Made by a program: the position numbers and the translations under genes. Source: Kribbella italica (lineage in GTDB: Bacteria > Actinomycetota > Actinomycetes > Propionibacteriales > Kribbellaceae). Taken from it: a DNA stretch of 64,000 bases. The stretch is taken from positions 3,162,001 to 3,226,000 of the forward strand of contig NZ_JACHMY010000001.1 of assembly GCF_014205135.1 (NCBI RefSeq), read 5' to 3'. The notes under the pieces are model-generated. The model was not told the origin of the DNA. It ran no database searches and saw nothing but the letters and a program-made list of their open reading frames with translations. Numbering within the stretch: the first letter of the stretch is position 1; the number at the start of each line of letters is the position of its first letter. Positions 1 through 64,000 of this stretch are shown in pieces.

Positions 1-1
1 G

Positions 2-820
2 TGGCGTTCCGTGCCGTCGATCGGGGGCCGTCCGGGCCGGTTCGACGCGCTCGGCGCGATCACGATCACCGTCGCGATCTCGGCGCTGGCGCTCGGCATG
101 ATCGCGGCGTCCGAGGTCGGCTGGGACTCCCCCGTCGCCGTCATCGGCATCGTCGCCGGACTCGCCTTCCTCGCCGCGTTCGTGGTCGTCGAGCACCGTT
201 CGGCCCACCCGCTGGTCCCCCTCGGGGTGTTCCGCCGCAAGCCGGTCGCGACGGCCGGCACGGTGACGCTGCTCTTGGGTGCCACTCTGTCGAGCCTGTT
301 CTTCTTCCTGCCCCTGTACCAGCAGGACGAACTCGGGATGAGCGCCCTCGCGGCCGGGATGGCGCAGATCCCGATCGCGGTGTCGATCATCATCGCCAGC
401 GGCCTGGCCCCACTGCTCGCCCAGCGCGTCGGTGTTCCGAACGCCCTGCGCATCGCCCTGATCGTCGAGCTGGCCGGCATCTTGTGGCTGACGGCGAATC
501 CGGCGACCGGGTTGTCGGTGCACCTGGTCGGCTCGTTCCTGCTGATCGGCACCGGGCTGGGCCTGGGCCTGGTCAATGCCACCGCGATGGCGGTCCGGGA
601 CAGCGCCGATGGGGAGGCCGGCCTGCTCAGCGGACTGGTGAACGCAACCCAGCAGCTCGGTGGAGCGATCGGGCTGGCCGCGTTGGCCGGGATCGCGATC
701 GGTGCCGGCGGCGAACACGGCGATGTCGCCTTCACGACGGCCTTCCTGGGTGCCTCGGCCCTGCTCGTCATCGCCTTCGCGACGACGCTGCTCACCAAGC
801 CCGACCGCGCCACCGCCTGA
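2..820 (+). CDS. MFS drug exporter, DHA2-type, 3' part only
   Basis: C-terminal part (about 273 codons) of a 14-helix major facilitator superfamily exporter of the EmrB/QacA (DHA2) type; the 5' end lies before the window. The reading frame is open from base 2. It shows at least seven hydrophobic helices, the typical loop ending HPLVPLGVFRRKP before a helix, and a small glycine/alanine-rich helix with the pattern GLVNATQQLGGAIGLA near the end. The protein should pump small hydrophobic or cationic compounds out with protons; the substrate cannot be told. It ends 30 bp before the NmrA-like gene, so the four forward genes up to 4287 may be one transcript. Confidence 0.85.
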   Translation, partial: WRSVPSIGGRPGRFDALGAITITVAISALALGMIAASEVGWDSPVAVIGIVAGLAFLAAFVVVEHRSAHPLVPLGVFRRKPVATAGTVTLLLGATLSSLFFFLPLYQQDELGMSALAAGMAQIPIAVSIIIASGLAPLLAQRVGVPNALRIALIVELAGILWLTANPATGLSVHLVGSFLLIGTGLGLGLVNATAMAVRDSADGEAGLLSGLVNATQQLGGAIGLAALAGIAIGAGGEHGDVAFTTAFLGASALLVIAFATTLLTKPDRATA

Positions 821-850
821 AACCTCTACTCAACCAAAGGAAACCTGACC

Positions 851-1705
851 ATGAACCGATCCACCGTCCTCGTCACCGGCGCAACAGGAACCGTGGGGTC
901 CTCGCTGGTTCCCGCCCTGCAGGCCCGCGGCGTCACCGTCCGCGCCATGACCCGCAGCCCCGAACGCTTCGTCGCCGGAGCCGAGAACGTCGTGGCCGAC
1001 CTCCAGGACCCGCAGTCGGTCGCCGCGGCTTTGAAAGGCGTCGACGCGGCCTTCCTGAACACCCCGTCCTCCGAAGATGCCGCCGCGCTGCAGATCCAGT
1101 TCGCCGACCTCGCCCGCGACAACGGCGTACGCCGGCTGGTCGTGCTCTCGCAGTACGGCGCACGCAGCGACTCCCCGGTGCGCTACCTGCGCTGGCACGC
1201 CGAAGTCGAGAAGCACGTCGAACACCTCGGCCTCGACCACACCGTGCTGCGCCCCAACCTGTACTTGCAGGCGCTGCTCGCCTTCGCCGCGACCATCGCC
1301 CAAGGCTGGTTCGCAGCGCCCATCGGCAACGCGGCAGTCAGCGCCATCGACACCAGAGACATCGGCGAAGCCGCCGCAGCCGTACTCACCAGCTCCGGCC
1401 ACACCGCCAAGACCTACACCCTGACCGGGCCTCGCGCCGTAACCCACGAAGAGATCGCCCGGGCCCTGGCCGCGGCCACCGGGCGGCGGATCACCTTCCA
1501 GGACACCCCCGCCGACCACTTCGCCGACGTCCTCACCGGTCTCCTTCCGCAGTGGCAGCTCGAAGGACTGATCGAGGACTACGCGCACTACGCCAGAGGC
1601 GAGGCCGCCGAGGTACACAGCAGCGTCACCGATCTCACCGGCAAGCCCGCGCGCGACCTCACCGACTTCGCCCGCGACCACGCCGCTGCGTTCACCCAGG
1701 CCTGA
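851..1705 (+). CDS. NmrA-like NAD(P)-binding reductase
   Basis: 284-aa atypical short-chain dehydrogenase of the NmrA/QOR2 group. The N-terminal Rossmann motif VTGATGTVGSSL (about residues 8-19) binds NAD(P). A second conserved patch, VVLSQYGARSDSP, is typical of NmrA-like proteins, which lack the usual Tyr-x-x-x-Lys pair. The family contains redox sensors and quinone or aldehyde reductases; which applies here is not visible. The start is supported by an AAAGGAA ribosome site at 834-840. It lies between an MFS exporter and a Dabb protein, a setting common for detoxification or aromatic-metabolite genes. Confidence 0.85.
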   Translation: MNRSTVLVTGATGTVGSSLVPALQARGVTVRAMTRSPERFVAGAENVVADLQDPQSVAAALKGVDAAFLNTPSSEDAAALQIQFADLARDNGVRRLVVLSQYGARSDSPVRYLRWHAEVEKHVEHLGLDHTVLRPNLYLQALLAFAATIAQGWFAAPIGNAAVSAIDTRDIGEAAAAVLTSSGHTAKTYTLTGPRAVTHEEIARALAAATGRRITFQDTPADHFADVLTGLLPQWQLEGLIEDYAHYARGEAAEVHSSVTDLTGKPARDLTDFARDHAAAFTQA

Positions 1706-1730
1706 CCGCACCCACCGAAAGGACAGCACG

Positions 1731-2147
1731 ATGATCCATCACACCATCCGCTTCACTGCCAAGCCCGAGGTCACCGAGGCGGAGGCCGCCGCGGCCATCC
1801 AGCGCATGCGCGACGCCAGCGCCCGGATCCCGGCGATCAAGTCCTGGACCGTCGGCCGCGACATCGGCGGCGACTTCGAGTACGCCGCCATCTCCGTGAT
1901 GGAGGACCTCGACGGCTACGAGGAGATGATGAACCACCCCGCCCACCTCGAGATCGACCGCGCCGGGCTCCCGCTGATCGACACCTTCATGTCCTTCGAC
2001 ATCGTCGACGACCCGGATCCGGAGATCAGCGCCAAGATCGCCGCGATCCACGAGCGCCGCTACCAGCAGCAGCCCGACATCGCCGACCTCGTCACCGAGA
2101 TCAACTACTCCGGCAGCGCCGGTCCCACCGCGAACGACCATGACTGA
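1731..2147 (+). CDS. Dabb (stress-responsive A/B barrel) domain protein
   Basis: 138-aa protein resembling the Dabb family: starts MIHHTIRFTAKPEVTEAEA, has the I(P/K)xxxSWTVGRDIGGDFEYA stretch and a ...EEMMNHPAHLEIDR segment, typical of the ferredoxin-like dimeric alpha/beta barrel. Family members include olivetolic acid cyclase and uncharacterised stress proteins; no catalytic call is possible here. A GAAAGGA ribosome site lies 9 bp upstream. Its last eight bases overlap the GMC oxidoreductase start, so the two are probably translationally coupled. Confidence 0.8.
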   Translation: MIHHTIRFTAKPEVTEAEAAAAIQRMRDASARIPAIKSWTVGRDIGGDFEYAAISVMEDLDGYEEMMNHPAHLEIDRAGLPLIDTFMSFDIVDDPDPEISAKIAAIHERRYQQQPDIADLVTEINYSGSAGPTANDHD

Positions 2148-4287
2148 GCGCTTCGACGCCGACGCGATCGTCATCGGCAGCGGGTTCGGCGGCGCGGTGG
2201 CGGCGGCCCGCCTCGCTCAGGCCGGCCTGTCCGTCCTCGTCGTCGAACGGGGCCGGCGCTGGCACCCCGGCACCTTCCCCCGCCGCCCGGACCTGAACGC
2301 CGGCTGGGTCTGGGCCGTCGGACAAGGCCTGTACGACGTCCGCTGGCTGGGCGGCATGAGCACTGTCCAGGCGGCCGGCTGGGGAGGCGGATCCCTCGTC
2401 TACGCCAACGTGTTCGCGCGGCCCTTCGACGAAACGCTCGACGAGCGGTGGGCACCTCACCTGCGCCGCAAGGAGCTCGACCCGTACTACGACCTGGCCG
2501 CGCACATGATCGGTGTCTCGCCGGTTGCCGAAGATCCGCGGACCGGCGAACTCCCGCCGCGCACCAGGCTCGTCGAAGGACTCACCCAGGACCTGGACAT
2601 GGCGGAGGGAACCGTGCGGCCGAACCTCGCCGTCACCTTCGGGGACCCGGAAACCTGGAAACCAAACCTGCACGGGGTGCCGCGGCGAGGCTGCGCGTTC
2701 GTCGGGGAATGTGTCATCGGGTGCAACCACGGAGCGAAGAACACCTTGGACCACACCTACCTCGCCGTCGCGGAGACGCACGGTGCCCGGGCCGTCCTCG
2801 ACGCCGAAGTACAGCGCATCGAACCACTGGATCACGGGTACGCCGTGGTCGCGTCGACCCCGTCTGATCCCGGCGCCTCACTCCGCCGCTGGACCGCTCC
2901 CAAGGTCGTGCTCGCCGCAGGAGCAGTCGCGACCACCGAACTTCTGCTGAGGAGCCGCGACGTGCACGGCACGTTGCCCGGTCTGTCGCCCCAGCTCGGC
3001 CGCGGGTTCTCGGGCAACGGAGACTTCCTCACCCTGGCCGAACTCAAGACGCCCGACCAGGACCTGACGACCGGACCGACGATCACGACCAGCACCGTCC
3101 TGGACTTCCCCGAACGACGCAGCTCGGTCTGGTACCAGGTGCAGGACGGCGCCATTCCCGTTGCCTTGCACAACTTGCTCGACACCCTCCTGCCTGCGCC
3201 GAAGGCCCGCGAGTGGTGGCGGCGGAAGGTCAAGCGGACCAGCCGACGCCAGATGTTCAGCGTGCTTGCCATGGGCAAGGACTCCGGCAACGGTGAACTG
3301 CGTCTCGACCACAAGGGCCGGGCCACCCTGGCCTGGCGCAACCGATGGCAGGCCCACCTCTACCGATCCCAGGGCCGCGTGGGCCCGATGCTCGCCGGCC
3401 GGCTCAGCGCACGCGTGTACCAGCCACTCTCCTGGTCCGTACTGCGCCGCACCGTCACCGTCCACCCACTCGGCGGCGTACGTCCTGGCCCTGATGCGGC
3501 CACCGGTGTCGTCGACGAGGCCGGCGAGGTGCATGGCTACCCAGGGCTGTACGTCATGGACGGCGCCGTTCTTCCGGCGGCGACCGGGGTGAATCCCTCA
3601 GCCACGATCCTCGCGGCGGCCGAAAGGGCGGTGGAGCTCATGATCCGCCGCTCCGGCCAACCCGCATGGCGAGCGCCCGAGTGGAACGCGGTGACACCGA
3701 CCGCCGTTCCCGAAGACGCCGCCTTCACCTTCATGTCCGAGCGCCACGCGTCGGCCAAGGGCGACGGCCTCACCTTCCAGGAGCGCATGGCGACCAGATC
3801 GCGCCGTACGCCGAAGGTGGTCATGTCGCTGGCGGCGCAGATCCCCAGCATGGATCACTTCCTGTCCGATACCGCGCACGAGTTGTCGATGACCGGAGTG
3901 ATCGACGTAGGCGGAGTCGCCACGCAGGCCTCGGTCACGGGAACACTCTCGATCTTCCCCGACGCCGGCGACGAGGCGATGTCGTACGCCCTCCGCTTCG
4001 ACGACGACCAGGGCCGCCCCTGGCAACTGTCGGGCACCAAGACAGTCCGGTCCCGCACACCGCTGGCTCTACTGACCGGCTTGACCAACCTTCGGACCGA
4101 GATCGCACCCGTCGGATCCGGCCCCGAGGAGATCCAGCACTTCGTACTCTCCATCGGTGCTCGCGACCTCGCCCGGCTGGGCACCTCCTTCAGAGGCGTC
4201 GCGTTCACCTGTACCCGCCGCGCACGCGCCGTCGCACGCTTCACCTCCTTCTTCGTCAGCTCGGCTTTCCGGCGGCAGGACGTATAG
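2140..4287 (+). CDS. GMC-family FAD oxidoreductase (cholesterol oxidase-like) with extra C-terminal domain
   Basis: 715-aa flavoprotein. The FAD dinucleotide-binding motif GSGFGGA is at about residues 13-19. The GMC active-site pair appears as His442 in VHPLGG and Asn485 in GVNPSATILA, the same arrangement as cholesterol-oxidase-type enzymes. A cysteine-rich stretch (RGCAFVGECVIGC) follows residue 185. About 190 residues after the GMC core form an additional domain (from FTFMSERHA), seen in long GMC proteins linked to sterol or lipid oxidation; its job is not known to me. There is no signal peptide, so it is cytoplasmic. It likely oxidises an alcohol or steroid with O2 or another acceptor, possibly with the NmrA and Dabb neighbours. 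Confidence 0.82.
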   Translation: MTERFDADAIVIGSGFGGAVAAARLAQAGLSVLVVERGRRWHPGTFPRRPDLNAGWVWAVGQGLYDVRWLGGMSTVQAAGWGGGSLVYANVFARPFDETLDERWAPHLRRKELDPYYDLAAHMIGVSPVAEDPRTGELPPRTRLVEGLTQDLDMAEGTVRPNLAVTFGDPETWKPNLHGVPRRGCAFVGECVIGCNHGAKNTLDHTYLAVAETHGARAVLDAEVQRIEPLDHGYAVVASTPSDPGASLRRWTAPKVVLAAGAVATTELLLRSRDVHGTLPGLSPQLGRGFSGNGDFLTLAELKTPDQDLTTGPTITTSTVLDFPERRSSVWYQVQDGAIPVALHNLLDTLLPAPKAREWWRRKVKRTSRRQMFSVLAMGKDSGNGELRLDHKGRATLAWRNRWQAHLYRSQGRVGPMLAGRLSARVYQPLSWSVLRRTVTVHPLGGVRPGPDAATGVVDEAGEVHGYPGLYVMDGAVLPAATGVNPSATILAAAERAVELMIRRSGQPAWRAPEWNAVTPTAVPEDAAFTFMSERHASAKGDGLTFQERMATRSRRTPKVVMSLAAQIPSMDHFLSDTAHELSMTGVIDVGGVATQASVTGTLSIFPDAGDEAMSYALRFDDDQGRPWQLSGTKTVRSRTPLALLTGLTNLRTEIAPVGSGPEEIQHFVLSIGARDLARLGTSFRGVAFTCTRRARAVARFTSFFVSSAFRRQDV

Positions 4288-4288
4288 C

Positions 4289-4311
4289 TAATACGTATTA
4301 TCTTATTGACA
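4289..4311 (+). promoter_or_regulatory. LacI-type operator and -35 box upstream of the GH105 gene
   Basis: A perfect 12-bp palindrome TAATACGTATTA (4289-4300) with the central CG typical of LacI-family operators is followed five bases later by TTGACA (4306-4311), an ideal -35 box. The -10 at the right distance (about 4329-4334) is weak. The palindrome shares its core with two sites at 11330-11341 and 11377-11388, so the LacI regulator at 6008-6991 probably controls both ends of this locus. Confidence 0.65.
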
Positions 4312-4370
4312 ACGCGTGACGCCCCAATCACAGTCGAGGTGTCCGACCGCCCCCGGATTTGGAGCTCGAT

Positions 4371-5942
4371 ATGCGTGCACCAGCACTGCGCCGCGCCTTG
4401 ACGGCGCTCCTGTCTCTCTCCGTCCTGATCACCTCCCTGGTCGCACTCCCCTCGGCCACCGCCGAGGTACGGCGCCCCCAGCAGCAGTCCCTCCGAGAAT
4501 CGGCGACCCGGTACGAGGCGGAGGCCGCGACGTACTCGGCCGGCAGCACGGTCGATACCGACCACTCCGGCTTCTCGGGCACCGGCTTCGTCAACACGCC
4601 GAACAAAGTCGGCAGCGCCGTGCAATGGACCGTCAACCGCGCACAGGCCGGGCCGGCCACCCTTGCCTTCGGCCACGCCAACGGCACCACGGCCAACCGG
4701 GCACTGGACATCGCAGTCAGCGGGACAGTGACCGCCAAGAACGTCGCAGTCCCGTCCACCGGCGCCTGGACGCGGTGGCGCACTCTCGTCATCACAGCGA
4801 ACCTCAAGGCCGGCCCGAACACCATCCGGGCGACGGCCACAACCGCCAACGGCGCTCCGAACCTGGACTACCTCGACGTCACCGCGGCTGCGACGGACTG
4901 GTCAAAGGCGATGGTCGACTCGACCATGGCTCGCTACACGCCGACAACGATCGGCGGCTGGTCCTATCCGGTCGGCCTCTACCTCTACGGGCAGTACCTG
5001 GTCTACCAGCGCACGCACGACCCCAAGTACCTGGCCTACATCAAGTCCTGGGTGGACAGGTTCGTCGACTCGTCCGGGAACATCAACAACAGCTTCAACG
5101 ACCTCGACAGCATGCTCTCCGGTCGCCTGCTGGTCCTGCTCCATCACGAGACCGCGGACAACCGCTACAAGGTTGCCGCCGGCAAGATCCGTACCAGGCT
5201 GAACACCTACCCACGCACCGCCGACGGTGGCTTCTGGCACGCGGGCTACCGCCAGCACCAGCTCTGGGGCGACGGGGTGTTCATGGTCGACCCGTTCCTG
5301 GCCGAGTACGGTCGCGAGTTCGGCGACTCGACGTACACCGGCAAGGAGACTGTCGATCAACTGCTGACCTACGCGAAGCACCTGCAGCGTCCGAGCGGCC
5401 TGCTACGGCACGCGTACGACGAAGCGCGTGCCCAGACCTGGGCGGATCCCACCACCGGGCTGGCACCGGAGGTCTGGTGCCGCGCCGAGGGCTGGTACGG
5501 GATGGCGGTCATCGACGTCCTCGAAGCGGTTCCGGCCAACCAGCCGCGCCGGGCCGAACTGATCGCCGTACTGCGGAAGCTGGTGGCCGGGTACGCGCAG
5601 TACCAGGATCCCAGCACCGGCCGCTGGTTCCAGGTCGTTGACAAGGGCAACCGGACCGACAACTGGACCGAGACCTCCTGCTCGTCGATGTACACCTTCG
5701 CCATCTCCCGGGCAGTTCAGCGCGGGTACGTCGATCCGTCGTACAAGGCAGTCGCGGATCGCGGCTACCAAGGCGTGCTCGCGAAGATCTCGCTCGGCAC
5801 CGACGGACGCACGAGCCTCAAGGACATCAGCGTCGGGACCAACGTCGGCGACTACCAGTACTACGCCGATCGGACGCGAGCCACGAACGACTTCCACGGG
5901 CTCGGCGCGTTCCTGATCATGAACGAACAGCTCAACGGCTGA
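4371..5942 (+). CDS. Secreted CBM35 + GH105 unsaturated glycuronyl hydrolase
   Basis: 523-aa exported enzyme. Residues 1-36 are a Sec signal peptide ending in a TAEV-type cleavage site. Residues about 45-175 form a CBM35/CBM6-like carbohydrate-binding module (YEAEAATYSAG at its start, ...NLDYLDV at its end). The remainder is an (alpha/alpha)6 barrel of glycoside hydrolase family 105: LWGDGVFMVDPFLAEYG carries the likely catalytic Asp301, and WCRAEGWYGMAVID and WTETSCSSMYTF are family motifs. GH105 enzymes hydrate the unsaturated uronic acid left by pectin or ulvan lyases. ATG 4371 was chosen because TTTGGAG at 4358-4363 precedes it at good spacing; a TTG at 4359 is in frame. It most likely feeds the transporter at 8320-11306. 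Confidence 0.88.
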   Translation: MRAPALRRALTALLSLSVLITSLVALPSATAEVRRPQQQSLRESATRYEAEAATYSAGSTVDTDHSGFSGTGFVNTPNKVGSAVQWTVNRAQAGPATLAFGHANGTTANRALDIAVSGTVTAKNVAVPSTGAWTRWRTLVITANLKAGPNTIRATATTANGAPNLDYLDVTAAATDWSKAMVDSTMARYTPTTIGGWSYPVGLYLYGQYLVYQRTHDPKYLAYIKSWVDRFVDSSGNINNSFNDLDSMLSGRLLVLLHHETADNRYKVAAGKIRTRLNTYPRTADGGFWHAGYRQHQLWGDGVFMVDPFLAEYGREFGDSTYTGKETVDQLLTYAKHLQRPSGLLRHAYDEARAQTWADPTTGLAPEVWCRAEGWYGMAVIDVLEAVPANQPRRAELIAVLRKLVAGYAQYQDPSTGRWFQVVDKGNRTDNWTETSCSSMYTFAISRAVQRGYVDPSYKAVADRGYQGVLAKISLGTDGRTSLKDISVGTNVGDYQYYADRTRATNDFHGLGAFLIMNEQLNG

Positions 5943-5948
5943 CCTGAC

Positions 5949-5973
5949 GGCGCCCCGGGACGACCGGGGCGCC
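5949..5973 (+). terminator. Hairpin terminator after the GH105 gene
   Basis: A perfect 10-bp stem (GGCGCCCCGG / CCGGGGCGCC) with a 5-nt loop begins 7 bp after the GH105 stop codon. There is no T-tract, which is normal in high-GC actinobacteria. Confidence 0.7.
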
Positions 5974-6007
5974 GCCGGCAGCCGCCGGTACCGCGTAAGC
6001 TCGCCGC

Positions 6008-6991
6008 ATGAGCAAGGCGTCCCCAGTCACGCGCAACGATGTGGCGGAGTATGCCGGGGTGAGTTCGGCGGTGGTCAGCTACGTCGTGAACAACGGGCCG
6101 CGACGGGTTGCGCCGCAGACACGCGAGCGGGTGCTCGAGGCGATTCGGGTTCTCGGTTACCGGCCGAACGCGACGGCCCGTGCGCTGCGGATGGGCAGTA
6201 CCCAGACGTTCGGCCTGATCGTCCCGGACAGCGGAAATCCCTTGTACGCCGAGCTGGCCCGCGCGATCGAGAAGGAAGCCTCGGCCCGTGGATACGTCGT
6301 CCTGCAGACCAACGCCGACGGCCGGCCCGCGATCGAGCGGACCAAGATCGCCGAACTGGTGGCCCGGCGGGTCAGCGGACTCATCCTCGCCACGCCGACC
6401 GAGGAGCCCGACCTGAGCGACAGCGATGTCCCGGTGATCGCCCTGAACCGCCCGGTGACCGGCGCGACGACCTTGTGCCCGGAGTACCGGATCGGCGCCC
6501 GGACGGGAGTGGAACACCTGATCGGCCACGGGCACGAGCAGATCGGCCTGGTGATGGGTGTCGACCGAAGCGGCTGGAGCCCGGAACGCGAGCTGGGATG
6601 GCGGGACGCGCTGACCGCGGCCGGGCTCCCCGAGGGGCCGGTCGCGTGGGGCCACTTCACTCGGCAGGGAGGATACGAGGCGGCCCAGCAGCTGATCGAG
6701 CAAGGGCCGCCACCGGCGATCTTCGCGAGTTCGGACCTGCAGGCCGTCGGCGTACTCCGTGCTCTGCACGAAGCAGGCCTCGACGTCCCGGGTGACGTGG
6801 CCGTCCTGTCCTTCGACGGTACGGCGGAGTCCGAGTTCAGCTGGCCGCCGCTCAGCGTGGTGCGCCAGCCCCTGGAGCGGATGGCCCGGGACGCGGTCGC
6901 CCGTCTGGTCGACGGGGAGACCGCGATCGAGCAGCTGACCTATCCGACCGAGCTGATCCTGCGCCGGTCCTGCGGTTGCGCGCAAGCCTGA
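6008..6991 (+). CDS. LacI-family transcriptional regulator of the GH105 locus
   Basis: 327-aa repressor. An N-terminal helix-turn-helix (TRNDVAEYAGVSSAVVSYVVN, with hinge RPNATARALRMG) is followed by a periplasmic-binding-protein-like effector domain (FGLIVPDSGNPLYAEL onwards) and a C-terminal PLERMARDAVARLVDG segment. It probably binds a sugar acid or oligosaccharide and represses the GH105 and transporter promoters, both of which carry operator-like palindromes. The last 52 bp overlap the 3' end of the convergent dehydrogenase gene. It ends in an unusual CGCAQA tail. Confidence 0.9.
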   Translation: MSKASPVTRNDVAEYAGVSSAVVSYVVNNGPRRVAPQTRERVLEAIRVLGYRPNATARALRMGSTQTFGLIVPDSGNPLYAELARAIEKEASARGYVVLQTNADGRPAIERTKIAELVARRVSGLILATPTEEPDLSDSDVPVIALNRPVTGATTLCPEYRIGARTGVEHLIGHGHEQIGLVMGVDRSGWSPERELGWRDALTAAGLPEGPVAWGHFTRQGGYEAAQQLIEQGPPPAIFASSDLQAVGVLRALHEAGLDVPGDVAVLSFDGTAESEFSWPPLSVVRQPLERMARDAVARLVDGETAIEQLTYPTELILRRSCGCAQA

Positions 6992-8310
6992 GCCCAGCCG
7001 CCGAGCTCGAGCGCGTCGACGGTCGCCGGCGCTCCCGACACGAGCGAGTCGTTGCCCGCGATGCCGACGGCAACGGCCCGCAGTCCGTCGTGGAAGTCCG
7101 CGGCCCGGCCCAGGGAATCGGTGGTACCTCGGTAGAGCTGCTCGAACAGCAAGCGGTCACCGCCGCCGTGCCCGCCCACCCCCGCAGGGATCTCGACCTC
7201 GATCGCCGGCGACCAGTGCCGTTGCAGAACCAGCCGCTCACCATCGACGCGGACCGCGTCCCCAGTGGCTGACGCCGTCGGGTAGCTCGGATCGACCTGG
7301 GCCGAGGAGGCCAGGACCTCCGACCGTTCGACCACGTCCAGTTCGGCCCGGCCCTGCGTCCCGTTGACGGCGACCCGATAGCCCTCCCACGGCGAGTGGG
7401 CGTTGAGCGAGTAGCTCAGGCGTGCCCCGTTCGCATACTCCGCGATCACGGCGAGATTGTCCTCGATGGTGATTCCGGGACCGAACACGTCCTGGTCGCG
7501 CAGGTAGCCGTCGTACTGCTCGGACTCGTAGTACAGCAGCCGGTTGGCCTCGTCCTCGCGAAGATCGAGCAGGAAGGGGTCGGTCGCGGCGCCGTCCACC
7601 GATCCGCGCGCCGGGCGCTCACCGAGCCCACGCCGTACGGCGTTGTCGGCGCCGTAGAAGGCGAGACCGCCGGAGGCGAACACCCGGGTCGGCACTCCGT
7701 CGATCCACCAGTTGACCAGGTCGAAGTGGTGGGACGCCTTGTGGACCAGGAGTCCGCCGGAGTTCAGCTTGTCCCGGTGCCAGCGGCGGAAGTAGTCGGC
7801 GCCGTGCCGGGTGTCGAGCACCCACTGGAACTCGACGCTGGTCACCTGGCCGACCGCGCCGTCGGCGATCAGACGGCGCAGTGCGCTGTTCCGGGGTGAG
7901 TAGCGGTAGTTGAACGTGACGACGACCGAACGGCCGGTCTCTTCGACCGCCTCGACGATCGTGCGCGTTCCGGGCGCGTCGATGGTGAGCGGCTTCTCCA
8001 GGATCACGTCCGCGCCGGCCCGCAGGACCCGGGCGACCATCTCGGCGTGCGTGTGGTCCGGGCTGGTCACCAGGACCCGGTCGACGGCGTTGTCCTTCAC
8101 CATCTGTTCGAGTCCGGCCACGTCGTAGTGCGGGACGCCGCCGTGCCCGAACCCGGCGATCAGCCGGTCGTAGTAGGCCAGCCGCCCCGGGTTCGGGTCG
8201 AGCAGGGCGACCAGGTCGCCGACGTCGCGGTGGTCGCCGAGCAGGGCCCGGACGTAGTCGCGGGCGCGGCTACCGGTGCCGGCGACCGCGTAGCGCAGTG
8301 GGGTGGTCAT
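6940..8310 (-). CDS. Gfo/Idh/MocA-family oxidoreductase
   Basis: 456-aa NAD(P)-dependent sugar or inositol dehydrogenase. The N-terminal Rossmann fold starts with RYAVAGTGSRARDY (residues 6-19). The family EKPL motif is at about 105-108 (ADVILEKPLTIDAPG), and a catalytic-region histidine lies in HKASHHFDLVNWW. The C-terminal beta-sheet domain is longer than usual, as in members acting on glycosides or sugar acids. It lies 9 bp downstream of the permease genes in the same operon, so it likely oxidises the imported sugar. Its 3' end overlaps the LacI gene by 52 bp on the opposite strand. Confidence 0.88.
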   Translation of the reverse strand: MTTPLRYAVAGTGSRARDYVRALLGDHRDVGDLVALLDPNPGRLAYYDRLIAGFGHGGVPHYDVAGLEQMVKDNAVDRVLVTSPDHTHAEMVARVLRAGADVILEKPLTIDAPGTRTIVEAVEETGRSVVVTFNYRYSPRNSALRRLIADGAVGQVTSVEFQWVLDTRHGADYFRRWHRDKLNSGGLLVHKASHHFDLVNWWIDGVPTRVFASGGLAFYGADNAVRRGLGERPARGSVDGAATDPFLLDLREDEANRLLYYESEQYDGYLRDQDVFGPGITIEDNLAVIAEYANGARLSYSLNAHSPWEGYRVAVNGTQGRAELDVVERSEVLASSAQVDPSYPTASATGDAVRVDGERLVLQRHWSPAIEVEIPAGVGGHGGGDRLLFEQLYRGTTDSLGRAADFHDGLRAVAVGIAGNDSLVSGAPATVDALELGGWAQACAQPQDRRRISSVG

Positions 8311-8319
8311 GGGGTCCTT

Positions 8320-9144
8320 TCACTTGAGGCCGGTGGTGGCGATCCCGCGCAGCAGGTACCGCTGCCCGAACAGGAACGCCACGAAGACCGGCAGGAGGGA
8401 GACGATCGACATCGCGAACAGCGACCCCCAGGAACTGCTGCCCTGGGCATCGATGAAGGCCCGCAACGCGACCGGGACGGTGTAGAGATCGGGAGAGGTC
8501 AGGTAGATCAGCGCGCCGAAGAAGTCGTTCCAGGTCCAGATGAAGGTGAAGATCGCGGTGGTCGCCAGGGCCGGCACCATCAGCGGCAGCAGGATCTGGA
8601 AGAAGATCCGTGGATGCCCGGCACCGTCCATCACCGCGGCCTCGTCGAGCTCGCGCGGCAGGCCGCGGATGAACTGCACCATCAAGAACACGAAGAACGC
8701 GTCGGTGGCCAGGAACTTCGGCACGATCAGCGGCAGGAAGGTGTTGGTCCAGCCGAGCTCGGAGAACAAGATGTACTGCGGCACCACGACGACGTGGAAC
8801 GGCAGCATCAAGGTGGCCAGCATGATCGCGAAGAAGAACTTCCGGCCGCGGTACTCCAGCCGGGCGAACGAGTACGCCGCGAGCGAGCAGGACACCAGGT
8901 TGCCGATGATCGCGCCGAACACCACGATCGCCGAGTTCAGCAGGTAGCGGCTGAACGGGTGCGTCAGCGCGGTCCAGCCGCCGGTGTAGTTGGACACCTC
9001 GAGGTCGCGCAGCCACAGCCCCGGTGCCCGGAAGATCAGGTCGTCCGGGCGCAGCGACGACACGATCATCCACAGCAGGGGGTAGAGCATCACCACCCCG
9101 ACTCCGATCAGCGCGGTGTGCTTGACGATCGTCTTAGTTCTCAT
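8320..9144 (-). CDS. Carbohydrate ABC transporter permease (MalG/CUT1 type)
   Basis: 274-aa inner-membrane protein with six predicted helices. The cytoplasmic EAA loop reads ELDEAAVMDGAGHPRIFFQI and would dock to the ATPase. FTFIWTWNDFFGALIYL is characteristic of MalG-type subunits. It overlaps the MalF-type gene by 11 bp and works with it and the lipoprotein at 10023-11306. No ATP-binding subunit gene lies nearby. Confidence 0.9.
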   Translation of the reverse strand: MRTKTIVKHTALIGVGVVMLYPLLWMIVSSLRPDDLIFRAPGLWLRDLEVSNYTGGWTALTHPFSRYLLNSAIVVFGAIIGNLVSCSLAAYSFARLEYRGRKFFFAIMLATLMLPFHVVVVPQYILFSELGWTNTFLPLIVPKFLATDAFFVFLMVQFIRGLPRELDEAAVMDGAGHPRIFFQILLPLMVPALATTAIFTFIWTWNDFFGALIYLTSPDLYTVPVALRAFIDAQGSSSWGSLFAMSIVSLLPVFVAFLFGQRYLLRGIATTGLK

Positions 9145-10015
9145 GGAACACCCAGTACTTCGCGCCGAGGAAGTTGATCGCGGTGAAGAGGCCGATGATC
9201 ACCATCAGCAGCCACGCCATGGCCGACGCGTAACCCATGTCGAACTTGCCGAAGCCCTCTTGGTACAGGTAGAGCGTGAAGAAGGTGGTCGACCCGGCCG
9301 GTCCGCCGCTGCCGCCGGAGACGATGAACGCCTGGGTGAAGCTCTGGAAGGCGCCGATCATCTGCAGGATCAGGTTGAAGAAGATGATCGAGCTGAGCAG
9401 CGGCAGGGTGATCGAGAAGAACTGCCGTGACCGGCTCGCACCGTCCACCTGGGCCGCCTCGTAGTAGGTCCGCGGGATCTGCCGCAGGCCGGCCAGGAAG
9501 ATGATCATCGGCGAACCGAACGTCCAGATGTGCAGCAAGATGATGGTGCCGAGCGCGGTGTCAGGGTTCGACACCCAGCCCGGGCCATCGATGCCGACCA
9601 GTGCCAGCAGTTGGTTGACCAGGCCGGTGGTGCCGAAGATCTGCTTCCACAACACGGCGATCGCCACCGAGGAGCCGAGCAGTGACGGCAGGTAGAAGAC
9701 CGAGCGGTAGAAGGCCAGGCCGCGCATCCCGCGATCGAGCAGCAGTGCGGTCGCGAGTGCGACGATCAGTTGCAGGGGCACGGAGACGGCGACGTAGACG
9801 AAGGTGACCTTCAGCGAGTTGTGCAGCTTCTCGTCCGACAGCATCTCGGCGAAGTTGTCCAGGCCGATCCACCGCGGTGCCTGGATCAGGTTGTAGTCGG
9901 TGAAGGACAGGTACAGCGAGGCGAGCATCGGGCCGATGGTGATCACCACCAGCCCGATCAGCCAGGGGGCCAGGAACAGGTAGCCCGCCTTGGTGTCGCG
10001 TCGGGTGTAGGGCAT
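9134..10015 (-). CDS. Carbohydrate ABC transporter permease (MalF/CUT1 type)
   Basis: 293-aa membrane protein starting MPYTRRDTKAGYLFLAPWLIG, a typical MalF/UgpA-type N-terminus. It has six helices and an EAA loop YYEAAQVDGASRSRQFFSIT. It pairs with the MalG-type subunit, with an 11-bp gene overlap. It starts 7 bp after the binding-protein gene, so lipoprotein, MalF, MalG and dehydrogenase form one operon transcribed leftward. Confidence 0.9.
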   Translation of the reverse strand: MPYTRRDTKAGYLFLAPWLIGLVVITIGPMLASLYLSFTDYNLIQAPRWIGLDNFAEMLSDEKLHNSLKVTFVYVAVSVPLQLIVALATALLLDRGMRGLAFYRSVFYLPSLLGSSVAIAVLWKQIFGTTGLVNQLLALVGIDGPGWVSNPDTALGTIILLHIWTFGSPMIIFLAGLRQIPRTYYEAAQVDGASRSRQFFSITLPLLSSIIFFNLILQMIGAFQSFTQAFIVSGGSGGPAGSTTFFTLYLYQEGFGKFDMGYASAMAWLLMVIIGLFTAINFLGAKYWVFHEN

Positions 10016-10022
10016 GACGGGC

Positions 10023-11306
10023 CTACTTCATGTTGTTGTTGGCTTCCTCGATGAGCTTGCCCGCAGCATCGAGGGAGGACATCCGGCCGAACAGCACCTC
10101 GCTGGAGTACTCGCCGAGCGGGAAGCCGGCGCCGCCCAGCCCGACCGGGACCGGCGGGGTCGGCGGCCCGAGGTCGGGCGCCAGGTCGGAGATGAAGCGG
10201 TTGATCACCTGGTCGGTCGCCGACAGCTTCGACGTGGTTGCCTCACGCAACTTCTTGTTCGGCTGGGTGCCGCGCTCGGACAGCAGCAGCTGGGCGGCCT
10301 GCGGGGAGTTGGCCAGGAAGTCGACGAACTCACCGACCTCCTCGGGGTGCTTGGTGCGCGCCGAGGCCGACCAGAACTGCGACGCCTTGTAGTACTCCTG
10401 GGCGTCCTTGCTCTTGCCGGTCAGGCTCGGGTACCGCAGCAGCTTGAACTGGTGCCCGGCGGCCTCGGAGACCTGGGCCAGCTGGTTGCTGTTCCACAGG
10501 CCCATCGCGTACTTGCCGGTGGCCGAGCCGCTCTGGTTGATGGTGGCGTTCGAGTTCTCCTCGATCAGCTCGGCGGTCGGGATCGCCCCGGCCTCCCGGA
10601 GCTTCTTCAGCTCGTCGAAGAACCCGGCCAGTTGCTCGGCGGTGAAGCCGAGCTTGCCTTCCGCGGTGAACAGGTCGGCGCCGCGCTGCCGCAGCCAGAT
10701 CTTCAGCGCACCGGTGTCGCCGCTGAAGCTCTGCGAACCCCAGACGCCCTTGGCCGACTTGCTGGTCAGTTCGGTCGCGATCCGGTGGTAGTCGTCCCAG
10801 GTCCAGGTCCGGTCGTTCGGCAGTTTCACACCGGCCTGCTCGAACAGCTTCGGGTTCGCCAGGAGGACCGGTGCGTTCACGCCGCTGACCACGCCGTACA
10901 GGCCGTCGTCGAACTCGCCCGCCTGGGCGACCGGGGCGTCGAAGTCGTCCAGCTTCACGCCGTACTTGGCCAGGTCGAGCAGGGCGCCGCGGCCGGCGTA
11001 CTCGCGGATGTACTGCTCGTCCATCTGGATGATGTCCGGGGCGTCGTTGGCCGCGACCTGGGTGGACAGCTTGTCCCAGTAGCCGGACCAGTCGCCGTAC
11101 TCGCCCTTGATCTCGATGGTGGGGTGCTCGGCCTCGAACGCGTCGATCACCTGCTGCGTGATCGCGTGCCGCCCGTCCGATCCCCACCAGGTGAACCGGA
11201 GCGTCACCTTGCCGCCCGCGGTGTCGTCACCGCTGCCGCATCCGGCCAGCACCAGCACCGTTCCCAGCGCCGCGGCCAGCCACCTCGTTCTCGTCGCTCG
11301 TCCCAT
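10023..11306 (-). CDS. Sugar-binding lipoprotein of ABC transporter
   Basis: 427-aa extracellular solute-binding protein (family 1). A lipoprotein signal ends in the lipobox LAGC (about residues 20-23), so it is anchored outside the membrane. The body starts VTLRFTWWGSDGRHAITQQVID, as in CUT1 sugar-binding proteins. ATG 11306 was preferred over an upstream in-frame start at 11360 because GGAGGA lies 5 bp before it. It is the first gene of the operon and its promoter carries two LacI-type operators (11330-11341, 11377-11388). The substrate is probably an oligosaccharide released by the GH105 enzyme. Confidence 0.9.
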   Translation of the reverse strand: MGRATRTRWLAAALGTVLVLAGCGSGDDTAGGKVTLRFTWWGSDGRHAITQQVIDAFEAEHPTIEIKGEYGDWSGYWDKLSTQVAANDAPDIIQMDEQYIREYAGRGALLDLAKYGVKLDDFDAPVAQAGEFDDGLYGVVSGVNAPVLLANPKLFEQAGVKLPNDRTWTWDDYHRIATELTSKSAKGVWGSQSFSGDTGALKIWLRQRGADLFTAEGKLGFTAEQLAGFFDELKKLREAGAIPTAELIEENSNATINQSGSATGKYAMGLWNSNQLAQVSEAAGHQFKLLRYPSLTGKSKDAQEYYKASQFWSASARTKHPEEVGEFVDFLANSPQAAQLLLSERGTQPNKKLREATTSKLSATDQVINRFISDLAPDLGPPTPPVPVGLGGAGFPLGEYSSEVLFGRMSSLDAAGKLIEEANNNMK

Positions 11307-11329
11307 CGTTCCTCCTCGGAACCTGGAAG

Positions 11330-11388
11330 CTACTCGTGTAGATTCCGAGGAACGTAGCAACCCGGCACCGAGTCGTCAATACGTGTAG
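11330..11388 (-). promoter_or_regulatory. Operon promoter flanked by two LacI-type operators
   Basis: Read on the minus strand, TTGACG (11374-11379) and TACGTT (11351-11356) form a -35/-10 pair with 17-bp spacing. CTACACGTATTG (11377-11388) overlaps the -35, and CTACACGAGTAG (11330-11341) lies just after the -10. Both have a central CG and share CTACACG, resembling the 4289-4300 palindrome. This placement suits a repressor blocking polymerase. Confidence 0.7.
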
Positions 11389-11411
11389 ATTCGTGCAGGC
11401 CCGCTGACTTG

Positions 11412-12623
11412 CTACTTCAGCTCGGCCGACGTCTTCCCCAGCAACCGCCGCGCGACGATCAGCTGCTGGATCTGCTGGGTCCCCTCGAAGATGTCGAGGA
11501 TCTTGGAGTCCCGGGCCCATTTCTCGAGGAGTTCGTGCTCGGAGTAGCCGATGGAGCCGGCGAGTTCGACGCAGCGCAGGGTGATGTCGTTCGCCGTACG
11601 GCCGGCTTTGGCCTTGGCCATGGAGGCCTGCAGTGAGTTGGGGCGGCCGTTGTCGGCCATCCAGGCGGCTTGCAGGGTGAGCAGGTAGGCGGCTTCCCAG
11701 TCGGCCTCCAGCTGGAGGAACGTCGCTGCCGCCGACGACTGCAGGTGGACCGGGCGGTCGTAGTCGATCTCGACTCCGGCTTCCGCCAAGAGATCGCGAG
11801 TGACTTCCAGCGAGGCTCGCGCGCAGCCGACGGCCATCGCGGCGACCAGCGGCCGCGTGTTGTCGAAGGTCTGCATGACGCCGGCGAACCCCTTGTCGGC
11901 ATCGACGTCCGGGGAGCCGAGCAGGTTCTCGGCGGGCACGCGGCAGTTGGTGAGCCGGATCGTGGCGGTGTCGGACGAGCGGATGCCGAGCTTGTGCTCG
12001 ACGCGTTCGACGGTCAGACCGGGTGTGTCCTTCGGTACGACGAACGACTTGATCGCGGCCCGGCCGAGCGCCTTGTCGACGGTCGCCCAGACCACCACCG
12101 CGTCGCAGCGCGCGCCGGCGGTGACGAAGATCTTCTCGCCGTCGATGACGTAGTGGTCGCCGTCGCGCCGCGCGGTGGTCTGGATGTTCGCCGAGTCCGA
12201 TCCGCAGCCGGGCTCGGTGATCGCCATCGCGGCCCACACGCCGTCGAAGCGGCGCAGCTGCTCGTCAGAGGCGACCGACGCGATCGCCGAGTTGCCCAGG
12301 CCCTGCCGCGGCATCGACAGCAGCAGGCCGACGTCGCCCCAGCACATCTCCATGATCGACAGCACCGACGAGAGGTTGGAGCCGTTCTTGATCTTGCCGT
12401 CGTCCTCGCCGTCAGTACGCCGTACGCCGCCCGCCCCCGCGCCCGACCCGGTCCCGCTCGCGCCGAGCCCGTCGACGACCGCGGCCAGCAGATCGAGCTC
12501 CTTCGGGTACTCGTGCTCGGCCAGGTCGTAGCGGCGCGAGTTCGGCCGCAGCATCTCGGCCGCGACCTGGTGCGCCTGGTTGACGAAGGCACGGAACTTG
12601 CGGGGTGTCTCCAGGTTGATCAT
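11412..12623 (-). CDS. Acyl-CoA dehydrogenase, catalytic-type subunit
   Basis: 403-aa flavoenzyme beginning MINLETPRKFRAFVNQAHQ. It has ACAD signatures: AMAITEPGCGSDSANIQTTA for FAD and substrate binding, and near the C-terminus DIFEGTQQIQQLIVARRLLG, where the Glu corresponds to the catalytic base of medium-chain enzymes. The ATG overlaps the stop of the upstream ACAD gene by one base (TGATG). The two proteins may form a heteromeric enzyme such as is known for steroid-degrading FadE pairs. An insertion rich in Gly/Ala/Ser (around GASGTGSGAGAGG, residues 55-70) is unusual. The physiological acyl-CoA is unknown. Confidence 0.88.
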   Translation of the reverse strand: MINLETPRKFRAFVNQAHQVAAEMLRPNSRRYDLAEHEYPKELDLLAAVVDGLGASGTGSGAGAGGVRRTDGEDDGKIKNGSNLSSVLSIMEMCWGDVGLLLSMPRQGLGNSAIASVASDEQLRRFDGVWAAMAITEPGCGSDSANIQTTARRDGDHYVIDGEKIFVTAGARCDAVVVWATVDKALGRAAIKSFVVPKDTPGLTVERVEHKLGIRSSDTATIRLTNCRVPAENLLGSPDVDADKGFAGVMQTFDNTRPLVAAMAVGCARASLEVTRDLLAEAGVEIDYDRPVHLQSSAAATFLQLEADWEAAYLLTLQAAWMADNGRPNSLQASMAKAKAGRTANDITLRCVELAGSIGYSEHELLEKWARDSKILDIFEGTQQIQQLIVARRLLGKTSAELK

Positions 12624-13942
12624 CAGACCAGCACCGCACCTTCCATCACGCCGACGGCCCGCAGGTCGCGGTACCACCGCTCGACCGGGTGTTCCTTGAC
12701 GAAGCCGTGCCCACCGAGCAGCTGGACGCCGTCGGTGCCGATCTGCATGCCCTTGTCCGTGCACAGCCGCCGCGCCAGTGCGACCTCGCGCGCGAACGGA
12801 AGGCCTTGCTCGGCCCGCGATCCGGCCCGGTACGTGACCAGCCGCATCCCCTCCAGCTCGATCGCGATGTTCGCGACCATGAAGGCGACCGACTGCCGGT
12901 GGCTGATCGGCTCGCCGAACGCCGTCCGCTCGTTCACGTACGGCGTGACGTAGTCGAGCACCGCCTTCGCCGTACCGAGGCTCAGCGCGCACCAGCCGAG
13001 CCGCGACAACCGCACGCACTCGGCGTAGTCCTCCAAGGTCCCCAGCTGCATCGCCGGTACGTCGTTCAGGATCACGCGGCTGAGCGAGGCAGCACGCAGA
13101 CCCATCGACGGCTCGGCCTCGATCGTCACGCCGGGATGGTCCGACTCGATCAGGAACAGCGCCGGCCCCTGATCCTCCAGCTGCGCCGCGATCACGAACA
13201 CCTCGGCCTCGGCGCCCCGCGAGACGAGCGACTTCACCCCGTTCAGCAGGTACCCGGTCCGTTGCCGCGTCGCCCGCGTCTTGAGCGCGAACGGGTCGAA
13301 CAGCGGCCGCGGCTCCACGATCGCCAGCGCGGCGGCCGGCACGTCAGCGCCGGTGAAGGACGGCAGGTACGTCGCCTGCTGCGTCTCGTCGCCCCACAGC
13401 GAGATCGCCGTACTGACCGCGGCCGGCGCGAGACACGCGACCGCCTGGCCCATGTCGCCGTGCGCCATCGCCTCGGCCACCAGGACGCCGGTCATCGCCG
13501 ACCGCTCGGTGACGATCCCGCCCAGTTCCTCCGGCACCTCGATCAGGCTCAGCCCGAGCTCGGCAGACTGCGCGAGCACCTTGGGATCCGTCGACCCCGC
13601 GGTGTCCGCGTCGGCGGCTCCCGGCCGCAGTACCTCGGCGGCGAACTCGGTCACCACCCCGACCACCATCTGCTGGTCGTCGGTCGGCGTCAGGTCGAAC
13701 CGCCCGGTCCCCTTCGCCGACGGCAGCCGAGCCGGCTTGCCCAGCTTGGTCGCCGCGGTGAAGCTCCTGGTCAGCGCCCCGGCCGTGCGGAACCCGGTTC
13801 GCGTCGCCTCGAACACCACCCGCTCGGTCCGCTTCCGCAGCCCGAGCCGATCGATCGCCCGCGACCTGGCCAGCTTGTTGAGCAGCGCGACGCCGTACCC
13901 GATCGCGTCCCGCCCCGTGCGCACCGCTTGGTCAGTCGCCAT
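12623..13942 (-). CDS. Acyl-CoA dehydrogenase-like partner subunit
   Basis: 439-aa ACAD-like protein. An N-terminal extension of about 75 residues precedes the ACAD fold. C-terminal motifs include RTAFGEPISHRQSVAFMVANIAIE and QLLGGHGFVKEHPVERWYRDLRA, clear ACAD family features. The segment where other ACADs carry the catalytic Glu reads GVMEGAVLV and the protein then ends, so its activity may rest on the partner encoded at 11412-12623, with which it is translationally coupled. It is the first gene of a two-gene operon; an inverted repeat TGTAA-N7-TTACA lies just upstream (13951-13967). Confidence 0.87.
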   Translation of the reverse strand: MATDQAVRTGRDAIGYGVALLNKLARSRAIDRLGLRKRTERVVFEATRTGFRTAGALTRSFTAATKLGKPARLPSAKGTGRFDLTPTDDQQMVVGVVTEFAAEVLRPGAADADTAGSTDPKVLAQSAELGLSLIEVPEELGGIVTERSAMTGVLVAEAMAHGDMGQAVACLAPAAVSTAISLWGDETQQATYLPSFTGADVPAAALAIVEPRPLFDPFALKTRATRQRTGYLLNGVKSLVSRGAEAEVFVIAAQLEDQGPALFLIESDHPGVTIEAEPSMGLRAASLSRVILNDVPAMQLGTLEDYAECVRLSRLGWCALSLGTAKAVLDYVTPYVNERTAFGEPISHRQSVAFMVANIAIELEGMRLVTYRAGSRAEQGLPFAREVALARRLCTDKGMQIGTDGVQLLGGHGFVKEHPVERWYRDLRAVGVMEGAVLV

Positions 13943-13950
13943 GCGGCAAC

Positions 13951-13967
13951 TGTAAACCGAAGTTACA
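13951..13967 (-). promoter_or_regulatory. Possible operator upstream of the ACAD pair
   Basis: TGTAA (13951-13955) and TTACA (13963-13967) form an inverted repeat with a 7-nt spacer, 9 bp before the first ACAD start codon. It could be a TetR-family (FadR/KstR-like) site, but no adjacent regulator encodes the binder. Confidence 0.35.
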
Positions 13968-14001
13968 ACTCAAGTCACGCGAACGCTGTGGACAACCCCT
14001 T

Positions 14002-15210
14002 TCAGACGGTCTCGCGCGCCTCGCCCTGTCCCAGCAGCCCCTCCGTGAAATCCCCGATCTTCGCCAGCGCCAGCTGCGCCTCGGGCAGGAACGACCAGAA
14101 CAGCTGGAAGATGTGCGTGTCCACGGCGTACAGCTCGGCCACCACCCGCAGCCCGTCGCGCTCGGCGTTCTCGACCAGCTGCCGGGCCCCCGGCGCCACC
14201 GGATCCCCGGTCGCCATCTGCACCAGCAACGGCGGCAGACCGGTCAGATCCGCGACCAACGGATCGATCAGCGGGTCGTCGATCGGATGGTCGCCGATGT
14301 ACCAGTTGACGACCTTCGCCATCGTCGAGAAACCCTCGTGCTGCGCCAGCGGCGACGTCCCGTCGGCGATCGCTCCCATGTCCACCCCAGGACACAGCAG
14401 CACTCCCCCAGCCGGCAGCGGAAGCCCCTGATCCCGCAGCGCGACGAGCAGCGACATCACCAGGCCGCCGCCCCCCGAATCTCCTGCAAAGATTACCTCT
14501 TCCGGCCGTACGCCCTGTTCGATCATCCACAGGTAGGCACTCAGCGCATCGTCCAGCGCCGCCGGAAACGGATGCTCCGGCGCCAGCCGATAGTCCGGAA
14601 CCAGTACGCCGGCCCCGATTGCTCCCGCCAGCGCCCCGGCCAGCCCGCGATACCCGTACGCCGACCCGAGCACGAAGCCTCCACCGTGCAGGTGCAGCAC
14701 CCGCGGCAGCTCCGCGTCAGCACCCACCTGCAGCGCCGGCACTCCCCCACAGTTCGCCGGCAGTACGACGGTCTCGGCCGGCAGCGGCGCCTGCGCCAGC
14801 ATCTGCTCGTACGCCGACCGCATGCCCACCAGATCCTCCGCGTCCGGTGCGCCCAGCGCGACCGGAGCCCACAGGCGGTTCGCCCGCCCGACCAGCTCCC
14901 CACCGACCGACCGGGTGGTCGCCAGTGCGCTGTCCAGGTCGGCCAGCAACGACCGTGCCCGGTCCAGCAGGGCATCACCGGCCAGTGTCAGCTCCACCCG
15001 GTGCGTGGACCGTCGGAGCAGGTCGCAGCCGACCAGTCGCTCCAGCGCACGGATCTGCCGGCTCAGCGCGGGCTGCGACAGGTACAGCCGGGTCGCGGCC
15101 CGGCTGAAGTTCAGCTCCTCCGCGACCGCGACGAACGCTCGCAGGTGGCGCAGCTCGATCGCATCCGGCGTGTTGGACATCGCCAGCACATCAGCCGACT
15201 CGTTGCTCAT
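14002..15210 (-). CDS. LysR-type HTH fused to HSL-family alpha/beta hydrolase
   Basis: 402-aa two-domain protein. Residues about 18-80 are a LysR DNA-binding domain (LRHLRAFVAVAEELNFSRAA, then YLSQPALSRQIRALE). After a linker comes a hormone-sensitive-lipase-type esterase: oxyanion motif HGGGFVLG (about 175-182), nucleophile Ser245 in GDSGGGG, and candidate Asp336 (GDPV) and His366 (DTHIFQ). The usual LysR effector domain is absent, replaced by the hydrolase. In-frame starts exist at 15228 (GTG), 15219 and 15180; none has a strong ribosome site, so 15210 is a compromise. It is divergent from a hydrolase-MFS operon that it may control, with the hydrolase acting as the ligand sensor. Confidence 0.88.
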   Translation of the reverse strand: MSNESADVLAMSNTPDAIELRHLRAFVAVAEELNFSRAATRLYLSQPALSRQIRALERLVGCDLLRRSTHRVELTLAGDALLDRARSLLADLDSALATTRSVGGELVGRANRLWAPVALGAPDAEDLVGMRSAYEQMLAQAPLPAETVVLPANCGGVPALQVGADAELPRVLHLHGGGFVLGSAYGYRGLAGALAGAIGAGVLVPDYRLAPEHPFPAALDDALSAYLWMIEQGVRPEEVIFAGDSGGGGLVMSLLVALRDQGLPLPAGGVLLCPGVDMGAIADGTSPLAQHEGFSTMAKVVNWYIGDHPIDDPLIDPLVADLTGLPPLLVQMATGDPVAPGARQLVENAERDGLRVVAELYAVDTHIFQLFWSFLPEAQLALAKIGDFTEGLLGQGEARETV

Positions 15211-15331
15211 GCCTGCCATTCTCACCACAGGTCACGGCCATGCGCTCCCGCTCGGTGATGCCGATGGTGCACAACGGCCATGCACGATCGGCCTTTCCCT
15301 TCACCGGGGTCGCGCTGCCAGCGTTGCAGCC

Positions 15332-15766
15332 ATGACCTCACCACGCGTGACTCGCAGCGCCGCGGTCCAGCTGCGCGGCGCCTCCGGGCCGATCTGGGCC
15401 CGGATCTACTGGCCGGCCCGGAGCGGAGCACGTACGCCGCCGCTGCTGGTCTTCTTCCCCGGCTCCGGCAGCAACGACCCCGACCAGGAGTGCCGGGAGA
15501 TCTGCCGACGCGGCGGTCTGGTGATCCTGGCCGGTCCGACGGCGACTGAGCACGACCAGGCGCTCGCAGACGCCAGGGCGATCGTCGGCTGGGCCGCGGA
15601 CCACGCGGCGGAGCTGGAGGCGGACCCGGCCCGCCTGCTGATCTCCGGCCGGGGCGACGGGCTCGCCCTGGCCGTCGAGGTCAGCCAGATCGCCGTACAG
15701 GAGGGCTGGCCCGAGCTCCTGCTGCTCACCGACCTGATCACCACCTTGGAAAGGACGAACCGATGA
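15332..15766 (+). CDS. Small alpha/beta-hydrolase-fold protein lacking the catalytic serine
   Basis: 144-aa protein matching only the N-terminal half of an alpha/beta hydrolase. LLVFFPGSGSNDPDQE replaces the HGGG oxyanion strand, and the nucleophile elbow reads SGRGDGLAL, so the serine of GxSxG is missing. The chain stops soon after, without Asp/His partners. It is probably not an esterase; a binding or remnant role is possible. The stop overlaps the MFS start (ATGA), indicating coupled translation. The start is an internal ATG without an obvious ribosome site. Confidence 0.65.
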   Translation: MTSPRVTRSAAVQLRGASGPIWARIYWPARSGARTPPLLVFFPGSGSNDPDQECREICRRGGLVILAGPTATEHDQALADARAIVGWAADHAAELEADPARLLISGRGDGLALAVEVSQIAVQEGWPELLLLTDLITTLERTNR

Positions 15767-17316
15767 GTGAGACAACTACCGCCCTGGCGACCAGACGGGA
15801 GTGGATCGGCCTCGCCGTACTGGCTCTGCCGACGCTCCTGCTGTCGCTGGACGTCAGCGTGCTCTACCTGGCGTTGCCGAAGCTCAGCTCCGACCTGGGA
15901 GCCACCAGCACCCAGCAGCTGTGGATCCTGGACATCTACTCGTTCCTGCTGGCCGGCTTCCTGGTCACCATGGGCACGCTCGGCGACCGGATCGGGCGGC
16001 GCAAGCTGCTGCTGATCGGTGGCGCGGCGTTCGGCGTCGCCTCGTTGCTGGCGGCCTGGTCCAGCAGTCCGGAGATGCTGATCGCCACCCGCGCCCTGCT
16101 GGGGGTCGCCGGTGCGACGCTGATGCCGTCGACGATGGCTCTGATCCGCAACATGTTCCACGACCCGAAGCAGATGGGGCAGGCGATCGGGCTCTGGTAC
16201 AGCTGCTTCATGGGCGGCATGCTGCTCGGCCCAGTGGTCGGCGGGGTCATGCTGGAGCACTTCTGGTGGGGCTCGGCGTTCCTGCTCGGCGTACCGGTGA
16301 TGGTGCTGCTGCTGATCCTCGGACCGGTGCTGCTGCCGGAGTACAAGGACCCCCACGCCGGGCGGCTGGACCTGGCCAGCGTTGTGCTGTCGCTGGCCAC
16401 CATCCTGCCGGTCATCTGGGGGCTGAAGGAGCTGGCCCGGTCGGGCTGGGCTGCCTTGCCCTTGGTCGCGATCGCAGGCGGTGTCGCAGTCGGTGTGCTG
16501 TTCGTACGGCGGCAGCAGCACCTCGAGCACCCGCTGCTGGATCTCGGGCTGTTCCGGCTGCCGCGGTTCAGCCCGGCGCTAGGCATCATGTTCGCCGGTG
16601 GGGTCGTGATGGCGGGTGTCGCGTTCCAGGCGGCACTGTTCCTCCAGGTGGTCGAGGGCCTGTCACCGCTGCACGCAGGGCTCTGGCTGATCCCGCAGAA
16701 CCTCGCCATGATCGCGGGGCTCAGCCTGGCGCCGCGGATCGCGCAGCGCTGGCGGACGTCGACGGCGATCGCCGGTGGACTGGTCGTCAGCGTCCTGGGA
16801 CTGCTGATCGTCACGCAGACGGACAGCTCCGGCGGGCTCGGCGTACTGATCGCTGGGCTGGTCGTGACGTCGTTCGGGATGGGCGTGCCGATGGCGCTGA
16901 TGATGAACCTGATGATGGCGGCCACTCCGCCGGAGCGCGCCGGGTCGGCGGCGTCGCTCAACGAGACCAGCGGCGAAGGCGGGATCGCTTTGGGCATCGC
17001 GGTCCTGGGCAGCCTCGGGACGCTGGCCTACCGCCAGAACCTCGACCTGCCGGCTGGGCTGCCGTCCGGCGTCGCGGACCAAGCGACGCAGAGCGTGACG
17101 GGCGCTGTGGCCGCGGCTGGACAGCTGCCGGGGCAGCTCGGTGGGGACCTCGCGGCTGCGGCCAAGGCGGCGTTCTCGTCCGGGCTGGACCTGGTCGCCG
17201 GGGTGGGTGCGGTGATCTTCCTGGGCTGCGCGGTGATGGCCGCGATCCGGCTCCGGACTCCGGTGGACGAGCCCGTCGCCGAGCCAGCCGACCCGGAGGC
17301 CGAGCTCGTCCCGTAG
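15763..17316 (+). CDS. MFS multidrug exporter, DHA2/EmrB-QacA type
   Basis: 517-aa protein with 14 predicted transmembrane helices. Motif A-like GDRIGRRKLLLIG follows helix 2 (about residues 74-86), and the DHA2 antiporter motif ...LGPVVGGVMLEHFWWG lies in helix 5. It exports drugs or metabolites by proton antiport. It overlaps the truncated hydrolase gene by 4 bp and is divergent from the LysR-hydrolase fusion, which probably regulates it. It ends 12 bp before the convergent sigma factor gene. Confidence 0.92.
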   Translation: MSETTTALATRREWIGLAVLALPTLLLSLDVSVLYLALPKLSSDLGATSTQQLWILDIYSFLLAGFLVTMGTLGDRIGRRKLLLIGGAAFGVASLLAAWSSSPEMLIATRALLGVAGATLMPSTMALIRNMFHDPKQMGQAIGLWYSCFMGGMLLGPVVGGVMLEHFWWGSAFLLGVPVMVLLLILGPVLLPEYKDPHAGRLDLASVVLSLATILPVIWGLKELARSGWAALPLVAIAGGVAVGVLFVRRQQHLEHPLLDLGLFRLPRFSPALGIMFAGGVVMAGVAFQAALFLQVVEGLSPLHAGLWLIPQNLAMIAGLSLAPRIAQRWRTSTAIAGGLVVSVLGLLIVTQTDSSGGLGVLIAGLVVTSFGMGVPMALMMNLMMAATPPERAGSAASLNETSGEGGIALGIAVLGSLGTLAYRQNLDLPAGLPSGVADQATQSVTGAVAAAGQLPGQLGGDLAAAAKAAFSSGLDLVAGVGAVIFLGCAVMAAIRLRTPVDEPVAEPADPEAELVP

Positions 17317-17328
17317 TACCAGCAGGCG

Positions 17329-18576
17329 TCAGCCGTCGGCGATCCCGGCGGCTTTCGCCGTGAGGTAACGCTGTTCCGGCAGGCTCGTCGTACGGCGTGC
17401 TGCCGCGAGGAAGTGCTCACGCGCGGCCGCCGGCTCACCCGCCCGCTCCAGCAGATGAGCCCGTACGGCGTCCAGCCGGTGGTTGTCGGCCAGGTGCTTG
17501 TTGTCGTCCAGCGTGGCGAGCAGGTCGAGCCCGGCCCGCGGGCCCTCGACCTGGGCGAGCGCGATCGCGCGGTTGAGCGTGACCATCGGGTTCGGCGCGA
17601 GCTTCTCCAGCAGCACGTACAGCGCGAGGATCTGCCGCCAGTCGGTCTCGTCGGCCGTCGGCGCCTCGGCATGGACGGCCGCGATCGCGGCCTGCAACTG
17701 GTAGGGCCCGACCTCGCCGCTGGCCAGCGTCCGCAGGATCAGCGCGGCACCCTCCTCGATGGACTCGCGGTTCCACAGCGTGCGGTCCTGCTCGTCGATC
17801 GGGATCAGCTCGCCGCCGTCGGTGGCCCGGGCCGCGCGCCGCGCGTCGGTGAGCAGCATCAGCGCGAGCAGCCCGGCGACCTCGCCCTCGTCCGGCAGCG
17901 ACTCCCGCAGCATCCGGGTCAGCCGGATCGCCTCGGCGGTCAGCTCGACGCGCTGCAACTCCTCGCCGGAGCTGGCCGTGTAGCCCTCGTTGAAGATCAG
18001 GTACAGCGCCTGCAGTACGACGCGCAGCCGGTCCGCGCGCTCCTCCTCCGGCGGCAGCACGAACCGGCTGCCGGCCGCCTTGATGCTCTTCTTCGCCCGG
18101 CTGATCCGCGGCGCCATCGTTGCCTCAGGCACCATGAACGCGCGCGCGATCTCCGCCGTACCGAGACCGCCCACCGCACGCAGCGTCAGCGCGACCTGCG
18201 AGGCCGGCGTGACGGCCGGGTGGCAGCACAGGAACAGCAGCGTCAGCGTGTCGTCGCCGTCCGCGGACTGGTCCTGGTCGGCGCCGGGCGCGACCAGCTC
18301 GGCCTCGGCGGCGACCGAGTCCTCGCGCTTGCGCCGCGCGCTCTCGCTCCGGAACTGGTCGGTCAGGCGACGGGTCGCGACGGTGATCAGCCAGCCCCGC
18401 GGGTTCGCCGGTACGCCGTCCTGCGGCCACTGCGTCGCCGCGGCCAGGAGGGCCTCCTGCACGGCGTCCTCACACAGGTCGAACTGCCCGTACCGCCGCG
18501 CCAGGAAGCCCAGCACCTGCGGGGTCAGCTCACGCAGCAGGGGCTCGATCTCACTCACGGGCGTGTGGTCGCTCAT
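17329..18576 (-). CDS. ECF sigma factor, ECF42-type with long C-terminal domain
   Basis: 415-aa sigma factor. Sigma region 2 (about residues 10-80) contains DLCEDAVQEALLAAATQWP and NPRGWLITVATRRLTDQFR. Region 4 (about 115-170) contains TLRAVGGLGTAEIARAFMVPEATMAPRIS. After it come about 230 residues including LYLIFNEGYTAS and LYVLLEKLAPNPMVTLNRAIA, the TPR-like domain characteristic of ECF42 (DUF6596) proteins. These usually sit beside a DGPF/YCII-type gene, which is absent here. The start overlaps the TetR stop (ATGA), so the TetR protein is co-expressed. Confidence 0.9.
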   Translation of the reverse strand: MSDHTPVSEIEPLLRELTPQVLGFLARRYGQFDLCEDAVQEALLAAATQWPQDGVPANPRGWLITVATRRLTDQFRSESARRKREDSVAAEAELVAPGADQDQSADGDDTLTLLFLCCHPAVTPASQVALTLRAVGGLGTAEIARAFMVPEATMAPRISRAKKSIKAAGSRFVLPPEEERADRLRVVLQALYLIFNEGYTASSGEELQRVELTAEAIRLTRMLRESLPDEGEVAGLLALMLLTDARRAARATDGGELIPIDEQDRTLWNRESIEEGAALILRTLASGEVGPYQLQAAIAAVHAEAPTADETDWRQILALYVLLEKLAPNPMVTLNRAIALAQVEGPRAGLDLLATLDDNKHLADNHRLDAVRAHLLERAGEPAAAREHFLAAARRTTSLPEQRYLTAKAAGIADG

Positions 18577-19172
18577 GGGCCGTCCGTCGGAGCGAGGATC
18601 CCGGACTCGATCGTCTGCAGGACCGTGGCCTGCGCCTGGAGCCGCGTCAGCGCCTTGTCCTCGACCGCGTCCCAGCCGATGAACACCATCCAGAGCAGCA
18701 TCCGCATGATCCAGTCGACGGTCATGTTCGTCGCGATCACGCCCTCGTGCTGCCCGCGCACGATCAGCACCTCGACCGGCTTGCAGACCCGGTCGAGCTT
18801 CTCGAAGAACTTCGCGACCTCGGAGTCCGGGTCGGGCTGGTTGAAGCTCGGCTCGCTGAACAGGAAGTAGATCCGCTGCCCGAGCTCGAGGTAACCGCCG
18901 ATCAGCCGCTGCAACGCGTCGCGCGCCGGTCCCTCGGCGGTCTCCGCCTCGGTGATCACCCGGTCGAAGGCGGCCAGCAGGTCGTCGGCCAGCGCCTGGA
19001 CGAGCTCGGCGCGGTCGGGGAAGTACCGGTGCAGCGTGCTGCGGGCGACGTTCGCCTCGGCGGCGACGTCGGCCAGCGAGGCGGCCCGGCGCTGCGCGAA
19101 GACCCGTACGGCGGCGTCCAGGATCGCTCGTCGGGTGCGGCTGCGGCTGCCCGATTCGACCGTGTCAGTCAT
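18573..19172 (-). CDS. TetR-family repressor
   Basis: 199-aa regulator. The N-terminal HTH reads ILDAAVRVFAQRRAASLADV then ANVARSTLHRYFPDRAELVQAL (residues about 15-60); the C-terminal ligand domain is helical. The start at 19172 (MTDTVESGSRSRTRR) was preferred to a much longer upstream reading, which runs into the divergent gene. It is co-transcribed with the ECF sigma factor and divergent from an ABC exporter. A perfect 14-bp palindrome in between (19216-19229) is its likely binding site, so ligand release would raise the exporter and the sigma factor together. Confidence 0.9.
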   Translation of the reverse strand: MTDTVESGSRSRTRRAILDAAVRVFAQRRAASLADVAAEANVARSTLHRYFPDRAELVQALADDLLAAFDRVITEAETAEGPARDALQRLIGGYLELGQRIYFLFSEPSFNQPDPDSEVAKFFEKLDRVCKPVEVLIVRGQHEGVIATNMTVDWIMRMLLWMVFIGWDAVEDKALTRLQAQATVLQTIESGILAPTDGP

Positions 19173-19215
19173 AGATTCCGACCTTATACGTCTGGGGCCT
19201 CTGTGTATATTAATA

Positions 19216-19229
19216 GGACAGTACTGTCC
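19216..19229. promoter_or_regulatory. TetR operator, GGACAGTACTGTCC
   Basis: A perfect 14-bp palindrome lies centrally in the 103-bp gap between the divergent tetR (start 19172) and ABC exporter (start 19276) genes. Its form GGACAG/CTGTCC is typical of TetR-family operators. TATAAG on the minus strand (19183-19188) could be the tetR -10 box. Confidence 0.75.
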
Positions 19230-19275
19230 GATTCTGCTACCGTGATGATTCGCCGAAGTTCTGGGAGGGGACCCC

Positions 19276-21045
19276 GTGAGTGAGAGCAAGCGCTGGCAGA
19301 ACCTGAGTCTCTTGTGGTCGTTCGTCCGGCCCCACCGACGGACGCTGTGGATCGGCATCGCGCTCGGTCTGCTGGCGACCGGCGCCTCGCTGGCGACGCC
19401 GCTGGTGACAAAGTCGGTGCTCGACGGACTGTCCTCGTCGCGGCCGATCGCGCCTGCCGTCGCGATACTTGTCGTCCTGCTGGTCGCGGGCTCGCTGATC
19501 GGGATGGTGCAGTGGATCCTGCTCGGCCGGATGGGCGAGCGGGTGGTGCTCGACGCGCGCAGTTCGATGGTGCGACGGCTGTTCCGGCTCCGGATCGGCG
19601 AGCTGGCGTCCCGCTCCCCCGGTGAGCTGGTCACCCGGGTCACGTCGGACACGGTGCTGCTGCGGGAAGCCGCGGCCTCCAGCCTGGTCTCGTTGGTGAA
19701 CGGTGTCATCGGGCTGTTCGGCGCGCTGATCCTGATGGGCATGCTCGACGCGATGCTGCTCCTGACCACGGTCGGCGCGCTCGCCGTGGTCGGTGCGGTC
19801 GTGGCGGTGCTGATGCCGAAGATGGCCAAGGCGCAGGAGCAGGCCCAGGGTGCCGTCGGCCGGCTGGGCGGCGTACTGGAAGGTGCCTTGCGCGCGATCC
19901 GGACGGTGAAGGCCAGCCGAGCCGAGGGCCGCGAGAGTCAGCGGGTGATCGTCGAGGCGGAGGAGTCCGCGCGGCAGGCGATCCGGGCCGTGCGGTACGA
20001 GGCGGCCGCGTTCACCGCCGCGGGGTTCGGCGTCGGACTGGCGATCATGCTGATCCTCGGGCTCGGCGCCTGGCGGGTCAACGAGGGTCTGCTCACCGTG
20101 TCGGCCCTGGTCGCCTTCCTGCTGTACGCGTTCCAGTTGATGGAGCCGGTGAGCACGCTCGCGATGACCTTCAGCAGCCTGCAGGCCGGGATCGCGGCGG
20201 CGACCCGGATCCGCGAGATCGACGCCCTCGACCTGGAGCCGACCGAATCGGCCGGGCCGGTCTCACCTCGCCGGCCGGATCTCGCGACGTCGACCTTGGC
20301 CTTCGAGAACGTCACCGCTCGGTACGCACCGGGTGCCTCACCGGCCGTCCAGGACATCACGCTGGAGATCCCGAGGGTCGGTCACACCGCGATCGTCGGC
20401 CCGTCCGGTGCTGGCAAGACGACGATCTTCTCGCTCCTGCTGCGCTTCCTGAACCCGGACTCAGGACGCCTGGTCCTCGACGGAATCCCCTTGCCGGACT
20501 GGTCCCTGGAGGACCTCCGCCGCCGAGTCGTGTACGTCGAGCAGGACACCCCGCTCGTCCCCGGCACCCTCCGCGAGAACCTCCTCTACACCCACGAGTC
20601 CGCCGACGAAGACGCCATCTGGGAGGCCCTGCGCGCCGTCCGGCTGGACGACCGCGTCCGCGAACTACCCGACGGCCTCGACACGTCCCTGTCCACCGCC
20701 GTCATCTCCGGCGGCGAACGCCAACGCATCGCCCTCGCCCGAGCCCTGGTCGGCGACCCCGAGATCCTCCTCCTCGACGAAGCCACCGCCCAACTCGACG
20801 GCCTCACCGAAGCCGCCGTCCACGAGGTCATCGACCGCATCGCCCGCTCCGGCGCCGTCCTCACCATCGCCCACCGCCTCAGCACCGTCATCGACGCCAA
20901 CCAAATCATCGTGCTCGAAGCCGGCCAGGTCAGGGCCCGAGGCAACCACCAACAACTCCTCGCCGAAGACTCCCTCTACCGAGACCTGATCGCCGCCCTC
21001 CGCATCACCTCCACCCCCGAGCCGGTCGGAGGCCCACCCCTGTAG
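19276..21045 (+). CDS. ABC exporter, fused membrane and ATPase domains
   Basis: 589-aa half-transporter. The N-terminal six-helix exporter domain (about residues 15-320) begins SFVRPHRRTLWIGIALGLL. The ATPase domain has Walker A GPSGAGKTT at about 375-383, signature ISGGERQR near 477 and Walker B ILLLDEA near 500, followed by the H-loop TIAHRLS. It likely works as a homodimer exporting a lipophilic drug or lipid. GTG 19276 follows GGGAGGGGA. It is regulated by the divergent TetR through the palindrome at 19216-19229. Confidence 0.93.
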   Translation: MSESKRWQNLSLLWSFVRPHRRTLWIGIALGLLATGASLATPLVTKSVLDGLSSSRPIAPAVAILVVLLVAGSLIGMVQWILLGRMGERVVLDARSSMVRRLFRLRIGELASRSPGELVTRVTSDTVLLREAAASSLVSLVNGVIGLFGALILMGMLDAMLLLTTVGALAVVGAVVAVLMPKMAKAQEQAQGAVGRLGGVLEGALRAIRTVKASRAEGRESQRVIVEAEESARQAIRAVRYEAAAFTAAGFGVGLAIMLILGLGAWRVNEGLLTVSALVAFLLYAFQLMEPVSTLAMTFSSLQAGIAAATRIREIDALDLEPTESAGPVSPRRPDLATSTLAFENVTARYAPGASPAVQDITLEIPRVGHTAIVGPSGAGKTTIFSLLLRFLNPDSGRLVLDGIPLPDWSLEDLRRRVVYVEQDTPLVPGTLRENLLYTHESADEDAIWEALRAVRLDDRVRELPDGLDTSLSTAVISGGERQRIALARALVGDPEILLLDEATAQLDGLTEAAVHEVIDRIARSGAVLTIAHRLSTVIDANQIIVLEAGQVRARGNHQQLLAEDSLYRDLIAALRITSTPEPVGGPPL

Positions 21046-21203
21046 GCACGGTGGGCGGTACGCCGACTCCGACGGAGAGCAGGGCGCCTGGTGCAGCGGA
21101 CCTGTCCGCCCTTCAACCCGGCAGACTGCCCGTTGGTGCACTGCGATCCGCAGTCGGTGTGCACGGCTTGATCTGCCGACGTGCCTGCGCTTGGCTGGCC
21201 GAC

Positions 21204-21740
21204 GTGACTGACCTCGGCCCCGTCCCCTGGCCGCCTGAACCAATCCGCACCGGGCGACTCGTCCTGCGCGAGTCCGAGCCCCGCGACCGCCCGGCATTCA
21301 TCGACCTGGCGTCCTCGCCAGACGTGCACACCTACCTCGGCGGCCCGCAGCCACGCGACGAGCTAGAGCGCACGCTGCCTGCGGTCCCCGGACAATGGCC
21401 CGGGAGCTTCGTCGTAGAACTCGACGGCGCCATGATCGGCCAGATCCTGCTCAGAAGAGCAACAGAACACCGCCCCGCCGCCGTCGGAAAGGTCGACCTC
21501 GGCTACCTCTTCCTACCGCAAGCATGGGGCTTCGGCTACGCCACCGAGGCGTGCACGGCAGCCCTCAACTGGTTCGACAGCGCCCTCCCCGGCGAACCAG
21601 TCGTCCTCGCCACCCAAACCGCCAACACCACCTCAATGCACCTCGCCACCAAACTAGGCTTCACCGAACTAGAACGCTTCCACGCCTGGAACGCCGACCA
21701 GTGGCTCGGCCTAAGACCACCCACCAAACCATCCGCTTGA
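21204..21740 (+). CDS. GNAT-family N-acetyltransferase (RimJ/RimL type)
   Basis: 178-aa protein starting VTDLGPVPWPPEPIRTGRLVLRESEPRD, the usual beginning of GNAT_3/RimJ-like enzymes. It contains GYLFLPQAWGFGYATEACTAALNW, which includes the acetyl-CoA pyrophosphate loop, and a final ANTTSMHLATKLGFTELERF. It transfers an acetyl group from acetyl-CoA to an amine of unknown identity. GTG 21204 was chosen because upstream sequence (open to 21051) does not resemble protein. An unusual tandem repeat array begins 5 bp after the stop codon. Confidence 0.85.
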   Translation: MTDLGPVPWPPEPIRTGRLVLRESEPRDRPAFIDLASSPDVHTYLGGPQPRDELERTLPAVPGQWPGSFVVELDGAMIGQILLRRATEHRPAAVGKVDLGYLFLPQAWGFGYATEACTAALNWFDSALPGEPVVLATQTANTTSMHLATKLGFTELERFHAWNADQWLGLRPPTKPSA

Positions 21741-21744
21741 CTCC

Positions 21745-21956
21745 GTACGCCGGGCCGCGCCGTACGCCGGACCGGCCCCGTACGCCGGACCGGCCCCGTA
21801 CGCCGAAGCGCGCCGTACGCCGGACCGGCCTGTACGCCGGACCGCAGGATCCCGGACCACCGAGCCGCCCTGTACGCCGAACCGGCCTGTACGCCGAACC
21901 GGCCTGTACGCCGAACCGGCCTGTACGCCGGACCGGGCTGTACGCCGGACCGCCGG
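21745..21956. repeat. 17-18 bp GTACGCC tandem repeat array
   Basis: Eleven copies of a unit with the core GTACGCC start at 21745, 21762, 21780, 21798, 21815, 21832, 21872, 21889, 21906, 21923 and 21940. Spacing is 17 or 18 bp except one 40-bp step. The best unit is CCTGTACGCCGAACCGG. There are no unique spacers, so this is not a CRISPR. It directly follows the GNAT gene. Confidence 0.9.
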
Positions 21957-22080
21957 ATCCCCGGCCCTGCCCGTGATCGGCTACACGCCGCTCTCCCACG
22001 CGCGTCAAGCGCCGGGTGATCCGGCGTACTCCCGCTCAACACCACTGCAACAATCAGCTAGCTCGCCTCTCCGCGACCGC

Positions 22081-22261
22081 CGCGAGGTGTCGCGGGGCCG
22101 CGAGCGGGGGCTTGGCGGGCGCCGCCTCCCCGACGAGCGCCGCCTGCCTTCGGCTGGTCGCAGCGTCGGCTGTTGGCTGGCTCGGCGGAACGCGAACACC
22201 GCGGGGTGTCGTGGGGCCGCGAGCGGCGGTTTGGCGGACGCCGCCTCCCCAGTGGGCGCCT
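22081..22261. repeat. Imperfect ~61-bp direct repeat in a gene-free gap
   Basis: Copies at 22081-22142 and 22200-22261 (offset 119 bp) agree at roughly 85% of positions. Together with the 17-bp array they fill the 640-bp gap 21741-22381, in which I see no credible gene. Confidence 0.65.
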
Positions 22262-22381
22262 CCTCTCAGCTAGCGCCGTCTCCACCCCCCGGCGAGCGCC
22301 GTCCCCCCGGCGGGTGTTGTCTCCCCGGCGGGCGGTGTACCGGAAACGGGGAGTCGGCCTTCGGCGAACTGCGGCTGGGTG

Positions 22382-23968
22382 TCAGCGTTGGAGGCGGCGG
22401 AGAGCGGCAGTGGGAAACGCCCGCGTGATCGGCCCGAGCAGGGACGCGTCGCGGAGGGCCGTGCGGGCTGCTAGGTGGCCGCAGGCTCCGTGGACGCCGG
22501 GGCCTGGGTGGATGGCGGAGCTGCCGAGGTACAGGCCGGTGATGTAGGTGCGGGCGCTGCCCAGGCCGACGGTGGGGCGGAAGATGAGTTGCTGGTGGAG
22601 TTGTGCTGTGCCGCCGCCCAGGGCGCCGAGGCCTAGGGATGCGTTCTCGCCGGCGAAGTCGGACGGGCGTTGCAGGTCGCGGTCGATCAGCAAGTCGGAG
22701 AAGCCGGGGGCGTACCGCTCGATGTGCCGGTCCATCCGGTCGCCGAGTTTCTCGGCGGAGGCGTCGTCGGCGATGCCGCGCGGCAGGTGTGAGTACGCCC
22801 AGACCGCTTCGGTGCCCTCCGGTGAGCGGGTCGGATCGGACTTCGTGGTCTGCCCGATCAGCATGAACGGTGCCGACGGCAACCTTCCGGTCTCCAGGTC
22901 GGCCGAGACGTGGATCAGGTCATCCGCGGTGCCCCCGAGATGGACGACGCCAGCACGGCCTGCGTCGTCGGAGTTCCACGGGATCGGTCCCCGCAGGCGG
23001 TAGTTGAGCTTCACCGTCGGGTAGTCCCACTCGAACCGCGCCAGGTCCCGTCGCAACCCCGCCGGGACGCTTGCCTCGGGCAACAGTACGTCGTACAAGG
23101 TGGACGCCGAGACGTCGCCGATCACCGCGCGGCTGACCGCGATGCGTTCACCGGAGGCAGTCCGTACGGCGGTCGCGCGGTCGCCCGACAGTTCGATCTC
23201 CGTGACCGGCATGCCGGCGACGAAGAGCGCGCCGGCGCGTTCGGCGCGGCGGCGGAGTGCGGTGGACAGGGCGCTCGATCCGCCTTCCGCGACCGGATAG
23301 CCGACGTCCTGCGCGAGCATCGCGAGCAACCAGCCCATCGTCCCGCTGACCGAGCCGCTGAGCGGGGCGTCAGCGTGGAACGAGTTCCCGGCGAGCAACG
23401 CGCGACCGCCGGGACCCTCGAACAGCTCCTGCGCCATCCGGTGCATCGGCATCGCCATGAACCGCGCGAACCTGATCAGCTCCCCCGCCGACCCCAGCCG
23501 ACGCGTCAGTCGCGCGGCCGGCAGGACGGGCGGCCAGGTGGTGAGCAGCGACTGCAGGAAGGGCTCGCGGATCTTCACGTACTCGGAGTACAGCTCCAGC
23601 CACGCGTCGCCGTCGGCCGGGTGATCCTTGGAGATCGAGGCGGCCGTGTCGTTGGGATCCGGGTGGATCGCCGCGGAGGTCTCCGGGTCGAGCAGGTGCG
23701 CGAGCGCGAGCGGCGCGTGCGCCCACTTCAGCCCGAGCTTCTCCAGCTCCAGCGCGCGAAACACCGGCGACGCCATCCCCAGCGGGTAGTTCGAGCTGTA
23801 CCGATCGCTCACCCACCCGTCCTCGGTGGTCGACCGCACCGCCCCGCCGAAGGTCTCCTCCGCCTCCAGCACCAGTACGTCCCACCCGGCATCAGCCAGC
23901 TCGACCGCACTCACCAGCCCGTTAGGCCCCGAGCCGATCACCACGGCGTCCACCCTGCGAGGAAGCAT
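22382..23968 (-). CDS. CrtI/PYROXD2-type FAD-dependent oxidoreductase
   Basis: 528-aa flavoprotein of the phytoene desaturase-like group. The FAD Rossmann motif is DAVVIGSGPNGLVSAVELA at residues 7-25, followed by LEAEETFGGAVRS. The C-terminal FAD region reads TYITGLYLGSSAIHPGPGVHGACG. Closest in style to PYROXD2-like oxidoreductases rather than true carotenoid desaturases, and no carotenoid genes are nearby. The substrate is unknown. It stands alone: the upstream amidase gene is separated by a 267-bp gap with a strong palindrome. Confidence 0.87.
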   Translation of the reverse strand: MLPRRVDAVVIGSGPNGLVSAVELADAGWDVLVLEAEETFGGAVRSTTEDGWVSDRYSSNYPLGMASPVFRALELEKLGLKWAHAPLALAHLLDPETSAAIHPDPNDTAASISKDHPADGDAWLELYSEYVKIREPFLQSLLTTWPPVLPAARLTRRLGSAGELIRFARFMAMPMHRMAQELFEGPGGRALLAGNSFHADAPLSGSVSGTMGWLLAMLAQDVGYPVAEGGSSALSTALRRRAERAGALFVAGMPVTEIELSGDRATAVRTASGERIAVSRAVIGDVSASTLYDVLLPEASVPAGLRRDLARFEWDYPTVKLNYRLRGPIPWNSDDAGRAGVVHLGGTADDLIHVSADLETGRLPSAPFMLIGQTTKSDPTRSPEGTEAVWAYSHLPRGIADDASAEKLGDRMDRHIERYAPGFSDLLIDRDLQRPSDFAGENASLGLGALGGGTAQLHQQLIFRPTVGLGSARTYITGLYLGSSAIHPGPGVHGACGHLAARTALRDASLLGPITRAFPTAALRRLQR

Positions 23969-24108
23969 GCCTACGACCCTAAAGCATGTCCCCCGTCACA
24001 CCCGGTACGCCGGACCTGCAGCTCACCAAACCCAGCCACCAGCTGGCGGCCACGCTCAACTCACTCGCCGCTTCCTCGATCCCGCAGAGTTAGTGAGTGG
24101 TGCAGGTC

Positions 24109-24132
24109 CGGCTCCAGCGGCCGCTGGAGCCG
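24109..24132 (-). terminator. 24-bp perfect palindrome, probable terminator
   Basis: A perfect 24-bp palindrome (half-site CGGCTCCAGCGG) lies in the gap 23969-24235, about 100 bp after the amidase stop on the minus strand. It would form a strong stem, though with no natural loop, and no T-tract follows. It may be a terminator or a protein-binding site. Confidence 0.45.
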
Positions 24133-24235
24133 TGGGCTCCGGCGAGCGCGGCAACCGGCGCCGGCTTCGCCGCCGACGCCGCCGGCATCGGAGAGGTCCT
24201 GCGCTGCCACAACCTCTCCAGCACCGAAGTCCCAC

Positions 24236-25645
24236 TCAGAACGCGTTGATCACGACCTGCGACGTCGCATCGGGACTACCCGCGATACCGACCCGCCGGC
24301 CCTTGGCAGGCCCACCGAACCCGGGCAGCGCCCCGTACGGCGTAAAGGTCCCGTCCACCCGACGCACCCGGTGATACACCACATCATCACCACCGATCAC
24401 CGCGATCTGCGCAGTCCCATCCGGCATCCCCGCGATCGCGACATCCTTGGCCGTAGTCCCCAACGCACCGAACGTCGTCCACGTCCCATTCACCCGCCGC
24501 AGCGCGTGGTACACCGCACCATCGGACAGCGTGATCACTACCTGCGACGTCCCGTCCTCGAACCCCGCAATGCTCACCTGCCGACCCTTCGCCGGCCCAC
24601 CAAACCCAGGCAACGCACCGAACGGCGTGAAAGTCCCGTCCACCCGACGCACCCGGTGATACACCACATCATCACCACCGATCACCGCAACCTGCGCAGT
24701 CCCGTCGGCCATCCCCGCGATCGCGACATCCTTCGCGGTCGTCCCCAACGCACCGAACGTCGTCCACGTCCCATTCACCCTCCGCAACGCGTGATACACC
24801 GCACCATCGGACAGCGTGATCACCACCTGCGACGTCCCATCCTCGAACCCCGCAATACTCACCTGCCGACCCTTCGCCGGCCCACCAAACCCAGGCAACG
24901 CACCAAACGGCGTGAAAGTCCCGTCCACCCGACGCACCCGGTGATACACCACATCATCACCACCGATCACCGCGACCTGCGCAGTCCCGTCGGCCATCCC
25001 CGCAATCGCGACATCCTTCGCGACCTTGCCCAAGGCACCGAACGTGGTCCACGTCCCGTTGACCCGCCGCAACGAGTGGAGGGCCGCGGTCGGCGAGCCC
25101 CCTGACAGCTGGGCAGCGACGTCGGCCCGCATCCGGTCGAGGTCGACGGCGTACGGATCGATCTTGCCGGTGGTACTCGTCTCCCTGTGCCCCCGCGCGA
25201 AGCTCGCGTCGCGACCGAGCTGGCGCAATACGGCGGCCGTGGCGGTGACCGACGCCGAGTACTGCGCCGCGGTCATCACCTGGTCCACGCCGTTGTAGTC
25301 GATCTCCCAGCCGACCAGCAGCGTGTTGCCGTCGCCGGCCGGGATAGGACCCGACGCGCGAGTCGCGCCGGCGTGGTTGGCCCGTCCCGCCGAGATCAGG
25401 TGGAAGACGCCGTTGTAGTCCACGAGCGCGTGGCACAACGGCCCCTCCAGGTCGTCCCGCCCGTCGATGACCGTGCCAAGGGCCGGTGCTGGATTCCCAG
25501 GGCTCGAGGTCGCCGCGGTGTGATGCCACAGCACGCCGATCGGCGCGAAGGACCCCGACACCGCCCGTCCCCGCCAGTCGCCTTCCTCGATCACCTGGAC
25601 TCCGGCAGCGCGCAGGACGTCGGCCAGCCATACGATCGTCGCCAT
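24236..25645 (-). CDS. N-acetylmuramoyl-L-alanine amidase with six-fold repeat domain
   Basis: 469-aa protein. Residues about 1-190 are an Amidase_2/PGRP-type domain (GVLWHHTAATSSPGN, later ARGHRETSTTGKIDP), which cleaves peptidoglycan between muramic acid and the peptide. The rest is six repeats of about 47 residues (RRVNGTWTTFG / RRVDGTFTPFG types alternating), arranged as three 95-residue units and probably forming a beta-propeller that binds sugar or cell wall. The DNA of these units is nearly identical. It has no signal peptide of its own. Start ATG 25645 overlaps by one base the stop of a 56-codon Tat-signal ORF. Confidence 0.87.
   Translation of the reverse strand: MATIVWLADVLRAAGVQVIEEGDWRGRAVSGSFAPIGVLWHHTAATSSPGNPAPALGTVIDGRDDLEGPLCHALVDYNGVFHLISAGRANHAGATRASGPIPAGDGNTLLVGWEIDYNGVDQVMTAAQYSASVTATAAVLRQLGRDASFARGHRETSTTGKIDPYAVDLDRMRADVAAQLSGGSPTAALHSLRRVNGTWTTFGALGKVAKDVAIAGMADGTAQVAVIGGDDVVYHRVRRVDGTFTPFGALPGFGGPAKGRQVSIAGFEDGTSQVVITLSDGAVYHALRRVNGTWTTFGALGTTAKDVAIAGMADGTAQVAVIGGDDVVYHRVRRVDGTFTPFGALPGFGGPAKGRQVSIAGFEDGTSQVVITLSDGAVYHALRRVNGTWTTFGALGTTAKDVAIAGMPDGTAQIAVIGGDDVVYHRVRRVDGTFTPYGALPGFGGPAKGRRVGIAGSPDATSQVVINAF
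24250..25090 (-). repeat. Three near-identical 285-bp in-frame repeats
   Basis: The amidase C-terminal half is built from three tandem 285-bp (95-codon) units, each of two related 47-48-codon halves. Units 1 and 2 differ at few bases, suggesting recent duplication or gene conversion. Expect recombination-driven copy-number change and assembly trouble here. Confidence 0.85.
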
Positions 25646-25815
25646 CAGAACGCGTCCAGATCGGCCAGGCACTCGATCACCGTGCGGTTCTCGGCGGCCT
25701 GCGCCGCCTGCTGAGAGGTCACACCGAACGCCGCCGTGGTGGCCAGCGCGGCGAACCCGAGAACAGTTCGCCGCGTCGGCCGGGCGGCCGCCGGTACCGG
25801 TTGAAGATCATTCAT
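25645..25815 (-). CDS. 56-aa Tat-signal peptide ORF upstream of amidase
   Basis: Reads MNDLQPVPAAARPTRRTVLG and continues with a hydrophobic stretch ending QAAQAAENR. The twin-arginine motif TRRTVLGF and the A-x-A site make it a clear Tat signal, leaving only about 15-20 mature residues before the stop (ending ECLADLDAF). GAGG lies 9-12 bp before the ATG. The stop codon overlaps the amidase ATG (TGATG). It may be a separate tiny exported peptide, the remnant of a lost gene, or a signal peptide detached from the amidase. Confidence 0.6.
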   Translation of the reverse strand: MNDLQPVPAAARPTRRTVLGFAALATTAAFGVTSQQAAQAAENRTVIECLADLDAF

Positions 25816-25841
25816 CGTCTCTGCCTCACCGTTGTCCGAAC

Positions 25842-25935
25842 GGCCCGATCAGGGCCTTGTTCAGGCGAAGATGCGGCCGGGAAGCCAAAAGGTTCCGCCA
25901 CGCGAGAGCCTTTCGAACCTGCCGACAGGCTTCCC
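25842..25935 (-). promoter_or_regulatory. Structured leader upstream of the Tat-amidase operon
   Basis: On the minus strand, GGGAAGCC/GGCTTCCC (25879-25886 with 25928-25935) encloses a second stem AGGTTC/GAACCT, and a smaller hairpin GGCCC-GATCA-GGGCC lies at 25842-25856. A leader RNA of this kind may regulate the genes. It does not match the c-di-AMP or cobalamin riboswitch cores I looked for. Confidence 0.35.
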
Positions 25936-26028
25936 ATCGGCGCTGGATCGCGGGCCGCACCTATCGCGCCCTAACAAGCCCGTACGGCGACGCGAGGCCC
26001 GCAGGCGAGCCGCTCGCCGAGTCGGCCG

Positions 26029-26070
26029 GGTGATGCCGAGCGACTAACTCAGGCCGCCCTCGGCATCACC
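26029..26070 (-). terminator. 12-bp stem hairpin between operons
   Basis: GGTGATGCCGAG (26029-26040) pairs perfectly with CTCGGCATCACC (26059-26070) around an 18-nt loop. It lies downstream of the CitE gene on the minus strand and may end that operon. Confidence 0.45.
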
Positions 26071-26114
26071 GGCAGGACCGATCGTGCTCGTCACGACGAC
26101 CAGGGCCGCGCGCC

Positions 26115-26249
26115 GCTCGGCCGTTCGGCACCGCTGCCCTGCAGCGTGGACTGCTCGGCCGTTCGGCACCGCTGCCCTGCAGCATGAACTGCTCGGCCGT
26201 TCGGCGCTGCTGCACTGCAGCGTGGAGACTGCTGCCCTGCAGCGTGAAC
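26115..26249. repeat. 38-bp tandem repeat, three copies plus a partial
   Basis: Units begin at 26115, 26153 and 26191, each 38 bp, with a partial fourth from 26229. Each has GCTCGGCCGTTCGGC followed by CGCTGCCCTGCAGCG-like sequence, which can fold as a 6-bp stem with a 3-nt loop. It lies about 50 bp after the CitE stop (26302, minus strand) and could help end transcription. No gene is seen in the gap 25816-26301. Confidence 0.85.
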
Positions 26250-26301
26250 ATTGCGCCGGGACCTGGACCCCGACCGCGGCCAGTGCCGGGATCGGCTCGC
26301 C

Positions 26302-27129
26302 TCAGGCCTGGCGGGACTCGATGTGTTGCATGAGTGCGGTGAGTTCCCGGGCCCGGCCGAGCATCGCGGGGTCGACCATGCGGCCGTCGGGAAGGACGAC
26401 GACTCCGCCCTGGGCGATACCGGCCTTCTCCACCGCGGCAAGCAGGTCTGCCGCGTCGGCCAACTGGGTGGCGGTCGGGGTGAAGGACTCGACGATCGGG
26501 GCGAGTTGGCGGGGGTGGATCGCGGTCCGTCCGACGAAGCCGAGGGCTCGGCCTTCGAGGCTTGTACGGCGTAAGCCTTCCTCGTCGTTGACGTGGGCGT
26601 ACACCGACATCATCGGAGCGCCGAGGCCGGCGGCTCGGGAGGCCGAGACCAGACGGCCGCGCGCCCAGGACAGGCCGGCTGGGCCGTCGACGCCGAGGGA
26701 GCTGGCGAGGTCTGCTTCGCCCAGGGCGACGGCGGTGACGCGGGGGTCGGCGGAGGCGATCTCGAAGGCGCGTTCCAGGCCGAGCGGGGACTCGATCAGG
26801 GCGGTGATCCTTGCCGAGGGCACCTGATCCAGGACGGCGCGGACGTCGGCCGCGCTCTCCACCTTGGGCAGGCGGACGCGGACTTCGGGGACCGCCGCGA
26901 GCGCGGCGAGGTCGTCCTCGATCCAGGGAGTGCCGGGTGCGTTCACGCGGATCTCGAAGGCTGACGAGGCGCGCGCCGCGATCCACGCCACGGCCCAGCC
27001 GCGGGCGTCGGCCTTGTCGTCCACCGGTACGGCGTCCTCGAGGTCGAACACCACCAGATCGGGGCCCGCGGCAACAGCTTTCGCGAACCGGTCAGGCCGG
27101 TTGGCAGGGACGTACAGGGCGGTCAGCAC
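26302..27129 (-). CDS. CitE/HpcH-type CoA-ester lyase
   Basis: 275-aa aldolase-type enzyme: starts VLTALYVPANRPDRFAKAV, followed by VVFDLEDAV with metal-binding Glu/Asp, and ALIESPLGLERAFEIA, the CitE-like pattern seen in citryl-, malyl- and citramalyl-CoA lyases. It probably cleaves a 3-hydroxyacyl-CoA, Mg2+-dependent. GTG 27129 gives the family's usual length. The frame stays open to a GTG at 27336, which would add 69 Gly/Cys-rich residues. The ATG coupled to the upstream gene (27317) is in a different frame. It is the last gene of the operon and follows a CaiB-type CoA-transferase, which may supply its CoA ester. Confidence 0.82.
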   Translation of the reverse strand: MLTALYVPANRPDRFAKAVAAGPDLVVFDLEDAVPVDDKADARGWAVAWIAARASSAFEIRVNAPGTPWIEDDLAALAAVPEVRVRLPKVESAADVRAVLDQVPSARITALIESPLGLERAFEIASADPRVTAVALGEADLASSLGVDGPAGLSWARGRLVSASRAAGLGAPMMSVYAHVNDEEGLRRTSLEGRALGFVGRTAIHPRQLAPIVESFTPTATQLADAADLLAAVEKAGIAQGGVVVLPDGRMVDPAMLGRARELTALMQHIESRQA

Positions 27130-27317
27130 GCCGGCACCACACGCCGGCCGGCCATACGCCGGGTCGCCGTAGGGGCCGGGGCAGCAGGGGTTCGGCTGGG
27201 GGCCGATGCCACAGCCACAATCGCCACAGCCGCCGCGCGCGCCACCGCAGCTGGAGCAGCCCCAGCCGGAGCAGCCGCACGCGCCACCGCAACCGCAACC
27301 GAAGCCGAAGTCCGCAT
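27130..27317 (-). other. Low-complexity Gly/Cys or Ala codon tract before CitE core
   Basis: Between the ATG overlapping the CaiB stop (TGATG, 27315-27319) and the CitE core lie about 190 bp of GGTTGC/GGCTGC/GCGGTG-like repeats. In the CitE frame they encode a cysteine/glycine-rich stretch (GFGCGCGGACGCSGWGC...). In the coupled frame they encode an Ala/Val-rich 64-codon peptide that stops at 27123. This looks like a repeat expansion that disrupted the original start. Confidence 0.6.
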
Positions 27318-28504
27318 CAGACCACTCCCGATTCACGAAGAGCCGCCAACTGCTCCGGTGTCACACCGATCTCGGCGAGCACCGCGTCCGTGTCGGCGCC
27401 GTGCGGCCGCCCGGCCCAGCGGATCTCGCCGGGCGTCTCCGACAGGCGGAAGAGAACGTTCTGCATGGCCACCGGACCACCGAGTTCGTCGTCGTCAATG
27501 GTGGTGATCGTGTTGAGGGCGGCGTACTGCGGATCCTCGAGAATGCCCCGGATGTCGTGCACCGGGCCGACGGCGGCCTCGGCCTTCTCGAACGCGACCA
27601 TGACCTCGTCGAGCGAGCGCTCTCCGATCCAGGAACCGACGGCCTGATCCAGCTCGTCGGCGTGTTCGGCGCGCTCCCGGCCGGTGCCGAACCACGGCTC
27701 GGCGACCAGGTCGGCGCGGCCGACCAACGTGACGACCCGCTCGGCGATGCTCTGCGAGCTGGTCGAGACGGCGACCCAGCGCCCGTCGGCGGTCTGGTAG
27801 ACGTTGCGCGGCGCGTTGTTCGACGAGCGATTACCCAGGCGGGGCTGGACGTACCCCGTCTGCTGGTACGCCGTGATGCCGCCGCCGAGCATCATCAGGA
27901 TCGGTTCGATGATCGCCATGTCGATCACCTGGCCCTGGCCGGACTGGTCACGTTCGCGGAGGGCGACCAGTACGGCGTACGCCGTGGCGAGCGCGGTGAT
28001 GCCGTCGGCCAAGCCGAACGGCGGAAGGGTGGGTGGCCCGTCCGGCTCGCCGGTGACCGCGGCGAAACCGCTCATGGCCTCGGCGAGCGAGCCGAAACCG
28101 GGCCGGCTCGACCACGGGCCGACCTGGCCGAACGCGGTGACGCGGGCGATGACCAAGCGGGGATTGGCCTCGAGCAGTACGTCGGGGCCGAGGCCCCAGC
28201 GCTCCAAGGTGCCGGGGCGGAAGTTCTCGACCAGGACGTCCTGCTCACGGATCAGGTCGAGGAAGACCTCGCGGCCGCGGGAGAGGTCGAGGGTCGCGAG
28301 TCGCTTGTTGCGACCCAAGGTCTTGAACCACAACCCGATGCCGTCTTTCGAAGCACCGTGCCCGCGTGCCGCATCAGGGCGGGCGGGGTGCTCGATCTTG
28401 GTGACGTCGGCGCCGAAGTCCCCGAGGAAGGTCGCGGCGAGAGGACCGGCGAAGAGAGTTGCCGCCTCGACCACCTTCACCCCTGCCAGCGGTGCGGTTC
28501 TCAC
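27317..28504 (-). CDS. CaiB/BaiF-type (class III) CoA-transferase
   Basis: 395-aa protein: VRTAPLAGVKVVEAATLFAGPLAATFLGDFGADVTKIEHP is the classic N-terminus, with VLVENFRPGTLERWGLG and FGLADGITALATAYAVLVALRER, where the conserved Asp probably carries the acyl intermediate. It moves CoA between carboxylic acids. GTG 28504 overlaps the upstream stop (GTGA); another GTG at 28513 is possible. It sits between a glycosidase/SUMF1 fusion and a CitE-type lyase, suggesting that the imported compound carries or yields an organic acid. Confidence 0.9.
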   Translation of the reverse strand: MRTAPLAGVKVVEAATLFAGPLAATFLGDFGADVTKIEHPARPDAARGHGASKDGIGLWFKTLGRNKRLATLDLSRGREVFLDLIREQDVLVENFRPGTLERWGLGPDVLLEANPRLVIARVTAFGQVGPWSSRPGFGSLAEAMSGFAAVTGEPDGPPTLPPFGLADGITALATAYAVLVALRERDQSGQGQVIDMAIIEPILMMLGGGITAYQQTGYVQPRLGNRSSNNAPRNVYQTADGRWVAVSTSSQSIAERVVTLVGRADLVAEPWFGTGRERAEHADELDQAVGSWIGERSLDEVMVAFEKAEAAVGPVHDIRGILEDPQYAALNTITTIDDDELGGPVAMQNVLFRLSETPGEIRWAGRPHGADTDAVLAEIGVTPEQLAALRESGVV

Positions 28505-30492
28505 CGGGCGCACCGGAAGCCGATGGTCTCCGAGCGGTCGAGGCCGCCGCCGGTGAGGACCAGCTTGAAGCTGACCTCCGGCTCCTGCGGTCCGCCGTCG
28601 GAGTACCAGTCCGAGCCCTCAGCGCGGTAGAAGGACCCGCCCTTCAGAATGCTGAAGCGGCTGCGGCCGTCGCGGTGCTCGGACTCGGTCCAGTTCCAGA
28701 CCAAAGGCTCGCGACGCGTGAACCCGACCAAAGAAGCAGCGACCTGCCACTCGTCCTCGGTCGGCAGCCGGCCGCCGGCCCACTCCGCATAGGCCCGAGC
28801 GTCCGCCAGATCCACGTACGTCACCGGCTCATCGAGAGTGCCAGCGACCGGCGCACCGTCGACCCAGTGCGCGAGGAAGCGGTTCGCCACCAACGGCTGA
28901 TAGCCACTGGCTTTCAAGAACTCGGAGTACTCACCGTTCGTCACCTCGCGGACGGCCACCGACACCTCCGCCAGCGACACGTCGCGCTGCAGCGTCTGCT
29001 GATCGTGCAGGCGCGGAGGCAACGGCTTCCACTCCTCCACGTACGGCGCCGTGTCGTACAGCCCGGTCTCACGCCGCCGGTGCCGCACCACCAGAGAGCG
29101 CTCCCCGGCCGGCACCACCACAACCGGCCCGAACGACGCCTCACCAACCGGCATCGGCGGCGGGATCAGGCGACCCGGAGCCACCGGGAACGCCGCGTCC
29201 TTCACGTGCGGCCGCGACATCGTCCCGAGGCGCCGAGCGGTCGCCCGGCACGTCGCACCGGCCGTCGCGCCGACCCGCACGATGCCGGCCACTCCACGCC
29301 CCGGTACGACGAGGCGCACGCCGTCGTCGTCCGCGGTGATCGGTACGCCGGACGTCACGTCGTACCAGTCGCCGACCTGGTCCTCCGAGCGCAGGACGAC
29401 GCCGTCGAAGTCCTCGTCGTCGCGGTTGATCAGCGTCCAGAAGGTCACGTCGGCGAGCTCGAAACGCGAGCCGAAGACCCCGTGCTCGCGCGCCTTGTCC
29501 GGGATCTCCGGCGTCAGCGGGATCCAGTCGCCGTTGATGAGCACGGGAGAGAACGCTCTCTGCGCCGCGACCATCCGCCGCAGCGTCGCCCGGTCGCGGG
29601 CGTTCCAGCCGACCCAGGCCCCGAACACGCTCTCCCAGATCAGGATGCCGACGCCGTTGACCCAGGCCGACTGCAGCTCGTCGCTGTGGTCGCGGTTCCA
29701 GCGGCGGGTGTGGTGCATCATGTGCCGGCGCTCGAACAGGTGCGCCCGCAGTACGCCGGGCGCCCGGGTGTCGGCGAACCACTGCGCCCAGGACAGCGCG
29801 TGGTCCGAGATCCTTGCCAGCGGCAACCGTGACTCGCCCTCGAAGGCGATCGCCGGGTTCACCGCGTTCAGCGCCCGGGTGAAGGCCGGGTCGCCTTCCT
29901 TCAAGGTGTCGAGAAAGGCGCCGTCGGCACCGAAGTCGGCGACCAGCGCCGCGAACTCCTCGGCGTCCGGCCCGTCCGCGCGGCGCGTGCCGACGTCCCA
30001 CGGGTTGTAGTCGAAGAACACCTTCAGCCCGAGCCCGTGCAGGTCGTCGACCAGTTGCTTCAGGCCCGGAACGTCACGGTAGAAGTCGAACTGGTTGCGC
30101 GAGTCGATCCCGATCACCGGGTAGGCGTGCCAGAGCACGACCGCGTCGTACCCGCCGAAGTCGTCCACGCCGTGCTGCACGAACTTCGCAGGAGTGAACG
30201 ATCCCGTCGCCACGTCGTACAGCTGGTCGTCCCACAGCCAGACCAGGGCCACCGAGTACGCCGTCTGCGTCCACTCGCGCCCCGGCTCCTCGTAGTGCGA
30301 GCCGCCGTCGTACGCCGTGCGCCCGTAGGCGCCCATCAGCCACTCGGCCAGCTTGCCGCGCCAGCGGGGCAGGTCGGCCGGGTCCTCGGGAGCGCCGAGG
30401 ATCTTGGCGTCGTCGAGGAAACTCAGGTCGGCCCGGAGGCCGAGATCGACCTTCGCGGGCAGATCGATGGGCCTCGGCTCCAGCGGGTTCAC
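28501..30492 (-). CDS. TIM-barrel glycosidase-like protein fused to a SUMF1/FGE-sulfatase domain
   Basis: 663-aa two-part protein. The first ~430 residues look like an (alpha/beta)8 glycoside hydrolase: AYSVALVWLWDDQLYD, the strand end LKVFFDYNPWDVG, then FGADGAFLDTLKEGDPAF, with Asp residues at barrel-strand ends as in clan GH-D-like enzymes. The last ~130 residues are a formylglycine-generating-enzyme-like domain (VREVTNGEYSEFLKASGYQP, GGRLPTEDEWQVAASL, NWTESEHRDG, ending SETIGFRCAR). No signal peptide. It overlaps its neighbours on both sides, inside the ribosylglycohydrolase/ribokinase operon. The SUMF1 part may be a sugar-binding lectin-like module rather than an oxidase; the expected reactive Cys pair is not evident. 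The hydrolase family is not identified. Confidence 0.78.
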   Translation of the reverse strand: MNPLEPRPIDLPAKVDLGLRADLSFLDDAKILGAPEDPADLPRWRGKLAEWLMGAYGRTAYDGGSHYEEPGREWTQTAYSVALVWLWDDQLYDVATGSFTPAKFVQHGVDDFGGYDAVVLWHAYPVIGIDSRNQFDFYRDVPGLKQLVDDLHGLGLKVFFDYNPWDVGTRRADGPDAEEFAALVADFGADGAFLDTLKEGDPAFTRALNAVNPAIAFEGESRLPLARISDHALSWAQWFADTRAPGVLRAHLFERRHMMHHTRRWNRDHSDELQSAWVNGVGILIWESVFGAWVGWNARDRATLRRMVAAQRAFSPVLINGDWIPLTPEIPDKAREHGVFGSRFELADVTFWTLINRDDEDFDGVVLRSEDQVGDWYDVTSGVPITADDDGVRLVVPGRGVAGIVRVGATAGATCRATARRLGTMSRPHVKDAAFPVAPGRLIPPPMPVGEASFGPVVVVPAGERSLVVRHRRRETGLYDTAPYVEEWKPLPPRLHDQQTLQRDVSLAEVSVAVREVTNGEYSEFLKASGYQPLVANRFLAHWVDGAPVAGTLDEPVTYVDLADARAYAEWAGGRLPTEDEWQVAASLVGFTRREPLVWNWTESEHRDGRSRFSILKGGSFYRAEGSDWYSDGGPQEPEVSFKLVLTGGGLDRSETIGFRCAR

Positions 30493-31373
30493 AGGTACAC
30501 CTCCGCAGCGCGCGCGTCGATAGCTTCCCCGTGAGGCACCGAAGGGATCGCCCCCGCGGTCTGGACACTCAATGAAGCAGCAACGGTAGCGCGTCGGACC
30601 GCATTCGTCAGGTCGCGCGCTGTAGTTGACGTCGCAGCCAAAGTTGCGGCGAGCACTCCGCAGAAGGTGTCGCCGGCAGCGGTCGTGTCGACCACCTCGA
30701 CCCGCACCGCCGGGACGCGGACCTCGTCCGCCCCGCGGGTCAGGATCACCGCGCCGTCGGCGCCCAGCGTCACCACCGCGGCCGGCACCCGGTCCAGCAA
30801 GGCGGACAGCTTCGTTCCAGCCACCGCTTCGGCCTCCGTCTCGTTCACGACCAGCAGGTCGACATGCCCCAGCAACTCGTCGGACAGCGCGGCGGCCGGC
30901 GCGGCGTTCAGGACGAAGTACCCGTTCGCCGCGGCAAGAGCTGCCGCCTGCACCGTACCGAACGGAATCTCCAGTTGGGAAAGGACTATTTTCGCCCCGG
31001 CCACGGCAGCCCTCGCCTCCGGCGTCAACTCCAGGCGGGCGTTCGCCGAGGGCGCGACCGTGATCGCGTTCTCCCCGTCGGCGTCGACGGTGATGATCGC
31101 CGTACCGGTCGGCGCGTCGACGGTCTGCACCAGCGACAGGTCGACGCCGGCGAGGGCCTCGCGCAGCAGCGCTCCCCCGTCGTCCGCGCCGAGCGCCGCG
31201 ACGAACGCGGTCGAGGCACCGGCCCGGGCGGACGCGACCGCCTGGTTCGCGCCCTTGCCGCCCGGACCGCGGGTCAGGCCCGACGCGAGCACGGTCTCGC
31301 CGGGGCGCGGGATCCGCTGGACCGGGAGGACCAGGTCCACGTTCGCGCTGCCCACGACCACGACGTCAGCCAC
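30489..31373 (-). CDS. rbsK: PfkB-family sugar kinase, ribokinase-like
   Basis: 294-aa kinase: VVVGSANVDLVLPVQRIPRPGET at the N-terminus, PGGKGANQAVASARAG (substrate site) near residue 40, and the C-terminal DTTAAGDTFCGVLAA with the catalytic Asp and anion hole. These match ribokinase well. It would phosphorylate D-ribose or a similar pentose at O5. It overlaps the ADP-ribosylglycohydrolase gene upstream by 8 bp and the fusion gene downstream by 4 bp, so the three proteins are made together. The ribose could be released by the glycohydrolases. Confidence 0.88.
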   Translation of the reverse strand: MADVVVVGSANVDLVLPVQRIPRPGETVLASGLTRGPGGKGANQAVASARAGASTAFVAALGADDGGALLREALAGVDLSLVQTVDAPTGTAIITVDADGENAITVAPSANARLELTPEARAAVAGAKIVLSQLEIPFGTVQAAALAAANGYFVLNAAPAAALSDELLGHVDLLVVNETEAEAVAGTKLSALLDRVPAAVVTLGADGAVILTRGADEVRVPAVRVEVVDTTAAGDTFCGVLAATLAATSTTARDLTNAVRRATVAASLSVQTAGAIPSVPHGEAIDARAAEVYL

Positions 31374-32676
31374 GCCGGTCCTCCTTCGCCACAGCCAGCG
31401 TCCTCGCAGCGAGTTCGTCGAACGAGACCTGGTTCATCCCGGGCAGACTGGTGGTCAGCCGGTTGTCGAGCGGTTCCGACCACTCTGACGGAACACCCAG
31501 TACGGCGCCAAGCACCGCCCCGACCGTCGCGCCGACGGAGTCGGTGTCCCAGCCGCCCATCACCGCGCGGCCGACACCGGTCGCGAAGTCCGGGGCGGTC
31601 AGCGCGTACGCCGTAAGGGCGCTGTTGTTGATCGCGTGGACCCAGTGCAGGTGGCCGTACTCGGCGTGCAGTACGTCGAGCGCGTCGTCCAGCTCCCTGT
31701 CGGCCAGCGAGAGGCCGAGGTGGACCGCGCGGGTGATCTCGCTGTCGGCGGCAATCGCCTCGAGGCCGGCCAGCGCGACCTCGCGCGGGTCGTCGAGGAC
31801 GAGCGCGGCGGCGGACATCGCCGCCACCCAGATCGCGCCGTCGACGCCGGCGCCGGTGTGGCTCAGGCGGGCGTCGGTCAACGCGAGGCGGGCGGCCGCC
31901 GTACGGTCGCCGGGGTGGACCCAGCCGTAGACGTCGGTCCGGATCTGAGCGCCGATCCACCAGCGGAACGGGTTGCGGACGAGGGCCGCGCGGTCCGGCG
32001 GTACGCCGTCGAGCAGGTTGCGGTAGGCGACGCGCTCGGCGGTGAACACGCGACCCGCCGGCAGATCGCTCAACCAGGCTTGAGCCACGTCCTCGGTGGT
32101 CAGCTCGTCGCCGTACCGCTCGACCAGCTGCAACGCGAGGATCGCGAAGTTGAGGTCGTCGTCCTCCGGCATGCCGGAGATGTTCTCGCGCAAACTCGTC
32201 GGCCTGGACCGCCGGTTCCACGGCCACCGCGCCTGCACCTCGTCAGGCACCCCCACCGCCGTCACGTACTGCCGCAAAGGCCACTGCCCCGAACTCCCCA
32301 AGATCTCCCGAATCCCCACCCGAGGAATCTTCTCCACCGGCTTCCCGAGCAGATTGCCCGCCGCCCGCCCGACCCAACCCTCCAAGATCCGCCGTTCCAC
32401 CCCACGGAACGAAGCAGACCTGAGAAGAGGCAGAGAGGGGATGTCCGGCGCAGTCCACACCGGAGTCAACCCGTCCAACTCTTCAAGTAGTTGCCGTGCA
32501 AGGGCTCGCAGCTCAGACCCCGCCGGCTGTGCCGAAGCTCCGGAAACGGGAGCCTCGACCGACCCACCGGCCTTCAGCCAGCGAGCGCTGACGTCCCGTA
32601 CGTCGGCGCCTTCGGCTGCGGACTGGACCAGCTGGTGCGGCAGCAGGTCTTCCGGCTGCACCCAGGTCAGTCTCAT
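31366..32676 (-). CDS. ADP-ribosylglycohydrolase (ARH/DraG) family protein 2
   Basis: 436-aa protein. About 95 N-terminal residues precede the ARH fold, which begins ILEGWVGRAAGNLLGKPVEK. Metal-binding acidic motifs are MPEDDDLNFAILAL in place of the usual TDDT, and GGWDTDSVGATVGAVLGAVLG near the C-terminus. DraG-type enzymes use two Mg2+ to hydrolyse the alpha-N- or O-glycosidic bond at ribose C1. Linked to a ribokinase and sugar importer, it probably acts on a free ribosylated metabolite, not on proteins. It is the first gene of this operon part; its start lies 75 bp from the divergent phoD start. Confidence 0.87.
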   Translation of the reverse strand: MRLTWVQPEDLLPHQLVQSAAEGADVRDVSARWLKAGGSVEAPVSGASAQPAGSELRALARQLLEELDGLTPVWTAPDIPSLPLLRSASFRGVERRILEGWVGRAAGNLLGKPVEKIPRVGIREILGSSGQWPLRQYVTAVGVPDEVQARWPWNRRSRPTSLRENISGMPEDDDLNFAILALQLVERYGDELTTEDVAQAWLSDLPAGRVFTAERVAYRNLLDGVPPDRAALVRNPFRWWIGAQIRTDVYGWVHPGDRTAAARLALTDARLSHTGAGVDGAIWVAAMSAAALVLDDPREVALAGLEAIAADSEITRAVHLGLSLADRELDDALDVLHAEYGHLHWVHAINNSALTAYALTAPDFATGVGRAVMGGWDTDSVGATVGAVLGAVLGVPSEWSEPLDNRLTTSLPGMNQVSFDELAARTLAVAKEDRRG

Positions 32677-32750
32677 CGTTCATCCTCCTGTTGCACCAGG
32701 TGAAACAGCTGCCTGGTTCGTGTTGTCGTCACGGCCCGATACTCCGTGCC

Positions 32751-34343
32751 ATGCTCTCCGCCGCCCGCGGTCTCGCCGCTGCCACCGCAACTCGCCGTAC
32801 GTTCCTCAGCGCCACCGGTGCGGCCGCGGCGCTCGCGCTCACCGGCGCGCTGCCAGGGATCGCCCCGCTGGGCTCGAAGCCGAAAGACCATCGCCCGTTG
32901 TTCACGCTCGGCGTCGCCTCGGGCGATCCGCTGCCGAACGCCGTGGTGATCTGGACCCGCCTCGCGCCCGGCCCGCTCGAACCCTTCGGCGGTCTCGACG
33001 ACCGGCCGATCAAGGTCGAGTGGGAGGTCGCCGAGGACGAGCACTTCCGCCGCGTCGTCCGCCGCGGCACCGCCACCGCCAGACCCGAGTACGCCCACTC
33101 CGTGCACGTCGATGTCCGCGGCCTGCGCTCCTGGCGTCACTACTTCTACCGCTTCCGCGCCAACGGCCAACTCAGCCCGATCGGCCGGACCCGCACCGCG
33201 CCCGCGCCGCACGAGCTGCCCGCGATGACGATGGCGGTCGCGTCCTGCCAGGCCTTCTACGACGGCTTCTACACGGCGTACCAGGACGTCGCCCAGCGCG
33301 ACCACGACGTCGTGCTGTTCCTCGGCGACTACATCTACGAGGTCGGCGTCGGCCCGACCGCGGGGATCCGCAACCAGCCGGTCCCGGTCGACTTCGCCGG
33401 CGAGATCTTCACCCTCGACGAGTACCGCGCCCGGTACGCCCTGCACAAGACCGATCCCGATCTCCAGGCCGCCCACGCCGCGTCGGCCTGGGTCGTCACC
33501 CTCGACGACCACGAGGTCGAGGGCAACTGGTCCGGCGACATCTCGGAGGACGGCCTGCCCGGCCCCGAGTTCCTCGTACGCCGGGCCAACGGCTTCCGCG
33601 CGTACTGGGAGCACATGCCGCTCCGCCTCGACCAGTCCGCCGAAGGCCCGTCGATCCGCCTGCACCGCCATCTGCGGTTCGGCCGGACCGCCGACCTGAG
33701 CGTGCTCGACACCCGCCAGTTCCGCGACGACCAGCCCGGCGACGGCAGCTGGCTCCCGCCGGATGCCGTCTCCCTGGACCCGGCCCGCACGATCACCGGC
33801 GCGGCCCAGGAACGCTGGCTGCTCGACACCGTGCGCCGCTCGCCCAGCCGCTGGAACGTCGTCGCCCAGCAGGTCGCGATGGCCCAGCTCGACCGCAAGA
33901 CCGGACCGGATCTCGAGCTCCCGATGGACACCTGGAACGGGTACGCCGCTTCGCGCAACCGTGTGCTCACCGGTGTCCGCGACCGCGGCGTCGACAACTT
34001 CGTCGTCCTGACCGGCGACCTGCACCGCAGTGTCGCCGCGGACCTCAAGCTCGACTTCGCCGACCCGGCGAGCCCGGTCGTCGGCAGCGAGTTCGTCACC
34101 ACGTCCATCTCGTCCGGCAAGGACGGGGTCGACGTCGACGCAACCGGTCGCGCGCTGCTCGCCGAGAACCCGCACGTGAAGTTCCAGAACGTCCAGCGCG
34201 GTTACCTCAGCTGTCGCCTCGACGCGCGGCAGTGGACCTCGGAGTACCGCGTCGTCGACAAGGTCACGACCCGAGACGGTACGCCGAGCACCCGCGCCAC
34301 CCTGGTCGTCGAGAACGGCCGCCCCGGAATCCACCAGGTCTGA
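32751..34343 (+). CDS. phoD: PhoD-like secreted phosphatase/phosphodiesterase
   Basis: 530-aa alkaline phosphatase D family protein with a Tat signal (TATRRTFLSATGAAAALALTG, residues 13-33). Metal-site motifs are AVASCQAF, VVLFLGDYIYEVG, VTLDDHEVEGNW and VVLTGDLHRSVAAD. PhoD enzymes bind Ca2+/Fe3+ and release phosphate from mono- and diesters outside the cell. ATG 32751 was chosen over 32691 because the signal peptide begins there. It is followed 13 bp later by a discoidin-domain protein. The two forward genes interrupt the minus-strand ribosylglycohydrolase cluster. Confidence 0.9.
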   Translation: MLSAARGLAAATATRRTFLSATGAAAALALTGALPGIAPLGSKPKDHRPLFTLGVASGDPLPNAVVIWTRLAPGPLEPFGGLDDRPIKVEWEVAEDEHFRRVVRRGTATARPEYAHSVHVDVRGLRSWRHYFYRFRANGQLSPIGRTRTAPAPHELPAMTMAVASCQAFYDGFYTAYQDVAQRDHDVVLFLGDYIYEVGVGPTAGIRNQPVPVDFAGEIFTLDEYRARYALHKTDPDLQAAHAASAWVVTLDDHEVEGNWSGDISEDGLPGPEFLVRRANGFRAYWEHMPLRLDQSAEGPSIRLHRHLRFGRTADLSVLDTRQFRDDQPGDGSWLPPDAVSLDPARTITGAAQERWLLDTVRRSPSRWNVVAQQVAMAQLDRKTGPDLELPMDTWNGYAASRNRVLTGVRDRGVDNFVVLTGDLHRSVAADLKLDFADPASPVVGSEFVTTSISSGKDGVDVDATGRALLAENPHVKFQNVQRGYLSCRLDARQWTSEYRVVDKVTTRDGTPSTRATLVVENGRPGIHQV

Positions 34344-34355
34344 GGGGACCCCGCC

Positions 34356-35177
34356 ATGAAACGCGCCGCCGCCCTGCTCGCCGTCGTACCGATCGCCCTG
34401 ATCCCCCCGGCCGTTGCCCACAGCAACATCAAGCTCAGCGCGACCCCACAGCCGGTCGAGGTCGTCCCGCTCCCCTGCTTCCCGTCCGGCCGCCTCACCC
34501 TCGGCATGACCAACACCGGCCGCAAACCGGCGATCGCCGACATGCGCGTCGGCGCCGCGAGCCCGCTCGTGCTGTCCCGCCGCCAGTTCTCCAGCTACCT
34601 GCCCGTCGACCAACTGGTCACGGCGCCGCTCGACGTCACCGTTCCCCGCGGCACCGCGCCGGGCACCTTCACCGTCGAGCTCTCGGTCGGCCGCGAGAAG
34701 CTGAAGGCTCCGGTCGTCGTCAAACCCGTTCCCCCGAAGGGTCCCGGCGACAACCTCCTGCTCGGTGAGCAGGCCGTTGCCTCCAGCACCCACGGCAACA
34801 TGAAGCTCTGCGGCGGCGTCGACGGCAACGCCGACTCCGAGCAGTGGGGCGCCAGCGGCTGGCACGACGCGACCAAGGGCCTCTTCCCCGACACGTACGG
34901 CGTCGACTTCACCGCGCCGGCCACCGTCGGCCGGATCACGCTGCAGACCCTCGACTCGGCCCGCTACCCGGCGGCCGTGATGGGCGTCCGCGACGTCGAC
35001 GTGCGGGTCCGTGCCGGCGACACCTGGACCACCGTCGGCAGCTTCCGGGGCAACACGCGGGGACTCCTCGAAGTCACCTTCGCCCCGGTCGCGGCCGACG
35101 CCGTCCAGGTGGTGGTCCTCGACTCCAACGACCACGGGTACTCCCGGATCATCGAGCTCGAGGCGTTCGACAGCTGA
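34356..35177 (+). CDS. Secreted discoidin (F5/8 type C)-like domain protein
   Basis: 273-aa exported protein. Signal peptide MKRAAALLAVVPIALIPPAVA (1-21). An Ig-like or NPCBM-associated middle part (PGTFTVELSVGREKLKAPVVV) leads to a C-terminal F5/8-type C/CBM32-like beta-sandwich (LGEQAVASSTHGNMKLCGGVDGN to DSNDHGYSRIIELEAF). It probably binds polysaccharide or cell wall. It follows phoD by 13 bp, so the two may act together outside the cell. It ends 6 bp from the convergent ADP-ribosylglycohydrolase gene. Confidence 0.75.
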   Translation: MKRAAALLAVVPIALIPPAVAHSNIKLSATPQPVEVVPLPCFPSGRLTLGMTNTGRKPAIADMRVGAASPLVLSRRQFSSYLPVDQLVTAPLDVTVPRGTAPGTFTVELSVGREKLKAPVVVKPVPPKGPGDNLLLGEQAVASSTHGNMKLCGGVDGNADSEQWGASGWHDATKGLFPDTYGVDFTAPATVGRITLQTLDSARYPAAVMGVRDVDVRVRAGDTWTTVGSFRGNTRGLLEVTFAPVAADAVQVVVLDSNDHGYSRIIELEAFDS

Positions 35178-35183
35178 CATCGC

Positions 35184-36332
35184 TCAGGCCAGCGCATCCA
35201 GGGCCGCCGTACGCCGTGCCCACCGCTCGGCGTCGGCGGTCCGCAGATCGCGCGCGACCGACGCCATCACCCGGCCGGGCCCGACCAGATCGGTCTTGCT
35301 GGCCTCGGCGATCCGCGCCGTCCACTCCTCCGGTACGCCGGCCCGCCCGCTCAGCGCGCCGGTGACCGCGCCGGCCATCGACGCGATCGAGTCGGCGTCG
35401 CGGCCGTAGTTCGTCCCCCCGAGCACCGCCTGCCGCACATCGCCACCGGACACGAGGACGAACCCTAGCGCGACCGGCAGCTCCTCGATGGCTTTCGTCC
35501 GGCTCGGCCGGCGCGCGTCGAGCGACTGGTCGCGGTAGTCCGGGCCGACCGTGTCGAACGGCTCGATCGCCTTCCGCAGCAGGGGAATCGCCTGCTCCCA
35601 GTCGTCCAGCCCCTCGGCCACCTCGGCGACCGCGGCCACCGCGTGCCGAGTGCCGTCCTTGGCCAGCTCCAGCGCCGCCTCGACCGCCGACGAAGCTGTT
35701 GCCTCAGGCACCATCGCCGCGGCGACGGCAGCCGCGAACACGCCGGCCGCCTCCCGCCCGTAGCTCGACTGATGCGCGCCGGCCAGGTCGATCGCCTCGG
35801 CGTACGCGCCCGCCGGGTCGCCGGCGTTCGCGATGCCGACCGGAGCGGCGTACATCGCCGCACCGCAGTTCACGATGTTGCCGACGCCGGCCTCGCGCGG
35901 GTCGATGTGCCCGTAGTGCAACCGGGCCACGAGCCACTTCTCGGCGAGGAAGACCCGCTGCAGCAGCAGCGCGTCCGCCTCCAGCTCCGGCACCCAGCGC
36001 TTGCCGGCCAGCATCTTCGGCACCAGCTTCTCGGCGATCGTGTACGCGTCCAGGTGGGCGCGCGTCTCGTCGTACACCTCGACCAGCGCGTGCGTCATCA
36101 AGGTGTCGTCGGTGATGTGCCCGTCGCCCTTGTGGTACGGCGCGATCGGGCGCGCGTTGCGCCAGTCGTCGTACCAGGGACCGACGATGCCGGTCACCCA
36201 GCCGCCGTGCCGTTCCCGGATCGCCTCCGGGGTCCAGCCCTCGACGGCACCGCCGATCGCGTCCCCGGCGGCGGAGCCCAGCAGGGCTCCGACCGACTTG
36301 TCCTCCAGCAGTGACTTCTGTTCGTCGGGCAT
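35184..36332 (-). CDS. ADP-ribosylglycohydrolase (ARH/DraG) family protein 1
   Basis: 382-aa protein with a textbook ARH fold: VGALLGSAAGDAIGGAVEGW at the start, HITDDTLMTHALVEVYD with the Mg2+-binding TDDT, and GTNYGRDADSIASMAGAVTGAL with the second DxDS metal motif. It hydrolyses a ribosyl C1 bond, as in ADP-ribosyl-arginine or ADP-ribosyl-acceptor hydrolases. ATG 36332 overlaps the stop of the binding-protein gene by one base (TGATG), so it is the last gene of an importer operon, which argues for a small imported substrate. It is more canonical than the paralogue at 31366-32676. Confidence 0.9.
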   Translation of the reverse strand: MPDEQKSLLEDKSVGALLGSAAGDAIGGAVEGWTPEAIRERHGGWVTGIVGPWYDDWRNARPIAPYHKGDGHITDDTLMTHALVEVYDETRAHLDAYTIAEKLVPKMLAGKRWVPELEADALLLQRVFLAEKWLVARLHYGHIDPREAGVGNIVNCGAAMYAAPVGIANAGDPAGAYAEAIDLAGAHQSSYGREAAGVFAAAVAAAMVPEATASSAVEAALELAKDGTRHAVAAVAEVAEGLDDWEQAIPLLRKAIEPFDTVGPDYRDQSLDARRPSRTKAIEELPVALGFVLVSGGDVRQAVLGGTNYGRDADSIASMAGAVTGALSGRAGVPEEWTARIAEASKTDLVGPGRVMASVARDLRTADAERWARRTAALDALA

Positions 36333-37612
36333 CAGCTGTTGACCTGGCCCCACCCGTCGTTCAGCTTCTGGCCGAGCGTCGCGAGGTCGGTCTTGTTCGC
36401 CAGGAACTCCTGCAGCGCGGGAGTGGCGATCTGGTCCTTCCACTTCGGGTAGTTCTCCACGCTCTGGAACGGCGCCTTGGTCATCTCGGTGCCGCTGGCC
36501 AGCGTCTGCGCCCAGCCGTTCTTGCCGCCGGTCGCCTTCTGGATCGCGTCCCGGGCCGGCTGCGTGGTCGGGATCAGCCAGTCACCCTGACCGACCGCGG
36601 CCAGGTTCTCGGCCTTCATGAAGAAGTCGATGAACTCCGCCGACTGCTTGATGTGCTTGCCCTCGGCCGGGACCGACAGCGTCTGCGGGTTGGCGGCCTG
36701 CTTCTCCGACGTCCCCTTCAGCGGCGGCAGCACCTCCCACTGGAAGCCCTTCGGCGCCTGCTCGACCATCTGCTGCGCGGTGTAGTTGCCCGCGACGACC
36801 ATCGCGTACTTGCCGCCGAAGAAGCCCGGCAGCACGTCCGAACCGCTCTGGGTCAGCGAGGTCGGGTCGATCGACTTGTCGGTGTAGGCCATCGCGTGGA
36901 TCCGCTTCGGCACCTCGAGCTCGGCGTCGCCGATCTTGGCCTTGGCGTCACGGCCGGTGCCCTCGAAGAACGCGGCGTCGAAGTTCATGCCGAGGTTCAG
37001 CACGGTCGCGGTCGGGCTCTTCAGGCCCCAGCCGAGGCCGAACTTGCCGCCGGTGGTGAGCTTCTTCGCGTCCGCCTGCAGCTGGTCCCAGGTCAGCGAG
37101 TCGCCGGTCGCGGACACGCCGGCCTGCTTGAGCAGCGCGGAGTTGCCGAACACGACGTACGACTGCAGCAGCGTCGGCGCGGCGATGATCTTGCCGTCAC
37201 CGGACTTGACCGTGTCCCAGACCCCCGCCGGGACGGCGTCCTTCGTCTCCTGGCTCAGGTACGGCGTGAGGTCGGCCAGGTAGCCCTGGTTCGCGAAGCC
37301 GGTGATGTCGGCGGACTCGTCGTGGATGATGTCCGGCGCGCTCGAGCCCTGGAACTGGGTGACCAGCTGGTCGTGCACGGAGTCCCAGCTGCCCTGCACG
37401 TACTCGACCTGGACGTCGGGGTGCGCGGCGTTCCAGTCGGCGACGATCTTCTTGCTCGCCGCGACGGTCGTCTTCTGGAAGGCCAGGCTCTGGAACTTCA
37501 GCGTGATCTTCTCGCCCGGCGCGGGATCGCCCGAGCTGTCGTTCCCGCTGCCGCAGGCCGCGAGCGCCACCAGCGAGCCCACCGCCAGGAAACCTACAAG
37601 TAGCTTTTTCAT
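36332..37612 (-). CDS. Sugar-binding lipoprotein of second ABC transporter
   Basis: 426-aa solute-binding protein (family 1). Lipoprotein signal MKKLLVGFLAVGSLVALAAC with the lipobox cysteine at residue 20. The body (ITLKFQSLAFQKTTVAASKKIVADWN) is CUT1-like. AAAAGGAG lies 8 bp before the ATG. It follows two permease genes and precedes an ADP-ribosylglycohydrolase gene coupled by TGATG. The ligand is therefore likely a ribosylated or glycosylated small molecule. Confidence 0.9.
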   Translation of the reverse strand: MKKLLVGFLAVGSLVALAACGSGNDSSGDPAPGEKITLKFQSLAFQKTTVAASKKIVADWNAAHPDVQVEYVQGSWDSVHDQLVTQFQGSSAPDIIHDESADITGFANQGYLADLTPYLSQETKDAVPAGVWDTVKSGDGKIIAAPTLLQSYVVFGNSALLKQAGVSATGDSLTWDQLQADAKKLTTGGKFGLGWGLKSPTATVLNLGMNFDAAFFEGTGRDAKAKIGDAELEVPKRIHAMAYTDKSIDPTSLTQSGSDVLPGFFGGKYAMVVAGNYTAQQMVEQAPKGFQWEVLPPLKGTSEKQAANPQTLSVPAEGKHIKQSAEFIDFFMKAENLAAVGQGDWLIPTTQPARDAIQKATGGKNGWAQTLASGTEMTKAPFQSVENYPKWKDQIATPALQEFLANKTDLATLGQKLNDGWGQVNS

Positions 37613-37626
37613 GCGAAGTACTCCTT

Positions 37627-38460
37627 TTAACCTTTGACAGCGCCGGACAGCAGGCCGGACGTGAGCCGGCGCTGCAGGAAAGCGAAGAACACGAGACTTG
37701 GCACGGTGGCCAGGACGGACGCGGCCGCGAGCGGACCGAACTGGACCTGGCCCTCGGCCCCGACGAAGCGGGCCAGCACCAGCGGCAGCGTCTTGAGCTC
37801 GGGGTCCTGGAGCAGGACCAGGGCGAAGAAGAACTCGTTCCACGCCGAGATGAAGGTGAACATCGCGGTCGCGATCAGGCCCGGCCGCAGCAGCGGCATC
37901 ACGATCGAGACGATCGTGCGCAGCCGGCTCGCGCCGTCCACCGACGCCGCTTCCTCCAGCTCCCGCGGTACGGCGGCGACGTACCCCTGCAGCATCCACA
38001 GGGCGAACGGCATCGACCAGACCATGTAGACGATCACCACGCCGGGGAGCGTGTTGGTCAGGTGCAGCTGACGCAGGATCACGAACAGCGGGATCACGAT
38101 CAGGATCACCGGGAACACCTGGCTGACCAGGATCCAGCCGTTGGTGATCGGCCGCAGGCGGCTGCGCAGCCGGGCCAGTCCGTACGCGACCGGGAGCGAG
38201 ACGATCAGCACCAGCACGGTCGTGGCGACCGAGATCTGGAGGCTGTTCAGCATCGAGCGGACCAGGCCCTGCTCCTCGAGCGCATCGGTGAAGTTCGAGA
38301 ACGTCGGCGACTGCGGCAGGAAGGTCGGGTTGAGGTTGGCGAACTCCCGCGGCGACTTCAGCGACGCGGAGATCAGCCAGACCAGGGGGAAGCCGAGGAA
38401 GATCAGGTAGGCCAGGACGGCGACGTACTGGGCCACTCGGGTGGTCGGGCGCGTTCTCAT
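37627..38460 (-). CDS. ABC transporter permease, MalG type, second system
   Basis: 277-aa membrane protein: six helices, EAA loop ELEEAASVDGASRLRTIVSI, and FTFISAWNEFFFALVLLQ. The start ATG overlaps the stop of the MalF-type gene (ATGA). Works with the partners at 38457-39395 and 36332-37612. Confidence 0.9.
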   Translation of the reverse strand: MRTRPTTRVAQYVAVLAYLIFLGFPLVWLISASLKSPREFANLNPTFLPQSPTFSNFTDALEEQGLVRSMLNSLQISVATTVLVLIVSLPVAYGLARLRSRLRPITNGWILVSQVFPVILIVIPLFVILRQLHLTNTLPGVVIVYMVWSMPFALWMLQGYVAAVPRELEEAASVDGASRLRTIVSIVMPLLRPGLIATAMFTFISAWNEFFFALVLLQDPELKTLPLVLARFVGAEGQVQFGPLAAASVLATVPSLVFFAFLQRRLTSGLLSGAVKG

Positions 38461-39395
38461 GCCTCGCTCCTCAGCCGGTTGCGGAGGTAGAAGGCCAGGA
38501 ACACGATGATGATCACGACCATCACGTCGCCCATCGCGGCGGCCATCCCGAAGTTGCCGTACCGGAACGCCTCGTTGTAGGCGAACAGCATCGGCAGCAT
38601 CGTCTTGCCGCCCGGGCCGCCCGCGGTCAGTACGTAGACCAGGCCGAACGAGTTGAAGTTCCAGATCATGTCCAGGCTGGTGATCGCGACGATCACCGTC
38701 TTCAGCTGCGGCAGCGTGATGTACCAGAACTGGCGCCACGCGCCGGCGCCGTCGACCGAGGCCGCCTCGTACAGGGACCGGTCGATGCCCTGCAGGCCGG
38801 CCAGCAGCGTGACCGTGGTCATCGGCATGCCGACCCAGATGCCGACCACGATCACCGCCGGCAACGCCGTACTGAAGTCGCCGAGGAAGTTGATCGGCTG
38901 GTCGGTCAGGTGCGTGGTCTGCAGGATGTCGTTGACCGGGCCCTTGGTCGGGTCCAGCAGCAGGCGCCACATGATCGCGACGACCACCGGCGGCATCGCC
39001 CACGGGATCAGCGCGAGGGTGCGCGCGACGCCGCGGAACTTGATGTTCGTGTTGAGCAGCAGGGCCAGGCCGAGCGCGGCGACGAACTGCAGGACGGTGA
39101 CCGAGACCGTCCAGATCAGGCCGATCCGGAAGGAGTCCCAGAACAGGTCGTTGTGCAGCAGCTTGGCGAAGTTGCCGAAGCCGATGAAGTTGGTGTCGAC
39201 GTTGAGGCCGGCGCGGGCGTCGGTGAAACCGAGCGCGATACCCCTCACCAGGGGGTACACGCTGAGCAGCAGCACCGGGAGCAGCGCGGGCAGGAACAGG
39301 AAGATCGCTTCCCGGTTCTGCCTCGGGCGGCCGGTGCCCCGGCCCGGTGGTTTCCCGGCCGCGCTCTCCGGCGCGAGAACAGCTTGGGTGGTCAT
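38457..39395 (-). CDS. ABC transporter permease, MalF type, second system
   Basis: 312-aa membrane protein with a Pro/Gly/Arg-rich cytoplasmic N-terminus (about 30 residues), six helices, and EAA loop LYEAASVDGAGAWRQFWYIT. Its start overlaps the LacI stop by 4 bp, so regulator, permeases, binding protein and glycohydrolase form one continuous operon. No ATPase is encoded here. Confidence 0.9.
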   Translation of the reverse strand: MTTQAVLAPESAAGKPPGRGTGRPRQNREAIFLFLPALLPVLLLSVYPLVRGIALGFTDARAGLNVDTNFIGFGNFAKLLHNDLFWDSFRIGLIWTVSVTVLQFVAALGLALLLNTNIKFRGVARTLALIPWAMPPVVVAIMWRLLLDPTKGPVNDILQTTHLTDQPINFLGDFSTALPAVIVVGIWVGMPMTTVTLLAGLQGIDRSLYEAASVDGAGAWRQFWYITLPQLKTVIVAITSLDMIWNFNSFGLVYVLTAGGPGGKTMLPMLFAYNEAFRYGNFGMAAAMGDVMVVIIIVFLAFYLRNRLRSEA

Positions 39396-40381
39396 GAAGA
39401 TCTCCGCACACTCAGGGACGGCTGCACCACGATCCGGCGCGGGGTCCGGGTGTCGTCCTCGATCCTTGCCAGCAGCAACTCAGCCGCCCGCCGCCCCCGC
39501 TCCGCCGACCCGAGGTTCACACTCGTCAGGGGCGGAAAGGTCTGCTCGGCCAACTCACTGTCATCCATCCCGATCACGGCCACGTCATCAGGAACCCGCA
39601 GCCCACGAGCAGCCAACTCGTGCATCACCCCCACCGCAAGCAGGTCGTTCGCCGCGATCACCGCGTCCAGGTCTGTGGAGTGGTCCAGCAACTCACCACC
39701 AGCCTTGCGGCCGGCGGCGAAGGTGAAGTCTTCGGCTTCTACCTGGGCGACCGGTTGCAAGCTGTTGGCCTTCATCGCGTCGGTGAAGCCTTTGGCGCGG
39801 GCGGTGCCGGGGACGGTGTCGACCGGGCCGTTGATGAAGGCAACCTTGTGGCGGTGGGTGGTGAGGAGGTGCTCCACGGCGAGCAGGATGCCCTTCGGGG
39901 AGTTCGCGCGGACGGTGTCGACGCCGGCTTTGGCGGGGACGTTACCGGCGACCACCACGGGGACGTCGCACTCCTGGATGGACTTGATCAGGTCGTCGTC
40001 GACGCGCAGCGGGCTGATCACCAGGCCGTCGGCGTACCCGCGGGCCATGCCGCGGACCAGGGCGACCTCGTCGACGACGTCCGGGCCGGTGGTGGTGACC
40101 ACGAGCCGGTAACCGGCCGCGGAGACGACCTCCTCGACGGCACGCATCATCGTCACGTAGACCGGGTTACCGACGTCGGCGACCGCGAGCGTCAGCTGGA
40201 ACGTCCGCCCGACCTTCAGCGAGCGCGCCCGTGAGTCCGGCACGTAACCGAGCTCGGCGACCGCGCGCTGCACCCGCTTCGCCATCTCCTCGGTGGCCGG
40301 CAGACCGTTCAGCACGCGCGACACCGAGGCCACCGAAACCCCCGCGGCCCGGGCCACGGCGGCGATCGTCGGACGACTCAC
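39392..40381 (-). CDS. LacI-family regulator of the ARH transporter operon
   Basis: 329-aa regulator. The HTH (TIAAVARAAGVSVASVSRVLN) and hinge (VPDSRARSLKVGR) are followed by the effector domain from LTLAVADVGNPVYVTMM. It is the first gene of the five-gene importer operon, so it regulates itself. A near-perfect LacI operator, TGTAATCGTTTACA, lies 23 bp before its start. The effector is probably the imported sugar or its phosphate. Confidence 0.92.
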   Translation of the reverse strand: MSRPTIAAVARAAGVSVASVSRVLNGLPATEEMAKRVQRAVAELGYVPDSRARSLKVGRTFQLTLAVADVGNPVYVTMMRAVEEVVSAAGYRLVVTTTGPDVVDEVALVRGMARGYADGLVISPLRVDDDLIKSIQECDVPVVVAGNVPAKAGVDTVRANSPKGILLAVEHLLTTHRHKVAFINGPVDTVPGTARAKGFTDAMKANSLQPVAQVEAEDFTFAAGRKAGGELLDHSTDLDAVIAANDLLAVGVMHELAARGLRVPDDVAVIGMDDSELAEQTFPPLTSVNLGSAERGRRAAELLLARIEDDTRTPRRIVVQPSLSVRRSS

Positions 40382-40391
40382 GCGGCGCTCC

Positions 40392-40417
40392 TGTAATCGT
40401 TCTTGTAATCGTTTACA
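40392..40417 (-). promoter_or_regulatory. LacI operator upstream of the ARH importer operon
   Basis: TGTAATCGTTTACA (40404-40417) is a palindrome with one mismatched pair and the central CG of LacI-family sites. A direct copy of its left half, TGTAATCGTT, sits at 40392-40401, exactly 12 bp away, suggesting cooperative binding. Confidence 0.75.
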
Positions 40418-40543
40418 GGATCGACTCTAAAACGCCCCACAAGCCCCGTCAAGAACGGACCACTCAGTCACCTGGTCCACACCTACCGCAACCACCCGAT
40501 GCCCGGTCGCGGACGTGGCGGCGTCAGCTCGCCGGTTGACTGA

Positions 40544-40621
40544 CTCCTTGTACGACGACTGCTCCCTTGTACGACGACTGACGCGATGTACCACAGCAGT
40601 CGTCGAACAAGGGAGCAGTCG
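40544..40621. repeat. Long inverted repeat with embedded direct repeat
   Basis: Arms 40556-40580 and 40597-40621 are 25 bp and pair with a single mismatch around a 16-nt loop. The left arm also overlaps a direct duplication: CTCCTTGTACGACGACT at 40544-40560 recurs as CTCCCTTGTACGACGACT at 40562-40579. It lies between the K+ channel stop and the LacI promoter. It may terminate the channel transcript or be a miniature mobile or REP-like element. Confidence 0.8.
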
Positions 40622-40673
40622 GGGAAACGGCCGGCATTGGGCCGCGTGCCGGGGCTGGGCGGGGCGGGGCGGG

Positions 40674-41747
40674 CTACTCGTCCTGGTCGTCGGCGCCCGG
40701 GCGCTCGGCCCACGGGGTTTCCTTTGCCGGCCGGACGACGATCAGCTTGTCGCCGGCCGCAAGCACCGAGACGTTCGAGTCGTAGTACCGGTGCACCTTG
40801 CCGTCGCGGACGACCGAGACGACGCGGTCGGGCACCGACGACGGCGCCTTGCCGACCTCGCGGCCGAGCACCGGGCGTTCGGCGACCTCGAGGCCCTCGC
40901 CGTACGTCAGCAGGTCCTCCATCACCTCGCCGAGGTTCGGGCTGACCGCGGACAGCCCGAGCAGCCGGCCGACCGCCTCGGACGACGTGACGACCGCGTC
41001 CGCGCCGGACTGCCGCAGCAGCGGGACGTTGTCCTCCTCGCGGACCGCGACCACGATGTGGGCGTCCGGGTTGAGCTGCCGGACCGCCAGCGTCACCAGT
41101 ACGGCGGAGTCGTCGCGGTCCGTTGTCACGATCACCTCGCGGGCGACCGACACCTCCGCCCGCCGCAGGACCGTACGGTTGGTGGCGTCGCCGTGGAAGG
41201 CGGCCATCTGGTCGTTGCCCGCGTCCCCGATCGCCTGCGCGCGCGGGTCGATCACGACGATGTCCTCGCGCTTCACCCCGTTGCTCAGCAGGGTCTGCAC
41301 CGCCGAGCGGCCCTTGGTGCCGTAGCCGACGACAACGACGTGGTCCTTCATGTGCTTCCTCCACCGCGAGTCGCGCATGATGCGACGGCCCTCGTTCGCC
41401 AGGACTTCCAGGGTCGTGCCGACCAGGACCACCAGGAACGAGATGCGCAGCGGGGTGACGATGAACGCGTTGACCAGCCGGGCCGCGGGCGTCACCGGAG
41501 TGATGTCGCCGTACCCGGTGGTGGTCAGCGTCACCGTCGCGTAGTAGATGCTGTCGATCAGGTCGACGTGACCGTCGTAGGTGTCCTTGTAGCCGTCACG
41601 GTCGACCACCACGATCAGCACCATCACGGTCAGCAGCCCCACCGCGATCAGGAGCCGGCGGAACAGCTCCAGGACCGGCGAGCGCGTGCTCGCGGGCAGG
41701 TTGACCAGTAGACCGTGCGGATTGCGACCGGTGGGCAGGGATGGCAC
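40674..41747 (-). CDS. Two-helix potassium channel with RCK/TrkA-N domain
   Basis: 357-aa channel subunit. TM1 (about 33-48), the selectivity filter TTTGYGDI (75-82) and TM2 (about 96-112) form the pore. From residue 135 an RCK domain (HVVVVGYGTKGRSAV, Rossmann GxGxxG) gates it in response to NAD(H), nucleotides or Ca2+, and a TrkA-C-like tail follows. It mediates K+ flux across the membrane. The start at 41747 keeps all of TM1 but overlaps the upstream acetyltransferase gene by 152 bp in another frame. Confidence 0.9.
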   Translation of the reverse strand: MPSLPTGRNPHGLLVNLPASTRSPVLELFRRLLIAVGLLTVMVLIVVVDRDGYKDTYDGHVDLIDSIYYATVTLTTTGYGDITPVTPAARLVNAFIVTPLRISFLVVLVGTTLEVLANEGRRIMRDSRWRKHMKDHVVVVGYGTKGRSAVQTLLSNGVKREDIVVIDPRAQAIGDAGNDQMAAFHGDATNRTVLRRAEVSVAREVIVTTDRDDSAVLVTLAVRQLNPDAHIVVAVREEDNVPLLRQSGADAVVTSSEAVGRLLGLSAVSPNLGEVMEDLLTYGEGLEVAERPVLGREVGKAPSSVPDRVVSVVRDGKVHRYYDSNVSVLAAGDKLIVVRPAKETPWAERPGADDQDE

Positions 41748-42714
41748 GGGTCTGACGATAGGGCACCGGCCCCCGATCCACGGAATGCGACAGGCTCTGG
41801 TCGGACAGCGCGATGGCCACCATCAGGTGGTCGCCGTCCGGTACGACGCGCGTCCGCATCCGCAGGCCCTCGACCGTCCGGAGCATCGCCGCGTTGTCCG
41901 GCTGGACCATGCAGACCACCCGGTCGGCGCCGAGCAGCCGCGACTCGCGGATCACCTGGCGCAGCAGCTGCGACCCCAGTCCTTGCCCCTGCCACCCGTC
42001 CTCGACCAGTACGGCGATCTCCATCGCCGACCCGCCCAGCTCCTCCCAGGGCGCGGCCGTGGCCATGCCGATCACCGCACCGTCGACCACCGCGACGACC
42101 GACACCCCTCCGGCCGGGGCAGACAGGTGGCGAGCGGTGCGGGCGGTCAGCCGCGGCATGGGGACGTGGTAGCGCCGGGTGCGGCTCTCGTACGAGCACC
42201 GGTCGTGCATGGCGACCACTGCCGCGGCGTCCTCGACAGTCGCCCGCCGAAGGTCCGGTACGGCGCCGTCGCCGGGCCTCGGCGCGTCCTGCACCTCCTC
42301 GGCGTACTGGACGGACAAGCGGCCGGCGATCTCGACCAGTACGTCGGCACGAGCCCACTCGGCCGCCGTGTACTCGCCGAACCCCTGCAGCGCCTCCAGC
42401 TCCTCGTCGACCGCCAGCGGGTCGTCGATCAGGCGCAGCACGGCCCGCAGGTACCTGGTCGGGGCGTCACTCAGTACGTCGGCCTGGCACGGGCTGACCG
42501 TCGTACGGACGCAGCCGGCCTCGACGGTGAGCGCGGCCAGGTCGTCGGCGGTCCAGCCGACGCCGGTGGAGACCACCAGCTCGTCGACGGCTCCGCTCTC
42601 GGCGGTGAAGACCTCCAGGCTGAGGATGTTGATGTCGTCCGCACCACACCGTGCAGCGAGTTCGGCCAGTGCACCCGGCCGGTCGGCGAGTTCGGTCCTG
42701 ATCTTCCAGAGCAT
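41596..42714 (-). CDS. ACT domain-GNAT fusion, amino-acid-regulated acetyltransferase
   Basis: 372-aa protein. Residues 1-75 are an ACT domain (MLWKIRTELADRPGALAELAARC start), which typically binds an amino acid. Residues about 155-308 are a GNAT domain with the acetyl-CoA loop WQGQGLGSQLLRQVI (241-255). ACT-GNAT protein lysine acetyltransferases controlled by amino acids are known in actinomycetes, where they act on acetyl-CoA synthetase. The ATG is preceded by GGGAGGG at good spacing. About 64 Arg/Pro/Ala-rich residues after the GNAT core come from the region overlapping the K+ channel gene, so the true end may be affected by a lost stop codon. Confidence 0.85.
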   Translation of the reverse strand: MLWKIRTELADRPGALAELAARCGADDINILSLEVFTAESGAVDELVVSTGVGWTADDLAALTVEAGCVRTTVSPCQADVLSDAPTRYLRAVLRLIDDPLAVDEELEALQGFGEYTAAEWARADVLVEIAGRLSVQYAEEVQDAPRPGDGAVPDLRRATVEDAAAVVAMHDRCSYESRTRRYHVPMPRLTARTARHLSAPAGGVSVVAVVDGAVIGMATAAPWEELGGSAMEIAVLVEDGWQGQGLGSQLLRQVIRESRLLGADRVVCMVQPDNAAMLRTVEGLRMRTRVVPDGDHLMVAIALSDQSLSHSVDRGPVPYRQTRAIPAHRSQSARSTGQPAREHALAGPGAVPPAPDRGGAADRDGADRGGRP

Positions 42715-42803
42715 GCGGACGCCCTCCCTCGTGGATCGTGCTCTCCACTGTGCGGGGAGGGTGTGACCACACCGGGTCCGCCGTGTTACGCCCTTGTCAA
42801 ACC

Positions 42804-43202
42804 TCACCTGCGACGGCGTGGCTTCGGCAACCGGTCGGTGAGCTTCGGCCGCTGCGCGGCGGCCAGGACGGCGGCCTGCTCGCGCCGGTCCAGGTCGGCG
42901 TGCCGGAGCAGCTCCGGGTACGTCGCCTGCGGGACCGGCGGGTACGTCGTGACGATCGCGTCGCCGCTGAACACGAAGAAGATCGCCGAGCCGTCCTTGA
43001 TCACCTTGAGCAGCGACCCGTCCCGCACGGTCAGCGCGTGCTCGACCGCCTTCCTCCGCGCCGTCCGCTTCGCCAGCGCGGCCTGGATCGCCTGCTGAGC
43101 CGGCTCGCGCCCGTGCTTGACCGCCTCGAACGCCATCGGCCCGTACCGCACGCCGTACTTCACGAGGTTCTTCGCCAGTCGCCCGCGCTGAGGAGCTGCC
43201 AT
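42804..43202 (-). CDS. Conserved basic hypothetical protein
   Basis: 132-aa protein, not recognised. Rich in Arg/Lys at both ends (RGRLAKNLVKYGVRYG; tail PKPRRRR) with a central segment VRDGSLLKVIKDGSAIFFVFSGDAIVTTYPPV resembling two beta strands. No signal peptide or membrane helix. ATG 43202 was chosen; the frame is open 36 codons further upstream, but that stretch lies in an inverted repeat. A role in nucleic acid or polyphosphate binding is only a guess from charge. Confidence 0.6.
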   Translation of the reverse strand: MAAPQRGRLAKNLVKYGVRYGPMAFEAVKHGREPAQQAIQAALAKRTARRKAVEHALTVRDGSLLKVIKDGSAIFFVFSGDAIVTTYPPVPQATYPELLRHADLDRREQAAVLAAAQRPKLTDRLPKPRRRR

Positions 43203-43261
43203 GCCGTCGACTGTACTGGCCTGGTCCGACAGCCCCCACCCGACAGCCCCCACGCGACTTT

Positions 43262-43310
43262 GTGCACGGCCCAGCCATCTCCGCGCGGAAATCGTGGCTG
43301 AGCCGTGCAC
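43262..43310. repeat. 49-bp nested dyad symmetry element
   Basis: GTGCACGGCCCAGCCA (43262-43277) pairs with TGGCTGAGCCGTGCAC (43295-43310) with one mismatch. The 17-bp middle holds a second perfect palindrome, TCCGCGCGGA (43280-43289). It lies between divergent genes starting at 43202 and 43534 and could form a cruciform or bind a dimeric regulator. Confidence 0.75.
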
Positions 43311-43317
43311 GAAGACG

Positions 43318-43525
43318 AAGGAGGGAGTGGAGCGGAGGGAGTACGGGTTGGGGCGGAGCAGGTCGGGAGCGGAGGAGGAAGCGGCGGCGGCGGAGGCGGC
43401 GGCGGATGAAGCGGCGGCGGAGGGTGGGGCGGGGTGGAGGCGGAGTCGAGGGGACGGGAGTCGGGGCGGAGGGGCGGGAGTTGGCGGGGCGGGTCGGAGT
43501 GCGAGGGGCGGGTGGGTCGGGGATC
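43318..43525 (+). other. Purine-rich, G-run low-complexity tract
   Basis: About 200 bp whose plus strand is almost entirely G and A (GGCGGAGG, GAAGCGGCGG and similar runs), just upstream of the gene at 43534. Many G-runs make G-quadruplex or triplex structure possible. No gene is convincing here. Confidence 0.7.
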
Positions 43526-43533
43526 ATGGCTGC

Positions 43534-44142
43534 GTGACCGTTCCTACTCCGCGCCGGCCGATCCTGCCGGGTAACCAGCTGTTCGAGTCGTTGCCCGGTG
43601 CGGCGGCCGACCCGGCGAAGGTGGCCGAGGTGGCGCACCGGACCGCCGAGCTGCTGGTCCGGGGGGCTCGGTCGAGCGAGGACGCCGAGGTGGTCGCGCG
43701 GGTGGTCAAGCTGGCCGACGACTACGGTCTGGACGAGCTGGCCGACCTCTGGTCCGACGCACCCGCCGACTCCCTGCCCGGCACGCTCTGGCGGCTCTAC
43801 GTGCTGCGTTCCTGGGTGCACTCGAGCCCGGCGGACGTCGCCCGGGAGTACGCGACCGGCCGCGAGTACGCCGAGGTCCACGCGGTGGTGGCCGGCGTCG
43901 CCGACCCGCCCGGCCCGGACGAGGTGCGCGCGATGGTCGACGCCGTACTGCGCGGTGTGGCGACCGGCGACTTCGCGACCACGCTGGACCGCGCGGCGGC
44001 GTTCGCCCGGATCGTCGCGACCGGCCGGGCCCACCTGGCCGACGACGGGCACGAGCAGGTCCGGTCGGCGTCCAAGCTGGTCGAGATGGCCGACCAGCTG
44101 GCGACCGCGGCACGCACGGAGCGTGCCGGTCAGCTCTGGTAG
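43534..44142 (+). CDS. Conserved actinobacterial hypothetical protein
   Basis: 202-aa protein, function not recognised. Starts VTVPTPRRPILPGNQLFESLPGA; the body is predicted mostly alpha-helical (VAEVAHRTAELLVRG, ADDYGLDELADLWS, LWRLYVLRSWVHSSPADVAREYATG). It is acidic, without signal peptide or membrane segments. GTG 43534 was chosen because upstream sequence is the purine tract. Possibly followed on the same strand by the small RNA at 44244-44380. Confidence 0.7.
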   Translation: MTVPTPRRPILPGNQLFESLPGAAADPAKVAEVAHRTAELLVRGARSSEDAEVVARVVKLADDYGLDELADLWSDAPADSLPGTLWRLYVLRSWVHSSPADVAREYATGREYAEVHAVVAGVADPPGPDEVRAMVDAVLRGVATGDFATTLDRAAAFARIVATGRAHLADDGHEQVRSASKLVEMADQLATAARTERAGQLW

Positions 44143-44207
44143 TCCGGCGACGACACTTGCACAGATCCACCGTTGGTGCTAAGCGATCCCGGGCCGGAAA
44201 GCTCAAC

Positions 44208-44237
44208 AGGACAAGGCGTTTGGGCACCGGCTACAAT
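44208..44237 (+). promoter_or_regulatory. Sigma-70-type promoter for small RNA
   Basis: TACAAT (44232-44237) is a good -10 box; AGGACA (44208-44213) lies 18 bp upstream as a -35. Transcription would start near 44244, exactly where a strongly structured stretch begins. Confidence 0.6.
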
Positions 44238-44243
44238 GGTGCA

Positions 44244-44380
44244 GGTGTCGGGCCGCGGTAGCCCCGGGTCCCAAATATAGCCGCTACGAGCGGCCACGCG
44301 CCGTGAGGCGCTTCCCGGTCCGGCACCACAATCGTGACGAGAGCTGGGCGCCCCAGAGCGGGCGCCCAGCTCCTTTTTCT
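44244..44380 (+). ncRNA. Putative structured small RNA, unassigned family
   Basis: About 137 nt with no reading frame. GGTGTCGGGCCG (44244-44255) pairs with CGGTCCGGCACC (44316-44327) over 12 bp, allowing G-U pairs, closing a multibranch loop that contains hairpins GCCGC-TACGA-GCGGC (44280-44294) and GCGCC-GTGA-GGCGC. A promoter precedes it and a T-tract terminator ends it. I could not match it to tmRNA, SRP RNA, 6C RNA or tRNA. It could alternatively be the 3' UTR of 43534-44142. Confidence 0.55.
44341..44380 (+). terminator. Rho-independent terminator
   Basis: A 13-bp perfect stem GAGCTGGGCGCCC/GGGCGCCCAGCTC (44341-44353, 44360-44372) with a 6-nt loop is followed by CTTTTTCT. A T-tract is rare in this genome, so forward transcription surely ends here; the stem may also serve the convergent protease gene. 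Confidence 0.9.
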
Positions 44381-44393
44381 CAAGAAACTCCGT

Positions 44394-47300
44394 CTAGCGA
44401 ATTCCGTAGAAACGCTTCAGCACCTGCGTCACGCTCTTGCCCCCGGCATCGGTCACCTCGGTCTTCAGCGTGACGAACCCGGTCGCGGGCGTGTTGTCGA
44501 CCGTCGCGGTCACCTTCTTGCCGTTGTTCTTCACCGGCACCTCGACCCAGGTCGCGCCGTCGTCGTACGACGCCCAGACCTTCGCGCCCGTGATCCGCCC
44601 CGGCTGGTACCACTCCCCCGCGCCGACCGTGATCGAGACCGGGTAGTTCGCCACCTTCGGCGCTCGCCCGTTCGCGTCGACGTTCAGGTCGTAGTCCGGC
44701 CAGAGCAGCGGCAGCGCCTTGCCCGAGTCGGCCGCCGACGACTTCCAGCGCCAGCGCGTCTCGGCGTCGGTCGGCGACTCCCAGGAGTAGTCACCGCGCT
44801 GCCAGTGCATCAGCTTGTAGACCAGCTCCAGGTCGGTCGGCTGCGCCGGGACGTCCCAGTTGCCCTGCCCGAACCACCCGTACTCACCGAGCGAGACGCC
44901 GTTCGCGAGCAGCTCGGTGCCGCCCAGGTCGAGGAAGCCGCCCATCGAGAAGTGCCCCGGCTCGGTGTCGGACCAGGTCGGGAAGTTGCTCCACACCGTG
45001 TTACCGGTCCGCGCCGCCGGTACGACGGTGAGCCCGGTCGACTGGTTGCGGAGCATGCCCGGCCGCAGCCCCGCCTTCCACCAGGTCTCCTGGTGCCGGG
45101 TGCCCGCCTTGTACGCCTTGGCCGTCGACGTCATCAGCGTCGCGAACGGCCAGGCCATCGCGTCGGAGTGCCCGACCATCTGGCTGACCTTGGTGTTCTT
45201 CTCCGCCGTGACCAGGTGCTCGACCCGGTTCGGCGCGGCCACCTGACCCCGCTCGCCGGTCGGGATCAGGTTCAGGCTCCACGGGCGCCAGACATCGACG
45301 TACTCGGAGTAGGTGTAGTTCTTGCCCGGCGTGTAGTAGGTCGCGTCGATCGAGGCGAGCCCGCGGTCCTTCACCTTGTGCGTGGTGTTGCCCTTGACCT
45401 GCCCGGCGTGCGTGAAGGCGAGGCTGTAGAGGTACGGCGCCGGCGCCCAGTCGGGCGACTCCAGCTGCCAGCCCTCGACGACCTCGAAGGTGCCGCGCTT
45501 GGCCTTGGTCCCGGTGTCGGCGAGGTAGACCGCCTTGACCGAGGGGATGAAGCTGCGGCTGCTCGACAGCACCCAGTCGTCGACCACCCGGCCGTAGGTG
45601 AGGCTTCCGCCGCGGCGCTCGCTCGGCCGTTCGGTGACGACCTTGGTCTGGACGGCCTTGCGGGCGTCGTACGTGATCGTGGTGTTCTTCGTGAGCTTCA
45701 GCTCGGGGTCGCCGAGGAAGGTGTAGGACTCGACCAGCCCGTCCGCGCCCTCGGTCGCGACCGACGCGGCCAGCGAGTAGCTGCCGGCGCGCAGGTGCAG
45801 GGTCTGGTCGGCGCCCTCGAACCCGATCCGCTGCGCGGCGATGCTGTCCAGGTCGAAGACGTCCAGCGAGGTGATCGACGCGGCGGGCTTGCCGTTGCGG
45901 TCGATCAGCTTGACGGTGACGTCGACGTGCTGCGGCTCGAGGTAGAACCCGACCGGGGTGACGACGGTCCGTCCATCGTTGCTGGTAGCAACGATCCTTG
46001 CGCTGACCGCGCCGTACAGGCCGTAGTCGAGCTTGGCCGACGGGTCGATCTTCAGCGGGAGCGCGGCCGACTTGCCGGCCGGGACCTTCAGCGTGGTGAC
46101 GCCGAGCTGAACGGCCGACCGCGGCAGCGGCTTGCCGTTGTTGCCGCGGACGTCGGCGGAGAACCGGAGGGTGACCGGCGTCTTGCCGGAGTTGGTGTAG
46201 GTCAGCGGCTTGGTGACCTTCTCCGACGGCTTGTGCGGCCAGGCGAACGTGCCGAGGTCGGCCGTGCCCGGTCCGGTGACCTGCTGCGCGACGGCGTTGG
46301 CGACGTTCAGCTCACCGGCGCCCTGGTCGTAGACCCCGGTGGTCGACGCCGATCGCACGCTGCTCTGCAGGGCGGACTTGAGCTGCTGCCCGGTCCAGTT
46401 GGGGTGCTGCTGCTTGAGGATTGCGGCCGCGCCCGCGACGTGCGGCGTCGCCATCGACGTACCGCTCATGTCGGTGTACGCCGTGTCGCCGCGGCCGCCG
46501 GCCCGGGCGGCGGTGATGTCCACTCCGGGAGCGGCGATGTCCGGCTTCACCGCGTGGTTGCCCATCACGGGACCCCGGCTGGAGAAGTCGGCGGTCTTCG
46601 AGGTCAGGTCGGTGGCAGCGACGGTCAGCGCGGACGCCGCGCAGCCCGGGCTCGTGATCGTCTCGGACGGGCCGTACAGGTTGCCCGCGGCGACCACGAA
46701 CAGGACGCCGGAGGCGGCGCTGATCCGGTCGACGGCCTCGGCCATCGGATCGGTGCAGTCGACCGGCTCGGAGGTCCCGATGCTCATGCTGATCACGTCG
46801 GCGCCCTCGGCGACGGCCCACTCCATCCCGGCGATGATCCAGGACAGCGCGCCGCTGCCGGAGTCGTTCAGCACCTTGCCCGAGAGCAACTCGGCGCCGG
46901 GCGCGACGCCCTTGTTGCGGCCGCCCGACGCCGTACCGCGACCGGCGACCGTCGACGAGGTGTGGGTGCCGTGCCCGTCGTGGTCGGCGACGTCCGGGCT
47001 GTCGGTGAAGTTCTGCTGCGCCTTGACGGCACCGGCCAGGTCCGGGTGCTCGGCGTCCACACCGGAGTCCAGTACGGCGACCGTGGTGCCGGCGCCGTCG
47101 TACCCGGACCGCCAGGCCTGCGGAGCACCGACGTACGGGACGCTCTCGTCGAGGGTCTTGGTGACCTTCGCGTCCAGCCAGATCTTGTCCAGCTCGCGCC
47201 CGGCCGGGTCGGTCGGCGAGGTGAGCGCCCGCCACGTCTCGCGAGCCTGTGTCTTCTCGGTCCGCAGCGCCGAAGCGCCGACCGACGGCAGGGACCGCGT

Positions 47301-47738
47301 GCGCTCGGAGCCGGCCGGGACCGCCGGCTGGGACCGCGTTGTCGACTTGTAGGTGGTGATGACCGGCACGCGATCGGTGCCGGCGTCGTCGAAGCCTTGG
47401 CGGATCAGGCCGCTCACGTTGAACAGCGCGTCGTCCACCTTGCCGCTCTGGACGAGCTCGGCGGCGCTGTCGGGTACGACGTACAGGTCCTTGCCGACCG
47501 TCCGCGTCTCGTACCCGCTCGCGGAGGGGTCGGCGGCGACGAAGCGGACGTTGCTGCGGCCACCGCCGGCCGGGGTGAGCTGGACCTTGTCGCCGGTGAG
47601 CAGGGTGACGACCTTGGCGCCGTCGACGCCGAGCGGAAGACCAGGAGGAGGGTCCGCGCCCGGCGTGGCCGCGGCGGGGACGAGGGCGGTGGCGAGCAGC
47701 GAGGTGACGGCTGCGCCGACCAGGAAGCGGGAAAGCAT
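44394..47738 (-). CDS. Large secreted S8 (subtilisin-like) serine protease
   Basis: 1114-aa exoenzyme. Signal peptide residues 1-25. An inhibitor-like propeptide runs to about 200. The peptidase S8 domain (about 210-475) has catalytic Asp224 (AVLDSGVD), His256 (DGHGTHTSSTVAG), oxyanion Asn353 (AAGN) and Ser428 (GTSMATPHVAG). About 630 further residues have Fn3/Ig-like character (KPLTYTNSGKTPVTLRF) and end in VLKRFYGIR; they may bind substrate. It is divergent from the HTH regulator at 47887 and likely controlled by it. Confidence 0.92.
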   Translation of the reverse strand: MLSRFLVGAAVTSLLATALVPAAATPGADPPPGLPLGVDGAKVVTLLTGDKVQLTPAGGGRSNVRFVAADPSASGYETRTVGKDLYVVPDSAAELVQSGKVDDALFNVSGLIRQGFDDAGTDRVPVITTYKSTTRSQPAVPAGSERTRSLPSVGASALRTEKTQARETWRALTSPTDPAGRELDKIWLDAKVTKTLDESVPYVGAPQAWRSGYDGAGTTVAVLDSGVDAEHPDLAGAVKAQQNFTDSPDVADHDGHGTHTSSTVAGRGTASGGRNKGVAPGAELLSGKVLNDSGSGALSWIIAGMEWAVAEGADVISMSIGTSEPVDCTDPMAEAVDRISAASGVLFVVAAGNLYGPSETITSPGCAASALTVAATDLTSKTADFSSRGPVMGNHAVKPDIAAPGVDITAARAGGRGDTAYTDMSGTSMATPHVAGAAAILKQQHPNWTGQQLKSALQSSVRSASTTGVYDQGAGELNVANAVAQQVTGPGTADLGTFAWPHKPSEKVTKPLTYTNSGKTPVTLRFSADVRGNNGKPLPRSAVQLGVTTLKVPAGKSAALPLKIDPSAKLDYGLYGAVSARIVATSNDGRTVVTPVGFYLEPQHVDVTVKLIDRNGKPAASITSLDVFDLDSIAAQRIGFEGADQTLHLRAGSYSLAASVATEGADGLVESYTFLGDPELKLTKNTTITYDARKAVQTKVVTERPSERRGGSLTYGRVVDDWVLSSSRSFIPSVKAVYLADTGTKAKRGTFEVVEGWQLESPDWAPAPYLYSLAFTHAGQVKGNTTHKVKDRGLASIDATYYTPGKNYTYSEYVDVWRPWSLNLIPTGERGQVAAPNRVEHLVTAEKNTKVSQMVGHSDAMAWPFATLMTSTAKAYKAGTRHQETWWKAGLRPGMLRNQSTGLTVVPAARTGNTVWSNFPTWSDTEPGHFSMGGFLDLGGTELLANGVSLGEYGWFGQGNWDVPAQPTDLELVYKLMHWQRGDYSWESPTDAETRWRWKSSAADSGKALPLLWPDYDLNVDANGRAPKVANYPVSITVGAGEWYQPGRITGAKVWASYDDGATWVEVPVKNNGKKVTATVDNTPATGFVTLKTEVTDAGGKSVTQVLKRFYGIR

Positions 47739-47791
47739 CGGAGGACCACCTTCGGGGGCAGGGCGATGTCGGGCGTCAGTTCATCGCAAAA

Positions 47792-47852
47792 CCGCCAGCG
47801 GAATCTCGGGATCACCTGGCAGGATTGCGACAATTCGGGAATCCGCCAGCGG
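47792..47852. promoter_or_regulatory. Direct repeat CCGCCAGCGG between protease and regulator
   Basis: CCGCCAGCGG occurs at 47792-47801 and again at 47843-47852, 51 bp apart, in the 148-bp gap between the divergent protease and LuxR-type regulator genes. It is a candidate site for that regulator. Confidence 0.4.
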
Positions 47853-47886
47853 CCGGCCGCCGTACCGGAGTGATCAGGGAGGCATC

Positions 47887-48885
47887 GTGCTCGACGTGCT
47901 CGGACTCGCAGACACCGAAGAACTCGCCTACCGCGCGCTGGTCGAGGTCCCGTCGTACGACGCGGCCGAGCTGGCCGAGCGGCTCGGCTGTCTCCCGGTG
48001 GAGGCCGCCCGCTCGCTGGCCGCGCTGGAGAGCGGCGGGCTGGCCGCGCGCTCCAGCAGCGGCACCGACCGGTACGTCGCCTCGCCGCCGTCGGTCGCCC
48101 TGGCCGCGCTGGCCGTGCAGCGCGAGGAGGAGCTCCGGCGGGCGCAGCGGGAGATCGAGTCGCTCGCCGAGATCTACCGCGGCACGGACACCGAGCGGTC
48201 GGTCGGCGATGTCGTCGACGTCGTACGGGGTGCCAAGGCCGTCGGGCAGCGGTTCACGCAGCTCCAGATGTCGGCCCGCGAGGAGGTGCTCGGGTTCGTC
48301 AAGGCGGAGATCGCCGCCGTCGCGGCCGAGGAGAACACCGCCGAGGACGCGGCCGTCAACCGCGGCGTGCGGTACCGCGTGGTGATCGAGCGCAACTCCT
48401 TCGACCGGCCCGGCTTCTTCCCGGCCGCCGCGGACTCGTTGCGGGCCGGCGAAGAGGTGCGGGTCGTGCCCGAGCTGCCGATCCGGCTGCTGATCGTGGA
48501 CCGGCGGATCGCCCTGGTCCCGTTACTGTCCGGCGCGCACCGCGACATCGGGGCGCTGATCGTGCACAGCAGCGGCATGCTCGACGGCCTGCTGGCGCTG
48601 TTCGACCGGGTCTGGCGGGAGGCGATCCCGCTGGTGTTCGGCAGCGAGGGCGTCATCGAGGAGAGCCCGACCGCCGACGGGCTGCCCGAGATCGACGCCC
48701 GGATCCTCGGGCTGCTGCTCGCCGGACTCACCGACCAGGCCGCCGCGAACCAGCTGGGCCTGTCGATGCGCACCGTGCAGCGCCGGGTCCGGGCATTGAT
48801 GGATCTGGTGTCGGCCGACACCAGGCTGCAGCTGGGCTATCACGCGGCCCGCCGCGGCTGGGCTCTGATCCACTGCGCACGGTGA
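47887..48885 (+). CDS. Two-HTH regulator (TrmB-like N-terminus, LuxR-type C-terminus)
   Basis: 332-aa protein. The N-terminal winged-helix part (VLDVLGLADTEELAYRALVEVPSYDAAELAERLG) resembles TrmB-type regulators; a coiled segment follows (EEELRRAQREIESLAEIY). The C-terminus is a LuxR/GerE-like HTH (DARILGLLLAGLTDQAAANQLGLSMRTVQRRVRALMDL). Such proteins in actinobacteria often control adjacent secreted subtilisins, as here. GTG 47887 follows AGGGAGG. Confidence 0.87.
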   Translation: MLDVLGLADTEELAYRALVEVPSYDAAELAERLGCLPVEAARSLAALESGGLAARSSSGTDRYVASPPSVALAALAVQREEELRRAQREIESLAEIYRGTDTERSVGDVVDVVRGAKAVGQRFTQLQMSAREEVLGFVKAEIAAVAAEENTAEDAAVNRGVRYRVVIERNSFDRPGFFPAAADSLRAGEEVRVVPELPIRLLIVDRRIALVPLLSGAHRDIGALIVHSSGMLDGLLALFDRVWREAIPLVFGSEGVIEESPTADGLPEIDARILGLLLAGLTDQAAANQLGLSMRTVQRRVRALMDLVSADTRLQLGYHAARRGWALIHCAR

Positions 48886-49004
48886 GTGATCGACGCCTGG
48901 CGGTTACCAGTCAGCCTTTTGTTGGTTACCTTCGGGAGGCGCCGGGTACCCCGGCGCCCTGAAGCATCGCAGCCATCCCCTCCGCCGACGAACAGGATCC
49001 CCTC

Positions 49005-50795
49005 ATGCGCCGCCTCCCCCGCGCGCTGCTCCCGCTCGCCCTCACCGCCGCACTGCTCGGCCAGGGCCTGGTCACCGTCGAGGCGTCCGCGTACCGCGGC
49101 CGCGCGCTCGACCTGCAGGCCCACCGCGGTGGCCTCGGACTGACCGTCGAGTCCACCATCGCGTCGTTCACCCGCGGCTTGGAGACCGGAGTCAGCACTC
49201 TCGAGCTGGACGTCCAGATCACCGAGGACGGCCACGCCGTTGTCACCCACGACCGCAAGGTCACCGGGTCCAAGTGCAAGGACACCGCGCCGTACACGGC
49301 CGGCGATCCCGAGTACCCGTACGTCGGCAAGTACGTCAACACGCTGACCTTCAATCAGGTCCGCCAGCTCGACTGCGGCTCGCTCACCCAGGCCGCCTAC
49401 CCGGGCCAGACGCCCGACCCGGGCGCGCGCATGCCGGAGCTGCGCGAGGTGTTCGCGCTCGTCCACCGCTTCCGCGCGAACGACGTGAAGCTGAACATCG
49501 AGACGAAGGTCGAGGCCGGCGCACCGACCGAGACCGCGCCGCGCGAGCAGTTCGTCCAGGTCGTCAACCGCGAGATCCGCAAGGCGCGGATCGCCCGGCA
49601 GGTCACGATCCAGAGCTTCGACTGGGGCGCACTGATGCGGATGCGCCAGGTCGCTCCCGAGCTGCCGCTGGTCGCGCTGACCAACTACGACTTCCTGCAG
49701 ACCGGTCAGCCCGGCAAGTCGCCGTGGCTCGGCGGGATCGACATCGACGACTTCGGCGGCGACCTGGTCAAGGCGGCCAAGTCGTTCGGCGCGAGCGCGA
49801 TCTCGCCGGTGCACGGGTTCCCGCAGGACGGCAAGATCGGCGACCCGGCGTACCGGCCGTACGTGACCGAGGCGATGGTCAAGTCGGCGCACAAGGTGGG
49901 CCTGAAGGTCGTGCCGTGGACGGTCGACGACCCGGCGACGATGGAGTCGCTGATCGGCAAGGGTGTCGACGGGATCATCACCGACTACCCCGACCGCCTG
50001 CGCCAGGTCGCGCGGGACAACGGCTTCCGGCTGCCCAAGGCGTACGACGCCCCGGCGATCCGGCCGCTGGCGTCGGCGCACGCGCACAACGACTACGAGC
50101 ACCGGCGTCCGCTGCAGGACGCGCTGGACCGCGGGTTCAACTCGGTCGAGGCCGACGTCTGGCTGGTCGACGGTGAGCTGCGGGTCGCGCACGACCTGGA
50201 GAACGTCGTACCGGGCCGCACGCTGGAGAGCCTGTACCTGAAGCCCCTGGCGGACCGGATCCGCGCCAACCGCGGCGAGGTCTACCAGCGCGGGCGCGAC
50301 TTCCAGCTGCTGATCGACATCAAGAGCGACGGCCCGACGACGTACGCCGCGATCGACGCCGCGCTGCGCAAGTACCGCGGGATCAGCACGATCTTCGCCG
50401 CCGGCCGCACCTTCCGCGGCCCGGTCACCGCGGTGATCAGCGGCAACCGGCCGCTCGACGTACTGAAGGCCCAGAAGGTCCGGTACGCCGGGTACGACGG
50501 CCGCCTGTCCGACCTGAACTCGAAGCTGCCCGCGTCCCTGATGCCGCTGGTCAGCGACAACTGGACGAACAACTTCACCTGGCAGGGAGTCGGCGCGTTC
50601 CCGGCCGCCGAACGCGAGAAGCTCCGCCAGATCGTCACCACCGCCCACCGCGCCGGCTACCGCGTCCGCTTCTGGGCCACCCCCGACACTCGCGGCGCGG
50701 CCCGCGACGCGCTGTGGTCCGAGCTCGCGGCCGCCGGCGTCGACCACCTCAACACCGACGACCTGCACGGCCTCGAGGACTTCCTCCGCGGCTAG
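49005..50795 (+). CDS. Secreted protein with two GDPD-like phosphodiesterase domains
   Basis: 596-aa exported protein with signal peptide 1-28. Domain 1 (about 35-340) is a glycerophosphodiester phosphodiesterase: AHRGGLGLTVESTIASF, LELDVQITEDGHAVVTHD, ending GIITDYPDRL. Domain 2 (about 355-596) begins SAHAHNDYEHRRPLQDALD with VEADVWLVDGELRVAHD and ends AGVDHLNTDDL, the PI-PLC-like domain resembling yeast Aim6. Both cleave phosphodiesters, releasing glycerol-3-phosphate or similar groups. A duplication in one chain is unusual. It overlaps the convergent ligase gene by 4 bp. Confidence 0.9.
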   Translation: MRRLPRALLPLALTAALLGQGLVTVEASAYRGRALDLQAHRGGLGLTVESTIASFTRGLETGVSTLELDVQITEDGHAVVTHDRKVTGSKCKDTAPYTAGDPEYPYVGKYVNTLTFNQVRQLDCGSLTQAAYPGQTPDPGARMPELREVFALVHRFRANDVKLNIETKVEAGAPTETAPREQFVQVVNREIRKARIARQVTIQSFDWGALMRMRQVAPELPLVALTNYDFLQTGQPGKSPWLGGIDIDDFGGDLVKAAKSFGASAISPVHGFPQDGKIGDPAYRPYVTEAMVKSAHKVGLKVVPWTVDDPATMESLIGKGVDGIITDYPDRLRQVARDNGFRLPKAYDAPAIRPLASAHAHNDYEHRRPLQDALDRGFNSVEADVWLVDGELRVAHDLENVVPGRTLESLYLKPLADRIRANRGEVYQRGRDFQLLIDIKSDGPTTYAAIDAALRKYRGISTIFAAGRTFRGPVTAVISGNRPLDVLKAQKVRYAGYDGRLSDLNSKLPASLMPLVSDNWTNNFTWQGVGAFPAAEREKLRQIVTTAHRAGYRVRFWATPDTRGAARDALWSELAAAGVDHLNTDDLHGLEDFLRG

Positions 50796-51847
50796 CGCGT
50801 GGCTTCCGTGAGGGCGATCAGGTCGTCGCCCTCACGGAAGGCCCGGCGCTGCTTCATCGCACCGTTGCCCTCGCGGAGCAGCCGCCCGACGGTGGATTCG
50901 ACGCGCTCGACCTCGTCCAGCAGCTCGAGCGCCGGACGGACGTGATGGATCAGCAGGTCCAGGACCTTCTCGATCGGGAGTACCTCGGTGGTCCGGACAT
51001 CGAGGTTGTTGCCGGTCAGGCCGTCCTTCGCCGCCAGCCAGTACGCCGCGCGCAACACCTCGGGCTGGAGCTCCGGACCGAGGGTGCCGTCCGCCAGCGC
51101 GGTCATCACCAGCGCGCGGACGAGCGTCGCGTGCAGCACGGTCTCGGCCACGGTCAGCGGTACGTCGCTGACCCGTACCTCGACCGTCGGCAGGTGCGAC
51201 GACGGCCGGACGTCCCAGTAGACCATCCGTTCGTCCATGATGCTGCCGGACGCGAGGTGCGTCTCCACCAGCGCGTCGTAGTGCGCGGCCGACTCGAAGT
51301 ACGGCGGCTGACCGACGCACGGCCAGCGCGACCACATGATCGCCCGCCAGCTGGCGAAGCCGGTGTCGGCGCCGAGGTAGATCGCCGAGTTGGCGCTGAG
51401 CGCGAGCAACGCCGGCAGCCAGGGACGCAGGTGGTTGCTGACCCGGATCGCGGCTTCCTTGTCCGGTACGTCGATGTGCACGTGGCATCCGCAGACGGCC
51501 TGCTCGCGGGCGAGCAACCCGTACCGCTGCTCCATCTCCTCGTACCGCGGCTGCTGCGTCACCAGATGCGCGGCCGCACCGGTCGGCGGCGCCGCGATCG
51601 CCAGCAGGCGCCCGCCGTGCTCGGCCGCGGCGGCGGCCAGCCTGGACCGCATCGCGCTCAGCTGCCGGTGCAGCTCGTCGGAGGTCTCGCACACCGGCGA
51701 GTTGGTCTCCACCTGCGCGCGGGTCAGCTCCAGCTCGACGTCGACCCCGTCGGTCTCGTCCTTGACCGCCTTGCTCCTCGGTAGCGGCTGCCCGGCGGCG
51801 GAGACCAGCAGCAACTCTTCCTCTACGCCCATGGACGGATGCTTCAC
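50792..51847 (-). CDS. YbdK-type carboxylate-amine ligase (GCS2 family)
   Basis: 351-aa ATP-dependent ligase related to gamma-glutamylcysteine synthetase type 2. Motifs: SMGVEEELLLVSAAGQP at the start, QVETNSPVCETSDEL, AVCGCHVHIDVPD, and YLGADTGFASWRAIMWSRWP. It joins glutamate or a similar acid to an amine; it could serve mycothiol- or ergothioneine-linked chemistry. GTG 51847 was taken; ATG 51832 and an upstream in-frame start at 51928 are alternatives, the latter overlapping the divergent kinase gene. Confidence 0.87.
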   Translation of the reverse strand: MKHPSMGVEEELLLVSAAGQPLPRSKAVKDETDGVDVELELTRAQVETNSPVCETSDELHRQLSAMRSRLAAAAAEHGGRLLAIAAPPTGAAAHLVTQQPRYEEMEQRYGLLAREQAVCGCHVHIDVPDKEAAIRVSNHLRPWLPALLALSANSAIYLGADTGFASWRAIMWSRWPCVGQPPYFESAAHYDALVETHLASGSIMDERMVYWDVRPSSHLPTVEVRVSDVPLTVAETVLHATLVRALVMTALADGTLGPELQPEVLRAAYWLAAKDGLTGNNLDVRTTEVLPIEKVLDLLIHHVRPALELLDEVERVESTVGRLLREGNGAMKQRRAFREGDDLIALTEATR

Positions 51848-51902
51848 CCGGAGCCGGTACCCGGCGCCATCCAGTGAGAAACCGCCCTCTAGGCTCTGCC
51901 GG

Positions 51903-52640
51903 GTGAGTCTGCCGACTGTCACCGCCACCCGCTACGTGCTGCCGTTGCGCGAGGGCGGGTCGCTGCCGGGAGTTGTCGAAGGCAACGATCTCGGGACCTA
52001 CGTGCTGAAGTTCCACGGCGCGGGCCAGGGGCCGAAGGCGCTGGTCGCCGAGATCATCGCGGGCGAGCTGTTCCGCCGGCTCGGGCTGCGGATCCCGGAG
52101 CTGAAGCTCTGCCGGCTCGACCCGGCGATCGGCAGGTCCGAGCCCGACGAGGAGATCCAGGACCTGCTGGTCCGCAGCGCCGGCCTCAACCTCGCGGTCG
52201 ACTTCCTGCCCGGCTCGTTCGGCTACGACGGTTCCAGCGGTACGCCGGACGCCGCGACCCGCGCGCGGATCCTCTGGCTGGACGCGTTCATCGCCAACGT
52301 GGACCGCTCCTGGCGCAACCCCAACCTGCTCGTCTGGCACAAGGAACTCTGGTTGATCGACCACGGCGCGGCCCTGTACTTCCACCACTCCTGGATGTCG
52401 GCCGAGCGCTTCGCCGCCCTGCCGTACGACGCGACCGACCACGTCTTCCGCGACGACGCTCCCGCCGTACCGGCGATCGACGCGGCCCTGGCGGCCGAGC
52501 TCACGCCGGAGCTGCTGACCGAGGTGATCGCGCTGGTCCCGGACGCGTGGATCGCCGACGGCGACCGGGATCGCTACCTCGGGCACCTGACCGCCCGGCT
52601 GGCCGACCGGTCCGCGTGGCTGCCGGGTGGTGCGCGATGA
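51903..52640 (+). CDS. HipA-like kinase domain protein
   Basis: 245-aa protein of the compact HipA_2 type. The N-lobe has TYVLKFHGAGQGPKALVAEIIAGELFRRLGL with a probable ATP-binding Lys. The catalytic loop is WLDAFIANVDRSWRNPNLL, with Asp and Asn in the D-x4-5-N spacing of kinases, then LIDHGAALYF in place of DFG. Unlike toxin HipA it lacks the HipA N-terminal subdomain and the HipB antitoxin. The stop overlaps the DUF3037 gene start (ATGA). Its target is unknown. Confidence 0.82.
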   Translation: MSLPTVTATRYVLPLREGGSLPGVVEGNDLGTYVLKFHGAGQGPKALVAEIIAGELFRRLGLRIPELKLCRLDPAIGRSEPDEEIQDLLVRSAGLNLAVDFLPGSFGYDGSSGTPDAATRARILWLDAFIANVDRSWRNPNLLVWHKELWLIDHGAALYFHHSWMSAERFAALPYDATDHVFRDDAPAVPAIDAALAAELTPELLTEVIALVPDAWIADGDRDRYLGHLTARLADRSAWLPGGAR

Positions 52641-53035
52641 ACGACCTCGAGACCGGCGACCTGGTCCCCTTCGACTACGTCATCCTGCGCGCCGCGCCAC
52701 GCATCCACCGCGGCGAGTTCGTCAACGTCGGCGCGGTGATCTACTGCCGCGGGATGGACTTCCTCGGCGCTGCCTGGGACGTCGACCCGGCCCGGCTGCG
52801 CTCGCTGGACCCGGCCGTGGACGTCGACGTGGTGTGCGCGTCGCTGGAGCACATCCGCGCGATCTGCGCGGGCGACCCGGCGGGCGGACCGGCGGCGGCG
52901 ACGCGAATCGGTGAACGCTTCCGGTGGCTCGCGGCGCCACGCAGTACCGTCGTCCACCCCGGTCCGATCCACAGCGGGCTGACCACGAGCCCCGCCACGG
53001 ACCTGGACCGGTTGGTGGACGCCTTCGTGCGTTAG
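52637..53035 (+). CDS. DUF3037 family protein
   Basis: 132-aa protein: [29 protein letters not shown] is the family hallmark, followed by a charged C-terminal half ([23 protein letters not shown]). Its function is not known; it is regularly coupled with HipA-like kinases, as here through an ATGA overlap. It could be the kinase's partner or substrate. The last 4 bp overlap the convergent phosphoglucomutase gene. Confidence 0.85.
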
Positions 53036-54657
53036 CTGTCGAGCGCGTTCGAGACGACCTCGCGGGCCTGGACGAACACCTCGTCCAGGTGCTCGGCGCC
53101 CTTGAACGACTCGCCGTAGATCTTGTACAGGTCCTCGGTCCCCGAGGGCCGGGCCGCGAACCACGCGGACTCGGTCGTAACCTTCAGCCCACCGACCGCC
53201 GCGCCGTTGCCCGGCGCACTGGTCAGCCGATCGAGAATCGGCTCGCCGGCCAGCTCGGTCGCGGTGACAGCATCGGCCGACAGCGCCGAGAGCTTCGCCT
53301 TCTGCTCGCGGGTCGCCGGTGCGTCCACCCGCGAGTACGCCGAAGCGCCGAACCGCTCGACCAGCTTCGCGTGCGCCTGCGACGGCGTCTCCCCGGTCAC
53401 CGCGGTGATCTCGCTGGCCAGCAGCGCGAGCAGGATCCCGTCCTTGTCCGTCGTCCAGACACTGCCGTCGAACCGCAGGAAGCTCGCGCCCGCCGACTCC
53501 TCGCCGCCGAACCCGACCGACCCGTCGATCAGCCCCGGCACGAACCACTTGAACCCGACCGGCACCTCCCACAGCCGCCGGCCGAGATCCGCGACCACCC
53601 GATCGATCAGCGACGACGAGACCAGCGTCTTGCCGACCGCGACGTCCGGACCCCACTGACGGTTCGCGAACAGGTACGAGATCGCCGCGGCGAGGTAGTG
53701 GTTCGGGTTCATCAGCCCGGCGTCCGGTGTGACGATGCCGTGCCGGTCGGCGTCCGCGTCGTTGCCGGTCGCGAGGTCGTACCGGTCCTTCTGCGCGACC
53801 AGCGAGGCCATCGCGTACGGCGAGGAGCAGTCCATCCGGATCTTGCCGTCGTGGTCGAGCGTCATGAACGACCAGGCCGGGTCGACCCGCGGGTTCACCA
53901 CGGTCAGGTCGAGGCCGTGCCGCTCACCGATCGCGGCCCAGTAGTCGACGCTCGCGCCGCCGAGCGGGTCGGCGCCGATCCGCAGCCCGGAGGAACGGAT
54001 CGCGTCCAGGTTGATCACCGACGGCAGGTCGTCGACGTAGTGGCCGAGGAAGTCGTAGTCGCCGGCCTGGCTCCGGGCCTGCTCGAACGGCGTACGGCGT
54101 ACCTCACGGTTGCCGCCGGCGATCAGCTCGTTGGCGCGGGCGGCGATCCAGCCGGTCGCGTCGGAGTCGGCCGGGCCGCCGTGCGGCGGGTTGTACTTGA
54201 TGCCGCCGTCCCGCGGCGGGTTGTGCGACGGGGTGATGACGATGCCGTCGGCACCTGCTCCCGCGCCGCGGTTGAGCCGCAGGATCGCGTGCGACACCGC
54301 GGGCGTCGGGGTCAGCCGGTCGGCGCTGTCGACCAGGGTCTGCACGCCGTTGCCCGCGAGGACCTCGAGCACGGTCCGCCAGGCCGGCTCGGACAGGCCG
54401 TGGCTGTCCCGGCCGACCAGGAGCGGACCGCTGGTGCCCTCACCGGCGCGGTACTCGCAGACGGCCTGCGTGATCGCCAGGATGTGGGCCTCGTTGAAGG
54501 CGCCGTCCAGGCTCGAGCCGCGGTGGCCCGACGTCCCGAAGACGACCTTCTGGGCGGGGTTGTCGACGTCCGGGGTGATCCCGTCGTACGCCGCGAGCAA
54601 CGCGTCGACGTCGACGAGATCCTCGGGCCGGGCGGGCTGACCTGCGCGTGGGTGCAT
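53032..54657 (-). CDS. pgm: Phosphoglucomutase (alpha-D-glucose-specific)
   Basis: 541-aa enzyme interconverting glucose-1-phosphate and glucose-6-phosphate. The start [24 protein letters not shown] closely follows bacterial Pgm. Phosphoserine loop [15 protein letters not shown]; Mg2+ site NDADADRHG; sugar loop FGGEESAG; phosphate-binding [12 protein letters not shown]. It is cytoplasmic and serves glycogen, trehalose and cell-wall precursor supply. ATG 54657 was chosen by homology; no clear ribosome site precedes it. A 16-bp perfect palindrome covers the start codon. Confidence 0.94.
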
Positions 54658-54668
54658 GTGCACATGCA
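54653..54668. promoter_or_regulatory. 16-bp perfect palindrome at the pgm start codon
   Basis: TGCATGTGCACATGCA includes the pgm ATG (54655-54657 on the minus strand). It could be a repressor site, or an mRNA hairpin that hides the start. Confidence 0.45.
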
Positions 54669-54720
54669 ACAAGCCCGGGGCGCCGAGCACAACTCCGGCC
54701 GCCGGTTGCCCAGCTTCCGG

Positions 54721-56211
54721 TCAGCTGGGGAACGGGGTCAGCAGCTGGTCGACCGGCGCGAAGTCGTCGGTCAGGACAGGTGCGTCGCCGACGAACCGGC
54801 GGACGTCGTCCGCTCCGGCCAGGACCTCGGCGCGAGCGCCCAGCCGGGTCCGCAGCGCGGCGACCGGCAGCTCCTCGTCGGAGGCGACCAGGACGAAGTT
54901 GCCGCCCTGCTCCCCCGCGAGCGCCGCGCGGGTCGAGACGATCGCGACGTTCTCGAACTCCTCGGCGACGGTCCGGACCTCGGCCTTGAGGAAGTTCTGC
55001 GGGCCGAAGTCGATGATGTTGGCGGTGTAGAGCCCGCCCGGCCGCAGGACCCGGTGGACGTCGGCGACGATCTCGCGCGTGGTCAGGTGCCACGGCACGG
55101 CGACGCCGCCGAACGCGTCCATGATCACCAGGTCGCGGCTGTCGGTCGGCTCGGACCGGACGCCGAGCCGCCCGTCGCGGATCTGCAGGTCCAGCTCCGG
55201 TCCCGACTCGGCGCCGAGCTCGGCCTTGTCCAGCGCGATCACGCCGGGGTCGATCTCGTACACCTTGTTGTGCGTGCCCGGCCGGGTCGCGGTCAGCCAG
55301 CGCGGCATGGTCAGCCCGCCGCCGCCCACGTGCAGCGCGTCGATCCGCTGACCGGCCGGGAACTCGGTGTCGATCAGGTCCGCGAAGTTCTTGATGTACT
55401 CGAACTGGAGGTAGGTCGGGTCCTCGAGATCGACGTACGAGTGCCGCAGCTGGTCGAGGTACAGGATCCGGCCGCTGGCTCTGTTCGGGTCGGACTCGAT
55501 CCGGGCGCAGTGGTAGGCGGTCTCGACCTCGCACGGCCGCGGCGCGACCAGCGTCAGTCCACCGCCGATCAGCGCGAGGACCAGCGGCCGGGCGGCCGCC
55601 TGGACACCGCGCAGGAAGATCGTCAGCACCGCGCCGACGACCACCAGCAGCCCACCGAGGCAGAGCACGATCACACTCGTCGGCACCTTCGCGACGAACA
55701 CGAACCCGGTCAGCACCGTCCCGAAGATCCCGCCGACCGTCGCGTACGCCGACAGCCGGCCGACCACCGTGCCGGTCTGGGTCAGCGTCGACAGCCGGAG
55801 CTTGGTCACCATCGGCGTCACCGCCGCGAGCAACGCCGCCGGCACGAACATCGCGACCGCGACCGCGAGGAACACCGTGTTCTCGCCACCGCCGCGCACG
55901 GCTTCCCCGGTCCACCGCACGACGGGAAGCACCAGCAGCACCAGCGCCCCGCCGAACATCACCAACGGCCCCAGCGTCTTCGTCGGCGGCACCGTGTCGG
56001 CGAACCGCCCACCCAGCGCCGCACCCGTCGCGATCGCCGCCAGCGCGACGCCGATGATCGCGGTGTTCGTCTCCAGGGTCAGCCCGAGATAGGGCGCGAC
56101 CAGCCGCAGCGAAACCAGCTCCAGCACCATCACCGCCGCCGAGCTCCCGAACGACAGCCCGATCGCCAGCTTGTCCCCGATCCCACGGACCCGGACCTCA
56201 GTGTCACTCAC
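54721..56211 (-). CDS. Membrane-fused spermidine synthase-like protein
   Basis: 496-aa protein. Residues about 15-225 hold six to seven transmembrane helices (AIGLSFGSSAAVMVLELVSLRLVAPYLG first). Residues 235-496 form a spermidine-synthase-like Rossmann fold: ILYLDQLRHSYVDLEDP, ALHVGGGGLTMPRWL, VYEIDPGVIALDKAELG, DLVIMDAFGGVAVPWHL. Several aminopropyltransferase catalytic positions look altered (MDAFGG instead of the usual D-S/T-x-D-P), so the reaction and acceptor are uncertain. Confidence 0.87.
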   Translation of the reverse strand: MSDTEVRVRGIGDKLAIGLSFGSSAAVMVLELVSLRLVAPYLGLTLETNTAIIGVALAAIATGAALGGRFADTVPPTKTLGPLVMFGGALVLLVLPVVRWTGEAVRGGGENTVFLAVAVAMFVPAALLAAVTPMVTKLRLSTLTQTGTVVGRLSAYATVGGIFGTVLTGFVFVAKVPTSVIVLCLGGLLVVVGAVLTIFLRGVQAAARPLVLALIGGGLTLVAPRPCEVETAYHCARIESDPNRASGRILYLDQLRHSYVDLEDPTYLQFEYIKNFADLIDTEFPAGQRIDALHVGGGGLTMPRWLTATRPGTHNKVYEIDPGVIALDKAELGAESGPELDLQIRDGRLGVRSEPTDSRDLVIMDAFGGVAVPWHLTTREIVADVHRVLRPGGLYTANIIDFGPQNFLKAEVRTVAEEFENVAIVSTRAALAGEQGGNFVLVASDEELPVAALRTRLGARAEVLAGADDVRRFVGDAPVLTDDFAPVDQLLTPFPS

Positions 56212-56321
56212 CGCGCCACCCTATCGGTGGAACCCAACCCTGCTTTACGTTGTCGATTCCGGCGCCTTTCATCCGTCAAGCTCAGAGTGAGCTCTCCGAC
56301 GGACCCGACCACCAGCGCCAC

Positions 56322-56675
56322 CTAGTCGACCAACGCCGCCAGGGACTTGGGCGCGACCTGCCGGTAGGCGTCGCGGACGAGCTCGGCGAGCTGGTCCCAG
56401 TCGACGTCGTCGACATCGAGGTAGACGCCGAGCCAGCCGCGGTGCCCGACGTACGGCGGACGGAAGAAGTGGTCCGGGTCGGTCGTGAGCAGTTCCTGCT
56501 GCGCGCCTTCGGGGGCCGCGCACCAGAAGCCGATCCGGTCGTCGTGGTGCTGGTTCGCGAACATGACGAACGTCTTCTTGTCCCGGATGAACCACGTCGG
56601 CTCACCGTGACTCAGCCGCTCGGTCACCTCCGGCAACGCCAGGCACAGGGCCCGCAGTCGTTCCAACCCGTCCAT
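56322..56675 (-). CDS. MmcQ/YjbR-family DNA-binding-type protein
   Basis: 117-aa protein: MDGLERLRALCLALPEVTERLSHGEPTWFI, then FVMFANQHHDDRIGFWCAAPEGAQ, WLGVYLDVDDVDWDQLAELVRDAY, all typical of the MmcQ/YjbR fold (double-wing CyaY-like). Its function is unknown. It follows the response regulator by 12 bp on the same strand and may be co-transcribed. Confidence 0.87.
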   Translation of the reverse strand: MDGLERLRALCLALPEVTERLSHGEPTWFIRDKKTFVMFANQHHDDRIGFWCAAPEGAQQELLTTDPDHFFRPPYVGHRGWLGVYLDVDDVDWDQLAELVRDAYRQVAPKSLAALVD

Positions 56676-56687
56676 ACTCTCCGCCCT

Positions 56688-57341
56688 TCAGCGTTTCGGT
56701 CCGGGCGCGACGACGCCGGCCTCGTACGCGTAGACAACAGCTTGCGCCCGGTCTCGCAGGTCCAGCTTGGTCAGGATGCGGCTCACGTGCGACTTCACGG
56801 TCTGCTCGGCGAGGACGAGGTCGGCCGCGATCTCGCGGTTCGACCGGCCCTTGGCAAGCAGTCGCAGTACGTCGGTCTCGCGCGGGGTGAGGGTCGCGTC
56901 GACCGGTGGGAGGACGGGACGGGCCTTCGCGAAGTCCTCGACCAGGCGCCGGGTGATCGACGGCGCGAGCAACGCGTCGCCCGCGGCGACGACGCGGACC
57001 GCTGCCGCCAGCTCGCCGGGCGAGGCGTGCTTGAGGAGGAAACCGCTGGCACCCGCGCGGAGTGCGTCGTACACGTACTCGTCGAGATCGAAGGTCGTCA
57101 GCACGATCACCTTCGGCTCGCTGCTCTCGGCGAGGATCTGCCGGGTCGCCGCGATCCCGTCCAGGACCGGCATCCGCACGTCCATCAGGATCACGTCCGG
57201 CCTGACGTCTCGCGCGACCTCGATCGCCTCGGCGCCGTCCCCGGCCTGGCCGACGATCTCGAGATCGTCGTGCGATCCCAGCAGCGCGCTGAACCCGGCG
57301 CGGACGATCTCCTGGTCGTCCACCACCATCACCCTGATCAT
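56688..57341 (-). CDS. NarL/LuxR-family response regulator
   Basis: 217-aa regulator. The receiver domain (1-120) has acidic pocket DDQ and phospho-acceptor Asp54 (VILMDVRMPVLDG). The C-terminal LuxR HTH is LTPRETDVLRLLAKGRSNREIAADLVLAEQTVKSHVSRIL. It is activated by the histidine kinase encoded just upstream, with a 4-bp overlap. A tandem dyad at 59120-59141 upstream of the operon may be its target. Confidence 0.93.
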   Translation of the reverse strand: MIRVMVVDDQEIVRAGFSALLGSHDDLEIVGQAGDGAEAIEVARDVRPDVILMDVRMPVLDGIAATRQILAESSEPKVIVLTTFDLDEYVYDALRAGASGFLLKHASPGELAAAVRVVAAGDALLAPSITRRLVEDFAKARPVLPPVDATLTPRETDVLRLLAKGRSNREIAADLVLAEQTVKSHVSRILTKLDLRDRAQAVVYAYEAGVVAPGPKR

Positions 57342-58519
57342 CGGGCCTGCGCCGGCATGACCGCCTCCACCACGAACCCGCCGTCCGGCGTGCTCTCGGC
57401 TCTCACGGTCCCATCCACCAGGCTCACCCGCTCCCGCATGCCCAACAGCCCATGCCCTGTTGTGTTCTTGGTGCCGCTACCGCCCGTGCTGTTGGCCACC
57501 GTGACCCTGAGCTCGTTCTGAACCTGTCGCACCACCACTGTGATCGCGGCACCCGGTGCATGCCGTACTGCGTTGCTGATGCTCTCCTGCACCACTCTGT
57601 ACGCCGTGTGGGCCACAGCAGGGTCCACCTCCTCTGTCGTCGCGTCCAGCTCAATCGACGCCCCCGCCTGCCGAGCCCGCTCGACCAGCCCCGCCAGATC
57701 CTCCAGCCCCGGCTGCGGCTCCAGTTCCCCCGGCTCGGACCGCAGCAGCCGCAGTACGCGCCGCATCTCGGTCAGCGACGACCGCGCCTCCTCAGCGATC
57801 CCTGCGAACTCGGTCCGGACCTCCTCTGGCAGCGTCTGCAGTCGGTGCGGCGCACTGTCCGCCCGTACGACGACCACTGACAGGTGATGCGCCACCACGT
57901 CGTGCAGCTCCCGAGCGATCCGCGCCCGCTCCTGCCACAGGGCCCGCTCGGCCCGCTCCGCCTCCGTCAACTCCTCCTGCTCCACCAGCTGCTGCCGCGC
58001 CTCGGCACGCGATCTCTGGAGGTCGCCGATGACCACAGCAACCAGGGAGAACACCGCCATGGTGAGCAGCCCGACCCACGACCCGCGCTCGGGCGCCAGC
58101 AGCATCGCTCCGACACCTGTCAGCTGGGTGGCCACCCACCAGCCGGCCAGAGGGCCGCGTTGGACGTGATCACCGGCAGGTCCGCCCGGTGCGCGTCGTC
58201 GCGATGCACGCGCGGCGATGACGGCCAGCACGATCGAGTGCCCGAACACACTCGTCACCGGCCACGGCCAGGGCTCGTCCGCACTCACCGGCACGCACAC
58301 TGCGGCAGTCAGGACGGCTGTGGCGAGCGACCCGGGCAGGCTGAGCTTCGGCCGGACCCACGCCAGTCCGAGCGTCAGAGCCCGGGCCGCGCCCAGTGCC
58401 AGCGCGGCACCCAGTGGGAGCTGGTAGTGCTGGCCGAGGTCCATCGCCGTGAGCACCAACAGCGCCGCCGTACCGGCGCCCGCGACCCACGCCCATCTAC
58501 CCTGCGGCCATCCCGTCAT
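57338..58519 (-). CDS. Membrane sensor histidine kinase (HisKA_3)
   Basis: 393-aa kinase. Five to six N-terminal helices (about 10-175) without a large extracellular loop suggest sensing within the membrane. The H-box is ARIARELHDVVAHHLSVVVVRAD, followed by a degenerate N-box and the ATP-binding HATPase_c end GTKNTTGHGLLGMRERVSLVDG. It phosphorylates the NarL-type regulator downstream. Preceded by a small membrane protein 9 bp upstream in the operon. Confidence 0.92.
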   Translation of the reverse strand: MTGWPQGRWAWVAGAGTAALLVLTAMDLGQHYQLPLGAALALGAARALTLGLAWVRPKLSLPGSLATAVLTAAVCVPVSADEPWPWPVTSVFGHSIVLAVIAARASRRRAPGGPAGDHVQRGPLAGWWVATQLTGVGAMLLAPERGSWVGLLTMAVFSLVAVVIGDLQRSRAEARQQLVEQEELTEAERAERALWQERARIARELHDVVAHHLSVVVVRADSAPHRLQTLPEEVRTEFAGIAEEARSSLTEMRRVLRLLRSEPGELEPQPGLEDLAGLVERARQAGASIELDATTEEVDPAVAHTAYRVVQESISNAVRHAPGAAITVVVRQVQNELRVTVANSTGGSGTKNTTGHGLLGMRERVSLVDGTVRAESTPDGGFVVEAVMPAQAR

Positions 58520-58528
58520 CTGGCGACC

Positions 58529-59011
58529 CTAGAGCTGCTGGAGCCAGGCGACGAAGAGCACCACACCGGCCACAGCGATCAGTACCGCGACTGGCCAGGT
58601 CCACCAGCGGAGAGGCTCGCGGGTCATCGTGGTGTGCAGTCTGCGGATTCCCAACAGGGCAAGGGGGATCAGCACGATCACCGGCACCGCCACCGCGGCA
58701 TGGACGGCCCAGGCTCCCGCCAACGTCGGTCCACCCCACGTTTCCGGCCCGAACGGGCCGTGCTCGACCAGGCCGAAGAACGGTCCCCGGACCACCGCGA
58801 TCCCCCACAGGCCGATCAGGAACAGCGCCAGCAGTCCGTGGGCGACCGTGATCACCCGATGGGCGACCCGCAACGCCGTGGACGGCCGGCGCGGCTCAGC
58901 CGGCGGCGGTTCGGTCCGCGGGGGTTCAGTCCGCGGCGGTTCGGTCCGCGGCGCAGGCCGGCCTGCGGGTGTGCCGTGCGTGCCGGCTGTGCTCGTCCTG
59001 GTGTCCGTCAT
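58529..59011 (-). CDS. Small membrane protein of the two-component operon
   Basis: 160-aa protein, family not recognised. The N-terminal 40 residues are Pro/Glu/Arg-rich with three TEPPR repeats (a 15-bp DNA repeat). Three helices follow (VAHGLLALFLIGLWGIAVV; VHAAVAVPVIVLIPLALLGI; WPVAVLIAVAGVVLFVAWL). ATG 59011 has GAGGAGAG at good spacing. First gene of the operon with the kinase and regulator; it may sense or modulate the kinase. Confidence 0.75.
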   Translation of the reverse strand: MTDTRTSTAGTHGTPAGRPAPRTEPPRTEPPRTEPPPAEPRRPSTALRVAHRVITVAHGLLALFLIGLWGIAVVRGPFFGLVEHGPFGPETWGGPTLAGAWAVHAAVAVPVIVLIPLALLGIRRLHTTMTREPLRWWTWPVAVLIAVAGVVLFVAWLQQL

Positions 59012-59119
59012 CGCGCTCTCCTCGGTCTCAGTGGTCGAGATCGAGGCTAGAAATTCGCGGGCCCCGGCACATCCGGCCAGGGAGCGAAACCGCTCCCAGT
59101 ACCCCGGTACAGGGTCGAA

Positions 59120-59141
59120 TGTGACCCAGGTCACAGTGACC
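59120..59141. promoter_or_regulatory. Overlapping GGTCAC dyads upstream of the two-component operon
   Basis: GTGACC-CA-GGTCAC-A-GTGACC (59121-59141): three half-sites in alternating orientation form two overlapping palindromes, extended outward by T at 59120. They lie between divergent genes starting at 59011 and 59226. This suits a dimeric regulator, perhaps the operon's own NarL-type protein. Confidence 0.55.
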
Positions 59142-59225
59142 ACGGTCCGTGTCGCCGCGTTACACGAACAGTGCCGGTGGTAGCGGCAGTCCGCTCCCGG
59201 CGGCACCCGACAGGAGGTTCGTTCC

Positions 59226-59786
59226 ATGCGCATTCGAGACCTGGCGGTGACCGCCACGCTGATCCCGGTCCTGATGCTCGCCGGTTGCGCCGGCGGCGAA
59301 TCGGCCGACGTGGCCGCCTCGTCCCCCGGCGCCCAGAAGGCGTCCAAGCACAACGACGTCCCGGTCGGCGCGGCCCAGCCCGAGGCGCCACCGGCGTCCG
59401 ACGACCCGGTCGTCAACGCGTACTACGACTACCGCGCCGCCCTCGACACGATGATGAAGAGCGGCGGCAAGGCGACCAAGCAGCTGGCCCCGGTGATGAC
59501 ACCGCGGCTCTACAAGGCGTACAGCCAGCAGGCCAAGTACTACCGCGCCCGCAAGCTGCGCAACACCGGCGCCACCAAGGTGATCTGGGCCAAGCGCACG
59601 ATCGCCGCGTCGGGCGTGATCATCCGCGCCTGCTACGACACGAAGGCGGCCCGGACGGTCGACGCCAAGGGCCGCGGCGTGATCCCGGCCAAGTCCCCGA
59701 CCCGCTGGATCGACGAGATGCGCGTCGAGCAGCGCGACGGCCGCTGGGTCGTCGACGGCGGGAGCACCACCGCAAAGAAGTGCTGA
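59226..59786 (+). CDS. Small putative lipoprotein
   Basis: 186-aa exported protein. The lipoprotein signal MRIRDLAVTATLIPVLMLAGC has its lipobox Cys at residue 21. A Pro/Ala-rich linker is followed by a folded part (VVNAYYDYRAALDTMMKSGGKA, then ARTVDAKGRGVI, ending TTAKKC). It resembles small secreted proteins of actinobacteria with an NTF2-like tail, but the family is not certain. An AGGAGG-type ribosome site precedes the ATG. A strong terminator follows at 59871-59911. Confidence 0.75.
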   Translation: MRIRDLAVTATLIPVLMLAGCAGGESADVAASSPGAQKASKHNDVPVGAAQPEAPPASDDPVVNAYYDYRAALDTMMKSGGKATKQLAPVMTPRLYKAYSQQAKYYRARKLRNTGATKVIWAKRTIAASGVIIRACYDTKAARTVDAKGRGVIPAKSPTRWIDEMRVEQRDGRWVVDGGSTTAKKC

Positions 59787-59870
59787 CCCCCTGAAGCAAC
59801 CTCCGGGCCTTGCCGGAGGAGAACACGACTCCTGATCGCCGCCCTCGGGCACACCTCGCGATCCGGAGTC

Positions 59871-59911
59871 AGCCGACAGCGCGGAGAGTCCATCTCTCCG
59901 CGCTGTCGGCT
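59871..59911. terminator. 18-bp stem terminator, likely bidirectional
   Basis: AGCCGACAGCGCGGAGAG (59871-59888) pairs perfectly with CTCTCCGCGCTGTCGGCT (59894-59911) around a 5-nt loop; TTCCC follows on the plus strand. It separates the convergent genes ending at 59786 and 59944. Confidence 0.85.
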
Positions 59912-59943
59912 TTCCCAACCTCACTGTGGCCTGATCCGCACTC

Positions 59944-60450
59944 TCACAGCGGGTGGCGCGACTCCTGCGCGATCAACTCCTCGACCGCCGCCCGCAGCTC
60001 GCAGTCCTGATCCGGCCCGGACCACACCACGATCCGCGCCTTGTCACCCAGCTTCTCGGCCACCAGTTCCCGCGCCGGCGTCGGATCGCCTTGGTTCAGC
60101 AGGACCACCAGGCGCCTGCCGTCCCGCTGCAACCGGTCGAGCAACGGCGGCAAGGTCGACCCGCGGAACAACCCCGGATCGCTCTTCACCTTCGTCTCGA
60201 CCATCACCCCACGCCCGCGCACCACCAGCAGGAAGTCGGCGCGGTCCCGCGCGAACTCGCGATCGTGGTAGACCCGCGCCTTCGGCCAGAGCCGCTGCAG
60301 CGCCTCGTCCACGTCGGCGTCGTACCGCGCCGCGAGCCGGCTCACCCGCGAACTCGTCCCGCGCGGGCGGAACGACTCCGGCGTACTCCGTACCGGCCGG
60401 CGCCGCCCGATCAGCGGCAGGAACCATCGGTAGAGCCTGGTGTCGATCAT
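59944..60450 (-). CDS. Putative PD-(D/E)XK nuclease-fold protein
   Basis: 168-aa protein, not assigned to a family. YHDREFARDRADFLLVVRGRGVMVETKVKSD fits a PD-(D/E)XK core: Asp in RADF, then Glu-x-Lys (ETK) after about 13 residues. The remainder has DRLQRDGRRLVVLLNQGD and ends ELIAQESRHPL. The N-terminus is basic (RLYRWFLPLIGRRRPVRS). ATG 60450 is preceded by AGGGGGT. A standalone nuclease of this size could be a restriction or repair enzyme, but no methyltransferase is nearby. Confidence 0.6.
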   Translation of the reverse strand: MIDTRLYRWFLPLIGRRRPVRSTPESFRPRGTSSRVSRLAARYDADVDEALQRLWPKARVYHDREFARDRADFLLVVRGRGVMVETKVKSDPGLFRGSTLPPLLDRLQRDGRRLVVLLNQGDPTPARELVAEKLGDKARIVVWSGPDQDCELRAAVEELIAQESRHPL

Positions 60451-60903
60451 CGGCGGACCCCCTGGCCCTAGGTCGTCACTCAGCCAAGAGTTTTCCAGCG
60501 CACGGGGGCAGCAAAACCTCCCCGCCCGCACCGAAGGCCGATCGTGACCCCACCGCGACGAACCCGACACCCCCGCGGGCCGCCGCCTATCAGAAACCGG
60601 CACCGAGAAAGACACGGGTGCTGGTGATGTGGACGGCCGGCGGCCTGCGGGCAGGACCGCGGCATCGACCTGTCGCCGCCGACGACACCGGCACCACCAT
60701 CCCACCAGCGCCTCCTGTCCCTGGAACGAAACCGGGGCCACCGATCATCGGTGACCCCGGTTGCTCGCCGGCCGCCCGAGCGGCCGGTGTCGTTCTTGGG
60801 CGAGCGGGTGCGCACGTGTTCCCGCCTGCGACGCCGCCTGATGTGGCTGCGGCCGATTCGGTGCGCAGCTTCCCGCCGGGCGCGACGCGTCGTACGGGAG
60901 AGC
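60451..60903. other. Gene-free gap
   Basis: 453 bp between the nuclease-like gene and YceI. Apart from the hairpin at 60730-60762 I see no gene; short frames on both strands lack protein-like composition. Confidence 0.6.
60730..60762 (-). terminator. 16-bp stem hairpin downstream of YceI
   Basis: AACCGGGGCCACCGAT (60730-60745) pairs with 60747-60762 with one mismatch and a single-nucleotide centre. Read on the minus strand it is followed by TCGTTCC, so it probably ends the yceI transcript. Confidence 0.6.
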
Positions 60904-61458
60904 TCAGGCGTTCTTGATCGCCGAGACCTCGATCTCGAGCGTGACCTTCTCGCTGACCAGGACGCCGCCGCCCTCGAGGGCCGCGTTCCAGGTGACGTTC
61001 CAGTCCTTGCGGTTGATCGTGACCGCGCCGTCGAAGCCGACCCGGGTGTTGCCGAACGGGTCGGTCGCCGTACCGGTGTACTCGAAGTCGATCGTGACCG
61101 GCTTGGTGATGGACTTGATGGTCAGGTCACCGGTGACGGCGAAGACGTCGTCGCCCTTGGCCGCGACCGAGGTCGAGACGAAGGTGATCTCCGGGTGCTC
61201 GTCCATCTCGAAGAAGTCGTTGCTGCGCAGGTGGTCGTCGCGCTGGCTGTTGCGGGTGTCGATGCTCTTGGCCTGGATCGTCACCTTGACCGAGGAGTTC
61301 GCCGGGTTCTCGCCGTCGAGGTGGGCCGAGCCCTCCCACTCGTTGAACGACCCGCGGACCTTGGTCACCATCGCGTGCCGGGCGACGAAGCCGGTCCGGC
61401 TGTGCGCGGTGTCGATCGTGTAGTCGCCGGTGAGCGTGGCGTAGTCGGTCGTGCTCAT
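60904..61458 (-). CDS. YceI-family lipocalin-like protein
   Basis: 184-aa protein: YTIDTAHSRTGFVARHAMVTKVRGSFNEWEG, then RDDHLRSNDFFEMDEHPEITF, GNTRVGFDGAVTINRKDWNVTWN, the full YceI pattern. YceI proteins form a beta-barrel that binds polyprenyl compounds such as isoprenoid quinones. No signal peptide, so cytoplasmic here. GGAGGAC precedes the ATG. Monocistronic. Confidence 0.94.
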   Translation of the reverse strand: MSTTDYATLTGDYTIDTAHSRTGFVARHAMVTKVRGSFNEWEGSAHLDGENPANSSVKVTIQAKSIDTRNSQRDDHLRSNDFFEMDEHPEITFVSTSVAAKGDDVFAVTGDLTIKSITKPVTIDFEYTGTATDPFGNTRVGFDGAVTINRKDWNVTWNAALEGGGVLVSEKVTLEIEVSAIKNA

Positions 61459-61689
61459 AGCTGGTGTCCTCCGGGGGCGCTTAGTTGAAGTTTGTACATC
61501 TCATGCTGCCAGCCTCAGGTTGATAAGTCCACTCCCCCGCCACGCATGTTGCCGGATCGCCATCTGACTGTCACGATCCGGCGCCGGCGACCTGCACGAA
61601 GGCGTCCTTCCAGCCACCCATATTCGGTTGCCGCGACCGCGCGTCGCGGGTTGAGTGGGGCGGCAGACCGTCGAGGTGAGGAGTACGTG

Positions 61690-62178
61690 GTGCAGGCGCT
61701 GAACGCGGACGAGATCCGGCGATCGTTCGTCAACTCGTCCAAGAGCCAGGTGAAGGCGGTCACGATGCCGGCCGGGCTGACCGAGCTGCCCTGGGAATCG
61801 CTGGACTTCCTCGGCTGGCGGGACGCCAAGGCTCCGGCCCGCGCCTACCTCGTCGTACCGCGCGAGGACGGTGTGCTCGGCATCGCGCTCAACACCTCCG
61901 CCACCGGCAAGCCCCGCCGCGGCACCGGGCTGTGCGATCTCTGCCACACCGCGCACAAGGTCATCGACGTCGCGCTCTTCGCCGCCCGCCGCGCCGGCTC
62001 GGCCGGTCGCGCCGGCAACACGGTCGGCACCTACATCTGCGCCGACCTGGCCTGCTCGCTCTACCTGCGCGGCCTGCGCGAGCCCGAGGTCCCCCAGGGC
62101 GAGACCGTCGGTTCCGAGGTCCGGATCGAGCGCCTGGGCCACCGGCTTGAGAGTTTCGTGTCGCGGGTACTCGCCTAG
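61690..62178 (+). CDS. EF-G-binding protein, FBP/FusB-like
   Basis: 162-aa protein with an FBP C-terminal zinc-finger domain: GLCDLCHTAHKV and YICADLACSLYLRG supply four Cys ligands (C-x2-C and C-x4-C). FusB/FBP proteins bind elongation factor G through this finger and free it from the ribosome, giving fusidic-acid tolerance. GTG 61690 is 8 bp after GAGGAG; GTG 61687 is also possible. Confidence 0.85.
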   Translation: MQALNADEIRRSFVNSSKSQVKAVTMPAGLTELPWESLDFLGWRDAKAPARAYLVVPREDGVLGIALNTSATGKPRRGTGLCDLCHTAHKVIDVALFAARRAGSAGRAGNTVGTYICADLACSLYLRGLREPEVPQGETVGSEVRIERLGHRLESFVSRVLA

Positions 62179-62282
62179 CGCGGTCCGGAGCGACAGAATG
62201 CTTCGGCAGGCTGGTCCGGGAATCGGGAGACGTGCCCTAGCCTGGGATCACATCACGGGCTGGACGGGAGAACGAGGTCGCG

Positions 62283-62537
62283 ATGTCGGAGTTCAGAATC
62301 ACCCACGAGATCCACGAGGTCCACCCGGACATCCGCGAGAAGCTGACCACCGCGACGATCGACGCGATCAACGAGTCGAGCGCCCGGTCGGCCGAGGACG
62401 CCGCGCTGGTCCTGCGCAACCGCCTCGGCGAGATCGGCGTCCACATGAGCCCCGAAGCCTGTCTCGCCGCGGTTGAACGCATCCGCTCCGGCAAGAGCCT
62501 CCGCTTCGAGATCGAACGCGAGGACGCGGAGGACTGA
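62283..62537 (+). CDS. Small acidic hypothetical protein
   Basis: 84-aa protein, not recognised: MSEFRITHEIHEVHPDIREK, predicted two helices plus strands, acidic (ends EREDAED). GAACGAGG lies upstream of the ATG. The downstream DUF429 coding frame begins at or just before its stop codon, suggesting coupled translation. Confidence 0.65.
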   Translation: MSEFRITHEIHEVHPDIREKLTTATIDAINESSARSAEDAALVLRNRLGEIGVHMSPEACLAAVERIRSGKSLRFEIEREDAED

Positions 62538-62538
62538 G

Positions 62539-63306
62539 ATCCGGTACGTCGGCGTCGACCTCGCCTGGGGGCAGCGTGGCGTCACCGGCCTCGCCGTACT
62601 GGACGCGTCCGGTGAGCTGCTGGACGTCACCGTCCAGCAGACCGACGACGACCTCCTCACCTGGCTACGCCGCTGGACCGCCGGTCCGTCCTTCGTCGCG
62701 TTCGACGCGCCGATCATCGTCCGCAACGCCACCGGCCACCGCCCCTGCGAACGCCTGATCTCCCAGTACTACGGCCGCTTCGGCGCGTCCTGCCACGCCG
62801 CCAACACCAAGAACCCCAGCTTCGCCAACGGCTCCCGAGCCCTCCGCCTGATCGAGGCCCTCGACCTCGACCTGGCCCCCACCGCCGAACGCCGCGCCGC
62901 CGAGGTCTACCCCCACCCCGCGATCGTCACCCTCTTCGACCTCCCCCGCATCCTCCAGTACAAGTCGAAACCCGGCCGCGACTTCACCCACCTGCACACC
63001 GAGATGCTCCGCCTGGCCGAGTACGTCGAGTCCCTCGCCGACGCCTCCCCACCCCTGCAGGTCAAGGCCAACCCCGCCTGGCAGCAACTCCGCCAAGCCC
63101 TCACCCAAGCAACCCGCAAGGCCGACCTCAAACGCGTCGAGGACGCCCTGGACGGCGTGGTCTGCGCCTACATCGCCGCCTACGCAGCAACCCACCCAGC
63201 TCGAGTCCGCTCCTTCGGCACCCCCGAGTCAGGCCAAATCCTCGCCCCCGTCACCCCAGCCCAAGCAGCCCGCTACGACCAAGCACTCCACACCGAACGT
63301 CTCTGA
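62539..63306 (+). CDS. DUF429 family protein, start codon uncertain
   Basis: About 255 aa. RYVGVDLAWGQRGVTGLAVLD is the family N-terminus (RNase H-like fold), with FVAFDAPIIVRNATGHRPCE and ERRAAEVYPHPAIVTLFDLP as further hallmarks. The function of DUF429 is unknown; a nuclease is predicted. Homologues usually start MRYVGVD, but here the corresponding codon is ATC (62539), six bases after a strong GGAGGA. The only regular start in frame is TTG 62473, overlapping the previous gene by 65 bp. Confidence 0.8.
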   Translation: MRYVGVDLAWGQRGVTGLAVLDASGELLDVTVQQTDDDLLTWLRRWTAGPSFVAFDAPIIVRNATGHRPCERLISQYYGRFGASCHAANTKNPSFANGSRALRLIEALDLDLAPTAERRAAEVYPHPAIVTLFDLPRILQYKSKPGRDFTHLHTEMLRLAEYVESLADASPPLQVKANPAWQQLRQALTQATRKADLKRVEDALDGVVCAYIAAYAATHPARVRSFGTPESGQILAPVTPAQAARYDQALHTERL

Positions 63307-63399
63307 CCACCCAGGGCCAGCAGCTACACGATCCGCCCGAGCGTCCCGTCGCTCGACCGGATCACCGTCGCCACGCCTCACCCCAGCAGCCATCAGCGA

Positions 63400-63830
63400 C
63401 CCAACGGTCAGCGTCCTCCAGCGCCCCGACGTCAGCGGCCTCCAGCAACAACTCGAGGCCGGCCACCTCCAACCCGACGCCACCAGCCTTCGGCAACCCG
63501 GCGCCAGCCACCTCGAGCAACCCGAGCTCACCAACCTTCGGCAACCCGACGCCAGCCACCTCCTCCAACCCGACGTCACCAACCTTCGGCAACCCGAGGC
63601 AGCAGTACGAGAGCGCCGACAGCCGGCCGATGACGCTGGCCCGCCGCCTCCAGCAACCCGAGACCCGCCGCCTCCAGCAAACCGCGTCCAGCATTCCGCG
63701 GCCAGCCACCTTCAGCGAGCTGACCTCAGCGGCCTTCAGCGCCCCGACGTCAGCGGCGTCCAGCGCCCCGACGTCAGCCACCCCCAGCACCCAAGCTCAG
63801 CCCTCAACTACCCAAGGTCAGCCGCCTTCA
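63400..63830 (-). repeat. 24-bp minisatellite running into the pyrE 3' end
   Basis: Degenerate 24-bp units fill most of the gap 63307-63807. Examples on the plus strand: CCTTCGGCAACCCG recurs at 63487, 63535 and 63583 (48 bp = two units), and GACGTCAGC-type units run from about 63720 through 63800. The last unit, GGTCAGCCGCCTTCAGCAAC, is already the final codons of pyrE on the minus strand. Confidence 0.75.
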
Positions 63831-64000
63831 GCAACGAGAGCAGCCCGAGGTCGATCTCCTTCAGCGCCGCGGCCCCGCCCTGTTCGCGGTCGATCACGCA
63901 CAACGCCTCGCGCACGTCCGCACCCAGCGCCCGGAGTTCGCGCGTCGACAGCACGATCTGCCCGCCGCTGGTCACCACGTCCTCAACCACCAGCACCCGG
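63808..64000 (-). CDS. pyrE: Orotate phosphoribosyltransferase, 3' part only
   Basis: C-terminal 63 residues; the 5' end lies beyond the window. VLVVEDVVTSGGQIVLSTREL is the phosphoribosyltransferase PRPP-binding loop (two acidic residues, then VTSGG), followed by LGADVREALCVIDREQGG as in PyrE. It makes OMP from orotate in pyrimidine synthesis. The last codons (LLKAADLG) resemble the repeat unit of the downstream minisatellite. Confidence 0.85.
   Translation of the reverse strand, partial: RVLVVEDVVTSGGQIVLSTRELRALGADVREALCVIDREQGGAAALKEIDLGLLSLLKAADLG

Follow-up and report, generated by a model that had tools for sequence, protein, structure and literature searches.

To our knowledge, small RNAs that span an entire bacterial class are rare; in actinobacteria, we know of few conserved regulatory RNAs whose role is established, and of no textbook Hfq system. 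The 6S RNA takes the shape of a bubbled rod, and ANTAR targets require two hexanucleotide loops. Small RNAs with SigH promoters are said to have been described in Corynebacterium glutamicum by Mentz et al. in 2013, and scr2952 of Streptomyces coelicolor was reportedly described by Vockenhuber et al. in 2011. According to excerpts of PMC4046766, 44 small-RNA start sites of C. glutamicum have predicted SigH-type promoters, so small RNAs under SigH are not a new idea. The accessible text of PMC3489674 gives the SigH consensus of M. tuberculosis as G/TGGAAC/TA-16 nt-C/GGTT and the SigR consensus of S. coelicolor as GGGAATG/C-16 nt-C/GGTTG. Expression of scr2952 has been confirmed, and the RNA is conserved in more than half of the tested Streptomyces (excerpts of PMC8388888). 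Ms1, in turn, adjoins a HAD hydrolase gene (excerpts of PMC9130861).

The window analysed here is a 64,000-nucleotide (64 kb) stretch of the Kribbella italica genome. The initial annotation had proposed within it a novel small RNA gene with a good promoter, a 12-bp closing stem enclosing inner hairpins, and the only canonical T-tract terminator of the window, matching none of the common RNAs. The present analysis of the sequence supports a small RNA gene that is unknown to Rfam, and the RNA is probably an overlooked stress regulator. With the strong covariation of its closing stem, its presence in 79 of 138 sampled genera and its tie in many lineages to a SigR/SigH-type promoter, it would give direct and testable access to post-transcriptional regulation under thiol-oxidative stress.

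Anatomy of the RNA gene

The RNA gene, its putative promoters and the adjoining genes are listed in Table 1. The RNA is predicted to measure ~84 nt, or ~135 nt including its terminator, and is presumably transcribed in Kribbella italica. The positions given in the initial annotation were confirmed. Its predicted start, ~44244, coincides with the first base of the closing stem, and the covariance-model match of this copy spans 44243-44329.

Table 1. Features at the RNA locus of the window
Feature	Positions	Strand	Basis
Promoter-like AGGACA-N18-TACAAT, housekeeping SigA-like -10	44208..44237	+	Scan; inside genus-conserved stretch
Possible second promoter further upstream, TTGCAC-N17-TAAGCG; weak	44157..44185	+	Sequence pattern
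RNA proper, 84-nt closed structure	44244..44327	+	Fold and covariance model
Closing stem, 12 bp, 5' arm; partner 44316-44327; covaries in relatives	44244..44255	+	
Closing stem, 3' arm	44316..44327	+	Fold
Junction strand CCCCGGG-TCCCAA, conserved; A-rich linker runs on to 44279	44262..44274	+	
Hairpin P2, GCCGC-TACGA-GCGGC	44280..44294	+	Fold
Hairpin P3, GCGCC-GTGA-GGCGC, GNRA tetraloop	44298..44311	+	Fold
Intrinsic terminator, 13-bp stem 44341-44372 then CTTTTT	44341..44379	+	
P0001, 202 aa, uncharacterised; adjoins the RNA upstream, not part of it	43534..44142	+	
S8 peptidase gene, convergent with the RNA	44394..47738	-	

The promoter-like site matches the consensus at 9 of 12 positions; it is the sole match between 43000 and 46000 (0.1 in shuffles) and one of two matches in a consensus scan of the whole 64 kb. 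By consensus the site is moderate, with a good -10 and a weak -35, and it was judged convincing because it is conserved in the genus rather than by its score. A loose pattern for the possible second promoter was found at 23 of 30 genus loci, a count taken without a background control. A lax terminator scan of the window returned 12 sites, no more than in shuffles (sum of means 16.1), and a stem longer than 10 bp followed by an unbroken T5 occurred at one of the 12 only, the terminator of the RNA. The claim of a single canonical T-tract terminator is therefore reasonable in this stricter sense, although the window holds 12 terminator-like sites by the lax scan. Matches to promoter and terminator consensus are by themselves little proof, with two promoter matches in 64 kb and terminators no commoner than in shuffles.

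In an alignment of 30 same-genus loci, identity was ~88-100% per 10 columns over a stretch that starts ~38 nt ahead of the closing stem and takes in the whole closed structure, and it dropped to ~34-61% right after it, indicating that the conserved unit comprises the promoter and the closed structure without the terminator. Sequence 3' of the closing stem, terminator included, was not conserved in this alignment, and the terminator is the least conserved part of the RNA gene. A hairpin with a T-rich tail was present in just 5 of 83 copies of the window's sequence type. Of the 47 Streptomyces-type copies, 44 are followed by a strong hairpin, against a background of 25 in 376, and just 9 of the 47 have a T-rich tail.

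Distribution of the RNA family

A blastn search with 44208-44385 yielded a match in 47 of 58 genomes, comprising all 37 genomes of the window's genus, its own among them, and 10 of 21 other members of the order. Two covariance models were then used, R1 built from 19 sequences and R2 from 101, and family membership was assigned on the closing stem, the CCCCGG junction strand, the P2 hairpin and a GNRA-capped P3. The RNA was found with R1 in 224 of 293 genomes of the order and with R2 in 244 of 394 genomes of the class, representing 79 of 138 genera; 150 of the 394 class genomes were without a match to R2. Phylum-wide, R2 matched 31 of 396 genomes, all within the class (31 of 38 in-class genomes), and none of the 358 genomes outside it under strict filters by which weak matches may be lost; R1 matched 29 of 396. 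The seven in-class genomes without a match in the R2 phylum scan all belong to one family, that of mycobacteria-like genomes (f7). The window copy scored 109.7 bits with R1 and 96.1 bits with R2 and carries all four family features; it was in both training sets, whose members match by construction. Most of the order- and class-wide matches lie outside the training sets.

Furthermore, a pattern scan of named genomes returned at least 120 loci. Among the matches listed, 80 titles were all actinobacterial, including Streptomyces, Kitasatospora, Cellulomonas, Brevibacterium, Arthrobacter, Rothia, Kocuria, Microbacterium, Nocardioides, Geodermatophilus, Gordonia, Nocardia, and a mycobacterium. The labels "Streptomyces-" and "mycobacteria-like" used here for relatives were derived from sequence type and neighbouring genes. 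By sequence and model matches, the RNA of the window is one copy of a structured RNA family found across the class Actinomycetes.

One IMG/VR viral contig carries the RNA. An origin as a prophage- or plasmid-borne element was considered and set aside: the IMG/VR copy sits beyond an integrase-like gene (by inspection) and a P0001 homologue, and therefore probably lies in bacterial flanking DNA. The RNA is also present at 85-89% identity, unannotated, in the fecal "Bacteriophage sp." records MT838127.1 and MT835541.1, which may be bacterial DNA. Among plasmid records, two from Rhodococcus hold partial matches.

Fold and covariation

The stretch 44240-44385, terminator included, folds with a minimum free energy of -79.1 kcal/mol (z = -5.0), and none of 200 shuffles was equally stable. 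The 12-bp closing stem with inner hairpins was thereby borne out, and all 12 of its pairs covary. Covariance in relatives, which the initial annotation had named as a check, was observed across 101 model-aligned sequences, an alignment of a sort that leans towards the structure of the model: 93.5% of cells pair over the whole structure, and 288 cells changed on both sides compared to 78.1 +/- 7.0 in shuffles and 30-84 with partners slid. Measured by pairs changed on both sides, the fold stands out less, with 15 of 26 pairs against 12.4 shuffled and 15 reached by 7 of 500 shuffles. The closing stem (12 of 12 pairs) and a single P2 pair (26 two-sided cells) supply the covariation, although the three outermost pairs of the closing stem fail in 17-25 of the 101 sequences. 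A MAFFT alignment of 19 sequences, built without fitting to the model, pointed in the same direction, with 17 two-sided cells against 5.9. The closing helix itself scored 12.4, compared to 8.1 with its arms swapped and 7.0 shuffled.

The two hairpins were examined in 214 distinct copies selected by a pattern that fixed CCCGGG and the G.GA letters of the loop. P2 arms were GCCGC/GCGGC in 156 copies, GTCGC/GCGAC in 55 and GGCGC/GCGCC in 3, so that three of the nine arm combinations allowed by the pattern are used, all complementary (214 of 214). The P3 loop is GTGA, GAGA or GCGA, a GNRA loop in all 214 with G.GA imposed by the pattern. Covariation says little on P3, because its inner four pairs barely vary. 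The pairing probability of P3 in the single-sequence ensemble averages only 0.62.

The invariance of CCCGGG in the 214 copies is uninformative, being imposed by the selecting pattern. CCCCGG is the safer junction core, because CCCCCGGACC and CCCCCGGTCC forms occur among the copies found by covariance model. Both G residues of the GG in CCCGGG are predicted to be paired (mean unpaired probabilities of 0.10 and 0.24), and the case for the complete CCCCGGG as a seed is weakened accordingly. YCCAA and the A-rich linker, in contrast, are predicted to be mostly unpaired (0.79-0.93). A CC..GG mini-hairpin of 2-3 bp is possible in the window, and its two-pair form could be made in 101 of 101 sequences; it is beyond the reach of covariation because its pairs barely vary. 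Correlated letters had suggested that the junction strand might touch the GNRA loop, an idea dropped on account of mixed cases. A protein-coding reading was likewise rejected: the stretch from CCCGGG to P2 ranges from 10 to 15 nt in length, and both the closing stem and P2 show compensatory changes. All three frames are open over ~90 nt in 56 of 214 copies, which by itself decides nothing on coding since the DNA is GC-rich.

Promoter type across the class

The motif GGAAT/C-N17-19-GTT stands ahead of the RNA in many lineages, at a spacing that is almost fixed. Its strict form, GGAAT-N17-19-GTT, was present in 73 of the 214 pattern-selected copies, compared to 10 of 11641 background windows. 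By sequence type, it was found in 14 of 15 GGGCCTC copies, 35 of 47 Streptomyces copies and 8 of 11 mycobacteria/Nocardia copies, with 14 of 58 in the GGGCTCC type and just 2 of 83 in the window's GGGTCCC type. In order to cover other families, 30 genomes were picked from the class-wide matches, and 25 of 29 new loci were tested; L269, L279, L288 and L296, with matches off the fixed offset, were left out. The GGAA[TC] form was present at 19 of these 25 loci found by covariance model, compared to 2 of 550 background windows. By the consensus sequences in PMC3489674 the motif matches the SigR/SigH thiol-oxidative stress promoter type, from which the promoters of similar ECF sigma factors are indistinguishable here. 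Judging from its spread, it may represent the older state.

The window copy lacks this promoter, and AGGACA-N18-TACAAT stands in its place; near relatives have TACACT-like -10 sequences where the window copy has TACAAT. As the strict stress promoter is absent from the window copy and from most copies of its own type (81 of 83) and of the GGGCTCC type (44 of 58), stress control is not general in the family and does not extend to the window copy.

Duplication and variants

Two copies of the RNA were found with R1 in 36 of 38 same-genus genomes. In the genome of the window the second, class-B copy lies on the minus strand at G000:C1:3336690-3336777 (L002, L302), where it precedes, at a distance of ~0.7 kb, a 16S rRNA gene of the same orientation. 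This copy has a GGAAT-N18-GTT promoter and is followed by a strong GC-rich hairpin (by inspection).

Other arrangements were observed in relatives. A long variant of ~113 nt with an extended P2 occurs as an extra copy in four Streptomyces-like genomes (L298-L301), where it has GGAAC-N18-GTT and a terminator-like hairpin (by inspection), and it was also seen in other families (L292, L293, L295, L297). A relative within the order (L047) carries tandem copies 182 bp apart, each with its own GGAAT/C-N18-GTT (by inspection). L048 (G029:C1:7692324-7692364) is a partial, degenerate extra copy with an altered junction strand, perhaps a decayed duplicate.

Neighbouring genes

A comparison of neighbouring genes was made for 121 loci, 120 from named genomes and one from the viral contig. 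A co-directional homologue of P0001, which shows DUF6895 similarity under the Pfam cut-off, lies upstream of the RNA in 43 of 121 loci and anywhere in 52 of 121. P0001 adjoins the RNA in Propionibacteriales and Micrococcales and is 41% identical to its homologue on the viral contig. Streptomyces loci have a HelD-like gene upstream, with scores under the NCBIfam cut-offs, and a malic enzyme gene downstream. A WhiB-type gene, presumably WhiB6, lies upstream in 4 of 8 mycobacteria-like loci (L074, L274, L086, L232; by inspection). A crude gene finder gave the nearest downstream gene the same direction as the RNA in 81 of 113 loci, and the nearest upstream gene in 86 of 115; the same gene finder placed the RNA within an open reading frame in 14 of 121 loci, which was taken as gene-finder error.

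The co-directional downstream genes, together with a compact junction whose conserved unpaired strand resembles aptamers, would suit a cis-acting element such as a riboswitch or leader. No single downstream family was found, however: the gene is malic enzyme in Streptomyces and others elsewhere, and it is convergent in the window and in 7 of 8 mycobacteria-like loci. The convergent S8 peptidase gene in particular argues against a leader role for a downstream gene in Kribbella italica. Given also the strong hairpin after 44 of 47 Streptomyces-type copies, the terminator in the window and the RNA's own promoter, a cis-acting element is quite improbable.

The upstream side raises the question of an RNA derived or processed from the 3'-UTR of the preceding gene, with no role beyond mRNA stability, for which the frequent co-direction of that gene and the 43 loci with a P0001 homologue could be cited. 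This origin is very improbable, as promoters lie right before the closing stem at near-fixed spacing and are either background-controlled or genus-conserved, and the RNA persists while the upstream gene differs by lineage, the class-B copy having another neighbour again. Changing neighbours, a promoter of its own and the convergent S8 peptidase in the window all point to a free-standing RNA.

Proposed role

The explanation that best fits the whole, held at about even chances, is an ancient, class-wide small RNA with a stress promoter in many lineages, duplicated in Kribbella and acting in trans by base pairing. Gene anatomy, family membership, fold, distribution, promoter type and duplication are shown by the sequences; transcription in Kribbella italica, control by the sigma factor, the action in trans and the pairing are inferred. 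In lineages with an ECF-type promoter (the Streptomyces and mycobacteria/Nocardia types and most other sampled families), presence of that promoter suggests that the RNA is most likely made when an anti-sigma factor releases its sigma factor. After the duplication in Kribbella, one copy would have kept the stress-type promoter, and the window copy, with its housekeeping-type promoter, would be expressed constitutively. The closing stem of the folded RNA would enclose the junction strand CCCCGGG-YYCMA together with two hairpins, the second GNRA-capped, leaving an exposed C-rich/YCCAA strand that could pair with G-rich sites in mRNAs, and the hairpins might protect or anchor this strand.

The near-invariant hairpins exceed the needs of a simple seed small RNA and would also fit a protein-binding RNA. 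In that case the fold with its GNRA hairpin and junction strand would dock a conserved protein that is titrated or carried during stress in the manner of 6S/Ms1, candidates being RNA polymerase, HelD, a ribosome factor or another regulator. Both hairpins and the junction strand are almost fixed class-wide (part of this being set by the pattern behind the 214 copies), the Streptomyces copy adjoins the HelD-like gene, and 4 of 8 mycobacteria-like copies adjoin the WhiB-type gene (by inspection). Since neighbours are inconstant, however, helD or whiB6 may lie beside the RNA by accident, and an RNA polymerase RIP-seq study in S. coelicolor (excerpts of PMC11077062) names scr3559 and scr0792 as bound small RNAs and not scr2952. 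Protein binding is accordingly put forward as a tentative possibility, below the base-pairing small RNA.

Bolder, and rather unlikely, is the proposal of a core thiol-oxidative stress RNA that predates diversification of the class and whose hairpins and CCCCGG strand dock a component of transcription or translation. If that were true, the output of stress sigma factors would include, besides repair enzymes, a structural RNA able to redirect RNA polymerase or the ribosome; some lineages would have freed one copy from stress control to be constantly active.

Comparison with known RNAs

No Rfam 15 family reached its gathering threshold in the window, in agreement with the earlier statement that the RNA matches none of the common ones; the match to a known family that would have refuted the initial annotation was thus looked for in Rfam and not found. 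Among 23 related loci tRNA or rRNA matches were the only ones found. Sub-threshold matches were set aside, most of them resting on the terminator hairpin: Scr3202, Ms_IGR-7 and gyrA RNA scored 21.7, 14.6 and 17.8 bits against gathering thresholds of 52, 45 and 45, respectively. In searches of the open literature a description of a class-wide RNA of this kind was not found, which is weak evidence of absence.

Like 6S/Ms1 (scr3559, MTS2823), the RNA is free-standing, widespread in actinobacteria and closed by a long stem, but it is shorter, has a junction fold in place of a bubbled rod and lacks an Rfam match; no HAD hydrolase gene was found among the neighbours examined. ANTAR targets are likewise actinobacterial RNA with two adjoining hairpins, from which this RNA differs in its loops of 5 (or 3) nt and of 4 nt (GNRA) and in the closing stem around both hairpins. 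The SigH-promoter small RNAs of C. glutamicum are likened to it by promoter type, from their description only.

The closest known relative is probably scr2952, a small RNA detected earlier but uncharacterised, to which the Streptomyces copy would correspond by position and naming. By its name scr2952 is expected in the gap between SCO2951 and SCO2952, a malic enzyme (excerpts of PMC7494193) and HelD (excerpts of PMC8655204), and the Streptomyces copies of the family lie between HelD-like and malic enzyme genes. The accessible text of PMC8388888, which concerns Streptomyces only, counts scr2952 among the RNAs in Rfam, yet the RNA in the Streptomyces loci tested is matched by none of the Rfam 15 families; RF02831 and RF02832 were rejected as its entries, being Scr2736 and Scr5676. 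The novelty claimed for the gene is thus upheld as regards Rfam, from which the family is missing and to which this RNA would supply it, and tempered by its membership in a class-wide family with a probably known Streptomyces relative. If scr2952 is the same RNA, the additions made here are its class-wide spread, fold, promoter type and duplication.
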